Shown here piece by piece: positions 1-64,000 of a stretch of DNA of 64,000 nucleotides; positions within the stretch are counted from its first letter, which is position 1; the number at the start of each line of letters is the position of its first letter. The stretch is from Cheilinus undulatus (taxonomy: Eukaryota; Chordata; Actinopteri; Labriformes; Labridae), in the NCBI RefSeq assembly GCF_018320785.1, contig NC_054867.1, positions 20,890,855 through 20,954,854 on the forward strand, written 5' to 3'. The position numbers and the translations under genes were made by a program. The notes below the pieces were generated by a model. It did no database searches, was not told the origin of the DNA, and worked only from the letters and a program-made list of their open reading frames with translations.

Positions 1-347
1 AGTTTTTTCAAGATTCTACTAAGTGTTTGGTTTTTTAACAGAGCAAGGAATTTTCCACATAGCATTCCTGAACATACTAGTTATCTTTTAAAGGCATCAA
101 TTATTTTTTTCTGAACACAATTAAAAAACTTTCTCAGCAAAGGCAAAAACTACCAGGGTCAATATCAACTTCCTTCAAGAACTGACCTTTTTACTGAGCC
201 ATAGCACAAACCACTGTTGTGCAACGTTCTTCAAGTTTGCAATGCTCAAAGCTTGTAAAATGAAGTTAAAACCAAGTGTTATTTCCCAGTTTACATACAG
301 TATAAAAGCCTCAGAAAGGGTTTTGAGCTGTCACTTGAGAAGGCACC

Positions 348-1320
348 ATGCCAAAAACAAAACAAATCATTTTGGACTTGAAAAAAAGAATTGTTGATGC
401 TCACAAAGCAGGAGAATGATCTACAAAGTTATCACAGCGTTCCCAACTGTCAAGAGTGAGAATTATCAGGAAATTCAGTGAGAGCCAGACAGTCCAGAAC
501 AAGCCTGGCAGAGGTAGGAAGAGAACGATTTCAAAGACTGGAAAGAATACTAGTGAGAGATGTGTCTAAAGACCCCAGAAACACTGCCAAGACACTCGAG
601 AAAGACTTTGCCAAGTCAGGAATTGTGGTCTCAAAGACCATCACTACATGGACATAGAGGTTGCAGACCAAGAAACACTCCCCTTTTGCAGAAGAGACAC
701 CTTTAAGCCAGACTGAAGTATGCTAAGACAACCTGAAGGATTATCAATACTGGAATTCTGTCCTTTGGTCAGATGAAACTAGAGCTCTTTGGCCACAGAG
801 ACGTTGGTGATGTTTGGAGAAAGAAGGGAGGGCGTATCACCCAAAGAACAACATCCCTGCGGTGAAACATGGTGGTGGGAGGATTATGCTGTAGGGATAC
901 TTCCGTGCATCTGGAACTGGAAACCTTGTCCAGGTGGAAGGAACAATGAAGAAAGGATATGTGAAGATTTTGAAAGAAAACCTGAAGTAGTCATCAAAAA
1001 ACTGGGTCTGGGTCATCACTTTGTCTTCCAACACAACAACTTGAAGAACTATCTTCAGAAGACCAAAGTGAGCATTATCGAGTGGCCCGCACAAAGCCCC
1101 AACTTAAATCCCATTGAAAACCTGTGGGGTGAACTGAAGACAAAGGTCCATGCCAGGCGGCCATCAGATCTGGAGGAGCTTGAGAGATTTACCAAGAAGA
1201 ATGAGCTGGGACTCCTCAGAAGATGCGTCATGGACTTGTTGAAAACTACAAAAAAAAAACGACCACAGGCAAAAAGGAGACTTTTGACTGTTAGCACAAG
1301 GGGGGCTACTAATATTTAAC
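348..1320 (+). pseudogene. Decayed Tc1-like transposase
   Basis: Remnant of a Tc1/mariner transposase, the DDE enzyme that cuts and pastes such elements at TA sites. Reading starts at an ATG at 348 (MPKTKQIILDLKKRIVDAHK), which resembles the N-terminal paired-type helix-turn-helix. A stop follows within 25 codons, and further stops and frame shifts occur to about 780. The longest open part (789-1319) keeps the C-terminal signature IIEWPAQSPNLNPIENLWGELK, typical of Tc1 around the last catalytic acidic residues. No intact inverted repeats were found at either side, so the element is old and truncated. It lies downstream of nop56 on the opposite strand. It is not a host gene. Confidence 0.85.
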
Positions 1321-1809
1321 CTCGTAGTTTTTGTGGAATATTTCATTTCTATGCACAAAGTAAAATAATTACAGCATCCAAAAGCATAGTGTAAGGTGAT
1401 GCTAGGAGTCATACTCAAAGTACTTCTGACGTGCAAGTAAGTTTATGTTGAGTAGGGTGATTAAACCAGATAACTGCCAGAAAGATAACACTCCTTTAAA
1501 TCAGCCTTAAATCAATTATAAATATTAGAGTTACTTAAGTTAATCAAATATCATTGAACTTTCATGGTTAAGAATCTGAGTTTAGTAGGAAAACTTCAAG
1601 AAGTTAAAATTCAAAAACAGTCAAGAGGAACCAGATGTTAAACAGACTAACCAAACCAGTCAGAGGAAAAAAAATCCCAAATTTCACAATCAAACATTTA
1701 ATCTGAAAATATGAGAACAGATGATTATATTTAACAAAGGATTTAATTGATAAAAATATTTACAGAAATACAAGTAAATTTCATGGAGTACAAGGCACAG
1801 TTAGAAGCA

Positions 1810-1815
1810 TTTATT
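1810..1815 (-). terminator. nop56 polyadenylation signal (AATAAA)
   Basis: TTTATT on the plus strand reads AATAAA on the minus strand, about 115 bases past the nop56 stop codon. Distance and orientation fit the end of the mRNA. No other AATAAA was seen closer to the stop. Confidence 0.6.
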
Positions 1816-1929
1816 TGCAGCCTTGCTTGCTTTCATGAAACTGGATAGACATACAGGACAACTTAAAGCGGTTTGTGACCTAGCTTCAGATAAGCAGATT
1901 AACAAAAAATAAACTATACAAAAAAAGGT

Positions 1930-4900
1930 TTAGTCCTCAGCCTCTTTAGTTTCTTTTTTCTTCTTTTTCTTCTTCTTCTCAGTCAAAGGGGTCTCTGGAG
2001 TCTCTTCTGCCTCCACAGTTTCAGTCTTTAGTTTTTTCTTCTTCTTGGCTGGCGTTTCCTCTGCCTCACCACCTGCAGCAGCGGCTTCTGCTTGCTCTGC
2101 CTCAGCTTTTTGTTTCTTTTTCTTCTTAGCCGAGGTCTCCACTGTTCCGTTCTCTACAGCGGGGCTTTCCTCTGCTTGGCCCTCCATCTCCTCTGCTGCA
2201 CGTTTCTTCTTTTTCTTCTTGACCACAGGGGTTTCTACCTCTCCATTCTCCACCTTTGAGAGGATAAAAAGCCAAAATAAGTCTGGAAAAACGGCTGCAC
2301 TCATTTTCTAGGCTAAGCAGGCCAAAAATTTACACATTTCTGTAGCCTTAGAGGGCCTGCGTTGTCTGACTCGCTTCAGTGATCAAGCCCATTGTTTGGG
2401 ACCAGCCAATGGTTCGGAGTCGAGCTGATGTAGCATGTCGTACACTGAGATAGGACCACACATGTGGGTCAAATCGCAAATCAAACATGCATAACCAGAC
2501 ACAAAAATGCAAACTCACCTCAGCTTCACTGTTTGTTTCACCGTTGGCTTCAAGCTCTTGCAACTTCTTTTCACGCTTCTTACGTTTCTTTTCCTTCTTT
2601 TCCAGTTTGCGCTTGATCTCAGCTGCAACATCAGTGGCCTTTAACAAGAGGACAACAAAATGAGCACAATCAGATCGAAAACAAATGAGCAATTTTAAAT
2701 GTTAATACTGCTGTGTCAGGCTCATTAAATCAGTTTTTGCCCTCAGTGATGTCAGGAGAGATTATTTCATCATTCACAGCAGCAAAGATGGCTTGTTTTG
2801 TGTTTTTGCTCACCTCTTTTACAGCATCTTTCATGACATCCACATTCTTCCGCGGCACCTCCCCAGTCTCATAGAAAGACAAACGCTCCTCCACCTGTTC
2901 ACGCAGCTTGTCACCAAAGACACTTGTTGGGACCTCTGTGGGGAATTTTTCAAAAATTAAATCCATGCTGAAGATTACACAGCTTTAGAGTCTTTAACAG
3001 ATGTGTGGCTGTGCTCAGGAATTAGTTTATCAACATCAACCCGAAGGTTAAATACTGTTGACGAAAAATATGAGCATCATTGCAATACTGCCACATGAGT
3101 CCAACCAACACGGTCGTTTCTGTGAAGTATGTCACTTGCCTGAAAAACAGTCAATGCGTGATGCTATGGTGCACTTGTTGGCCAGATATCTGGAGATGCG
3201 ACCTTTGTTCTTGGCTGCAGCACGTCCAATAAAAGTCGAGTGGAAGATGAGTCCATACTTGGGGGTGTTGCCACGTGTCTTCAGGGCTCTGTAAGAAAAT
3301 AAGTAACTTCACAATATAGTTTCAAGCATTTTAATGTTTTCTACCAGGCCCAACAGGAGCCCTCAGCTTTGTGCACACAAATGTAGTTAGGGAAGTATGA
3401 AACTAGTCTGTGGAGAAGCACAGAATTCTTTTTTTTTTTTTTTTAACCATTTGTTTTTTGTTGGGCTGATTTTGAGAGGCAGAGCCACTAAAGTGAACCC
3501 TGGTCTTTCCGTTTAATTCTAATTTGTAAATAGGCAAAAACCAAAGTAATAACACAAGGACATCTATGTGTAGTGCCTAGACTTGCTTTTCAATTTGTCT
3601 ACCTCAGCTCAGCGAGTGGCTGCTCAGACTGTGGGAGTGCATAAGGGCGAGAGGGATCACTCCAAAGAAGACATTAAAAGTCACATCTCCTCCAGTCACC
3701 CTGCTCTGCTCAAGCCCAGCCCTGCCATCACTGCAGCCACTTCTTTCCCCAGCAGGGAGGGGGCGCCCCAGTACCTGAACAGGGCCTTCTCTGCTCCCAG
3801 GATCTGAACGGTGGAGGCCGGGTACTTGGCCAGGTTGGTTAGACTGCCGGCATGAGAGATGAGACGAGCTCCCACCTAATGAGACAAAGAATCATCAGTG
3901 CCATAGACATAGGGAGTGATAGAGATGAGTTTCCAAATGGTTTAGAGACCATCAGCACCGGATGTGGTTGTCATCACATTATTCAGTGGATTGACAGATT
4001 TTGGTATAACATCACTGGTCAGTTCAATTTATACACAGAAAATAACACTCCTCTGCTTACCACTTCTCCAATTAGGGCGGCGAGATTTGGCGCCACCTGG
4101 CTCATCTTAGATCTCAGGTACTCCTGCAGCTCAAGCCGGTAAGCAGCTAGAGACACAACGCGGTCAGAGAACCTCTCAATGTTGATCAGGTCGATGGGAG
4201 AGATGTCCATACCTGAGGGAGAAAATTAAAAGGATGTTTTAAGCTAGTAATTTTAGTACATCAAATATTATAAGCTTTAGAGCAAGGTGCATTTGTTTCT
4301 CCCGACAGGATCCGCAGCAAGGATTTGTGCCTTCACTACAGGTTTATGAGAGAGCTTCTCTGCCCCCCTGTGTTAGGCACCAAGGACAATTATTGGTCCA
4401 GGGTGGGCAAAAAAGGGGCACAATGTGCTCTAAATGTCAGAGATAGGAATTGTCCTAAGATAAAACTAGCACATTTTACATTAGCACACTGGTATCTAAA
4501 GCAAAATAAGACTGCTGACCCATTGAAGAGCGGGATGCATCCAAGATGGCCTGAGCCTTTGCGCTGTCCATTACCACTTCCTCTAAGCTCTCCAGGTTCT
4601 CCTCAGACAACTCTTTTCTGTTTCCAATGAGCTGAGCCAGTTTGCAGTACATTGAGTTGTCTGGCACGATCTTTATCAGCTCTGGGAAGTGATAGCCGTA
4701 CCATTCTCTGCAGATACAAGCCAGAGTAAGTAAAACATGATCTACAACCATCTCATCACACTGTATATCCAATGACATCCTTAGGGGTTGACTGTGCATG
4801 TGAATTAAAGGCAAGTATGTCTCACCCAACAATTTTGCTCCACCAGACAACAGCTGGGAGAGCAGATGTGCTAGGAGAGCTTCATGTTCCTCCTGTTTCT

Positions 4901-5230
4901 ATACAGCCAGCACTCTGGGTGTACTGTCTGCGGTAAGCATTAGGAGGACAAAAATTCCTCGATAAAATTTAAAAAAACAATCCATCCAATTTCAGGGATG
5001 CTTTTTTAATTTGTTAGAAATACCAAAGCCCAGAAACAAAAGCTCCAGAGTTTAAGACACACCACACAAATTCACATGCCAAAAGTCACCACTCCAAAAA
5101 TGTTCAAACATGTAAAATGCTGAAAATCCACCTTCTAAGTTTGTTAAGCACCCACAGTGAATGAGGCCTGCAACACCACCATGCAACACAGCACACCAAC
5201 TACAAAAAAACATTTCCTCTAGCAAACTGC

Positions 5231-5269
<39 letters not shown>

Positions 5270-8200
5270 GGGGAGGAGGGAACTTTACCGAACACGCATT
5301 GAGAACGTGTTGATGTCTTTGTCGAGCTGATCCAGCAGAGCAATCGACTGGATGATCATGTTGTCAACCCGATTCACATTGAACTTGACTTTAGCTCTGG
5401 AGTAGCTGTGACCCAGACCAAGCTGAGCTTTGGAGGCGGCCTGAGCAGTCAGACCCTTCACCAATGAGTGAAAGTGCAGACGCACCCCTGATGGAAAACA
5501 AAAAGAAAGGGTGTGTTTGACTGAAATCTGGCAGCAATAGAAAAATTAAAAGTCTGTTCATGGCTGTTCAGATTTTCAGTATGAACCCTCATGAGTTTCA
5601 GGATCACATTGTCACATCAAAACAGGCCACACCACATCTCAAATTCAGTAGTTTTCAACTGCAATTTTAACAATAAGCCCAGAAACAGTGGGCCCTCACA
5701 GATAATCATTCTCTTTACCTCTGGTGATTTCCGCCACCACACCACCAGTCTGGATGGAAACGCTAAATTCTTCTTGTAAAGCTGCTCCAATTTTAGCATC
5801 TGAAACTCCCAGCACAGCTTTCTTCTTTCCTGAGAGAGGCAAGTTTGTCTCCAGGAACAACTTCAAGTCAGCATGAACCACACCTGGAAGTGAGGGACAG
5901 AAAATAAAGCAACTGTTTAGATCACTGTACAGCAAAGCAATTTCAAATAAGCACCAACTTGAATTGCATTCACACTGCAAGCCTCATGAAGCAATTGGTC
6001 ACTCTTTTCAACCATGCCGAAAAGACTTGAGACTTTGGGGTTTTATTCTGAGGAGAAACAGTGAAATCTGGTGGCTTGCTAAAATAATCACAGCCCTTAA
6101 TTAGAGGGGAGAATAGTCACATCTCACCATTTCAATCTCAAATTTCTGCAGTAAGTCATAAAGTTGCATGTTCCTTCTTTGAGTTCTAGAAATGTGCAGC
6201 CATTTTACATAGCCTCTTTCACTGTGATAAAACAAAGTGCTCATTAAGAAAAATCTTTACAGCTGGATTTGATAATGCTAGTCATAAAAGTCTTCATAGT
6301 CCAAGTAGACATTTCCACTGTGGCCAAAAACTGCTGTTAGACTGACACGAGCTCTGGCGCCACTTGCCCACCACTACTTAATTACTTTGTCTACTCACAT
6401 TACTGTATAATGTGGCATGGATCTGGCTCCTTTGTTAACTTCAATGGACATTCTGATTAAGGTTAATTTGGCTTGCAGCGTGAGAGCAGTATTAGGGTGT
6501 ACTCACACTAGGCCATCTGTACCGTGCCTGGGCCCGTTTCAGCCTAAAGTCTGGTACGTTTGGCTAGTGTGAGTGCAATTTCTTCTGTGCTTCGGTGCGG
6601 CACACTTCGCAGGCCCAGCACGGATGGACAAGGTGGGCCTAGGCACGGCATGGATGCAAATGAAGGAGCACAAGCGTGGGAATGTGATGTAGCGTGAAGT
6701 AACAACAAGAGGACCCGCCTCAGAGAGCCCACAAGGGAGCAGCTGCATGCCGGAGACAGCAGGATCCCAGCCCAGTCCACATTTCTGACCAGTTTCTGGC
6801 AAAGTCAGGCTTTAATGACTGTAAGAGGATTTTTGGTTTTTAAAATAAAGCTTCTTCCCTTGTTTTAGTCACAAACAGCAGCTCACAGGATAACAAACAC
6901 CTTTCATCCTCCGTGCGTAAAGGACAGTGCCAGATACGCGGACAAGTGTGTGCCGGGGTTAATCACGTGGCTGATTTAACCTCTTATTAAAAAATTATAC
7001 GGCCAAACTATCATCCACTGAAATAACTTACCTCTAATTCTATTTCATGTCACCAAGAAGTGAGAGTGGGATCTTGATCACTGATGTTTGAACGGAGCAT
7101 TGTTTATTAATCCTGAGGCATTTTCACCTCCAGCTCTCATCAGATGGTTAAAATCGCTCTCGCCACAGTAAAAAAACCTTTAACTAAACATTTAATCCTG
7201 CTCTGGACACGAGAGCTTGTTTGGTGCATCAGGCATCCAGGATTACGCTGAGAAAAGGCACAGTTAGTGGCGCATTAAGGAATGCCAAGGGGATCCAAGA
7301 TTGTATAAGGACACGCAAAGGGACGACTGTTGGGGCTCATACGAGTTAAAAAGTCCAGGTTTCATTCAGCAGAATTGCTTGGAACTCTGAGCAGGCTCCA
7401 GATTATGTGCTGTGACCAATAACTCTCTGCTATGAACCGCTTTCTCTCTCTCTCCTCACTGGGTTCTGTATAGTTAATGTAGCTGATTCCAGGTCAGGGA
7501 AAATAATTCTGGTGTCAGATCAGATATCGTATAAATCCGTAACTTTTTTACAGCCTAAAAAAACAACACTTAAGCATACTGAGTCATCAACGGTGGATGC
7601 TTCGTGTAATAAAGCTGGCGTGTGACGTATCTGTGCCCAGGCCTGGATGCGTTGAGCAGTGAGAGTGCGGGAGAAAGGGGGGACAGGGGAAGGGGTCAAA
7701 TGGGCTTCAGCATGGTTAGAATACGACACGGTACAGATGGCCTAGTGTCAGTACACCCTTAGGGTGTATTCACACCTGTGGCTCGTTTGGTTTGTTCCAA
7801 TTTAGGGGCAAAAATGATACATTTGTTTCAGCTGTCACTCGGTTCGTTTGAGTTCACAGGACAAAAGTCTCTTAAACAATTGCCATGTGCGATTCAATTT
7901 GTCCCTCACTGGTCAGCAATCTTACCCGGAAGGCGGGGGAGTTTCCTTATCTACATTCATTCAGGTTCTTAAACCGCTTTCCAAGGGGAAAACAACAGCC
8001 ATGGAGCATCAGCGTGTGTGGCTAGTTTTTTTTTTTTCAATAGAATTCATCTGGATAATGTACCAATGTTCGCTACATCAACAAAACATGCATTTTTTTC
8101 GACAGTCAAGACTGCATCTGGAAAAACTGGGATCTCGACCCGTTTGTTTTGTCCCGCATCCGAGTGCGATTGCTGTGTTTACACATCTCCAAACGAACCG

Positions 8201-9617
8201 GACTGGGGGGGGGGGGGGGCTCACTGTTTCGGAACAACTGCCCCAACGAGCCAGGTGTGAATACACCCTTAATGACCAAAACCAGTTGGGCTCCCTCAAT
8301 TTTACCTACATTCTGAATACTTGGGCAACTTTAGTATATAAAATTGTGCGCAACAATTTGCTCAGGCATCCTGGATTATGTTTGGCTGGTCTGTAAACTC
8401 AAAGTTATCTTCACCTACTAATCAAGTAAACCAAAGATTTGCAATTGCTTACAGACTGCTTGAACAAAAAACTTCAGTAATGTCAGGATATTTTAAAAGG
8501 CTTTCCTCAGATGTTCAGGGTTAATATTAGCTGTCATCACAGTAATTCAGTGGATTGACAGATTGTTGAAACATCATTACAACTGAGGAATAACCAAAAT
8601 AAAAAAATATCAAGATGTAAGCTTGCCTTCAGAGATGGCATTCATGTTCTCCAGAGCAGCCTGGGCTGACTTGAAGGGAAAAAAGGCTGCCAGGCTCACC
8701 ATGCTGTTAAACTTTCCAATGCTCAGCACACTCTCCTCAACCTGAAATGCACAAAAAGGCGTCAATCAACGACTACATAATCCGGGAAATTGATTAAAAC
8801 GACATAAAAGGCCGAGTATGAGGACCCACCTGCGGAAGCAACATGCCGATCTCCTCCACTTCTTTGACGGCGAACAGCGCGTAGCCCGCCGCATGCTCGA
8901 ATAACACGTGCAGCAGCACCTGGGAGGGTAAGTATTTATTGGAAACTTAGCCACATAAGGCATACAGAATAAGTATAACAATACTGTAAAAAAAACTTGT
9001 AGTAAATTTTTCATCAATTTGTTTACAGTGGTGTTTACCAGTCTACACGTGTTAACAGTAAAGCCCAACATTTTCTCACACATTGTCTATAGCACTTCTA
9101 GAGTCAGGCAAATTAAACTTTTGATTTGTTAAAAGACGGTTATACTTCTTTACACTTAGTAACTTGTACCACTGCTACTACCTTTCCGCGCAACCACGTT
9201 GTCCCTACGATAACCCCACGTGTTAAACGGGCCCTAGCTTCAAGACGGCTACCATGAAGCTAAAAAAATGCTAGCAGACGAGCTAACTGCAACCCAGCAT
9301 CCCAAAGCTTTTTCATTATTATAGGATACAGTATGAGTTCAAATAAGGGCCGCAGAATGCGATGTGATTCCTACGACTGTCAACTGAATGCATGTCTACA
9401 GCCAGTAATCACTGTAAAAGAACTTAACATTAGTGTCTTCTAACTTAATCTTAGCCATGGGTGGCTACACTGATGTCGTGAGGGCCTTAACCCAGACACG
9501 CCAAAAGTACTACATAGCTCTGCTTATATCGCAACTGATATCTAAAACTTATATCAAGGATACAATGCAACAGATTCTGCAAACACTCTAAACAACGAGC
9601 TACATTTCTCTTACCAT
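1930..9617 (-). CDS. nop56: Nucleolar protein 56 (box C/D snoRNP core), 12 exons
   Basis: Core protein of box C/D snoRNPs, which direct rRNA 2'-O-methylation in the nucleolus. Coding exons, 5' to 3': 9617-9615, 8919-8830, 8741-8627, 5883-5719, 5487-5289, 4707-4520, 4212-4061, 3875-3775, 3288-3140, 2935-2814, 2638-2519, 2253-1930. They join in frame to 575 codons plus TAA. Exon 1 carries only the ATG, followed by donor GTAAG; exon 2 resumes [16 protein letters not shown]. Recognisable family segments are [20 protein letters not shown] (NOSIC region), [25 protein letters not shown] and [20 protein letters not shown] (Nop domain), then a Lys/Glu-rich tail with KKKKK blocks (nucleolar localisation). 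Introns 3 (donor at 8626) and 9 (donor at 3139) start with GCAAG, so they are GC-AG introns. Eight introns contain snoRNA-like structures. Identity is certain; exact exon ends are by eye. Confidence 0.97.
2360..2490 (-). ncRNA. Box H/ACA snoRNA candidate in nop56 intron 11
   Basis: Read on the minus strand, this 131-base stretch has the two-hairpin layout of an H/ACA pseudouridylation guide. The 5' hairpin is closed by GCATGT/ACATGC (2490-2485 with 2438-2433) and has an inner GACC/GGTC stem. A hinge ACATCA matches box H (ANANNA). The 3' hairpin is closed by GACTC/GAGTC (2421-2417 with 2372-2368) with inner stem CCATTG/CAATGG. It is followed by AGACAACG, an ACA box three bases from the end. 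Human NOP56 is known to host an H/ACA RNA (SNORA51); orthology is likely but was not tested. The internal pockets are large enough for guide sequence. Confidence 0.7.
2708..2782 (-). ncRNA. Box C/D snoRNA candidate in nop56 intron 10
   Basis: Minus-strand 75-mer closed by a perfect 8-bp stem, CTGCTGTG (2782-2775) with CACAGCAG (2715-2708). Box C ATGATGA is at 2773-2767 and box D CTGA at 2719-2716, directly against the closing stem, as required for a kink-turn. Internal CTGA copies at 2755-2752, 2746-2743 and 2733-2730 could serve as D'. Human NOP56 carries SNORD86, reported to control NOP56 splicing in cis; this could be the counterpart, but I identified it by structure only. The rRNA target is not clear to me. 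Confidence 0.75.
3005..3094 (-). ncRNA. Possible box C/D snoRNA in nop56 intron 9
   Basis: On the minus strand GTGGC (3094-3090) pairs with GCCAC (3009-3005), and an inner TGC/GCA closes on box C ATGATGC (3080-3074) and box D CTGA (3018-3015). Box C deviates at its last base. A TTGATGT inside could be C'. The host intron is one of two with a GC donor. This is weaker than the intron 3, 7 and 10 candidates, and no target is recognised. Confidence 0.4.
3615..3741 (-). ncRNA. Possible long box C/D RNA in nop56 intron 8
   Basis: A perfect 9-bp terminal stem, AGTGGCTGC (3741-3733) with GCAGCCACT (3623-3615) on the minus strand, brings together GTGATGG (3731-3725, box C with one mismatch) and CTGA (3627-3624, box D directly next to the stem). 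At 127 bases it is longer than a standard C/D guide (70-90). It may be an extended or composite RNA, or the stem may be coincidental. No rRNA guide was recognised. Confidence 0.45.
3947..4020 (-). ncRNA. Box C/D snoRNA with 18S guide, nop56 intron 7
   Basis: Minus-strand 74-mer. Terminal stem GACCA (4020-4016)/TGGTC (3951-3947), box C GTGATGT, D' CTGA preceded by AATCTGTCAATCC, C' GTGATGA, and box D CTGA (3955-3952) against the stem. The sequence before D' is complementary to the conserved 18S rRNA segment GGATTGACAGATT. By the D+5 rule it would methylate the first U of GGAUUG. I recall human 18S being 2'-O-methylated at Um1326/Gm1328 in this segment; the numbering should be checked. A related copy lies in intron 3. 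Confidence 0.85.
4291..4412 (-). ncRNA. Box H/ACA snoRNA candidate in nop56 intron 6
   Basis: Minus-strand two-hairpin structure. The 5' hairpin is closed by TGCCC/GGGCA (4409-4405 with 4365-4361) with inner stem GGAC/GTCC. Hinge AGAGAA matches ANANNA. The 3' hairpin is closed by TCTCTC/GGGAGA (4353-4348 with 4303-4298, one G-U pair) with inner AAGG/CCTT. The tail reads A-ACA-AAT, placing ACA three bases from the 3' end at 4291. The 5' end is approximate. Confidence 0.65.
5236..5264 (+). repeat. Poly(A) tract in nop56 intron 5
   Basis: About 29 consecutive A on the plus strand (T on the nop56 sense strand). No adjoining retroelement body was recognised, so it is a simple repeat. Confidence 0.8.
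5562..5628 (-). ncRNA. Possible box C/D snoRNA in nop56 intron 4
   Basis: On the minus strand, GGC-C-TGT pairs with ACA-GCC (one bulged C) and brackets TTGATGT (5620-5614, box C with U for R) and CTGA (5571-5568, box D). A CTGA at 5601-5598 could be D' and CATGAGG a poor C'. The length of 67 bases is normal. Box C is imperfect, so this is only a candidate. Confidence 0.4.
6495..7758. mobile_element. Harbinger-like non-autonomous element 1
   Basis: A 1264-bp element inside nop56 intron 3. The ends are inverted repeats of about 30 bp: left starts GGGTGTACTCACACTAGGCC, right ends GGCCTAGTGTCAGTACACCC. It is flanked by TTA at 6492-6494 and 7759-7761. A 3-bp TTA duplication and GGG...CCC ends fit PIF/Harbinger. 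No transposase-like reading frame was seen. Superfamily is inferred from the ends only. Confidence 0.75.
7762..8268. mobile_element. Harbinger-like non-autonomous element 2
   Basis: A 507-bp element abutting element 1. It starts GGGTGTATTCACACCTG and ends CAGGTGTGAATACACCC, and is flanked by TTA at 7759-7761 (shared with element 1) and 8269-8271. The ends resemble those of element 1 but are not identical, so it is a sister family. The interior contains a poly(G) run near 8206-8219. A long open frame through it (7848-8396) runs over both the repeat and flanking intron and is not a gene. Confidence 0.75.
8509..8584 (-). ncRNA. Box C/D snoRNA with the same 18S guide, nop56 intron 3
   Basis: Minus-strand 76-mer: terminal stem AGTTGT (8584-8579)/ACATCT (8514-8509) with one U-U mismatch, box C ATGATGT, D' CTGA preceded by CAATCTGTCAATCC, C' GTGATGA, box D CTGA (8518-8515). 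The D' guide could pair over 14 bases with GGATTGACAGATTG of 18S rRNA. It has the same guide as the intron 7 RNA, and the surrounding C/D' spacing is nearly the same, so the two are paralogues. The flanking sequence has diverged. Confidence 0.85.
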
Positions 9618-9744
9618 GATTAGTAAATCTTCTCAGCAGCACGCAACGCGTGTCTGCCCCTTCTTCTTCACCTCGAGAAATAGACGGCGTCACTCGTTTC
9701 AGCGATCTTCCACATGAACCAAATAACGCGATACTAGCTAATCA

Positions 9745-9752
9745 TCGCGAGA
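9745..9752 (-). promoter_or_regulatory. TCTCGCGA element upstream of nop56
   Basis: TCGCGAGA on the plus strand (TCTCGCGA on the nop56 strand) lies about 130 bases upstream of the ATG-only exon. This palindromic motif is common in TATA-less promoters of ribosome-biogenesis genes. No TATA box was seen. The transcription start is not fixed by the sequence. Confidence 0.45.
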
Positions 9753-10619
9753 CCAGACCGCCATGAAAGAAAGCCCTCCACCTTCTGGTTATTCATGCAG
9801 CACTGCAGGAAAATGTGTAGGTAAATACAATATTTAAGGATTATAATTTAACTATCACTACTTCTGTGAATATTTTTCTTCGTCTCTGCTCTCTCCATAG
9901 CAATTCACACCGGGCCTCACAAAAATACCTACCTAAGTTCAATAGAAATCTTTGGGCAGCGTACCAGAAGTACTACATGTTTCAGCTTTCTGTGGCTGAT
10001 TAAAGCCTCAGTAAAGTTTAACAGGACGCCAATCTTTAGTAAAAGAGCCTCTTTTAAAGCTATCCCCCCATGTCACAAACACAAGTCTTTTAAGGGGGGC
10101 AGCATTTTATTAAATAGCTAAATGGTACCATAACCCTTCCATTACAGCTCTGTGCTGCTTGAAAAAGGCTTTATTACACACCCCATCACCTTTTACTCCA
10201 CATTTCAAAAACTGTAGATTCAGTTGTTTCATTTGAACGGATGTGGCCATGATCTAAACTTTAAAGTCATTAGGGTAAAAACCTGATCTCATGGGACATT
10301 TTAAAGGACTAATGGTCATTTTTGTCAAACCCCCTAAAGACACAATTTTTCTTTGTACTATTGAGATTCAGCTTCAGATGTGGACTTGACTTAGAGGGCA
10401 ACTTAGTTTTTGCAGTCTACCAAGACAATACATAAATACTTTTTCATACAGACAGCAGGATGCTAGAGACTATAAGAAATAAGTTAGTACACTGATATAG
10501 GCTAGATGCTCACTGGCATGCTGACCCCTCCCCCATCCTTAATTAATGGCACACACAAGAATTAAAATACACATCTGAGGAAAATGATAAATAGATATAG
10601 ATGATAGATAAAACCAGAG

Positions 10620-11940
10620 GTAGAGAGAGTATAGGACTATAACGATCAAGTAAAAGTACAGGTACTCTGGCTAAAATGTACGTAGGTAAATTTTAAAGTA
10701 CTGGCCTATAAATCTACTCAAGTAAAAGGGAAAAGTATTTAGTTTGAAGTTTACTTAAAGTACTGAGTAGATACTAGGGTTTAGCCATTAAAAGAAAAAT
10801 AGATTAAATCACAATATGGCCTACTGCAAATTTCAAATTCTAGAAGGTGCAATTTTTCTTTAACATGAAATGAGGATCAAAACACCAGTGCCTTTTTTGC
10901 CTTTTTTTTCAGCAGAGATGTTATCCTCTACACCAGTGTTTCCCAACTATTTTTCTTTGGAGCCCCCCCTACACGCTCCTCAAAAAAGCAGAGCCCCCCT
11001 AGGACCCAAGAGAGAAGAAAAAGTGACATATCGCGGCCAAAAATCAACATAGATTTTAACTGTTTCACTGATACAATCCTAAAAAAGGTCCATGCATACT
11101 TTTCTTAACAAAAGAACTTTGTATGAACTACTGTATAACTGCTTTATCATGGTTTTAGTCAATTTCCTGCCCGAGAATCAAAACAAAAGGCCTGTTTCCT
11201 GTATATTAACATTAAACCCAATGATGGACATGACAGCCCTAGAAATATGTAGCTTGAACATTGTAGTTAATCACCCCCTTGTGGCTGACTGCAGTAAAGT
11301 GATAAGGACTGATCATACAGTTCATACATAAAAATTACTTACAGTTTGAAACAATAACCTGTTAATTAGACCAAAACATTTATTCAATTTTACTTTATTT
11401 GAAAGTCTGACCCCCAAAGTGTCTGTCAAGGCAAAATCTGGCCCTTTTACAAATGTAGTTGATGACCCTGCTCTACACATTATGCAAGTGTCAATTTTTT
11501 AGAATAGTTCACAAAAAATGAAACTTTCCTTCATTTTGCATACCTTTTTCTTATTCAAAAAAAGACATAAAAATGGTCAAACCCTACAATACAACAGTTC
11601 ATACTGAATTTGTGATTTGAGTCAAAATAAGTAGTTATACTTAATACTTTTAAAAAACTGGTCAGCCATACCTGTTACTGACTTTCATACTGATGTTTAC
11701 GCCACACTTGTTTTGCCGGAGTTTTGTTATGTTGTCATGATGGCTGATCACAAGATTTTGAGTTAACAACTGAGTCAATTCGCCACTGTGACTGAAGTAG
11801 ACAAATAAAAGTATGCCAATAAAATTCATTCCTCGTCTAATTTCATCCTAACATGTAGGCCTGGCCTACAGGAAGGAACAGTTTATGTTTATTGTATTCA
11901 AGTAACAGTACAGTTACTCTGGCTAAAACTTACTTAAAGA
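10620..11940. mobile_element. hAT-like non-autonomous repeat (ACTCAAGTAAAAG family), approximate
   Basis: Both ends carry the motif block GTAAAAGTACAGGTACTCTGG / GTAACAGTACAGTTACTCTGG together with ACTCAAGTAAAAG, seen in at least five places in the window (also 17.4-18.2, 23.1-25.9, 39.2-39.3 and 62.3-62.5 kb). This marks it as a dispersed family. Boundaries are approximate. Classification as hAT is an inference from the family look, not from a transposase. Confidence 0.4.
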
Positions 11941-12499
11941 ACAACCCCCCTGTCATTTTACCGCAGTTTATCTTACGTCTACACTCATAAAACATAAAAG
12001 TGCAGCATATAACACTCTTCTAGATGTGTTTACAACACCAACTCCAGTTTCACTTCTCAAGCTGGTAGTCAGACTGTAAACAATACACAAAAACAGAAGG
12101 CTTGGCTGGACATCTTTTATTGCTGCTGTTGGCTAAACTGGAAGCCCAGAAAAACTGGCCCTCAGTCACAGATGTTATATCATCATCGTCAGATGATAGC
12201 TGATGGGTTGTCCAGCTCTAAATACTCCAATCTGAGTTGATGTTTCTTGAGAGACAGAAAACTCTCGTCCTTTTCAGCAAAAAAAAGGGAAAAAATTAAC
12301 ACAGTCCACATAATTTGTGCTTCAGTAGTTTTTTCAAAAGTTGTTTGACACATCTCAACCCCCTCTCAAAATCCAGCCATGTAACTCTCTTTCCTTCTAA
12401 AGAAAATTTAAAATCCAATAAAACCATCAGACAGTTTCTGCACTTTTCACTGTTGTGCAGAGATTTCTGGGGCCTTTACCATCAAACATAAACCTTTTA

Positions 12500-12660
12500 T
12501 TGATGATTGACGATTCTGTATCCCAGACAGCACCTCTCCCTTGTGGAGTCCCTCAGGGATCCATAGTTGGGCCTGTTTTTTCTTTATATGGTCTCTAATT
12601 ATTCTCAATGAGAAAAAGCGTGGTTTTAATAGATACATGCACAATTTTAGGACGGATGGG
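12500..12660 (+). mobile_element. L2-like LINE reverse transcriptase fragment
   Basis: The plus strand translates to APLPCGVPQGSIVGPVFSLY, the GVPQGS(I/L)GP block of non-LTR reverse transcriptases. Only this fragment is recognisable; the rest is lost. Confidence 0.7.
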
Positions 12661-13790
12661 TTTTTATGGGGTTGTTACTATTACTTTTTTAAACAATAGA
12701 GACTCTTTATCTATCACATAAAATGACAGAAAAATGCAGGATTATACCATAAAAATGTCTCACTTTAAGGTCCAAGCAAAATGCCATTTTTGGAGATTTC
12801 CAATTGTCACAAGAGAAAGAAAAGCAGTACACATTCTTCAAGAGTAGGAATCAACTGAAAATTGACTATCAGCTCCAATTTTACTGTATAACAGGCCCTC
12901 AGACCCACAGACTAAACTATCTGTTGGAAAAACAAATATTATCTTAAAATCCAGTGATGAAAAAATCTAACAAGAGCTTGTGCGACATCATTGACAGGTC
13001 ACACAAAGAGTTTCAGGAGAAATACTGAAACCTCATTACAACCGATACATTAGCAGCAACGTTTCTAATGGAACACTTGTGTTGAGTTTAATAGCCGCCA
13101 TATAAACCCTGCTTGTGAAAAAACATTTCACTGTCATGCAGGAAAACAGTCATCTGTCTTTGGAAAAAGTATCATCAAAGTTTTTCAGAGGCATGAGGTT
13201 TCCAAGGAACGAATGCATGTGGCTTGGTTTGTACACAAGTATAAATAACCTGCAGGCCATAAATGTCCCATTTTGTTGGATTTTAGTTGAGAGCAGGGAA
13301 TTTATGACTGACCTCTTTGGACGGATTGTCTTTTGCCTGCCCCCTTCTCTCTCTCTCTCTCACACACTTATGCAGACACAACCTTTGGATAATCAGAGAA
13401 AAAATTCTTTGTAAAACTTTGAGATCCCAGTCAAAAGGTTGAACTTTTTTTCTCAGTCAACGTTAGTCTTTTTTAAGATAAGTGAACATATCAGTTGTTT
13501 CTCCTGAGCAAATGTCATGACTACAAACAAAAGAGACTTAAACAATCTTAATCCAGAATGTACAAGCAACTTTCCAATCATATGAGACACCTACACGTTT
13601 CTCATCACTGTGTAATTTTGTCATTCCTGTCAAAGGCCTGCACTGGACGCACAGCGCTGCGTTCTTCCTGTCTCAATAAAAGCCAGATTCCTGAGAAATA
13701 TGTGTTTCCAGGGCCACGGAAGAGAGCGCCTGTGGAGGAGCGGATGTGAGGGAGGACAGTAAAAAGCTCAGGGACCTGGAGAGAGCTCGA

Positions 13791-13797
13791 TATAAAG
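13791..13797 (+). promoter_or_regulatory. TATA box of mln
   Basis: TATAAAG lies about 100 bases upstream of the 5' splice site CAC|GTGAGT at 13891/13892, so transcription probably starts near 13820. Exon 1 would then be a short non-coding leader. A single strong TATA fits a tissue-restricted hormone gene. Confidence 0.6.
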
Positions 13798-14392
13798 GCT
13801 GGACTGGGACAGGCAGCGGTCAGACCGGTGAAGCTGTGCTCATCTTAAAGCTCACTTCCTTCAACTGAACTGACCAGAGCTGACACAACACGTGAGTAAC
13901 AGATGTCTTCTTGGTGTCTCCTCTCCCTTGCTCTCTTTAACTTGACATTTCCTTCTCTTACATTTGTGTACAGCTCTGCCTTGCTGTTTTAAGTATGGCT
14001 GGTCCACTTCAGCCTCTTATCTCGCCTCTCAGCGGAGTAGTCTGTTACTTCCATGCCCCCCCTCTCTCTTCCCCTATCTGCTATCTGTTTGTCAACGTCT
14101 CCCTTGCATAATAACACAGAATCCCCTTTGTCCTTCTTCCTTAGTTATTATTTCTAGGACATACAGACACTGCACCTCATGTCAAATACTGTATGTTGAC
14201 CTATTTTAACTGTTGCCTCTCTTTCCCACTGCTGAAAGTTTTCTGTAAGCGTTCTGGCCGCAGTGCCACTCACCCCTGTTCATGTGGAAATACCAACTCT
14301 TCTGTAAGTTTGTATGAACCTGTACCGATCAATTGCTATTCTCATGTACAGTATGTTATGTGTGTCTGTATATGTTTCCAGGACAGAGCAGG

Positions 14393-17300
14393 ATGAGCAT
14401 GCGCCGAGCAGTGGCTGGTTGCGTGGTGCTGGCGTGCCTGGTGGCGCTGCTGGCAGAGAGGACAGAGGGACACATAACCTTTTTCAGCCCAAAGGAGATG
14501 ATGCTGATGAAGGTAACAAGCTTATCTTTGAATAAAAAAATGAGGCAGAGTGGAAGATTTGAAGTTAAAAGCTGAGGTCATCCCTAAAACTTTCATTATT
14601 TTGTCTTAAATGACAGATACAGCTTTTTTGTGCCCACATCAATTTGATTTAAATTGTTTTGAAATGACATTAACCAACCAAATCCTGAATTATTTGGATA
14701 ATTATTTAATTTTAAAAAGTCTTTATTTTCTGTTCTGTTTTTGCACTTTGTTAAATCAAATGAAAATCTTCCAGCCCTTAAATTTTTTGTTGCCTAGGAG
14801 AAAAATAAACTATAGAATAGGATAAACAATCAGATAATTAAGAAATAAAAAAATAAGAGCTGTTGGCATTAATGCACCAAAAATGTTGAGATAAATTATA
14901 ATAAGAAGTCCATAGCTTGAGCATTATTTTTTTTTTTAAATGGCATTAATTGCATGCTTTATTGTGCCTGTTAGCACACTGCAGCCACAGGGATGTCAGA
15001 TAGGGACACCATTGCTCCATAATGCCTCATTTATGTAATTTGAAAAAACTCACTGATAGCTTAGTGGACAAGTCAAAAGTCATCTGCATTTTGTGTTATC
15101 AAACATTTACCTTGTCACTGTTCCCTTTTTTTCCTTTCAGTTTATAAAAAGTCACTTTTTGCGTGGTAAATGTCATAATCTTCCATCACCTGAAGTTTCT
15201 TATTTTGTTTAAAAATATAAGCACCAAAAATCATCTTTAAAAACGAACACATCGGAGAAGAGGGGTTCATCTTGGAATGGTCACCAGTCAGTCACAGGAC
15301 TGACACAAAGAGACAAACAACCAAATAATCTGAGATTAATTGGAATCAAAATTTTGAATCATTTAAAAGCCCTAGAATTTAGATTTTAGTGCAAATAAGG
15401 AAACATATCAATACAGCTCCTCAATAAAGCTCTTCCTGAGAGGAACATGCATCAATTTTGGCGCCTCCTGTAAACAAAGTAGAACCTTGAATCTCGTTGT
15501 TAATCCTGTCTCAGTAGTGACGTCTGACAAAAAATCTCCTGTTGTCTTTGAGCTGTCAAACATATCACCCACTCTGAATCTTTGCTGCTGAAAATGCAAA
15601 CTAAGGCTCAGTCTCAGTACACCCCAGCCCCCAAGATTTGCATGTTCATGTCTAGGAGTAGGAGGTCCCAAGTCTTGTTGGAATAGGGGGAAATGTAAGG
15701 AGTACCTGGCACTTGAAACAAAGATTTTCTGGAGGCACACTCCAAACCATGTGATGTGGGGAAACTCCCAGAATGCCTTGCAAATCATCAGCAAGATTTA
15801 AAAATGATATCAGCAATCTTATGTCATAATTTGATGTTGTTTCAGTGCATGACATTTTCTTTCATAGTTAACAAGCATTAAGAAAAAAAATGCTTGTAGA
15901 ATAAATGTTCCATATTGTCATCTTGTCCGGTTATGTAATGCTGTTGATGACTACTGATGTAGCAGGAGCTTTAAGGGTTGTTCTGTTTTGTATGGGGAGA
16001 TTTCCCCACTACACCTTGTAACTTTGTTTTGAGGGGCATAGGGGCTCTCAAAAAGAGGGCTAGGGGTTAAAGGTGGAAATGGGACTGAGCCAAAGGCTGT
16101 TTTGTATCTATCCATGTCATTCTTGACTAGAAACTGTGGTTACATCCATAAATAATAACAACATAAAACTGGTTGGTGATGGGTTGGTTTGCTTTTCTTG
16201 GTCATGAAGAGTCATTAGCACTAACTTCAATCTGTTTCACAATTAAATAAAAACTCCTCACTGATACTTTAACCTCTTGGGACCCTGCATGCACACACGA
16301 GGACATTACATTTTTGCTTTCTTACAGCAAAGAAATTAATTCTGCTATTAGATTTTTTTAGATAATTGTCCAGAGTTTTCATTGCAGTTTGAATGATTTG
16401 CTTGGAATTTTGGAGGGGGATATTGCTTTAATAATTACAGAAATTCTCATAAAAACTGTTGGAGATATGTTTGTGTATTTTGCAGTATTTTATAACAGGT
16501 ACTGGAGGAGTTTGCTTTTGAGGTTTAAGGTATTTTCATGGGAAATTCAGCGATTTATTTGTAGATAATTAGGGTTGATTAGAATTTTTGGGGGAGGGAA
16601 TATCTTTTGACATTTCTAAATTTTAATGGAATTTTCTGGGAATCTATTCATAAATTCTTGGCAAATTATATGGAAATTTTGCATTGAATGTGCTTTGAAA
16701 TTTTGGGGAAATTTGGTGGACTTTTCTGGTGAAATTTGCATTTCAATTTTTCTGTTTTTCTGGGAGGAAATTTAGGAAATATTGTAGGATATTTTTTTAT
16801 TTGTGGACTTTTAAAAAATGTTTAAGAATTTTCACAGGGTTCTTGGCAATGTCTTTGGGATTGGGGGGAAATTTGGGGCATTTTTATGTTTTAGAAATCT
16901 CTTGTAATTTTAAAACCTATTCTTTGTGAGAATGACTTCCAAGCAAAGAAATAATATTTTTGTTTTGTGTTATACTTATCAGGTCCCACTTATCCCAAGT
17001 AAGTGGGTGAAACAAAAAATGCATTTTAAACAAAAGCTCGGGTGTCAGGAGATTAAAATGTTGTATTTTGCCCATTTAATGGAATAAGAAATAAATAGAA
17101 TCAGAAAATCTGGATCATGATTGTTACGGGTTTGCAATTTGGAATATCTGTTTAAATTTTAGGCCAAGCCTAAGTAATCGTACTCATAAATTGTTGCAGA
17201 CACTGTACTCAATGCCATTTATCATTATGGTGTTAGCCTCATTATTTAAGTAGACAGGCAAATTGTCTGCAGTTTGGAGGTATTTTAACATAAATAAGGA

Positions 17301-18917
17301 TCCAAAAAGTAGAGCAAACTGTATTCACTGCTAAATAGTCAGGAAGAAAGCTGAGAAACATACAATTTCAAAGAACTGTTAAAGCTATATTAAGATAATG
17401 GTATGTTTTTGTGCATTTTTTGAGTTCATTTTGAAATCAGTACTTTTACTTTTACTTGAGTACATTTTAACCAGGGTAACTATTCTTTTACTTCAGTACA
17501 GCTCTTGTGCCTTTTCCACCTCTCTTGACAACACAGTAGCTCATTCAGAGAGGATGATTCCACATCACATCCATAAATGGCTGTTGTACACAGAGAAAAA
17601 GGAGTGTTGGTATCTCAGGGTTAAACATTTTGAGGTCTTTATCTCCCAGAGTGTAATTTTAACTCCATTCTGAGTGGAATGGTCTCTAGTGTTGGAGTTA
17701 TTTGACGGTGTTGATCCACCAGTGTTCAACTCTGTAGAGTCAACTGATCCAAGCACCGGTCCCTGCAATCTCAAATCTGGGGGTGTATGGGCAGAGTTGC
17801 CCATCATGCCCTTGGGTAGTGATTAGATGTGTTTTATACATGGTTAGTTGTGTTTGGATGTTGTTTATTGTACTGTGATTCCTGCTGGGGTTCTTTTGCT
17901 CATGTTTCTGGTGGATTGTTTTGTTTTAAGACACATTTGCAACATGGATGAAGTTCCCGCATGTGACTTTCAGTTTAAAATTTAAATATGAATTGAAATA
18001 ATACTGTCAGTTTTGCTGTGTATTTTTTATTATAGAAATGTGACTTTGCCTGACCTACCTAGTTGAAGATCTATTCTCTTGTTGTTCTTGCCGATAAGGA
18101 AGGATCATATTCATTCAGTAGCCAGTAGCCACTTGGTAGTAATTAAATTCTTTTTAAAAATTTTACTTGAGTAGATTTATAGACCAGCGCTTTTATTTTT
18201 ACTTAAGTTAATTTTAACTAAAATAATTGTACTTCTATTTAGCACAGGGAGGACAGAACAGTACAGCCAGGTGATAAACAGCCTCATCAGGAAAAAGAAT
18301 ATTTATTCATAATGTGCGAATGTTTGGCTTGTTTATGCTTGTGTGTAATGAAAGAACAGGTGCAGCTTGTAAGCAGTGCAGGATATCTGGATATCTTTAA
18401 ATTTGTATTTTTATGCCTGTATTGCAGGAGCGTGAGGGCAGAAAAGACATGGAGCCTCGATCAGAGGATGGTCATTTTGAAGTGGTTACAGTCCAGCTGC
18501 CTTCTCAAGTAGAACATGTAGGGAATACTGTGAGCACACATCCATCCACACACCCATGCTGTCTTCACCGAATGATTTTAAATCTTACTATGATTCATTT
18601 CTATTGATTTTGTGCATCTAGGATAAAGGTGTGGATATTTCTGTCCATATTCCACCCAATCAAGTGGCTCCTATGCTGGAAGAGATCATGGATGAAATAG
18701 GAGAGGAACATCAGAGAGGTACGAGTGTGTGATTGGTGGAGGATGTGGTGACACACACTGGTTCAAAAAAGCTTCACACTAGCATGATGACATCATATCA
18801 GCTTTTATTATCCAAAGATGATGACCAAGCACATTGAGATAAGTGATAGTGCTTTGATTAAAGCCTTGTTCGTAAACATTCTGTTCTCTCATTATCTCTT
18901 TCTCTGCAGCTAAATAG
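14393..18917 (+). CDS. mln: Motilin precursor
   Basis: Secreted gut peptide hormone precursor; motilin acts through its own G-protein-coupled receptor to drive intestinal contraction. Coding exons 14393-14512, 18428-18529, 18622-18718 and 18910-18917 join in frame to 108 aa. A non-coding leader exon ends at 13891. Residues 1-26 form a signal peptide (MSMRRAVAG..., hydrophobic VVLACLVALLA, ending ERTEG). The mature peptide HITFFSPKEMMLMKERE (27-43) closely matches the fish motilin I remember (HIAFFSPKEM...). It is followed by Gly-Arg-Lys and an acidic C-terminal part ending IGEEHQRAK, the motilin-associated peptide. The intron inside the mature hormone falls after MLMK. Two ATGs (codons 1 and 3) could start translation; the first is used here. 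Intron 2 (about 3.9 kb) is A/T-rich with degenerate repeats. Confidence 0.9.
16430..16930. repeat. Degenerate A/T-rich GGAAATTT-type repeat in mln intron
   Basis: Repeated variants of TGGAAATTTT / GGGAAATTTGG fill about 500 bases without an exact period. A similar composition in the other orientation (CCCATTTTTG..., TTTTAACC) occurs at 41.04-41.40 kb, suggesting one dispersed degenerate minisatellite type. Confidence 0.5.
17430..18240. mobile_element. hAT-like repeat in mln intron, approximate
   Basis: The left edge has TACTTTTACTTTTACTTGAGTA and the right edge ACTTGAGTAGATTT with TTTTACTTAAG, the end motifs of the family also seen at 10.6, 23.1 and 62.3 kb. The interior contains a second dispersed repeat (17660-17820) that recurs inverted at 37.92-38.06 kb. 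Limits are approximate. Confidence 0.4.
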
Positions 18918-19012
18918 CAAGCCACAGACAGGAGAGGACGAATGCTGTACAAATTCTTCAAAAAGCACTGAATACTTAAATGTTTTATTGTGTTGGTTTT
19001 ACTGAATCATGT

Positions 19013-19018
19013 AATAAA
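19013..19018 (+). terminator. mln polyadenylation signal (AATAAA)
   Basis: AATAAA lies 96 bases after the mln stop codon on the plus strand. The next gene, on the opposite strand, ends about 440 bases further on (tail-to-tail). Confidence 0.75.
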
Positions 19019-19324
19019 GAAAGGTTATTGTTAAACTTAATGGAGCTTCTTTGTTTGTCTCTGAAGAGGAATGCCAGCTCCAGCTGGCCACACGGTGTCA
19101 GCATTGCTCTCAGAAAACCCACCATTTAAGCAGCAGTCAGAATTGTCTTATAAAACAGGCTCAAAAGTGACATTACTTCCTATGATTACTGCTGCCATAA
19201 AAATACTCTTATATAAGGTGATACACCATATACAGCCTGTAATTCAGACCAAAGTAGAAAAGAACAATTGTCAAAATACAAATACACACGACTTCAAATG
19301 CCCTTACAATTTCCCATAAGACAT

Positions 19325-19330
19325 TTTAAT
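19325..19330 (-). terminator. Possible polyadenylation signal of the SDR gene (ATTAAA)
   Basis: TTTAAT on plus reads ATTAAA on minus, 126 bases beyond the SDR stop codon. It is the second most common signal variant, and no AATAAA was seen nearer. Confidence 0.4.
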
Positions 19331-19455
19331 GAACCATCCCTCACCACTTTAAGGGCTAAATTATGTCACAGTTATTCTCTCAACAAGTGCAGTAAGACGT
19401 CGGAATTTGACCCCTTTTTCTTCGTAATGCTGCCCCGACTGGGCCGATAGCCTTT

Positions 19456-20367
19456 TCAGAGCTTTGATGTTACTCTCTCACATATCTCAAAGTCCTTGAC
19501 CGCCAGAGCAGTATCTCGCGCTAAAGGGGCGGGGAGCACCATGGAGCAGTCACAGTCAAAATACTTCCCAGTAATCCCATCTGTTTCCTCCGCCACGGCG
19601 CAGTAAATCGAGCTGACGGCACCCTCCTGTGGAGACTGACAGAAAGACCAAGAAACAGTCAAATACAGCGAAAGATAGAAATCTCTGCAAGTACAAAATT
19701 GTTGGCAGGATGTTTGTGTGATCTGTCCCTTGATTTGATGAAAGCAGTTTTAGAGCATAATCTGCAAACACTTTAGATACTCCGCACAGCTGCATGCCAG
19801 AAGGGAAGTCCAAGTCTTTGAACTCTTGAAAATGTTTGAAAAGACAACCAAAAAAAGGCCATGTCAGAAAAAATGATGACTGATCCCAGATGTGAAAGTG
19901 CCTGCATGAACTTTGTATGGATGTAAAAGATTTCTTTGCGTGTTGCCTTGGTTATGCAATGAATGGGTGACACAGTGCAAGACGCTGTTAGTAAGTGTCA
20001 TTATGAAAGTATTTGTATGAACTCAAATAACTGCAGTGAGCTGAACATTTTGCTCTGTGCTCCATGGTAACATTTTAGACAAACTCACTTAAACAGCTTC
20101 AGCATAGTCCCCGAGAATTAAGTGATCTCTTCAGTTTCATCTCAAAACAAAATATTTTATGCATTACTTCTCACATTTTTATGTCTGAGTGTTTAGAGTA
20201 TCTTCCATTAATGGCTTTGTTTTGAACTTGTAGTGACCTCATCTCCTTTGTGGGTAGGATGCTTTTTAACCCTTTGTAGGACATTCATTGAAATACTTGG
20301 ATGTTCAAAATTTAAGCCCTAGAATATAATTGGTAGACATCCCTGCACTTTTTAAAATCATTTGTCA

Positions 20368-20413
<46 letters not shown>

Positions 20414-23400
20414 TATGGTGAAAATCAAGGTCAGTGAAGTGACCATATATGGTTCCTTGCCTGTTTATAGTAAAAAAAATCCAAAGAGCCTAGCTAATTT
20501 TAGGGCCATTTGTTTGGGACCAAAAGAGTATAAACTTTTGAGTTCTGCAGGAAACAGTTAGTTTTAATGTAAGCTTAAAATCAGCATTCTTTTTTATGGC
20601 CAGCTGGGGAGACTCCAATGGATGGATACATCAGAGCTTTTTTTGATTTTACTTTTTAGTCGCTTATAATTCAGAATAATATACATATTTTTAAGTTTTG
20701 TTGCATTTTAGAATAAAAGATACTTGTAAACAGTTTATTTTTATGGCATGTCACTACAAGGAAAACAGTCAACCAGGACTACCCTCTTTTCTTATCATGG
20801 TCATTTTTGGCACTTACATTTTTTAGATAATCAAACAAATTTTGATATTAGACAAAGATAACCCAAGTAAATACAAAATGCAGTTTTTAAAAAATGAATT
20901 CATTTATTCAGGGAAATAGACATCCAAATCTACCAGGCCCTATGTAAAAAAACATAATTGCCCCCTTTGTTCAATCATGAATTAACTTTGCTTAACTATG
21001 TTTTTTTTTTTTTTTTTTTTTTTTTTCAGATCGCTGAGTTAAATTTCACTAGCCATACCTGGGCCTGATAACTGCAAGACCTGTTGAATCAGAATTTACT
21101 TAAATAGAACCTGCCTGGCTTAAAGATCTCAAAAAGCAACACATCATAATGGGATCTAAAGTAATTCACGGCCAGATGAGAAACAAAGTACCAGACATCG
21201 ATCAGTCTAGAAAGAGTTACAAAGCCATTTCCAAGGCTTTGAGACTCCATCAAACCACAGTAAGAGCCATTATCCACAAATGGAGAGTGGCCAGCCTACC
21301 AAAACTACTCCAAGAACGCAATGATGACTCATCCAGGAGGTCACAAAAGAACCCAGAACATCATCTGTGTGACCTATTGTGTGTTGTTCATGATTCAAAA
21401 ATAAGAAAAAAAGAGAGTTACAAGGCAAAAACCACTGCTGACAAAAAAGAGCACAAAGGCTCATCTCACGTTTGACTAAAACATTTTGATGAGCCCCCAA
21501 GACTTTTGAGGGAATATTCTGTTGACTGACGAGACTAAAGTTGAACTTTTGGATGGTGTGCATCCTGTTATATCTGGTGTAAAACTAACAAAGCATTTAG
21601 TAAAAAGGGGTGGTGTGATGGTCTGGGGCTGCTTTGCTGCTTAAGGACATGGACCACTTGCTGTAATTAATGGAACCATGAATTCTGCTCTCTACCAGAA
21701 AATCCTGGAAGAGAGTGTCCAGGCATCAGTTTGCAACCTCAAGCTCAAGTAAACTAGGGTTACACAGCAGGACAATGACCAGCATACACCAGTAAGTTCA
21801 CCTCTGACTGGCTTAAAAAGAAACAAAATGAAGGTTCTGGAGTGGCCTAGTCAAAGTCTGGACTTAAATCTGTTTGAGATGATGTAATATGACCTTAAAC
21901 AGGTCATTCATGCTGGAAAAAAATCTGTCAGAGTGGCTGAATTTAAACAATTCTGCAAATAGAAGTGGGCCGAAATTTCTCCACAGCGATGTGAAAGACT
22001 CATTTCCAGTTATTGCAAATGCTTGCTTGCAGTTGTTGCCGCTAGGGATGGCACAACCAGTTATTAGGTTTAGGGGGCAATTACCTTTTCACGTGGGGCC
22101 ATAAGTTTGGATGGCTTTTCCATTCAGAATAACACCATAATTTAGAAACAGCATTTTGTATTATTATTGTATTATTATTCATCTTATATTTGTTTAAAGT
22201 TATTTGATGGCTTGAAACATTTTAGAGTGACAAATAAGCAAAAAATAAGAAATCAGGGAAGGGGCTGATACTTTTTCACAACACTGTTTATACTCTGCAA
22301 GGTCTTTTAACAAAGCGGGAAACACTTTTAAAATCATTTTTGTGTTATGTAAGTAAATAAACTTTATTTAAAGCTGAGAGCCTTTGTGTCCTTTAATTCA
22401 ATGCACTGGAACTTAAAGCCAAAAAACTACTACACAAATATCACTGGTATTCAGTCAACAGGAAGTCTCAGACAAAGAACACAAGATCAAAAGTTCTACC
22501 TTTAGTTCGTGGTGAAGGTCTTTAACAAAGTCAAGCTGCAAAACGTGGTAACCCCCCCCCCCCCCCCCTTGACTTTTAAGCAATTATTCTGGGTTGCACA
22601 TTTACCTTGTGTTCTGTTTGTCAAAGGATTAAAACATGTCCTTACCGCTGCTTCAGCTAACATGAACACAGCTACGTGCACAAACACTTGTTGGATAAGC
22701 ACACTCAGAAGCACACAAAATCAGGGACTTGTTATCTTGCAAACCTCTTCCTGTGTCAAATTTGTCTGAATTGTTGGTCAGTTTGACCTGTTTTTCAACA
22801 GAGGGTTCAACCTTCTCAACAGTGACACATGCTTTTATAATGCACAATACAATCAAGTGTCAAGTTTATAATCTTGTCTCGATGCAATCTAAGTAAAGGA
22901 AACGTGACTAATAGATAAGTTAAAATAACTTCATTTGTACCTTTGGGTGGATTTGGTTTACAGTGAGGGAGTTGGCTTCCTTTCTAAGGAAACCTGGTAG
23001 CTGTGAGCAGCCTGCAGCTGTCATGCTGTCACTGTGGTGGATTGTGGAATAAAAAGTTAAAATAACAATATGTTCAACATCTTTCAGGTTATTCTGTAAA
23101 AAACAGGGCTGGAAAGAGTACAGGAATATTATACTCAAGTACTGTTATTCTTAATTTTGTTAAGCTGAAGTACAATATCTGTTCTCTAAAATCTACTCAA
23201 GTAAAAGTGAAAAGTAATTCATTTCATGTTTACTCAAAGTACTGAGTAGAGCTTTTGATAGATGAGATGTTTAAAAGTGTGTGTAGAGAAAAAAGAAAAT
23301 ATGTATCTCCCGCACATATTTTTAATAAATTGCAATGCAATCAAACATTTTGGATATAATGTGGAAGCTTTGTTTTAGTCCCATTTCAAACTTTGTCTGG

Positions 23401-26400
23401 CAGTAACATTCATGAAATAACCACATTGCAAACTAAGCAACATTTAATAAGCTTAGAAAAAAGTCAGAGGTCTAATCAGTGATTGAATTATGTATAGACC
23501 TGTTTTAGAAGGACTCATGCGAACGGTAGCTCGCCTTAGCTTTTTAAGCTTTAGCTTAAGCTAACATAGCTACGCTTACTACATGGTTAACGTAACTACG
23601 TAAGCCGATGTTTCTAAGTTAGCTTTAGCTGAAACTGACTGAAGGACTTATGTGAATGGTGGCTTGCCTTGCCTTAGCTTCGTTAGCTTTAGCTTAAACT
23701 AACATAGCTAACTAGGCTACATGGTTAACATAGCTACCACAGACTGTAGAAAGAGTTGGACAAACCCTGTGTGATGTCAGCTGTTTGCTTACAATAGGCG
23801 GATTCAAACAGCTCTTGAAGTCAATCCACGGGGCTTCCATATTGAAATTGCAGTCTCAACCAAACTTTGGATCAACCTAGCCATCTGCCCACTAAGTGCG
23901 ACTTCCTGTCAGCTAGCTAGCCAGCATTCTGGTTGACAGAAATGTAGCTTCTGCCTGTCAGGCTATCTGTCAATCAAATGAAACGCGCCAATTAGTCCAC
24001 AGTGAGGTTTTTCCTAAATATAATTTAAACCATTGTGGTACAAACCCCCCGTACAGTGAGAGCCCATGAAGACACTAGCTAATGTGACACGCTTGGTTTT
24101 TTGAACCAGGCTGTAAACCAGTTTATTACTAGTGTAAAACCGGCTGTTTAACAGATGTCCAGACGGGACTTCCAGTGTTCCTGCAGCCAGCCTCAAGTGG
24201 ACACTTGCAATATTGCAGTTTTTTGCACTTCCACATTGGCTTCATTTTTCAGGGCCGGAGTTTGCCACTTGGTAACTACATAAGCCAATGACGCTATGTT
24301 AGCTTTATCTGAAGCTAAGAAAGCTAAAGTAAGCCACTGTTTATAACTAGTTGTAATCATGTCTAGCTTGACGTCTTGTTTCCACATACGTACGTGACGT
24401 CCGTATATGTCCGTATATGTCCGTATATCCGTATATATACGGAAGATCCTCCTTATGGTCCAATGCAAGGAACTGCACTTTTTTACGGATGAATACAAAG
24501 CTGATAATCTACCTGAAGCTGTGAGAAAGAGGATAATATTGTCTGTTTTTGCTATAAAGTAGTGTGAAATATGTTTTTACTTAAATTACACAGATAAAAC
24601 TGGACTAATATTGCTAATCAAGAAATAATTGCAGAAGTTGGCCAACCAGGAAGGCAGTGAGTATTTCATATATGGACATATAAACGGCTGACTTGGCAAA
24701 GTTAAGCTAACCTGTTTAGCTATTCAAATGTTCGTTTATATATGAAATAACCTGTTTTTAATCCAACCATCCCTTCCGACTGTTTACTTAATCTGACACT
24801 ACCAAAATGACTACTGATAAACTGATGAATCCTGAAATTTTTCATATCAAAGTTGTGCATCTGATTGCATTGCAGATTAAGCTGATAAATATGACTCATT
24901 ATGAAGTTAGCAGCTTGGTCAGCTAGCACGCTGCCATACCATCTTTCCAAAATCTAACGCGAAACTTCAATTTTTTTCAATGGACTTCTGGTTGAGTTAC
25001 CTCCGTAACCATACGTGTGTTGAAATGAGGAGTTAGCAAACCTAGCATAAGGAAATTTAGCTAACATAGCTTTGTTTGTTTACTTTAGCTTTTACATTAA
25101 TAATGTAGCTATTTTTACCTTTGTCGCTTAGGTAGCTAAAATAGCTTCATTAGCTTTAGATTTAGCCATGTTGCTCCATAACCTCAGAGCTTATATAGCT
25201 AATGCAGCTTTGTTAGTTTTAGCCTTAGCTATGCTGGCTGCCTTAGAATGTTTTCATGGAAGACAAACTTTTTTCCTGTACGCAGACTGTTTACTCAGCT
25301 TTATTTAACATTTTGTTTTCAGGTTATGCAGGTCAGGTTTTTGAGTTTTAACTTGTGGTAGCCCAACCCTTAGCTTAACCCTTATCCTTACCCTAACTCG
25401 AAGTGTAATCCAATTTTCCTTTGAACATTTTAGCAGGTATTTCGGTTCACATGTGGCGTCTCACCACAGTGGTCTGCAAGAGGTGGCATCTGAGATCTGT
25501 GGTCTGCAGCCAGACTGTTCTGAAATGGTCAAATCTCGCTGATGATTCAGAGGCCATTCTGGGAGATTTTTGCAACACTCAGTTTAGAGTGTGCCTCTTT
25601 AAAATGTTGATATTGGCTATTTGAAGGGCCATGTAGCCCTAGCATTTCACCCTACTGCTCCAGTACAACTACAAGATTGACCCCTTTTTTTAACTCAGTA
25701 ACTGATGCTTTCTAAAATATAGATAAGTAAAACAGGCTACTTCCCCAAGATATACATAAGTAAAAGTAAAATTACTGATTATAAACCTACTAAAAAATAC
25801 AAATACTCATAAAACCTACTCAATTAGAGCATCATGAGTAAATGTCATCAGTTACTTTCCACCCTTGGTAAACAGTAAGCAGGGTAAAGGTATCTATAAA
25901 ACAGGAGTCTGCTGATCCACCAATCAAAGAGGCCCCTCTTAAAGCAACCATTACTTGGATACTTCTGATTAGACAAACTTTCATCTTGTCCAAGTCTTTG
26001 AGTGAGCTGCAGTGAAATTGTGAACCTAATTTTGTTTCTTTAACATGCTTGAAAGTTGTGATCAGATATCATAACATTTTTAACAACAAGATTTTTTTAG
26101 AGCTTTCGAGTTATCCCAACACATCCTATTGTATTCCTGTCTTTGATTTTTTAACCAAAGCCAAGTTTATTAAAAAAATCAAATTAGTTTTAATATGAGT
26201 CCAATAGCAGAGTATTCAATTGTTTCAAATGGGAGGAGGGCCTGGCAACAGGAGATTTTTTCTAAGCTGGTAACAGCAACCCAGGAGGGCGGGCTTGGCC
26301 AAAGAGTCAGTTCATCCGAAGCTACTGTAGGTACTCACCTTAAAGAAGAAAAATCCAATAATGTTGAAAATGAGCTGAATAATAAATGGATAGTGTCTCA

Positions 26401-29400
26401 TCACTTCTGTCATGACAATACCAGGATGGACAGAATTTGCAGTGACACCTACATGGACATTAACACAAAAACATAAACATAAATTTAGGTGAAGTATTTA
26501 ACCATTGACCATTGATTATTTCAATACAGACAACTCCTCTTTTTATTTATTTTTCAGGAATTCAAAGGGAAAGATAAAGTTTGCAGCTTTGATACCTATC
26601 TTTAAAATTAAAGCCCCATGACCTCTGTGAAAACTGACTATCTTAAAAAAAAGAAGACAATGTCACTCTACTTTTCCTGCATGGAAAATTTACTTTGCAT
26701 CTGGGTCTACCTGCTAGATTATGCCCACTGTAGAATTTGATATGAAGATAAATCACTTTTAGGGCCAGATTGACAGAACAATTGCACTGCTTTTGTGCAT
26801 ACTACACCCATGCAAACAAGAGAAAAAGATAGCCTCAGTCCACAAAGGGTGCAGAAGGAAGTCAACACAAACTGCATGTAAACTGCTCTGCAGAAATACA
26901 GTAAACTGGATGCACCTATCCCTCTTTTATGTATGGGAACATTTTAAATTTTTGTAAAATTGCTTATATCCTATGCAAATAAGCCCAATTGCTAATAGGA
27001 ACTATAACAAACAATAACAACTGCTCTTTTCCTCTTTCTTCCCTTCTTTATCACTACCTCCCTCTCTCTGCTTACTCAATTGCTAGTGTGTGGCGTTAGA
27101 TAAACATTTTACTTACAATCATGGTCCAGGGAATTGACAGGGGTGGCAGGGCCTGGGCAAGTCTGTATCAATACTACTGCTTTCCTATCAGAAAGCAGTA
27201 AATTCTTTTGTCTCATAAAACACTCCAGCTGACTGTGAGCGTCAGCGTTTGAAGCAATGCAAGTAAAAGAATCAGCTCATCAAAGAATTTACACATATGT
27301 TCACCAATTTCTATGGGCTACGTAGAGGAAGTTCATCCATATATGATAAATTACTCCCATTTAGATTAGCTATTTCTGTAAATTTTCAATAATTCATCAT
27401 ATTCATTACACTCAATAATTCCTTTGAGAGCGCACTGAAGTGTTTGGCACATTTATGGTGCTCAGCACATGTTTCAAAGATGTCTGATCATCCTGTCGGA
27501 CAGAGCAGCACAAGCAGTGATTTTTCTGGATGTTGTTTAAAATTTGACTATTCTTTAAACAACTTTTAAACAACATCTGTAAAAGTATTTGAAAAACACT
27601 GTAGACTGTAGTTTCTGATCACAGCCAAATGTTTTATTTAAAAGCTCTGATGTGTTTTATGGTCATTAATGTCCAAGCATCTGCTCGTCCTCTGCATTAA
27701 ATTAACATCTCCTTACTGTTCGGTCCATTAAAAACAGTGTTATTATCAATGTATGTGTGAACTTGGGGTGTTAAGTTTGTAGTCTGTTGCAGTGTGAACT
27801 GCTGTTAATACTTGGTGTAAGAACTGGACGGCACATGCTGCAGGAGCAGGTGGTAATGGTCAGAAATCCAGCGGTAGCAGGAATAAGAAAAGCATCCCCT
27901 GCAAGGCACTAGTATGATATGATTAGGGCAAACTCTTTTGAGGATTAGGTGCAAAAATGAGGGGAATAGTGGGCACTGACTCTGCACTACTCCAGGTGTT
28001 AATGGCACATCTAGCCCTTAGTATTAACCAAGACTAGAAACGTGTGTTCAAGGGCGCTACAGAAGAAGTGCTTCGAGCAAAATGTTAAAACATGCAGCAT
28101 TTAAGATAATCATTGACAATCAAAGGGATCCATATACAAGAAAAAATTTAAAGGAAGTTACAGAATGTTTTTTCATTCCTCTGGGGAGAACATTATTCAT
28201 ATTGCTGTCCTATAAAAGTTATCATTATCCATTAATTGTTTTCTTTTTTTTTGGTTTGCATTTCCATACCTCTTCTGTAGTAACTGTTCTAAAGTTAAAG
28301 AAGTGGGCCATAAGAATTGCAAACTTGCAAATAACTATGAAACAGTTTCAGTATTTACGTTCTCTAGATCTAGTTGATCTTCAAACTGCACAATAAATAT
28401 AGCATGCACAATGCAACATACTTCTTCACAGTTTTCAAAGTTTTTTAATCAGAGGGTAAAAACTTAGGTAAGAGTTCTTCTAAAGAAACAATGGCAAGGT
28501 AAAATTAAAAGCATAAGTAAGGCTGTTGTTGATGAATATTTTTTCTAAAGAGGGTCAGTAATATAAGCCTTAGCTTTAGTCTAGTAGTTTTTGGTTTTCT
28601 TCTTGTACCCCTTCATGTACTCTATTTGTCATTTAACTTCTATGCATTTTAGTGGTGGGTAAATGACCTAAACACTGATAAAAACAACACAGTAAAACTT
28701 TTCCATAGCTAAAGTCATGTCTGAAAGTCATGAGAATCTTGACTTTAACCTACCGGTTCCTTTAAGCCTGCATGCTAGCTCATTGGTACAGATGATATTG
28801 TGCAGCTTTGTGTGGTTGTAGACTGTATCCATATGATAGGTCAGGTTCTCCCCATGAAAATGAGAGAAGTCCACTTCTCCTCTCTTATGGTTAACTGAGC
28901 TGACGGTGACGATTCGTGACGGAGCTGAATTCTTCATCAGGTCTGCAATGAAACAGTAACAGTAAGAATGAGATTTAGGAGGAAAGCTTAACAGGATATT
29001 TTGGCATTTTTGAAGTTGGGTTGTATAGGGTACTTGGCAATACTAGTAGCATTAGACTCCAGTGATTTCAGTGTGTGTTGCCCCTTTAAGAAGCTAGACT
29101 ATACAGCGTAGCAGACGGGTACACTATATCCACATGACTGTACACTAGGACAAAAGTCTTTGAAGCATTTTATTTTTCTCCCAGAAAGCCTCTGTGTTTG
29201 GAACTATTATGTGGTGCAAGCTTTGGCAATTGCCTATGTGCTCTTCTGCCACAATATATCTAGCCAGCTGCCTCTGTGGGCTTTGACAGAGACATCAACA
29301 ATAAGCTAAACTAAATCAAAACTAAAATGAGCTTGAGTGACTATGACGTGCCTTTTATGATGTGATACTTTTATGAGCTGGAAGAAAGAGAGAAGAGAAA

Positions 29401-32400
29401 AACTTTAGTGGAGACTGGTTAGCAATACAGATCCTGAGTTACCTGGTGTTGTAGGTATGAACCGTGGTCCCATGCCCATACAGAGACCTGCTGCTGTCAA
29501 CTCTTCTTAAGGACATCTCTGGTTGCAGATAGCGGCTCACAGATGCCTGCAGCCTGCATCACTCTCCTTCCAGAGTTCCCCTGCTTACTGAATGACGGTG
29601 TTTTACCAATCTTCACCAACTTTCTGAGGATAAATTGGACCCCAACCAGAAGAGCTGAATGAAAATTTGTCATCCAAATACGTTTCTGGCTGCATTTGGC
29701 ACAATATGCCGAAGCATACAGACCCAAACAGCTGCTCAAATGCACTGAGGTGGAAGAGCATGTAGCCAAAGCTTGCATTGCATAATTGTGCCAAACACAG
29801 ATGAATTCTGGGTGAAAAATAAAATGCTTCAAAAATTTAAAAACAGCATACAATTAAGCCAATTTTGTTTTTTGGCCCATTTTTACATAAACCAAAATTA
29901 GTGTACCCATCCAGCTTCCTCCAGCATATCCTGAGGCTAATATCACTACTATTGCCAAGTACCTTATACAACCCAACTTCAAAATACTGAAATATTCCTT
30001 TAAATATTTAGTACACCTTCACAAAGACATGTGAAACCATCATTTCATGCACATGGGAAAGACTGCAGAAGCTTACCCAGCAGAAGGTTGGTGAGAAGAA
30101 ATGGTCCCAGGTGATTGGTGGCAAAAGTCATGTCTAATCCCTCTTTGGTTATCTGCCTGGGTAAACCTGTAGAATTTAAATCAATAGAATAAACTATATG
30201 AAATACTGATATATATGATATAATAAACTATGTGTTCATTATAAATATAAATTAGCAAGCAGGAGTCCACTGAGGAGGACCTTATTTGACCTTGTTCATG
30301 GTTAGTGGATCCACATGTTTGTTTGTGTCAGTGAAGTTGCATAATGGCTTCTGTTGACGCTTCAGGGCTAATTTCCTTAATCATACATTGCAATGTTTTG
30401 ATGCTGTGTCTGCATCCAATTCTTTGTTCAGTGGACAGCATTTAGTGCCAGGGTGCCAAACTCTTGCTTCTCTTGTTTTGTATCCAGATGCTTTCCAGAT
30501 GGGGGAATGCAGACTTTATGTTCTTTTTGTGGTCAGTAGTGCTGTTTAAAGATTTACTAGCTTATGTCATTTTTTCTTTTCCAGATGGTATTTTGGCATA
30601 GGTACTAAAATTTTCACAGATAGAAAAAGTATAAGACTAAATGAGAATCAAGCACAGATGAATTAAGGTACTGAATTATTACAAAGTAGTCCAGTGCAGC
30701 TTTATAATGACATAATTTCATGTATCACCTGATACTCCAGCATTGTTAACGAGGATGTGGAGAGCCTTTTCCTCCTCAAGAATCTCCTTGGCAAACTTTC
30801 TGACAGACTCCATGGATGACACATCCACCAGGCGCAGATGGACGTCAGGGTTTCCGGATTTCTTCCTGATTTCTTTGAGAGCCGCCATCCCCCGGGACTC
30901 ACTTCGGCAAGCCAGGATAACACGGGCTCCACGCTGTGCAAAGTCCAAGGCAATGAATTTCCCGATCCCTAACAGAGAGGAAAAGAGACAACATTCAATG
31001 TTTAAAATAGTCCATAAAGGAGACTGCAACATCAGATTGGTGTTGATGCAGGGAAATATAAGATGACGCTGTATACTCTGCTTTCACCTCCTTAATTTAG
31101 GAACAAGTGCAGTTCTTATAAAAAGTGTATTAACCCATGGATGTTTTACCTTTTAATAGATTCTATAAATCAATCATGGGCAATGTAATTTTGCCTTATT
31201 GACAAAAAAATCTTTAATGTCAAAGTGAAAACAGATTTCTACCAAGTAATGTCAATTAGAAAAAATACGTAAAATAAGTGATTGCATAAATATTCACCCC
31301 CTTATAGGCCGTTGCATATAGGAAAAAACCACCTAACCCTAAAAAAATTCTAACAAAAGGTTTCTCAGCTGTTTTTTGTAGTTTTAGGTGTCCTTGACAA
31401 CATACTAAAAGTTTACCGAAGTTTGACCACTAGAAAGGTGTAATTTTCAAGATGGTGTCGAAGATGGACAGGAAGCCCTTAAAATTGCTTGATGTGGGAG
31501 CCCTTAAAATATCCTAACTCCTTCATTATTTGACCTAGCCAATCTTGCTGTCTAACCACATGTTTTCCGGGTCTGTGAATCCATTGGACTTGTCTAAATT
31601 GCACTGACATGACTACATACTTATGTAATACATGATTTTGTGAGATTACTGTAAGGTTTTATCTTTGTTTGGGGTGAACCAGAGATGTAAACGATTTAGC
31701 CATGTCATGTAACTCCTATTCAGTACGTGTTTTTGGACACATACCCTTTTTTTGCTAAAACACAGACTTGACATTCAGTGTAAAAGTTATTGCACCCAAA
31801 AGTAACTCAAATTGAAGATGTATAACTTTTGATCTTAAACAACTTTGAATTAGCCTGAAGAGAGGCTTGTGTGTGAACCCTCTAAAATGGTCACTCATTT
31901 CAATTTGAATAAGGTGATACATATGTAATGAATCCTCTATAGATGTTTTTGAGTATAAAGATGGCATTATACTAAACCCAACAAAACTAAATTCACAATT
32001 TTCAGCAATTCAGAAGATGGTGGAAGAGGATACTGACATTTGAAATTGCTTGCCTCATTGAAATGTTGTTGGCAGCACAGTGTATACCATTTTGTTAAAA
32101 CAAACTTCATCCTTGACTACTTACAGAAAGCATTCCAGAAACTTATGAATGGTGAATCAACCATCCAGTCCTGTGCAAATGTGTTTCTGCTCCCACATGA
32201 AGCAAGGACTGTCATGGAGGACCATGGGACCAAGGCAATGGCAGTGTTGTTTGGTGAAAAGAGTGCAGATTCACTTGCCTCTTTGTGCTACAACCTTTGT
32301 AGCAAGAAAATCGTTACCGCCAAATCATTTGTTACCCCAGAATGTCTGCCTCCAACTGAGTCCTCAACCAAATACCACTGCTAAAGAGTTTACTTCCAGA

Positions 32401-35400
32401 TCATGGTGTGGATTGGAAAGGAAGGTGACATGAACACAGTGGATTGGGGATGGAAACTGGTGGACAGCCGGTTCCTGCCAGTTATGACCAGTAAGACTGC
32501 TGCCCAAAAAAGCCTCCTGCAGATGATCCACTGTAATTGCACAACTGCCTGCCGAACACAACGGTGCAGTTGCAGAACATATGGACTACCATGCATGCCT
32601 GCTTGTGGACCATGTCAAGTTGGGAATTATGAGAATCACTATAATTAACCTCTATGGGAGGAAGAGTGTGATGACTAATGTTATATCTAGTGAAAAACAG
32701 TGCAAAATAGTATAAAAAATAAACCAGAATAAGAGGAAACAACTTAAGAAAACAGAAAAGATATGTATAAATAAGAAAAAGTATTTAAAAAATATAAAAA
32801 ACAAAAGGCAAAAAAAGCATTATAAAAAATATATTAAAAATAGGCTAAAACACAAAAAATAAAAGGGGTTAGCGGTACTGAGCCTTCAGGTGGCAGCCCT
32901 GTTTTGACTAATTTTACACTGCTTTCCACATTATCAAGCAAATGACAGAATATTTTTCAAGTCATCAGCTGTTAGAGCATAATTCAAATGTTTTTGAATT
33001 ATTTAAATTTTTTAAATAAAAACCCCAAAATGCACTGTTCCACATTATTAAGCACAGCAAAGTTTTGAAACATTTTATAGGTTGTAAAGAACTGAAAATG
33101 ATCATTTGTTGAATTTGCAGCATTAGGAGGTCATATTTACTGATATCAAAGCTATTTCAATCAAAAACATCTTAACAGGCCAAGTTCCATGTTAACATAA
33201 GAGCCATTCTCTGATATCACCTTCACAATTCTTGCATCCATTGAACTTGTGAGTTTTTGGAGAGTTTCTGCTTGAATTTCTTTTCAGTATGTATGTAGTA
33301 TGAATATCTTCCCAGAGCTGCTGTGAACTGCCTCCCACCCTCATAGATCTTTAGCTTGAGGATGCTCCAAAGGTTCTCAGTAGGGCTGAGGTCAGGGGAG
33401 GATGGGGGCCACACCATGAGTTTCTCTCCTTTTATGCCCATAGCAGCCAATGACACAGAGGGATTCTTTGCAGCATGAGATGGTGCATTGTCATGCATGA
33501 AGAAAATTTTGCTACAGAAGGCACAGATCTTCTTTTTGTACCATGGAAGAAAGTGGTCAGTCAGAAACTCTATATACTTTGCCGAGGTCATTTTCACACC
33601 TTCAGGGACCCTAAAGGGGCCTACCAGCTCTCTCCTCATGAATCCAGCCCAGAACATGACTCTGCCCCCTCCTTGCCGACGTCACAGCCTTGTTGGGACA
33701 TGGTGGCCATCCACCAACCATCCAGGGTTGCACAGCACTCATCAGTCAACAAGACTTTGAAAATGAGTCTTCATGTATTTCTGGGCCCACTGTAACCGTT
33801 TCTGCTTGTGAGCACTGGTTAGGGGGGGCAGGATAGTAGCTTTATGCATGACTGCAAGCTTCTGGAGGATCCTACACCTTGAGGTTGGTGGGACTCCAGA
33901 GGCACCAGCAGCTTCAAATACCTGTTTGCTGCTTTGTAATGACATTTTAGCATCTGCTCTCTTAATCCCATGCACAATCTGCACAATCCCGTCTGTGCTC
34001 TGAATCAGACACCAAGTTCTTCATAGTAAGATGATCAGGCTTAAGTTTTCATGAAATAGCTCATGTTTTCATTCCTTGTCCAAGGCATTACACTATTTAA
34101 CACTTTTCAGCAGCAGAGGTCCTTTTTCTTTCCCATATTGCTGAAACCTGTCGCCTGCTTAATAATGTGGAACAGTGCATTTTAGATTTTATTTTTTTAA
34201 AAATAATGGTTATTATTATGAAGTTTGTTCAAAAACATCTGAATTATGATCTAACGGCTGATGACTCGAAAAATACTCTGACTGTCATTTGCATTAATAT
34301 TTAGGAAAATAAGAGAAAAATGTCATTTGCATAATAATGTGGAAAGCAGTGTACAGTACCACACAGTTCTAATGAATTTATTCTTTAGTAGAATCAAAAG
34401 ATTTGTTATGAACCACAAAACCACCAACACTCTGCAAAACAATATGTGAAAGGTGAAATATGCAGTTAACCAATTGCTTTAATATATAATTCTACTTGTA
34501 ATCACTTATCTATCATGCAAATGACAATTAGAATATTACATGGCCAAAACATGTATCAGGCACCAGTATTCCTGGTCTAGGAGGAACACAAAGGAGTAAT
34601 GGTCATTTTAAAGATCTGACGGCCACCATCTTGAAAATTACACCTTTCTAGTGGTCAAACTTTGGTAAACTTTTAGTATGTTTTTAAGTACATCTGATAC
34701 TACTGTAAACCACTGAGAAACCTTTTGTTAGAATTTTTTTGGGGTCAAAGCATAAATGCAGCCACCTATTAAAGTGACTGACCTAATTTAAGAACATTTC
34801 AGCCAACTGGTGCCAGTAGTCTCACAGTTAGTGAAATGGGAATCACCTGAGTGCAGTAAATGTGTCTCATGTGATTGTAGAATTAAGTCAGCTGAGTCTG
34901 GAAGGTCCAGTCAATGGCTAATCAGTATTCCTGGCTACCATTACATCATGAAGACAAAAGAACATTCCCAGCAACTCAGAGAACAGGTTATTGAAAAGTA
35001 TAAGTCAGGGGATGGATACAAAAAAAAAATCCAAGGCAATGAACATGCCCCAGAGTTCAGTTTAACCCATCATCAAGCCATGCAGTCTCCTTTTGTGATA
35101 CAAAATGGATTGCTCTGAAGAGCTCAGTGACCACAAGCATGGTACTGTGATGGATGCCACCTTTGGAATAAGACATTTCCTGAAATTTTATCCCTGCTGG
35201 GTATTCCACAGTCAGCTGTAATGATATTAGTAGAAAGTGGAAGCATTTAGGAACAGCAACTCAGCCACAAAGCAGAAGACCACATAGAATCACAGAGCAG
35301 GGTCAAAGACCACTAAAGTGCATGCTGTGTTAAAGTCACTAACACTCTGAAGACTTCTTAACTTCCATTGGCATTAATGTAAGCACAACAACTATGTGGC

Positions 35401-38400
35401 GGGAGCTTCATGGAATGGGTTCCCATGGCCAAGCAGCTATAAGCACTGGATTGAATGATGTAAAATACATTGACACTGGCCTGTGGATCAGTGGAAATGT
35501 GTTCTATAGCATGCTGAATCATACTTTTCTGTTTGGCAGTCAGATGGGTGAGTCTGGTTTTTTCCAGATTCTAGGAGAATGTTACCTGCCTGACTGCACT
35601 GTGCCACTTGTGAAGTCTTGTTATCTTGAATTGTTATCACTCCTTCGCCAAACTTCACAGTTGGCACAATGCAGTCAGGCAGGTTCTCCCAGCATCCATC
35701 AAACCAAGCCTCGCCCACAGTTTTACAGCTGACCGTGGAATATCCAGCAAGGATCAAATATCACAAACCATCTTATTGCAAAGGTGGTATCACTGCACCA
35801 TCTTTGATGTCACTGACCTCATCAGAATGACCCATTTTGTATCAAAACGTTGGCAAATGGAGACTGAATTAATAGGTGCTTGATTTTATACACCTGTGGC
35901 AACAGGTCTGATTGAAACTCCTGAATTCAATAATTCACAGGTGGGTACTTTTGACCATATAGTGCATAGCAGTGTTTTATAGGAGACTGCTTTGTCTGCC
36001 ACCTCAGTGTCTTACTTGTTATGCCATATCTTGCCCCCCCCCCCACTTCAGTTTACAAGGCAGCCTTTAATTTTTATCCACTATGTCTGATGATATGGTG
36101 ATACACGGCCTTGAGATGGTACACAGTCTCATTAACAGGTCATTAACCCTGAGGGACACAAGGTAATTTGTGTCCCTCAGGGTTAATGACCTGTGAAAAG
36201 GGATCAGCCATTGGGAAATGTTTGGCTGTTTTTGCTGTAGCTCTGCTTGCGATGTTGGTGCAGATCATCTGCTAGCAATAAAAACAGCTGTGGAGAGAAG
36301 GTTCACAGAGTAGATCATGTCTAAACTGTGCCAAGTTGTAGATTTAGGATACTTTCTGTACATTTAGTTCATTAAATTCTTTTACTCAGAGGAGTCTTCT
36401 CTTCACCTACAACAGGTAGCTGTTATCAAAAAACAAACTCTACAACCTTTGCAGCACTGAACTATAGACAGAGATAACAACTATCCTCTGATAAACAAAG
36501 CTGTGTACTTACGAGCTTAAAAGCCAAGTAATGTTCAGATGTTGCTGCAAACCAAAACAAGGTTCAAATAAGACTGAACATTTGCAGTGCAGGCTTCTAG
36601 AAATCTCCAGCCTGCCAATGTTGCTCTGTAGCGGCATGTTTGCATAATAATAATGCAGGTTCAGATTCAGTAAAGTCTAACTGAACTTTACTCAGAGATC
36701 ACCAACAATTGTGAGGAAACAGGGACAAAGCACACTAAGTGAAAAAAACATGGAGAGTTATATGATCTATAATCATTTGCAGATGAACAAAAAGATCATG
36801 TAATTTTCTTACAGCTGCAGAAAGCAGACTGGCTTTGGGAATTGCTCCGAAATTTTTCGCCAATGTCACACAGCTGGCTAAAGTCACTGAAAAAGCCAGA
36901 ACACATATTAGCACAATGCACACTTTAACAATCTGTGGTCCTGAAGGGTCCAGCAGGATCAGGTAAAAAACAAATCATGTTCATCAAAAAATCGAAAACA
37001 TCCTGACTCAGAATTTGAGATATTTGACACTATTCCTCTCTGACTATTTAGCCTGAGAGGGTTCAGGACTTGCTGTGGGTGGGGGGATTGATAGCAAGCG
37101 AGCAAGGACTGTTTTGTTTGGAAAGATAAGTCCAGGTCCAATGTATCTTTCCTGAACATAGTTTATGTGCTCTTGTTTTTACATTTTTATTCACAAAATA
37201 CTCCATCCTCTACTGCTGATACACTCTCCATTTTTGCTGATCAGGATTTTTTAAGTCACTTCACAAATCACTTTGAGTTGCATTATTTGTGAGACATAGA
37301 GACAAAAACAAGCTTGGCTTGAAATACACGCCAAAGAAAATGAGTGAAACATGACAGGTTTTAAAGTGAAAAGGAAATATAAGAAGGGACAATGATGATT
37401 ATTCACAAATGCAAAGTAAGGTCAGATTTTTCCATACTTTGGTAATTTTGAATATGTGTTTTAAAAACAACAAAAAATCCAAAAACTTAACTATCATTGG
37501 TGTCAAAAATTGAGAAAATACTGGTATTTTTGATCATTTAAAACAAGAAATTACTGGGGATGCACTATATTATTTGCATGATATAGGTACTGGCTGATAT
37601 TAGTTTAAAAAGTTCATCATTGTTATGGCACATATGATAATTTCTGCCAATATTCATATCTGATATTTTGGCTATGAAAAATCTGTCCATATCAGCAGTA
37701 AATATTGGCCATACAGACACATATGTGGGGCTAAAATTACTTTGTAACATCAGCATATTAGATAGCAAAATATACTGATAAAAAATACACACATTGACTG
37801 AATACACAGGTGAAGGTTCTTACTCGGTGGACAACTTCACTCATGGTGCAAAAAAAACAAAACAAAAAAGAACAGCAGCATGGATCACTGTTCAACAGCC
37901 AACATCAGAACAACACTAAACACTGCCCAAGGGCATAATGGGAAGTTCTTCCCACACATCCCTCCAGATTTGAAATCACAGTGGGCGAAGCTTAGACCAG
38001 TTGACTCTTAGAGAGTTAAAGTAACACTGGTGGATCAACACTGTCAAATTACTTTGGGAGTTGAAATAAACACAAATAGTCATGGTCACTTTTAATTAAC
38101 TGACAGTTCAACTCAGCGTAAATGTGATGACGCAGCAATTAGTGTTTGTGCCATCATGACAAACTTAAGGGTTAGAGCTATCAAAATAATTCAGCTGTTA
38201 TCATGTAAATGAGGAATTAAGTTTTACCTGGATGTAAGCATAAATGTGGCTTGAGAGCAGACCTTACAGTTGCTGCTGACAGATCAACAAATAAATACAA
38301 ATTAAGTGACTAAAGAAGAAGTTACATAGCCAGTGTAGCTCAACCTCATCATCTTATTCAACTCAAAGTTTGAAGTTAGTTCAGGAAACTTTTTTCATGT

Positions 38401-38962
38401 TAACTTTTTTAATAATGTAAAATGAAATGTAGGCTTGTTTTGATGAACAAGAATTTTAGAAACCAGTCTGAAGTCACTGTGCTGCACAGATTTAAAGTTT
38501 ATGGAGGATTTCTCAGACACCATTAGTGCAGTACATTTAAAGAAACCTGGTGACTCTTCAAACTTGTCTCAGCAAATTAAAGATACGTTCTTCCTGCCAT
38601 AGAAATTCATATAGCTATGTGCTAAGCCAAGAGCTGACTCTAATGCCACCCCCCTCTCCAGCTCGGACTATATGAAAACTATTTCAGTCAAACTGGACAG
38701 CTACCCGGATGAAACTGTAGTTATAAGTTAATTATCATGGCCTTCTCCATATTAGACTTCTCCATAAAAAAAGTTACAAGGAAACAGGTGACATTTTTAA
38801 CCTACCTGTGTTGGCTCCTGTTACTATAGCAGTCTTCCCCGTTAGCTTCACTGTGCACGCGCGTGGATCCCAGCTTCCTTTCCTTTGCAGCCGAACAACG
38901 AAAGCCAGCAGCGCCGTGGAAAAAACCCACCCGGGGTGATAAAACACGTCTGTCCAGTACAT
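19456..38962 (-). CDS. Short-chain dehydrogenase, retinol dehydrogenase/DHRS13-like
   Basis: NAD(P)-dependent oxidoreductase of the SDR family, probably a membrane-bound retinol/steroid-type dehydrogenase; the substrate cannot be read from the sequence. Coding exons: 38962-38806, 30968-30729, 30166-30077, 28942-28754, 26448-26339, 19635-19456. They join in frame to 321 aa, close to RDH11/12/13 length. An N-terminal hydrophobic segment (GWVFSTALLAFVVRL, residues 11-25) looks like a membrane anchor. TGANTGIG (48-55) is the cofactor motif, NNAG (127-130) the structural motif, Ser178 and Tyr204-N-H-T-Lys208 the catalytic set. VHPGIVMTEV is the usual segment after the active site. The C-terminus SPQEGAVSSIYCAVAEE is typical of RDH/DHRS13 proteins. 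Introns are large and full of transposons (intron 5 6.7 kb, intron 1 7.8 kb). It could be dhrs13 or another rdh12-like paralogue; no symbol is assigned. Confidence 0.9.
20371..20410. repeat. (TA)n microsatellite
   Basis: About 20 uninterrupted TA units in the last intron of the SDR gene. Confidence 0.95.
20815..22290 (+). mobile_element. Degenerate Tc1-like element in SDR intron 5
   Basis: Inside are pieces of transposase on the plus strand: MGSKVIHGQMRNKVPDIDQS then ALRLHQTTVRAIIHKW (helix-turn-helix) from 21149, and VLEWPSQSPDLNLFEMM with GKKSVRVAEFKQFCK near 21835-21955. Both ends carry long related terminal sequences with CAAATTT, AAAATGCAG and TTGCCCCCTTT (left), and GGGGCAATTACCTTTTCA and ACTTTTTCACA (right). 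The leftmost tip is missing, and many stops and shifts make it inactive. A poly(T) run (21001-21026) lies within. Confidence 0.75.
22551..22568. repeat. Poly(C) run
   Basis: About 18 consecutive C in the SDR gene intron. Such runs often vary in length and are prone to sequencing error. Confidence 0.85.
23520..23740. repeat. Degenerate TTAGCTTTAGCT minisatellite
   Basis: Irregular copies of TTAGCTTTAGCTTAAGCTAA followed by CATAGCTACG-like units, with two longer units (about 125 bases) repeated back to back around 23510-23735. It lies inside the hAT-like element. Confidence 0.6.
24398..24436. repeat. Short tandem repeat (TCCGTATATG)
   Basis: Three to four adjacent copies of a 10-base unit, TCCGTATATG, near 24398-24436. 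Confidence 0.7.
28992..29999. mobile_element. TTAA-flanked non-autonomous element (piggyBac/Kolobok-like)
   Basis: The 1.0-kb element has inverted ends of about 65 bases: left AGGATATTTTGGCATTTTTG then AAGTTGGGTTGTATAGGGTA; the right end is their complement with about 15% change. TTAA stands on both sides (28988-28991, 30000-30003), the target duplication of piggyBac and Kolobok superfamilies. No transposase is inside. It sits in SDR intron 3. Confidence 0.65.
31104..31304 (+). mobile_element. Tc1 element A, left part (interrupted)
   Basis: The left inverted repeat of a Tc1 family also found complete at 54.08-55.87 kb (shared TTATAAAAAGTGTATTAACC..., TGTCAAAGTGAAAACAGATT..., AATATTCACCCCC). 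The sequence stops at TTA 31302-31304 and resumes at 34769, so another element split it. Confidence 0.75.
32040..32648 (+). pseudogene. Transposon-borne CXC-domain protein, one in-frame stop
   Basis: One frame runs from 32040 to 32648, broken only by TAA at 32382-32384. The N-terminal part (ending LPPTESSTKYHC) and the C-terminal part (RVYFQIMVWIGKEG, then DWGWKL) are continuous across the stop. The C-terminus has eight cysteines spaced C-N-C-x4-C-x4-C-S-C-x6-C-x3-C-x2-C, resembling a Tesmin/TSO1-like CXC zinc-binding domain. I recall similar YRVYLQVQxW...DWGW...CNC...C tails in unnamed multi-copy proteins of fish and arthropods. The protein's role is unknown. It lies between the terminal repeats of the TTA-flanked element, so it is probably part of that element's coding region. 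Confidence 0.6.
32917..34351 (-). mobile_element. Tc1 element B, nested inside the CXC-ORF element
   Basis: Complete outline of a Tc1-like transposon, flanked by TA (32915-32916, 34352-34353). Terminal repeats begin CACTGCTTTCCACATTAT at both ends, and a second motif AAAATGCACTGTTCCACATT is repeated further in, giving a long two-part inverted repeat. The transposase runs on the minus strand in pieces: 33984-33742 (SRCRILQKLAVMHKATILPP and HKQKRLQWAQKYM) and 33657-33223 (FFMHDNAPSHAAKNP, WPPSSPDLSPTENLWSILK). These are DDE landmarks with frame breaks, so it is inactive. Confidence 0.85.
34769..35065 (+). mobile_element. Tc1 element A, right part (truncated)
   Basis: Continues Tc1 A after the nested insertion (AAAGTGACTGACCTAATT..., GGTCCAGTCAATGGCTAATC...). 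It aligns by eye with 54.29-54.56 kb. It is cut near 35065, where a different Tc1 family begins; the rest of Tc1 A was not found. Confidence 0.65.
35070..35975. mobile_element. Fold-back derivative of a third Tc1 family
   Basis: The left half reads Tc1 transposase on plus (GLWISGNVFYSMLNHTFLFG, with HGMGSHGQAA...), and the right half is the same kind of sequence reversed, ending GACCATATAGTGCATA, like the Tc1 end at 48.99 kb (GTCCATATAGTGTAT). The centre is a hairpin: ACCTGCCTGACTGCACTGTG near 35584 pairs with its near-complement ending GCAGTCAGGCAGGT near 35684. It is therefore an inverted head-to-head product, not a simple copy. Confidence 0.6.
36135..36194. repeat. Perfect 27-bp hairpin with 6-base loop
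   Basis: The arm CAGGTCATTAACCCTGAGGG... (36135-36161) is followed by the loop GGTAAT and then its exact complement (36168-36194). No larger inverted-repeat element was seen around it. It lies in intron 1 of the SDR gene. Confidence 0.95.
37920..38060. repeat. Dispersed repeat, inverted relative to 17.66-17.82 kb
   Basis: CAAGGGCATAATGGG..., GTTGACTCT and GTGGATCAACACTGTCAAAT recur in reverse complement at 17660-17820 (GTTGATCCACCAGTG..., AGTCAACTGATCC, CATCATGCCCTTGG). The family is not identified. Confidence 0.6.
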
Positions 38963-39233
38963 GTCTCCGTTTGTTTAGCCTCTGCCAGCAGTGAATGACG
39001 AGTTGGTGCAATGTCGTATTTAACTGAGAGTGGGTGTGTCTCACAATCATTCACACAGTAATAAACTAGCGGGGAGTTTAAGGGGCAGTGGCATAGAAAC
39101 TCTTGGGGAGGGGAAATTGAATACTCCCCTGCAAGAAAGCATCTGGCTCCAGTTGTCACCACTAGGTCAGAGTAAGTTATTGAGTGGACTCCACGTTAAC
39201 AGCTTGAAATTAATGGATAAAGCCCTTTCTCTG

Positions 39234-39299
39234 CATGAATAAGCAGAGGTGGAAAAAGTATAGGCTAGTTGTGTGTTTTTTCCACCTCTGCTCATTCAT
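39234..39299. repeat. Fold-back pair of hAT-like ends
   Basis: ATGAATAAGCAGAGGTGGAA is followed 20 bases later by TTCCACCTCTGCTCATTCAT, giving arms of about 23 bp with one or two mismatches. AGAGGTGGAAA and TTTCCACCTCT are the end motif of the repeat family seen at 23.1, 25.9 and 62.3 kb, here without an interior. Confidence 0.7.
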
Positions 39300-39693
39300 A
39301 CTTTTACTTTAGTAGATATATAGATTACTACTTTTAATTCTACTTAATTCTTGCATAAAATCAGTCACATGTGTAGAGGGCTACCAAATAGGATTAAATA
39401 TAACAGTGTTTACTGCTAAGTGTATTCTTGAACTTCTTCATTTTTTTCATGATGTTTTATTTGCTGTTGAACACGTTTTTCCTGTTTAGGTAGCCAATGT
39501 TTGTTCTAATTTCTTCTGAATGACGTAACCTAAGCAAAGATTTACAGTTATAAGTAGACTAGTTTTACTGTGGCAGTGTTATTGACCTACAAAATATAAT
39601 GACTTCATCCTTTAGTAAGTGTGAACACACAGTATGTTTGAAGAAAATCCCTCAGATCATCTTGAGATATGTTCACAACCAAGGGCTTATCAT

Positions 39694-40161
39694 AGGGCTG
39701 GGTTAAAAAAAATCGATTTTCCGATTCAGATCGATTTTTGTTTGAATTTCCGTTATCATTCATTTTTTCCGTTATCATTCATTTTTTCCGTTATCATTCA
39801 TTTTTAAGAAGATTAATAAGATTGATCTTTTATAACTGACTGTTAAGTCTATGTTGAACTTTATTATTTTGATTGATCAAATGTGTTGGTCAATAAAAGT
39901 ATTTTCAGGAAACAAGTTTGGGGTCAGTTTTTAGTGTGATCTTTAATATTTTAAATATTGGGCCTAGTTAGAAGATTTCTTATTAATAATTCAACTGAAA
40001 GTATAACTTCTGCCACTAGTTCTCTAAGACCCCCTTGCATATTCAAGCAAAACAGGTACTGTAGCTGAAATATCCCTCAATGAATCGATATTGAATTGAA
40101 TCGGGACCATGTGAATTGGAAGCGAATTGATTCAGGAAATCAGTGGCAATACCCAGCCCTA
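39694..40161. mobile_element. AGGGCTGGG-ended hAT-like MITE
   Basis: The left end is TAGGGCTGGGT followed by AAAAATCGATTTTCCGATTC. The right end has GAATCGATATTGAATTGAAT and closes with ACCCAGCCCTA. Flanks CTTATCAT and CTGATCAT could be an 8-bp target duplication with one change. A 19-base unit is repeated three times inside (39748-39807). Confidence 0.65.
39748..39807. repeat. Three tandem copies of a 19-base unit
   Basis: TTCCGTTATCATTCATTTT occurs three times without gaps inside the AGGGCTGGG-ended element. Confidence 0.9.
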
Positions 40162-41039
40162 GCTGATCATGGCTATCATATGAGCTTGACCTTTGACCTC
40201 AACAATTTAATCAGTTTATCCTTGAGTCAGTGTACATTAGTGCAAAGTTTGTTGAAAAAAAAAAAAAAATAAAAAAATGTCTTATCATATAGCATTCAGA
40301 AGAATGGCCCAGATGGACAGACCTGAAAACCTGATACATAGGGCCTTGGCTATCTCTGGAGCACAGGCATGAAAGCAAAAGAGTTACCTATGAGACTTCT
40401 AACACATGTAAAGGACAAATTCAGTCAAGTATTAAGAAGTTCATGGAGTTGCTGAAATCAATAGAGCCAGAGTTCATCACAGAAGCTCTTCCGGCTCTTT
40501 TGGCTTGCAGTGAATCATATATAGTATACACACAGAAAAAAACTGGGACGTAACAACGGCATATATAAGGTGTGCATTAAATTAAGGTCTGGTTTAAATG
40601 CAAATGTATTACAGTCAAATATGTGAATAACTTTTGCATTCTTGGAAAAATATCAAAGGTACAGTGTGTGTAATATTAAACCTAGAGGCATTTCCTGGAA
40701 CAAACTGCAAAAAATGGAACACTTAATAAGTAGGTCTATCTTAATTAGTGATTTAATCACCTGAAAACAGTTTTAATTAACTCAGAAAAGGCCTTTTATT
40801 CGCACACAGGGGGAGTCCCCTCCACTGACATCGCCATCTTGTATTTTTTCATTTTGCATGTTTCTGTGGTACCATAGTTAAGCCTGCCTACAGAATTTTC
40901 TGGGCCCTTTAAAAAAATGATGATGATATCAGTGCATGTGTTGGATCAATGGTGCTGGCATCAGTTCTGTTACCTCATTTTGAAGCTGAAAAGTGCCTCA
41001 GCTTCTGTTAGTTTCTTTTACTGACAATAATATTTTCTC

Positions 41040-41400
41040 CTGCTTTTCATTAAACTATTTTCACCACTTGTAACCATTTTACTCCACTTTTTCTGGAAAA
41101 TTTAGCCAGTTTTGACCCATTTTGCTTCATTTAACCATTTTTTCCCACATTAAACATTATTTTACTACACTAAACCCATTCTTGCCTGTTTTAAACAATT
41201 TTTGTGCTTTTGGGCCACTTTCACCACCTTTTCCAGCCCATTTTTGCCTCTTTTAACAAATTTTCCCAATATTCAACAATTTTCAGCCATTAACCAAATA
41301 TTTTTGTCCACTTTCAACCCATTTTTGACCGGTTTTCACATTTTCTCAGCCAATTTTGTAACTTTTTGTCCTTTTGTCTCTTTGAAGCCATTTTGACACT
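41040..41400. repeat. Degenerate TTTTAACCCATTTT-type repeat
   Basis: Irregular copies of CCATTTTGACC / TTTTAACAAATTTT over about 360 bases. A 64-codon open frame in it (41202-41396) is a by-product of the repeat. Confidence 0.55.
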
Positions 41401-42519
41401 AATTACTCTTTATGCCTTATTTTCTTGACTGACAGTTGTGCACTATGACTTAGCTACAAAGCCTGACCATACTTTCCACCTGCTTCTGTCCAATGTGCCC
41501 ATCCCTCTGTTCATAATATTACTGAAAAATATATTATAAAAAGAGGTTTACATTCTGAAAAAGGTGACTTTGTACTACAGCATAAACAAATGAAAAGCCA
41601 TTGTTTGTTGCTTTGATGAGAGTAGTTATTATTCAGGTTAAAGATAAAAAATGGATAACACAGCTCAATATTTCAATGGATGTGATTTTGCTGACCTCCA
41701 TGGGCCGCCCATTTATGCTGGGCCCCAGAAAGCTCTCCTCTTTATCATCCCCTTATGTGCAGCCTTGGCCATAGAAGTAAGCAAATAACAGAAACATGTT
41801 TTTTTGAAATTCCACTCATTGCCAAGGTTTCCACCAGATAAATGGCACTGCCCCTTTAAGTGTAACTATTTCATCACATGTAGCTCAGTTCCAGTTATAT
41901 CAAAACAACTTTGTTTACTTGTGTTTAACCTGCTCTCTGCAATCTTGATGTTTCTTTAGCCAATCTTTGTGCCAAGATAAAAATGTTAATAATCTGGTCC
42001 TCCCTGTTTTTATCACCCAAGAAATGTTGCTCAACTAAGGCACATGTTTTCACAGGTCAGATGGAGATGATTATTCAGGTGTTATTTTCCTCCCATATGG
42101 ACTATTATAACTCACTTTTCACCTATCACTATAAAACATCTTTACGCCAGCCTGCTTAGTGCCAGTTCCCTTGGCAGTCTAAACCTATAGCAATATAGGT
42201 ATCAATAACTTTAACATAGTTTGAACAGATTTGAGCCTGTTTTTGTTTTATTTGTATGCAATTTGGTAACTTGAATTGAACACTTGTTCTTTATTGCACA
42301 CTGCTGGAGTACAAGGCTATGTGTCAAATATCCAGAATGACACTAAAATGAACCTTAAACTAAGAGCTGGTCCAAGTCAAAGCCTGTCCTAAGTATAAAA
42401 CCTATTTTTAAGCCTACATTTAGAAGTAGAAAAAGGGTCATCCTCCCAGATCTTGACAGGAGAGAAGGTCACTGAAGGCTCTACCTCCCATACTACTTAC
42501 AGAGACTGAAGGCACCAGG

Positions 42520-42790
42520 AGCGTAATGTTCCAGATGGGTGATATGGTAATAAAGGTTCCTTAACTGGACCAGATTTGATCCAGAGGAGACATATTGTAA
42601 AGCCTTTTCTTGATTCTAGAAAGTGCAGAGAAGCTAGGACAGGAATGATGTGATCTCTGTCTTAGGTCTAGTCACTGCACTTGCTGCAACATTTTAGAGC
42701 AGCTGAGGAGACTTCAGAGACTTATTTGATATAAGAGAATTACGATAATCCAGCCTAGAGGTAAGAAATACATGGATGAGTTTTCCACAT
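42520..42790 (+). mobile_element. LINE-like repeat fragment
   Basis: The segment around AATCCAGCCTAGAGGTAAGAAATACATGGATGAG, with AGTCACTGCACTTGCTGCAAC before it, is a common teleost interspersed repeat I associate with LINE-type elements. No reverse transcriptase is present in it, so family assignment is from memory. Confidence 0.4.
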
Positions 42791-43477
42791 CATTCTGAGA
42801 CATAACTCCTGATTGCTGCATTATAATGAAAGTGATAATAATTCATTTGCATTTAAACATAATTCATGTCAATGAACTGTTATAATTCTCCACACCACTT
42901 CTCACATGCAGTTCCATTTAAGTCCACAAGATGGGGCTACAAGCAAATCTACTAATTTACTGTTTGGTTGACTTCAGATCCTCACAGCAGTATCCATGAA
43001 GTCACAGACAGCTATTTATCAGTGTGTGTTTGGGCAAAAGCACTCACAGAAAGAAATCAACTGGATTAAACTGATACTGATTTTTCTGCCAATACACTGG
43101 AATCAGAGGGCATTGTTCCTGCAGTCAAAATAGAAAAGTGAAAAAGTGACTCAATCCAAACCTACTAATACAGAAGAAACATACCTTTGACTTTGTTGTT
43201 ACACTCAAAGTGTGTGCTCAAGATAGATTAATCCCAGGTCTATGTAATTCATAGATCAAAGAGTATGGTTTGACGTGTCTTAAAATGAACATTTGTTGTG
43301 AACTGAAGTCATATAGGGGTGTCTTTGACTAAGCACTTAGCAGGGCAGATTTTTCTTCTTGTCATCTATCTGGGTACACCAAGGAGGAAAAAAAAAAAAT
43401 CAAAATAAACATTTAATCATCAACAGACTTAGATGTGCCTTATGTTTGAATCTCTATGAGGTATTGTGAATCCTGCA

Positions 43478-43560
43478 AACTCCGCACAGAAAAGCAAACC
43501 AGCAACCTCCTTGCTGTGAGGCAACAGTGCTAACCACTGCGCTGCCGTGCCCGTTAAAGG
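43478..43560 (+). mobile_element. SINE/L2-type tail fragment
   Basis: The block CTGTGAGGCAACAGTGCTAA followed by CCACTGCGCTGCCGTGCCC is a well-known tail shared by many fish SINE and L2-type repeats. Only about 80 bases remain. Confidence 0.55.
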
Positions 43561-44459
43561 ATTCCTTTACTTTAAAATGAAGAACATTACTTTGCTCTGC
43601 AGTGCAGAGCTGCAGCAATACAAAGTAGAATACAAAACACTAAAAGGTTTTGGATTATATTAAAATAAAAAAACACACCACCGACAAATAACTAGAACTA
43701 CCGCCTGATGGTTTTATACTTCCACAAAGTTTCCAGTGTCCTGACCAGAGGTAGGCATCTGGTGGCCCAAGGGCCGCAGGCGTCCCTTAACCTCACTCAA
43801 TGTGGCCCCCCAAATCAGTGTGAAATACCAGTAAATTATAACCTTTAAGAAAGAAAGGAAAAAATCTGCCATGAAAACAAACTTGTCTCTTATAGTCTTA
43901 CATTAGTGGTATATGGTCAGTTCTTTTATTTAGTTTTTTTTATTTGATAAAAACCTTCAGAAACTTTTTTTCTTTTTTTTAATTTAAACTTTACTCTAAT
44001 GTTTACATTTATTTTTTTCATTTGTATTTGTTTTTGGATTTATTTCAATATAATTTAATCTTATTGTTTGTTTAAAAAATTAGAAGTAAATTTATTGTCT
44101 TCTTTATCTTTTTATTTGTAGCTTTCCATGTATTTATTATATTTTATTCACATTTTGTTTTCTTTACTAATATATTTTTTAGTGATTTTTTTCCCTCTTT
44201 TTTGATTTAATTTTTTTTTTATCTGGTTATTTCTTGTCCCTCCCCTGGTCCAGACAGTTAAAGTAGAGTGATGGGTCAACCAGAAGGCTGGGGTGTTAGG
44301 GGTGTCAGAGATGAAATGAGGCCTCATGACTTTTACCTCCAAAAAGTAATCAGTTCATTGTGTCAGAGTGAACGTTAGATGTCGAAAATTTGGTGAAAAT
44401 GAGTCAAAGTGTTGTTGAAATATCACATTCACAAGAAAGGCCCAGAGGAAGGGTGGATG

Positions 44460-44790
44460 TCTGGTCAGCCTAAAAAAAACTGGATCACAGTTCAGCTTTT
44501 GACACTGTGGATCACAATATTTTAGTGAAAAGGCTCAAACAGTGGGTTGGCATTTCTGGTTCAGCCATTGACTAGTTCTCCTCTCACCTGTCAGACAGGA
44601 AACTGTTACCACTGACAACCACAGCTCCTTAAATTCACTCCTGTTTGTGGACTTCCACTGGGTTCTCTGTACCTGCTTCCACTCAGCCAAATAATTCACA
44701 GCTTCAAAGACATATTCTACCCCTGTTAAGCAGATGACATCAGTTACATCTCATTTAGACTAAAAGAATGAAATAAACAGATTTAAAGGC
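44460..44790 (+). mobile_element. LINE reverse transcriptase fragment (FDTVDHNIL)
   Basis: The plus strand reads LDHSSAFDTVDHNILVKRLK then WVGISGSAID, the conserved block A of L2/Rex-like reverse transcriptases. A decayed ADD motif follows in another frame near 44730. Stops and shifts are present. Confidence 0.8.
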
Positions 44791-46149
44791 CCCATTAGGA
44801 ACTTTCATTTTGAGTTGATCTGACAACCCACGCAGACAAAGTGATATCCCTTATTCCTCCTGTAAGGCCTAAAGTTTTATTTAGGCCTTATGGGAGTTAC
44901 CGCATCAGAGAACCTGGTGGCAGCTGTGAAACTCCTCACAGGAGCTTTAAGTGAATTTTAAGTGAATGGAAAATAACAGGACACACACATCTAAACACAG
45001 AAATATCCAGAGAAGACATCAGACAGTCACATGCTCCATGTCAATTTGAAGTCAATCATTTACAGAGGAAACAGCAGCAGGTCAAAGTAACCCCCTGAGA
45101 CAACACCAGAGGCAGACAAACACACTAGTCATATGTCTGGTTATTTGTCTCTCATGCTTAGTTGTGTGGATCAATCAGTGATTTTGATAAAACCCTGAAA
45201 TATTGTTTTTATCAGACAGGTGAATCCAAAATGACCCTGAAATGTTGTTGGCATCAGCATCAGCACTGAGAAAAAGACACCGGGAAGCTTACAAACATAC
45301 ATATTTATTTTTAGAATCAACCATTTACAAGGATTTAAATTGTTTAATGGCAGTTTAACTACTGGGATGATGTTGTGGCTCATCAAATTGAATCTTTTGA
45401 GATTTAACTCTCTCTGACTGGTGTTAATCTTGACATATATTTGATTTAGTCTAAATCTTTAGATTAAAATGATATTAAGTTTAATCAAATTTTGGTCATT
45501 TTCACTCTTATCCAGATCTTACATAATTGAAGTTCTCCTCAAGAACCGAAATCAACTCCAGTTGCCCTTTTGACAAAGAATTGGATAACCATGACTTGGA
45601 TGAATGAGAACTAACACAAACATTTTCACTCTTGAAAATTTCAGTCTACTTTTAGTCAATGAAAAGTCCTTACATTTAAGTCTTTACTTTTAGACATGTT
45701 CATTTTCTCTCAAATACTTTAATCAGCCAAAATGTAAAACTGATATGTTTATAATACACTCACATTCGTGCACTATCAATGCTTTAATTGATTCAAAATG
45801 CACTGATGAAAATACTGGCATGTCTTGTAAGCATGGTAAAGAAATATCATTGTTTTTAAATGTCCAACAATCTAGCAATAACATTTTAGTCTCATTTAAG
45901 TTTCTTGAAGAAAACTAAAAGTACTTTTTTTTGTTAAAGTTTTTATCATCAGAGATCTGTTTTTAGCTGGTCTTAGCCTTGTCTTTCCCATGGAAAAAAG
46001 GTAGTTGACAAACATTTTTAGTCAATGAAATTATTACTGCCTCTGACAGTCTTTATTGTGCTGAGGGAAGTCCTATGTGTTTAACATGCATAAAGATTTG
46101 TTTGGCTACAACTAACACTCACCAATCTGAAACAGAACAATGGCAAAAC

Positions 46150-47155
46150 AAATTGTAGAAGTGTTGAGCAGGAATATCGTTCTTTATATAAATGATATCA
46201 ATCAAAACGTGTCTAATATAAACTGTTACTTCCATGCTGACATCACTGTTACATACCCCAGTTACCCAGTTATTTTTCCCAGTTACTACTAGTTTTAAAT
46301 ACTATTCAACACATTTTTAATGACCTGAAGCTCGTTTTAAATACAGATAAAACAAAAGTCAGGTTTTGCCAAATGGTAAATTTAAGCCACTGATCTCTAC
46401 TCTACAGGGTTCACAGATCAAATTTGTTCATGTTTCAGATATCTTAGTATTTTGACTGATGATTCCCTGTCTTTCATTTCTCAAATTCAGCAGCTGGTAA
46501 AAAGGCTTAAGATGAAACTGGGGGTTCATTGTAGACTCAAATCCTGTCTTTCTTCTGAGTCTAAGAAAAGACTGCCACTTTTATGTTAGTTCTGGACTAT
46601 GGTGATGTTTTGTAGATGTATGCTTCATCTCAGAGTTTACATGCTCTGCACACCGTATATGATGGAGCTCTGAGGTTCATCACCAACTTTAAAGCCCTAA
46701 CCTATGGTCTAGACCAAAACACTGGCATATTCTTATCTGCAAGGCTGTTCTTGGTCTTCTTCCTTCCTACCTTCTAACCCACATCAGGCTAAAGAGCTCA
46801 GGAACTTATAATCTCTGACCTCAGGATCTTTTCTTGCTGTCTGTCCCCAGGGTCAGAACTGAACTTGGAAAAAAGGCGATTAAATTTGCTGCTCCCTTTC
46901 TGAAGGATTTACAGAAAGATCTAGAACTTAGTGAGCTGGTCTCATTGGAAGCTTTGAAGAGGAGGTGGGTTGTCTTGGAGGCAGTCACATCTGACTGCAG
47001 ATGTTTTGAATGGTGTGGCCGCTCATTGTTTGTATGTAACTCTTACTGTGCTGCTGCCTATCTTGGCGAGGACACTCTTGAAAAAGAGATTTTTAATCTG
47101 AATTAAATTTTTTTCCTGGTTAAATAAAGGTTAAATCAAAATAAATAAATATTTA
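46150..47155 (+). mobile_element. LINE 3' end with decayed RT C-terminus
   Basis: The reading near 46834-47020 (LLSVPRVRTELGKKAIKFAA) is the usual C-terminus of L2/Rex-like LINE proteins. Upstream, decayed RT sequence (HVSDILVF, THIRLKSSGTYNL) is scattered in three frames. The 3' end has GGTTAAATAAAGGTTAAATC and an AAATA-rich tail at 47115-47153. With the fragment at 44.46 kb it may be one broken copy. Confidence 0.75.
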
Positions 47156-47989
47156 GTTATTGCCTTAATAAAGCTTAGGGTAATTTTATGTGTTTTAGAC
47201 TTGCTGACGATAATGCTAGCTATGATAATATAATAAAGATTGATGATTTTACTTCTGTTCTTCATTCAAGTTAGAACTTTGTGCACCTGATCAGATATAC
47301 TTTCTTTTATAGGCGTTTATATCCCTACCTATCAGAGTAAAAGACCAGAAAAAGTGATATTGTCTGGAAAACTTCTTACTGCTGCTCTCTGATTATAATG
47401 GTCAACAACTTTCTGTGTGTTTCACTTAAAATATTACCACAGCAGTCTAAACTCTTTAGGGAATCTGATTCAACACTGGTTTAACTTTGTTGCATAAAAC
47501 ACAGATTTTCCTAGATTTCAGCTACACTCACTAGAATGACCTTTAAACAGACTGTATGCATGTAATAATAGTAACAGGAACTTTTTTATAAAGCAGAGGT
47601 AAACAAAAATCCATTTCATGGACTTTGCCACCCTGTTTACTTGTTAATGGATAGAAACGCCTCAGATATGTTGACTCTTTTAACCCAAATGCATGTGACT
47701 GTGTTGGATGACACTCATGTAGTCAATCAATACTTCTTGGTGCTTTGTAAGTTTCCGTACATCCCTGATTTCTCTGGGTACTGAAAGTATGAAAACATAA
47801 CTACATGTGCACTACAATTTTAGAATTGTCACTAAATATACATAAAACAACATGCAACAAAATGTTTTCATGAATGAAAAGTAATGAAATGGACTGTTAT
47901 GATTTTTGGACACTGGTGTCTCGTTGCCAGTACATTTGTCTAACTTTGACAGTATGATCGAGAAATTTTGGGTGCTCATGACTAACTTG

Positions 47990-48997
47990 TTCAGCAAAAT
48001 AACAAACTTCTATACAAAAGGTATTTTTAGATCTGCCATCTAGTGTCTTGTTCTCTTTTGCAGCTATAACAGTCTTTCTGTGGAAATTTGTGCCCATTTA
48101 TTCTGTAGAGCATTTATGAAGTCAGTAATCAATGTTGGACAAGAATGCCTGGCGCACAATCTCCGTTCCAGTTCATCCCATGGGTGCTCGATGGGGTTGA
48201 GGTCAGGGCTCTGTGCTGGCCATTCAAGTTCTTCCACACCAAACTCATCAAACCATGTCTCTATAGCCCTTGATTTGTGTACAGTCACGTTGGAATAGAA
48301 AGGCGAAGTATAGTACTGTCCAAAATGTCTCGGTATGCAGAAGCATTAAGATTGCTCTTCAATGGAGATAAGGGGCCTAGTCCAAACCCTGAAAAACAGC
48401 CCCATACCATTATCCCTCTTCCACCAACCTTCACAGCTGGCAAACCCAGACTTGTCCATCTGACTGCCAAACAGAGAAGCTTGATCCTTCACTCCACAGA
48501 ACACATTTCCACAGCTCCACAGTCTAGTGTCGGTGTGCTTTACACCACTACATCTGGGTGATGTGAGGCTTGCATGCAGCTTCTCGGCCATGGAAACCAA
48601 TTCAGTAAAGCTTCACTGCACAGTTTCAGTGCTTACATTAAAGCCAGTGGAAGTCCTGAACTTTTCAGCTATGGAATCAGCAGAGTGTTGCCAGCTTTTA
48701 CACACCATTAGACCCCACTCTAAGATGTTATGTGGTCTTCTGCTTCGTGGCTGTTGTTCCTAAACGCTTCCACTTTCTAATATCACTTACAGTTGATTGT
48801 GGAGTATCCAGCAAAGATGACATTTTGCCCACCATATTATTGCAAAGGTGGCATCCTTGCACAGTACCATGCTTGAGCTCTTCAGGATGACCCATTTTTG
48901 TATCACAAATGTTTGTAAATGAAGACTGCATATCTAGGTGCTTGGACCTGAATCATATATTCAATAGGTGTGGCTGAATACTTTTGTCCATATAGTG
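47990..48997 (-). mobile_element. Tc1-like remnant, minus strand
   Basis: One end, GAATACTTTTGTCCATATAGTG (ending 48997, followed by TA), is a classic Tc1 terminal repeat; the other end was not found. Transposase pieces on minus include the region [20 protein letters not shown] (48600-48346) and VEELEWPAQSPDLNPIEHPW with WDELERRLCARH (48288-48064). Frame breaks separate them. It is related to the fold-back at 35.1-36.0 kb. Confidence 0.8.
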
Positions 48998-49084
48998 TAT
49001 CTGCAACTTAAGTTCTGGGTTTGCTATCCAGAAAATTACCTGCCTTGTTTTCCTTCACAGCAGGAAATTTTCCTACAAATGTCT

Positions 49085-49350
49085 GTCAGGCAAAGAAGGG
49101 ATGCCCAGATAGCAAAGAGTCATTGAATCAACATTGCAATACCATCAGGCTGAAGATTGGAATCAACACTGATGCCAGACACTGAAAAACACATTGAAAG
49201 TGCTCGATATGATCAACATTGAAATAACGTTGAATTTCCAATCAGTCCTGACAATGAATCAACCTTGATTTAACTATATGATCAACGTTGAAAGAATGTA
49301 GAATTGCATCCACATTGATTCAGCTATATATATGCATTGCATTATACATT
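49085..49350. repeat. ATCAACRTTGAAATAA-type repeat
   Basis: At least six spaced variants of ATCAACATTGAAA / TTGAATTTCCAATC / AACGTTGAAAGAAT occur in about 260 bases, a short-period dispersed repeat seen in many fish genomes. No coding content. Confidence 0.55.
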
Positions 49351-49509
49351 GAAACAATGTTATTAGTAAAGGGACATTTCAACACTTGTAACCTTCCTCT
49401 GTATGTTTTTAATACGCCTCATTAAAAAATACCCACTTTATTGCTCTATTTATAGTATAGCTCAACAAGGAGCATTCCAAAGTAGTCTACTTGTCAGTGA
49501 TAGTTGTAG

Positions 49510-49915
49510 TGTGGTGGAGTGTTGGACCCAAAAGGCAGAACCAGACTGACGAAGTTTTAACAGATTTATTGTTGAACAGAGTCTTTTTCCACAGTGAAGG
49601 GAGGGAGTCCAGTGAGGGGGAATAGTGAGGGCTCCGGAGTGAGAGTGCTAAGGCTGGGCTGTGGTCAGACAAACGAGTGAGGCACTGGAAAGAAGAACAA
49701 AGGCAGGGTTAGAAGCGAGGTCACAAAAAATACTGAAGAATATCTTCACAAGAAAATCACTTATGGTTACAGGGCCGAGGACCAATGTTACCACAAGGAG
49801 TAGCTGGCAGTTCTCTGGCGCCGAGGAGAGTCTCTGCAGGCTTCTTAAAGGGATCTTGATCACTGATCAGAGACAGGTGTGTCCAATCATCCTCAGCGCC
49901 ACAAGGGGGGAAGGT
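49510..49915. repeat. Interspersed repeat remnant (GTGTTGGACCCAAAAGGCAGA)
   Basis: The segment begins GTGTTGGACCCAAAAGGCAG followed by TTTAACAGATTTATTGTTGAAC, and ends near GACAGGTGTGTCCAATCATC. I recall this layout from a widespread teleost repeat, but cannot name the family. No protein domain is visible. Confidence 0.35.
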
Positions 49916-50154
49916 GGCATTTTGGAAAAATCCAGGATTAAGTCTGGGTGAAAAACTCAGCTGTTTGCATTCACACATGCAGCTCAACCAGTACAGTAAA
50001 TTTTCAGGACTTTCTCTGCAAATGTGAACAAGATTAATATTATATTTATACAGCAAAAAGGGGGCAAATCATTTATTTCTGTTTAAAAGTTGAGAAATAG
50101 TTGACGATTATTTCCAGCTGATGTTCTGTTAAACATAAAGGGAGTGTGGCTCGC

Positions 50155-50460
50155 ATTACAGTTTTTTTCGACTGCATAAACACTAAAATCAAAACCTTAC
50201 ACTCAAGGAGCAAAACATCGGCTCAGATTTGCACCACTATAAGCACAATATCAGCCTCACACTTTTTGCAAAACAACTCAGGTATCCCCCATTCAGGCCA
50301 TGGAGGAGGCCTGTGACCAAATCAATGACGCAGCTGTGCAAGGATGGATTCGACATTCAGGATGGTTCTCCAATGTTATCTTGCCAATGAGGATGTCGCC
50401 TGTGATGCTTATGAAATTCTCTGGCCAGATCCAGCTAAGCGAAGAGATAATGTATGGTAT
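50155..50460 (+). mobile_element. IS630-like transposase C-terminal fragment
   Basis: The left end ACAGTTTTTTTCGACTGCAT resembles the ends of the neighbouring element at 50.6-52.1 kb. The plus strand then reads MEEACDQINDAAVQGWIRHS (from 50300) followed, in a shifted frame (50344 frame), by CYLANEDVACDAYEILWPDP. This is the C-terminus of a teleost IS630/Tc1-type transposase I recognise by EEAC...QGWIRH...IACDVDE.LWPD. There is one frameshift in the middle. Confidence 0.65.
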
Positions 50461-50607
50461 TTTCTGTTCTGTATTTTTTTTTTCAGATTTTTTTTTCTTT
50501 TTACTGTAATTGTAACCTGTGCTGGATACAGTATTTTATGTTTTTCTGATATTTGCTTAGCTTACAGTGTTATGCACACTACTGTAGTAGCATGAGGGAC
50601 ATGTTTT

Positions 50608-52128
50608 GTTGTTACAGTTTTTTTCCAATTGCTAAAACACAATTTTGCAAACTAGGCTGGTTTTATCAAAATACTTAACACAATTCACAAAACCACACAC
50701 CCAAACTGCAAAATACCTCATATATCCTGCAAAATGAAGCACTGCAACCAAAACTACATATAGCATTATCAAAATCAAACTTTTGCACCAAATGGCACAC
50801 ACTTCATTCATATCACCAGATTTTTGTCTAACCAACTACACACTGTTGCGCATAATGAAAAGCACTCTCATCTTTAGTATGCTTTGCCATAATACTTAAA
50901 AAAGTTCAAACTGTAAAAAAATTCTTCAGATTGTTCACATGTACAGAAATATTTGCAGATAAACACACATGCTTTTGAAACATTTATTTTTCTATTTTCA
51001 CCAAACAAGTCCATGCAACATATGCACAGCAGATATATTTACATTAGAGTGAACAAAAATATGCTCACAAAAAGCAGTAACTTGAAAAATAAATTGCAGT
51101 AAAAATGTGCAGAAATTTTTTTTAATATATATATATATATATGTAAAAAAGAGGCAAGAAAAATCGCACCCACATCAATTTCATCGCATGCCTCTTCCAT
51201 AGCCTGCACAAGCCAACTAAGGTTGCTCTGATTTCATTTGAAAGTTGTTGTCTTCTTTGGTCATGAACTCCTCTACCAGCTCTACCCCTACCTCTCACTC
51301 TTCCTCACCCTCCTTCTCCCTCTTCCTCTCTGTGCAACGTCTTCCATTGTTGTAAAAAAAGGTGCTCACCTTTGGTCTTTTTATAGTGCTTACTTCCTGA
51401 TTTAAGTGCTAACAATTAACCATTGAGGTGTTCAGCCAGGTGACACATATATTGGCCAATTAAGCTCTTGTAGTGTCATTTTGAATGGCAGTGTTTGGAA
51501 ATGGCAAACATGTGACTTTATGTCAGATTGTTGTGTTCAGTGCATTTAAAAAGTGCCATTTTGAATTGCAAAATGTGTGTAAAGCAGAAAATGTGTTTAG
51601 AGTTTTGGAGACTTGAGAAGAGGTTTTGCTCTCTGTGTGTCAGTTTAAATAATTGTGCTATGCATGTCATTTTAGTGTGTTAGCAATTGGAAAAACCTGT
51701 ATTCTCCATGCTGACATGTTGACTGATTTGGGTAAATGAAGAGAAATAAATTATATTTTCATCAGTCTGCTGCATTGGTCTTGTGTCGTGTTAGGTGAAT
51801 TTATTGTATATTTGCTGTTTCTCTGTGTACTTCACTTACAGTACTCTAATCACTGAGAAGTAGAATTGCTAAAAGTGTCTTAGGTTAGCAACAGCAGTGT
51901 GTAACGGGTTCAAACAGAATTAAGTAAAAAAAAAAACGTGTGTGTTTCATATGGTAACAAAATGTGTTTTTCATAAATTAGTGTATAGTTTTTACAAGTG
52001 TTTCATTCTGCAACGGATCTGAGGTGTTCTGCTACTTGTGTGTGTGGTTGTGTGAATTGTGTGTAGTGTTTTGACAAAATGAGCCCTGTTTTCAAAATTG
52101 TGTTTAAGCAATCGAAAAAAACTGTAAA
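50608..52128 (-). mobile_element. Internally deleted IS630-like element
   Basis: Long inverted ends (about 100 bases): ACAGTTTTTTTCCAATTGCT...AACACAATTTTG at left, the complement of ...CAAAATTGTGTTTAAGCAATCG...AAACTGTAAAA at right. On the minus strand near 51345-51170 a basic Arg/Gly stretch (RGRGRRRVRKSERGRGRAGR) and EIRATLV look like the transposase N-terminus. It then runs straight into AMEEACDEIDVG-like sequence (frame-shifted), which belongs near the C-terminus. The catalytic middle is missing. Confidence 0.6.
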
Positions 52129-52466
52129 ATAGGGAGCTTATTTTCTGTTTTTTTTAAACTTTCTTTTTACTGGTCAGTGACCTTATAGGGGGAGGGTCTG
52201 CCTGTGTGTGCGTATCCTGGAGGAGGGGGTTGGGTCATGGCTTTTAAGTGTGGACAAATCCAACTATGTGTGACAGAGAGACACACAAAAAGAAAGTGAG
52301 CGGCGTAGCAAAGAAGAGGAAGAGGAGGACGGGAGGTAAATACAGAGAGACTTGTTTGTGGACTACTGTGTGACATGGGAGGAACGTTATAAAGTCATCC
52401 AAGGAAACCCGGACTTGACTTTTACTTTTGTGAAATAAGGAAAGGAGATATAAAAGTGGAGAAGAA

Positions 52467-55400
52467 ATGAAGGACTTAGTGCAGTCAGTGGAACTTGGGG
52501 TCTCTGAGAGGAAAGGAGTTAAAGTAACTCGACCCAGAGTCTGGATACAGAATGAAGTGGTTCGCGTGGGACTCGCTGAAACCCTTTGCACTTACATCAT
52601 GATGGTAAGAAAAAGCCAAATACAATTTCAAAAACGTTTTATGTGTATGTATTCATGATGTAAAAATATCTCAGATATGTATGATTCCAGTGGCTCTTCT
52701 TTGATTATAACATAGCAGCACTCTTATCTGTAACATGCACATGCTGTTAATGATTAATGCCATGTTCTTGACCCTGACTACATGTCCCCTCTGTCAAATA
52801 CAAGTGTGCTACACAGTCACATGGCAAGAGTGCTGAATGAGGATTGGTGAGTCCAAGTGGTTGAACCAGGAAATATAGTGTTGCCAGAGGAATGATCAGG
52901 CAGTGGGCCACATGAAGAGGGCTGCAAAAGTCACATGTTACATCAGCTGTTACAACAAACCCTATAGTTAGAGACCTAGAAGAAATACACACAAACATAG
53001 TGGCCGTATGCTGAACACAGCATGTAGCTAAGCATGTGAGCACACATGTACAGGGGATTTTTTCTTTTGTTAAAAACTTGCAAAGGAGCGGTTTCCCTTT
53101 TGACCTAAATACATACAACCTCTGGCAGAGAAACCACGGGTTTCCTGCTTCCTGAATGAATGGCTTGACTTACTCAGTGTCTGCTTTTTCCCTCAAACGG
53201 TCACTTTGGGTCACTGGATTACACGTTGAAAAGAGGGGAAATGCTATAGTAAGCATGTTTGAAATACCTCAGTGTCTTATACACTAGCTGTGAGACTGGT
53301 GCATTGATTTACTACAACTACATCTGTTAACGCGCCTGTTACACTTCCTGCTACATGAGTACATGACCTAAAATAGACAGTTTCAAAGTTTGAACTATAC
53401 TATACTTCATCATCTTAACCTCACTATTTCCTATTCCTATTTCCTATCACTATTGCCCTGTTCAGTCTTTTGGCCTGGGGTCTGTGGCTCAGGTAGTGAC
53501 AGGACAGGGGGCCTTTGGACACTTCATCAGTATTAACCTGGGCTTTGGACTTGGTGTTGCTATGGGGGTTCATGTTGGAGGGAAGGTCTCAGGTATGAGA
53601 GCAGAACCTTCTAAAAACTAGTGACAACAATCATGAATCATCATCTGAAAAATACATCTTATGATTTTTGTTTCTCTACCAGGGGCTCACATGAACGCAG
53701 CAGTGTCCATCACAATGTGTGCATTTGGCCGCCTTGCATGGAAGATGCTACCCATCTATGTGTTTGCACAGCTACTGGGTTCATTTCTGGCAGCAGGGAC
53801 CATTTATGCTGTTTATTATGGTGAGGACACACTAAGGAGTAAAGCCTGGGGATAGCCCCCCAGTCCCACCCCCTTGAAGTTTCAGTTTCCACTATAATAT
53901 ACTCGACAATAATTGGCTATTTACCCTCTCAGATGGCAGATGTATTAAAATTAACAACTTGGGCTGTGTTGCAACCAGCTGCCAGTACCATTTGATGCAT
54001 CTTAATGTACTTTAAATTGTGACTTGGAAATACATCTTTGTAAGAAGTACAAGCTAAGTATTAAGCTAAGAAGATTTACACTGCCTATAAAAAATGTTAA
54101 CCCCCTTAGATGTTTAACTGTTTATTGATTTTACAAATCAATTGTAGTCAATATAATCTGGCTTTTTTGACAAAAAATGTAAAAGAAAAGAACTCTTTAG
54201 TGTTAAAGTGAAAGCAGATTCCTACAAAGTAATGTCAAATAAAAATCTGTAATGTAAAATAAGTGACTGCATACATATTTACCCTCTTTAAAGTAAATGA
54301 CCTAATTCAACGGAGGTCCAGCTATTGGTGCTAGTAGTCTCACAATCAGTGAAATAGGGATCACCTGAGTGCATGAATGTGCCTCAAGTGATCGTAGTAT
54401 AAAGACACCTGTGTCTGAAAGGTCCAGTCCCTGGTTAATCAGTATTCTTGGCTACCATTACTTCATAGAAAAAAAGAACACTCCAAGAAACACAGAGACA
54501 ATGATATTGAAAAGGTAAGTCAGGAGATAAATGCCACAAAAATTCCAAGGCAATGAACATCACCCCCAAACAGTTAAATACATTAAGAAATGAAAGGAAT
54601 ATGGCACATGTGCAAATCTGCCTATCAGGCTGTCCTCACAAACTGAGTGACTGTGTAAGAAGGAGACTAGTGAGAGAGGCCAAGACACCTATAACTACAT
54701 AGAAAGAGTTACAAGCTTCAGCAGCTGATGATGGGAGAGACTCTGCATACAACTGTTACCCAGATTCTTCACCAGTAAAAGCTTTATGGGAGAATGGCAA
54801 AGGGAAAGCCACTGTTGAAGAGAACTCAGAATAAAAGCCGGATCATACCTCTAACATGCTAGTCTTGTTGAGTTGTGGCCACGGGGCATCTTGAATGTGT
54901 TGTTAATTATGTCCCAAAATACCATTTGTAGTTCTCAAAGCTCCAAATTTGGCCCAAGTTTTGATGATGTGCTGAGACTTTGCAGTTGGGCCAAAATCTG
55001 GCTGAATTTGTGTTGTTTGAGGCGGGCATAAATCTCAACTAGAGTTCACCAGAAGGCATGTGGGAGACTCCATGGTCAAGGGGAAGAAAGTTCTTTGCTC
55101 TGATGAGACAAAAAAAGGGGTTATTTTGCCTTCAGACAAGTCGCTATGTTAGGCAGACACCAAACACTGCACATCACCACAAACTCACCATCCTCACTGT
55201 GAAGCAGGTGGTGGCAGCATCATACAGTGGGGATGCTTCTCAGCAGCCTGCCCTAGAAGGTTTATAAAGGTAGGGGGTAAAATGCAACAAAATATAAGAA
55301 AATCCTTGAGGACAATCTTATTCAGTCTGCAAGAGCATTACGACTTGGGAGAAGATTTTTTTTTGCCAGTGAGACAATGACCCTAACATACAGGGAATGC

Positions 55401-56874
55401 TACATAGAAATGGTTTAAAGACAACAAGGTGAATGTTCTGGAGTGGTAGAGTCAAAGGCCAGACCTCAATCCAATAGAGAATTTTTGGCTGCTCTTGAAA
55501 AGGGATGTTCATGCCAGATCCCAGTGCAACCTGATGGAGCTTGAGCAGTGTTTTTAATAGAAGAAAGGAGTAAAATTACAGAGTCCAGATGTGAAAGCCT
55601 GACTGAGACCTATTCACACAGACTCAGAACTGTGATTGCAGCCAAAGGTGCTTCTACTAAATACTGACATGAAGGGGGTGAATATTTATGCAGTCACTTA
55701 TTTCACATTACATTTTTTCTTAACATAACTTTGTAGAAATATGTGTTCACTTTGACATAAAAGATGCTTTAGTATTTTTTTTTTGTCAAAAAGCCAAACA
55801 TGATTGATTTGTAAAGTCAGTAAAAGGGTAAAAACATCCAAGGGGGTAAATATTTTTATAGGCACTGTAGATGTAGCTGATCTGGTGTGTTACTTTTTCT
55901 TTAATATATAAAGGGAATGAAACTTCTAGATAAATAAATGAGATGAGTTAACACAGATATGATTAATGCTTTTTATTCAAGTGCGCCTTCTCTGTCTTGT
56001 ATTTCTACTGGCAGTCATTAACCTAACTTAAATCTGTATTTCTTCCAAACACAGAAGCTATACATGACTATTGTGGAGGAAACTTGACTGTAACTGGTGC
56101 CAGGGCCACAGCTGGTATCTTTGCCACCTATCCTGCACCCTACCTCTCCTTACCGGCTGGATTTATTGACCAGGTAGCCATGACCCAAGACTGAAAGGTG
56201 AACGAATGACAATCATCAGACTTATTCTGAATTATCTCTGTTTTATTGTGTTTTGTAAGGTGTTTGGCACAGCTATGCTGCTGCTGTGTCTGATGGCATT
56301 CAGTGACCAGAAGAACAAACCAGCCCCAGCGGGACATGAGCCTATTATTGTGGGCCTCCTGGTGCTGCTCATTGGCATTTCTCTGGGCAGCAACAGCGGC
56401 TATGCTATCAACCCCACCAGAGACATTGCACCCAGGGTGTTTACAGCCATAGCAGGCTGGGGACCTGATGTGTTCAGGTAAACAGAGGGGATGTTTGCTG
56501 TTTTAGGGACAATCCCATGGTGTTACAGGTCATGTAAACTAGAGTTGAGCTGAAGCAAAACCACTCTGTTAATTATTATTAGATCTTTATTGAAGTTATT
56601 CCCTACATGTGTCTGATTCTTTCTGACAAAATAAATGAACATTCCTCTTTGAATCTACCGATTAACCTCCTGTCTTTATCTTTGCAGATCTGGTAATGGT
56701 TGGTGGTGGGTACCTCTTGTTGCACCCCCAATTGGAGGAATATTGGGTGCAGGGATCTACAAGGTCTTTGTGGAGTTGCACCACCCTCCCGTCTCTCGGG
56801 GTGACAGGCTACTGGAGGAGGAGACTGTTGCTCTGGAAAAACAAGAAAACAGCTGTGCAAATGTGTGTGTCTAA
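52467..56874 (+). CDS. aqp7: Aquaglyceroporin 7
   Basis: Membrane channel for glycerol and water. Coding exons 52467-52604, 53466-53592, 53683-53820, 56055-56173, 56260-56477 and 56688-56874 join in frame to 308 aa. The first channel motif is Asn93-Ala-Ala (AHMNAAVS) and the second Asn225-Pro-Thr with Arg228-Asp (GYAINPTRDIAPR). NAA in loop B and a non-NPA second motif are hallmarks of AQP7 (human NAA and NPS, from memory). Also matching are ARATAGIFATYPAPYLSLPA and GNGWWWVPLVAPPIGG. Human AQP10 and AQP3 are less similar at these spots. The N-terminus (46 aa to the first intron) is basic and cytosolic. Intron 3 holds a full Tc1 copy. The start ATG is the first in a 5' region that begins near 52250. 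No AATAAA was seen soon after the stop. Confidence 0.93.
54079..55867 (+). mobile_element. Tc1 element with about 210-bp inverted repeats, in aqp7 intron 3
   Basis: Flanked by TA (54077-54078, 55868-55869). The left end starts CACTGCCTATAAAAAATGTT and the right end finishes TATTTTTATAGGCACTG; the repeat extends about 210 bases. Decayed transposase on plus includes EEACKLQQLM...-like helix sequence near 54700, then ARPQTPNTAHHHKLT-type DDE remnants (55058-55267) and SGVVESKARPQSNREFLAALEKGC-like C-terminal text in broken frames near 55440. It is inactive. It is the best preserved relative of Tc1 A at 31.1/34.8 kb. Confidence 0.8.
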
Positions 56875-56889
56875 GACCCCCCTCACCAA

Positions 56890-58830
56890 ACTATGCACAG
56901 TGTTACCCTTGTAAAGCTGTGAGACTATCTGCATACAGTGAAAACATTCCAGGATGATGAGGTGCTACAGAATAGCCTACAAAAAACTTGATGACTGAGG
57001 GACTTTCACAAAATGGAAATCTTTCTGAATATTGTGTATCTTGTATAGGTGAAAAATATCATCAACCCTTGTTACTTATTTAGTTTATGTGCTTGTGAGT
57101 GCCTGCAACAGTAACAGTATAAAAAAATGTACCTTTTTTGGCTAGTTTGGCTAACCATGACCATACCATATGACAGGAATATATTTTAGGAACAAAAGAC
57201 GAAAATTTCTTGTTAACTTTCATTTTATTTGTAAATTGATGCAATAGTAGTAGTTATAACATTTAAACTCTTTAAATATCCCTCGCCTGTTAACAATCAC
57301 CAGGAGAGCACAATGAACTCTGAATCTACAGTATATAGAAAATAAGTGGCCATACATTGCACTTAAAATAACATGTGCATCTTTAAGAAAATCAAATAGG
57401 AACAGTGGAAGCTGGCTCCCCACAGCTTGATAGGGCAACAGCACAACCAGTGATAACAAATGTGATGATCTTTCCCAGAATCCAGCACACAGCAGCCTAA
57501 AGCTTAGAGCTAAATGGGAAATTATAAACTCTGTAGGAGCCACAGTGCGTTTGGAAAAAGCAAAGATCACAAATGTTGATAGTGCAGCATGAAAAGTCCT
57601 AAATGTACAGAGCGGACAAATTCTATCTCAACAATGCTTGAATTTAATTTTCTTATATCTGTTCATAGGAATGGAATCAGCTCATCATACTAAAGGAAAT
57701 CACTTTTTCTGAAAACATTTATAAGTTTGTATAAATTTCTATTAACTACAGTGTCACTGAGGAACTGCAGTGTTGCATAATGGCCAAAAAGTAGCCTACG
57801 GTACTGAGCTTGATAATTTATTGCAGGTCTTTGTAAACTGAGCATTGTATGGTTCATAAGCACATGCATTCTTAAAATAACATCAATTGAAGCTCATGCA
57901 TCTCTTATAACATACAGTTGTTTCCACTCACATTTCGAATAGAAACTTGAACATTTTGTGGATTCTGTTTGTAATTTCCTTTTTTCAGAGTTAAAGATGC
58001 ATGCTTTCAGTTATATAAGCACTTTTAACTGAAGTGGGACAAATTCAGTGTGTTAAATTCATTTGTTGTTTGTTTAACTGTGCACTTATTTACACTTAAG
58101 AGATTTCTTATTCTTTTCTATTCTATTTCTTTTTAATGTTAGTATGCCTGACATCTTCCTTGTATAATACATTCAAAATGTATCATTTTAACAATCAGTT
58201 CTACTAGTAACTAATGATGAAAACTGGTGCTGTGTTGCACTTGAGTATTACAGAGTCCTTATTGGTTGCAGCATTAGAAAAATTTGTTACTACATTTTTA
58301 GAGTATTACTGGTGCAGTCATTAGCACATAACCATACTGTATGAGCTGGTTACTGTAAAACATTTTAACAGGTTGCTGTCATTTGTGATATTATGTTTTA
58401 AATGAGAAAAATTATATATTTGTGATAAAAAAAACTTCTGAAACTTCTCTTTTCTTTATTACCAACACTATGCAGTGAAAGGTAAACAACAAAAACGGTC
58501 ATCGCGGTTATTGTGACCTTCCTTCTGATTAAAACCATATGTTGCTTTAACTTCCTAAGCCAGGTTGCATGAAAAATGTACACCTATACTGCATGAAACC
58601 TCCAACACATAAGCCACATTACCATCACAAGCTGGTGCCACCACCAATGCCCTGGTTATGGTTCCATTTCGATGTGTAGTGGTCCAGAATAAGTTGTTGA
58701 TGATGTCCTCCCATAGTTGATCAAGCTGCCGACACACAGCTGAATCAGAGACTCCAACCACTGACAGAGCTGCAGGCTGCCCTTCTGAACCGTTTTACAT
58801 GAACAGACAGTGAAATTGGTTGTAATGTTT
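56890..58830. other. aqp7-tpgs2 intergenic (tail-to-tail)
   Basis: About 2 kb of A/T-rich sequence between the two 3' ends. Open frames at 57220-57570 and 58555-58761 on minus match nothing I know. Parts will be the 3' UTRs of both genes. Confidence 0.5.
58455..58460 (-). terminator. Possible tpgs2 polyadenylation signal (AATAAA)
   Basis: TTTATT on plus is AATAAA on the tpgs2 strand, about 390 bases after the stop codon. Plausible spacing; not unique. Confidence 0.4.
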
Positions 58831-58849
58831 TCTCAGAGTTGGAATATTC

Positions 58850-61372
58850 TCACCGTTTTACACCTATGTGTCTTCCTGTGCTGCCCTGGCTCTTGGCAGT
58901 GCTCCCTAAGCTGCACTGTGTTGACTGCTTCTTCTTAGGGACTGGCACCTTTGCTTTGCCTCTGAAGGCTTTTGTTGGATCCAGCTTGTTGAGATAGGAA
59001 TCACTGGTAGGATCGGCCAGGCTGAGCTCACTGCTGAAAGTCAGGGGCTGGTACAAAGATGCCCACTGCTGTTGGAGGGAACAGGAGATAGATTGTTATA
59101 CTTCTGCCAGCTAAGTTGAATTAATACAACCATGGCACTGAGAGTTATCAAAATAGTGGAAATAAAGAAGTTATTTTAGTTATCCTTTACATTAGGAGCA
59201 CATCAGAGAAATTGGAGGGGGAGGCTTTATGAACATTTATGTATGTTGTCATTAAGTGTCACTCAGTCGATTATGTTATCCCAAATCAAGAGTTGAAGTT
59301 TTCAGGGTACCGTGCACTCTGTCTGGTTACCCTGCAGCTTTTTTTCCCTTACTGGAGAGCCACATAAGGAAAACCTGGATCTTTCCCCACTCTTCCCTTT
59401 TGTTTACAGGCTTTAGACTAGGTTAAGACAGCTGGCTGCAGCCTAACCTTACTGCACGAAGAAGCATAAATGGATCGAACAATGTCAGCTTTGCATTAAA
59501 GGTGACATAATTGTCCAAATGACACTTAATGACAACCTTCTTTCATGGCAACGTACATAAAGCCTTTTTTTATGTGAATGACAGGTGTCATGTCATGATT
59601 ATGACAGCGTTATGTCACTCTTATGCATACCCTTTCAAATAAAGTGTTACCAAAATTGCAAAATCCTACTTTACTTTTACCTTTACAAATGTTCATGCCA
59701 TCCAAGGAACTAATTTTTAAAAGTTAAAAAAAATACTATTGTGGACAAAAATAATTACTAAATCTCTAGTTTAAATATTTAGGTGTAACACAATTATGCT
59801 TTGTGTGTAAGCGTCTTAAAACTTCATTGGAAACAGAAAACAACATACAACTAAATGCATATCAGATAACTGAAGGGATTGTTTTCGCAAATGTAAAATA
59901 AAAATACTTATTTTACAATTTTAAACACATTTTAACTTGTTGTATTTCATGGCTTAAAAAGGCAAGTCAGAATAAAAGTGTCAGTGGCAGATTCCAGCTT
60001 AAAGCCTTGACAGAAATGAAAACTTTGCAGATACCATTTAAATCACAACAAGTTGTCCTTTAAAATTTTGAACAACCCTTTTCTACCTTGGCTTGAGGGC
60101 TGGGGCCATAAGGGGTGAAGGCATACTGCCACTCAGGCAGACCCAGGTGGGTGATCATCAGACGGTAGTAGGAGGTGAAGGTTGCTGTCAGAAAATGCCA
60201 GCACAGTGAGCGATCGAGGAACCAGATTTCACTCTGCTGAGCCACAACACCTGCGGGTTATAAAAGACAGAAATTCTTTTATGATGATAAATTATGGCTA
60301 TACTTTTTTTTTGTATCTTTACAACTTCTTTTCTAATCAAGTGTTGTTTAGTAAAATATTCAAAATGCAATATTAATAAAAACAAGACCTGCGGTGCAGT
60401 TTTTGTAGACTAGGCACACTTTGCCGTTCCCACCACAGGGATCCAGCTCATAGATGCGGCTCCGGGAATCAAAATGGGGTGCAGCAGGAACATGCCTCTT
60501 CCCTGGCAAACAGCATTAACAAATCTTGAATAAATATTTACTTTCCAATCAGCATTTCATTCATTAGCCTGCTTTCAGCACAGCTGAGCTCACAAACAGA
60601 CTTAATCAAACTTGACACGCTGTAATTGTTGATTTAAGCCCACATGAGGATCTGACAGGTGATGGTTACCATTTTCTGTGTTGTTCTCCTCCCAGTCCAG
60701 GTCAGCCAGTGATGGGGCATTAGGTAGAGAGAATAATGATACTGGCTGCAGCAGTGGGCAAAGCCTTGCCACACTATTGATCATCATGCATCCTAAAGAA
60801 ACACACTCATCTGAAAGGAAACAACCCCACACAACATTATCTTCATCAAAGGGTTAAAATGGGTCTTTGCATAAATATTACTATTGTTGTTATTCAAGGC
60901 TATATTAGAATGGTATTTTTTACAAATAGGACATGAAGATGGATCACTTACTATCTAGTTTAACACCCCATGTTAGTGTGAATCCATCAGTTGTCAGATA
61001 AAAATCTCGCAGGTCCTCTGGTAAAATACAGGTGTTTTTCTGAGGGAGAAGTAAAGCATGATCAAATGACAATAATGTATATAACCACACCTTAATTATA
61101 TCTTTTTCACCTGTTCCCACGAGAGCAGGCTCCTCTTCTCTGCTGGCTCTCTCTCTACAAAACGCACATCGACCACACCAGGCATGTTTTCTGACAGACC
61201 AGAGACAAATTCACGACTTTTTTTTATATCCTTGTAACACAGCTAGCTAACCTGAACGTTTGTTGCTAGTTTCAGAGCAAAAGCAGCGATACACACCTAA
61301 TATTCGAGTAATACCAAGCGTTAGTCTTTCAGCAACACCTTTGAATGATAAGCCCTCTTTTGCCTCCTCCAT
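58850..61372 (-). CDS. tpgs2: Tubulin polyglutamylase complex subunit 2
   Basis: Subunit of the complex that adds glutamate chains to tubulin in axons and cilia. Coding exons 61372-61297, 61190-61111, 61039-60952, 60810-60670, 60502-60389, 60250-60087 and 59068-58850 join in frame to 293 aa (human TPGS2 about 300). Family matches, from memory: ERLTLGITRIL (N-terminus), PEDLRDFYLTTDGFTLTW, FSLPNAPSLADLD, EIWFLDRSLCWHFLTATFTS, YYRLMITHLGLPEWQYAF and YLNKLDPTKAFRGKAK. The C-terminus is basic and low in complexity (VPKKKQS..., TGRHIGVKR). The fold resembles SMI1/KNR4 proteins. The start is the first in-frame ATG, 261 bp from the divergent kiaa1328 ATG. Confidence 0.95.
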
Positions 61373-61633
61373 TTTGAAGAAAATGTATTAATAAATCATA
61401 CAAAATCCTTGAAGCATCCTTTAGCACAGTATCATTCACCTCTCAGCCTGGACCTGGCAACACATACAGGAAGCGACAAGTGCAGCTTTGACGCATGGTT
61501 GACTCACATTTCAGCCAATAGAGAGCTGCCTTTCATGAACCGAACCAACCGGATGATAATATGCAAGCAGAAGGCGGGACTACAATTCCTTAGCAACGCT
61601 TGGCTCCCTGGGAGTGGTGGCGGTTGTTTCAAC
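61373..61633. promoter_or_regulatory. Divergent promoter of tpgs2 and kiaa1328
   Basis: Only 261 bases separate the two start codons. The gap is locally richer in C/G than its surroundings, lacks a TATA box and contains a CCAAT box (61515-61519). Both 5' UTRs must lie within it, so a shared bidirectional promoter is the simplest reading. Confidence 0.65.
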
Positions 61634-63760
<2,127 letters not shown>

Positions 63761-64000
63761 TGAATAAAGAACTGTTTTAACACAGTATTGACCATACAAT
63801 ATTTGTTTCACTCTCACAGGAACACCAGAGGTCCTTAAATAATGCCAGAGTTTAATGGATTACTATTATTATCAAACAGTTTACAAGATACATGTTCTTA
63901 CGATCTATGCCAAATTTCCCTTTATACAATGCTCCTTGCACCCTTTATGTAACTGACTGACAATGCTAGTGAGGTGCAGTCTTATTGTTTTATACGAACA

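Follow-up and report, generated by a model that had tools for sequence, protein, structure and literature searches.

The window, a 64 000 nt stretch of the Cheilinus undulatus genome, carries a 3.46 kb DNA transposon copy on its forward strand at positions 31305–34768, recognized by its ends, its target site duplication and homologous copies throughout the genome. Long inverted ends of the form TAGG...CCTA had been claimed in the original prediction, and they are present: TAGG forms both outer ends, and arm alignment delimits a left terminal inverted repeat of about 150 bp (31305–31456, plus strand) and a right one of about 145 bp (34625–34768, minus strand). When the outermost 156 bases of each end are aligned in inverted orientation, 127 of 164 columns are identical, and an ungapped arm pair of 122 nt is 89% complementary. 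The claimed TTA duplication was likewise found, at 31302–31304 and 34769–34771, and a paralogous empty site elsewhere in the window (54079–54487) has no second TTA triplet. This paralogue also reveals that the element inserted into a Tc1-type element. In a scan of window positions 30000–36000 at Rfam gathering thresholds, no match was obtained.

A second, broken Tc1-type transposon is nested within the element on the minus strand (32917–34351), occupying 1.4 kb of the span. It was overlooked previously and is identified by its inverted arms, by a TA duplication (32915–32916 and 34352–34353) and by a transposase relic at 33226–33984 on the minus strand. The only DDE domain recognized within 31305–34768 (Pfam DDE_3, E = 2e-9) is part of this nested element, and we therefore rejected it as the transposase of the larger element itself. 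Among 35 copies of the larger element, 25 share at least one junction with the nested insertion (15 share both), seven retain the empty site and three could not be determined. The family thus exemplifies a transposon that went on spreading after a Tc1 element had landed in it.

A single reading frame with one internal stop had been noted at 32040–32648. The stop is a TAA at 32382–32384, and the same frame recurs within the repeats of other copies rather than outside them. Its relic coding part (32124–32645, plus strand) comprises the end of a nuclease-like region, a PPT...WGW part and a cluster of eight cysteines at 32532–32615, read from the frame translation, with the spacing CxC-x3-C-x4-CxC-x6-C-x3-C-x2-C. 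The cluster bears out the CXC-like C-terminus originally proposed. Pfam scans of the window frame, tail included, yielded no match above cut-off, and sequence searches of the PDB gave no informative match. The tail of one deeper relative, L048, matches the Pfam TCR/CXC family PF03638 with E = 3.2e-4, but its 21.4 bits fall short of the cut-off of 23.5; the other four tails scanned, that of the window among them, do not match this family.

The frame evolves without constraint, and its copies are dead derivatives. This conclusion follows from a dN/dS of about 1: among 29 copies, values for the last 261 bases range from 0.99 to 1.35 depending on the transition weight. The three codon positions have changed to nearly the same extent (0.0375, 0.0434 and 0.0366), and 14 single-base changes to a stop codon occur in the same set.

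The 696 bp left end of the element has 48 matches genome-wide, and in the 35 copies compared, both ends could be placed in 26. An exact 3 bp duplication flanks 18 of these (17 found by script, plus L024, whose left end was read by eye), where about 0.4 would be expected by chance at 1/64 each. The number of left-end matches and the recurrence of the duplication thus argue that the element is not a chance assembly. The 18 triplets are CAA, AAT, TTA, TAG, AAT, TAT, TGT, ATA, TTA, TGT, TTA, GGA, TAT, TAA, AGT, TGA, TTA and CAA; five are TTA or TAA and 13 are neither, and matching extends beyond 3 bp in L022 only. TTA is consequently no fixed target; the duplications share a length of 3 bp but vary in sequence. 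The remaining eight both-ended copies have no 3 bp duplication, and three of them (L009, C5big and L033) have TAGG...CCTA ends.

Comparison of copies places an internal-deletion junction region (...FILDYL / QKAFQKL...) at 32109–32128 on the plus strand, and several copies carry other pieces of a larger protein at this position. At or just past the junction region, L012 carries HAFTGCDTTSRIFSVGK, and L019 and L042 carry an N-terminal cysteine piece. A 1421-residue protein probe of approximate sequence aligns with the window frame at 57% over 174 aa (E = 1.5e-60), and it also matches the pieces in L019 and L042 and a piece at the junction region of L021 that, in this probe, lies before the DDE region. 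The L012 piece would fall among the probe's C-terminal matches. The window frame is therefore the surviving C-terminal remnant of a large protein, the rest having been lost by internal deletion. The description of the element as encoding a CXC protein holds for the CXC-like tail but not for a stand-alone protein.

The same genome also contains more complete, deeper relatives. In L046 and L048 a candidate DDE region is followed by a nuclease-like region and a similar cysteine tail, and in L044 long inverted repeats enclose a nuclease-like region and tail. At least one deeper relative, L044, is thus bounded by inverted repeats; inverted ends of L046 and L048 were looked for and not located, and neither were the exact outer ends of L044. 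Three of six distant tail matches (on C5, C21 and C3) were left out of this comparison, as were further matches at C13:48326067-48326309 and C1:50919776. Four scans of viral contigs confirmed no relative.

Seven residues (D10, D53, K61, R68, D144, D165 and D167) are invariant in all four nuclease regions aligned, those of L044, L046, L048 and the approximate probe. Their order matches the catalytic order of FEN1: D34, D86, K93, R100, E158/160, D179 and D181 (FEN1 numbering). In an alignment that includes FEN1, its residues D86, K93 and R100 coincide with invariant columns and its remaining catalytic residues are unaligned. An hhalign comparison with human FEN1 gave a probability of 3.8 and E = 0.011; the short aligned stretch does not include the N-terminal catalytic motifs. 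PDB searches with queries A2 and A3 did not return FEN1, and Pfam scans of the nuclease and DDE pieces gave only sub-cut-off matches to unrelated families, with no XPG/FEN1 or DDE fold. The candidate DDE region, aligned in L046, L048 and the probe, has DNxD in all three rows and the candidate catalytic E in two, L046 carrying K at this position; the second D (DQP) is present in both rows that cover it, L048 being without that region. An upstream DDE domain, the test suggested in the original prediction, is thus represented by candidates in L046 and L048, but none was found in the window family's copies. A search of the fish's own genome with the DDE part of the probe gave one match, L048, and none in the window family; it missed L046 and is therefore no test for distant DDE copies.

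The architecture of these relatives, coupled with the duplications of the window family, makes it likely that this old, dead and non-autonomous copy, shortened by internal deletion, is of Academ type and belongs to the nuclease-bearing AcademX lineage, an assignment made by description rather than by sequence comparison. Its family is probably a new non-autonomous Academ family. The original prediction knew of no named superfamily with this combination of features; AcademX now offers a plausible home, judged by its description and by 3–4 bp duplications. In PMC10045372, AcademX duplications are 3 or 4 bp and those of AcademH 9 or 10 bp, a difference that the author ties to an encoded nuclease versus helicase. 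A literature search for Academ elements with XPG or Cys8 found no report. Academ reports are said to mention an XPG nuclease and a zinc finger with eight cysteines.

An intact relative would encode one large protein comprising an N-terminal cysteine region, a DDE core, a FEN1/XPG-like nuclease and a C-terminal CXC-like domain. The transposase may recognize the TAGG-ended repeats and then cut the element out, after which the excised DNA would be joined to staggered cuts whose repair by fill-in would generate the 3 bp duplications. The nuclease might trim flaps or hairpins, and the cysteine domain could bind DNA or chromatin. Window-type copies, which no longer have the DDE region and keep little of the nuclease region, would have moved in trans, and this movement presumably continued after Tc1 landed in one of them.

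A separate superfamily outside Academ, in which a DDE core, a FEN1-like nuclease and a CXC tail likewise occur together, is an unlikely alternative. It draws on the lack of any Pfam match above cut-off among the pieces of the DDE region, the nuclease region and the window tail, and on the comparison with Academ being by description only. However, a 3 bp duplication with a nuclease-like region fits AcademX as described in PMC10045372, and so no new superfamily is needed. Also unlikely is a proposal in which the deeply diverged window family, L044, L046/L045 and L048 form a DDE, FEN1-like nuclease and CXC lineage distinct from catalogued Academ, its CXC tail targeting DNA or chromatin; if true, a single uncatalogued superfamily would account for all the unnamed animal proteins with this tail.

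It is highly improbable that the element is a Harbinger, Kolobok, piggyBac or EnSpm/CACTA transposon with a captured cysteine-rich host gene fragment. A 3 bp duplication specific to TTA or TAA is a Harbinger trait, and the window copy's TTA resembles such a target, but the 13 other triplets argue against this identity. CACTA ends characterize EnSpm, and those of the element are not CACTA. Kolobok and piggyBac duplicate TTAA, according to PMC9587614, whereas L022 is the sole copy of the 18 that matches beyond 3 bp; the duplication sequences thus led us to reject Harbinger, Kolobok and piggyBac alike. Furthermore, the cysteine tail seems to belong to the protein of the transposon itself rather than to be a captured fragment, since similar tails follow the nuclease-like regions of L044, L046 and L048, and in the last two a candidate DDE region lies further upstream. 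An exapted host gene or a small protein still under selection is hardly credible: the last 81 codons are free of stops in several copies, but we rejected this reading on the neutral dN/dS, the even codon-position change and the 14 changes to stop described above, and the window frame itself carries a stop.

The element is ordinary save for its poor representation in protein libraries, and its identification matters mostly for annotation. Where a protein has the eight-cysteine tail, a transposon origin should be suspected; such proteins surface as unexplained because Pfam scans of the pieces give nothing above cut-off.

Among known systems, PIF/Harbinger elements share the 3 bp duplication, TTA in the window copy, but only five of 18 duplications here are TTA or TAA, and no Harbinger transposase appeared in the Pfam scans made. 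The likeness to the Tesmin/TSO1-like CXC domain (PF03638) is confined to the sub-cut-off match of the L048 tail, the other four tails being unmatched. AcademH is placed in the same superfamily in PMC10045372, but differs in its 9–10 bp duplications and helicase from the 3 bp duplications and nuclease-like region seen here; Pfam scans of the L046 and L048 pieces gave no helicase match. The AcademX comparison differs in that no window-family copy with a DDE region was found. On the side of agreement, varied 3 bp duplications in 18 of 26 both-ended copies accompany terminal inverted repeats of about 150 bp, the deeper relatives have candidate DDE and FEN1/XPG-like nuclease regions, and Academ occurs in teleosts, being recorded from zebrafish, medaka and stickleback in PMC4746887 and from Xiphophorus in PMC4705583.

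A transposon copy that retains both ends occupies positions 31305 to 34768. Its termini read TAGGCC... on the left and ...CACCTA on the right, the first and last 156 bases of the element form inverted repeats identical in 127 of 164 alignment columns, and a TTA lies on either side. The original prediction of a transposon with inverted TAGG...CCTA ends and a TTA duplication is borne out, and its observation of the element was real and well read. The 696 bp left end has at least 48 matches in the 1.17 Gb of genome searched (46 contigs), where all match counts are lower bounds. A short-chain dehydrogenase exon (30718-31032, minus strand; Pfam adh_short, E 6e-15) lies approximately 270 bases from the element.

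Family copies were assembled from three fetches (20, 15 and 2 stretches, with L047 representing the window family among the last two) and the window, giving 35 copies after two pairs of adjacent stretches were rejoined. In 26 of these the two ends could be located, and 18 of the 26 carry an exact 3 bp duplication (17 found by script, plus L024, whose left end was identified by eye). The duplication is absent from the other eight (L009, L012, L021, L028, C5big, L033, L034 and L041), and nine copies without one end were left out of the count. The duplicated triplets vary in sequence, being TTA or TAA in five of 18, and the flank match spans six bases in one copy (L022) and at most three in the remaining duplicated copies. 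In two family copies, L029/L030 (C5:2280500-2297500) and L031/L032 (C13:2282000-2298000), an insert of ~10.7 kb interrupts the leftmost 300 bases.

The flanks of the element, when joined, match an uninterrupted repeat at 54079-54487 (76% over 416 alignment columns) that has no second triplet at the flank junction. This repeat is the left part of a Tc1-type element (54074-55872) whose inverted ends are long and imperfect. The right flank encodes a piece matching the Pfam Sleeping Beauty transposase HTH at 25.4 bits, under the cut-off of 43 (E 1.2e-5). Because of the uninterrupted repeat, its inverted ends and this HTH match, the Academ-like element most likely inserted into a Tc1-type transposon. 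Elsewhere in the window are a Tc1-type transposase relic (789-1319; DDE_3, E 2.3e-10) and open frames at 1930-2304 and 4476-4850 (minus strand), which appear to resemble NOP56 exons.

A second Tc1-type element, bounded by TA duplications, is nested within the Academ-like element at 32917-34351 and carries a transposase relic recognized by DDE_3 (E 2e-9). The copy thus has one Tc1 inside it and most likely itself sits inside another Tc1-type element. At least one junction of the nested element occurs at the same place in 25 of the 35 copies (both junctions in 15, one only in 10); the site is empty in seven, and three could not be assigned. In a tree of 31 copies, which diverge from the majority sequence by 3.4-6.8%, internal branches are short. 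One group (support 0.997) takes in all seven copies with the empty site together with six Tc1-loaded ones (C13big, L014, L016, L018, L022 and L037), so the tree gives no clean split between loaded and unloaded copies. Another copy, L043 (C7:29916000-29921500), has an extra insert of ~1.5 kb with Tc1-type transposase pieces, as judged by eye.

The frame at 32040-32648 is open except for a TAA at 32382-32384, as predicted, but it does not represent a small CXC protein, since copies keep other pieces of a long coding region. Copy L012 retains HAFTGCDTTSRIFSVGK immediately upstream of the common tail, L019 and L042 retain an N-terminal cysteine piece, and L021 a further coding piece; the copies therefore carry different internal deletions of one coding region. 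A 1421-residue probe, presumably an animal protein and of unverified source, served as a lead made testable by its matches and not as an authority. Its residues 1248-1421 match the window frame (57% over 174 aa, E 1.5e-60), residues 1-134 the N-terminal pieces of L019 and L042, and residues 296-372 the L021 piece.

Distant matches of searches with the tail and with L012 yielded four deeper relatives (L044, L045, L046 and L048); three more distant tail matches were left out. L046, which matches the probe at 29% over 157 alignment columns, encodes N-terminal pieces followed by a candidate DDE region, then a nuclease-like region and last the WGW-cysteine tail, with stops and frame shifts breaking up the coding sequence. 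L045 is related to L046 but degraded, and L048 represents another family that shares this order and has, by eye, its own nested Tc1-type insert. The ~2.8 kb L044 element (L044:3799-6609) encodes the nuclease-like region and cysteine tail between long inverted repeats, and its 228 aa nuclease piece had no genomic match other than itself. The tails are similar, not identical: PP and the cysteines recur, with WGW becoming GW in L048 and GY in L044.

Seven residues (D10, D53, K61, R68, D144, D165 and D167) are invariant in the nuclease regions of L044, L046, L048 and the probe, in the order of the FEN1 catalytic residues. On the other side, FEN1 was not among the PDB profile search results, hhalign to FEN1 gave a probability of 3.8 (E 0.011), and a MAFFT alignment with FEN1 added placed D86, K93 and R100, and no other catalytic residues, on invariant columns. 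In the candidate DDE regions of L046, L048 and the probe, DNxD is invariant, DQP occurs in both regions covering it and E in two of three. Pfam scans of the pieces, likewise on the negative side, recognized neither a DDE nor a nuclease domain. The L048 tail matches the Pfam Tesmin CXC domain at a level just below cut-off (E 3.2e-4), which the other four tails scanned did not match.

Within the final 261 bases of the frame, 29 copies show near-equal change at the three codon positions, a dN/dS of 0.99-1.35 depending on transition weight, and 14 single-base changes to stop. As a non-autonomous relic, the window copy would have been moved by a protein made elsewhere. In the assembly, searches with the L021 piece, present in one copy only, and with the DDE part of the probe revealed no intact source of the family; the latter found no window-family copy and matched L048 alone, missing L046, so it does not bear on distant copies.

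Academ descriptions mention an XPG nuclease and an eight-cysteine zinc finger. The window family is probably, though not provably, of Academ type; the filing stays at this strength because the DDE and nuclease evidence is undecided and the comparison is with descriptions rather than catalogued sequences. The element itself is ordinary: a decayed, non-autonomous copy belonging to a probable Academ-type transposon. Academ elements are reported from zebrafish, medaka and stickleback (PMC4746887), from Xiphophorus (PMC4705583) and from bivalves, whose curated autonomous elements have a mean length of 5,565 bp (PMC10294476). AcademX elements produce 3-4 bp duplications and AcademH elements 9-10 bp, a difference that the author ties to the encoded nuclease and helicase (Kojima, 2023; PMC10045372). 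By description, the window family fits the printed account of AcademX.
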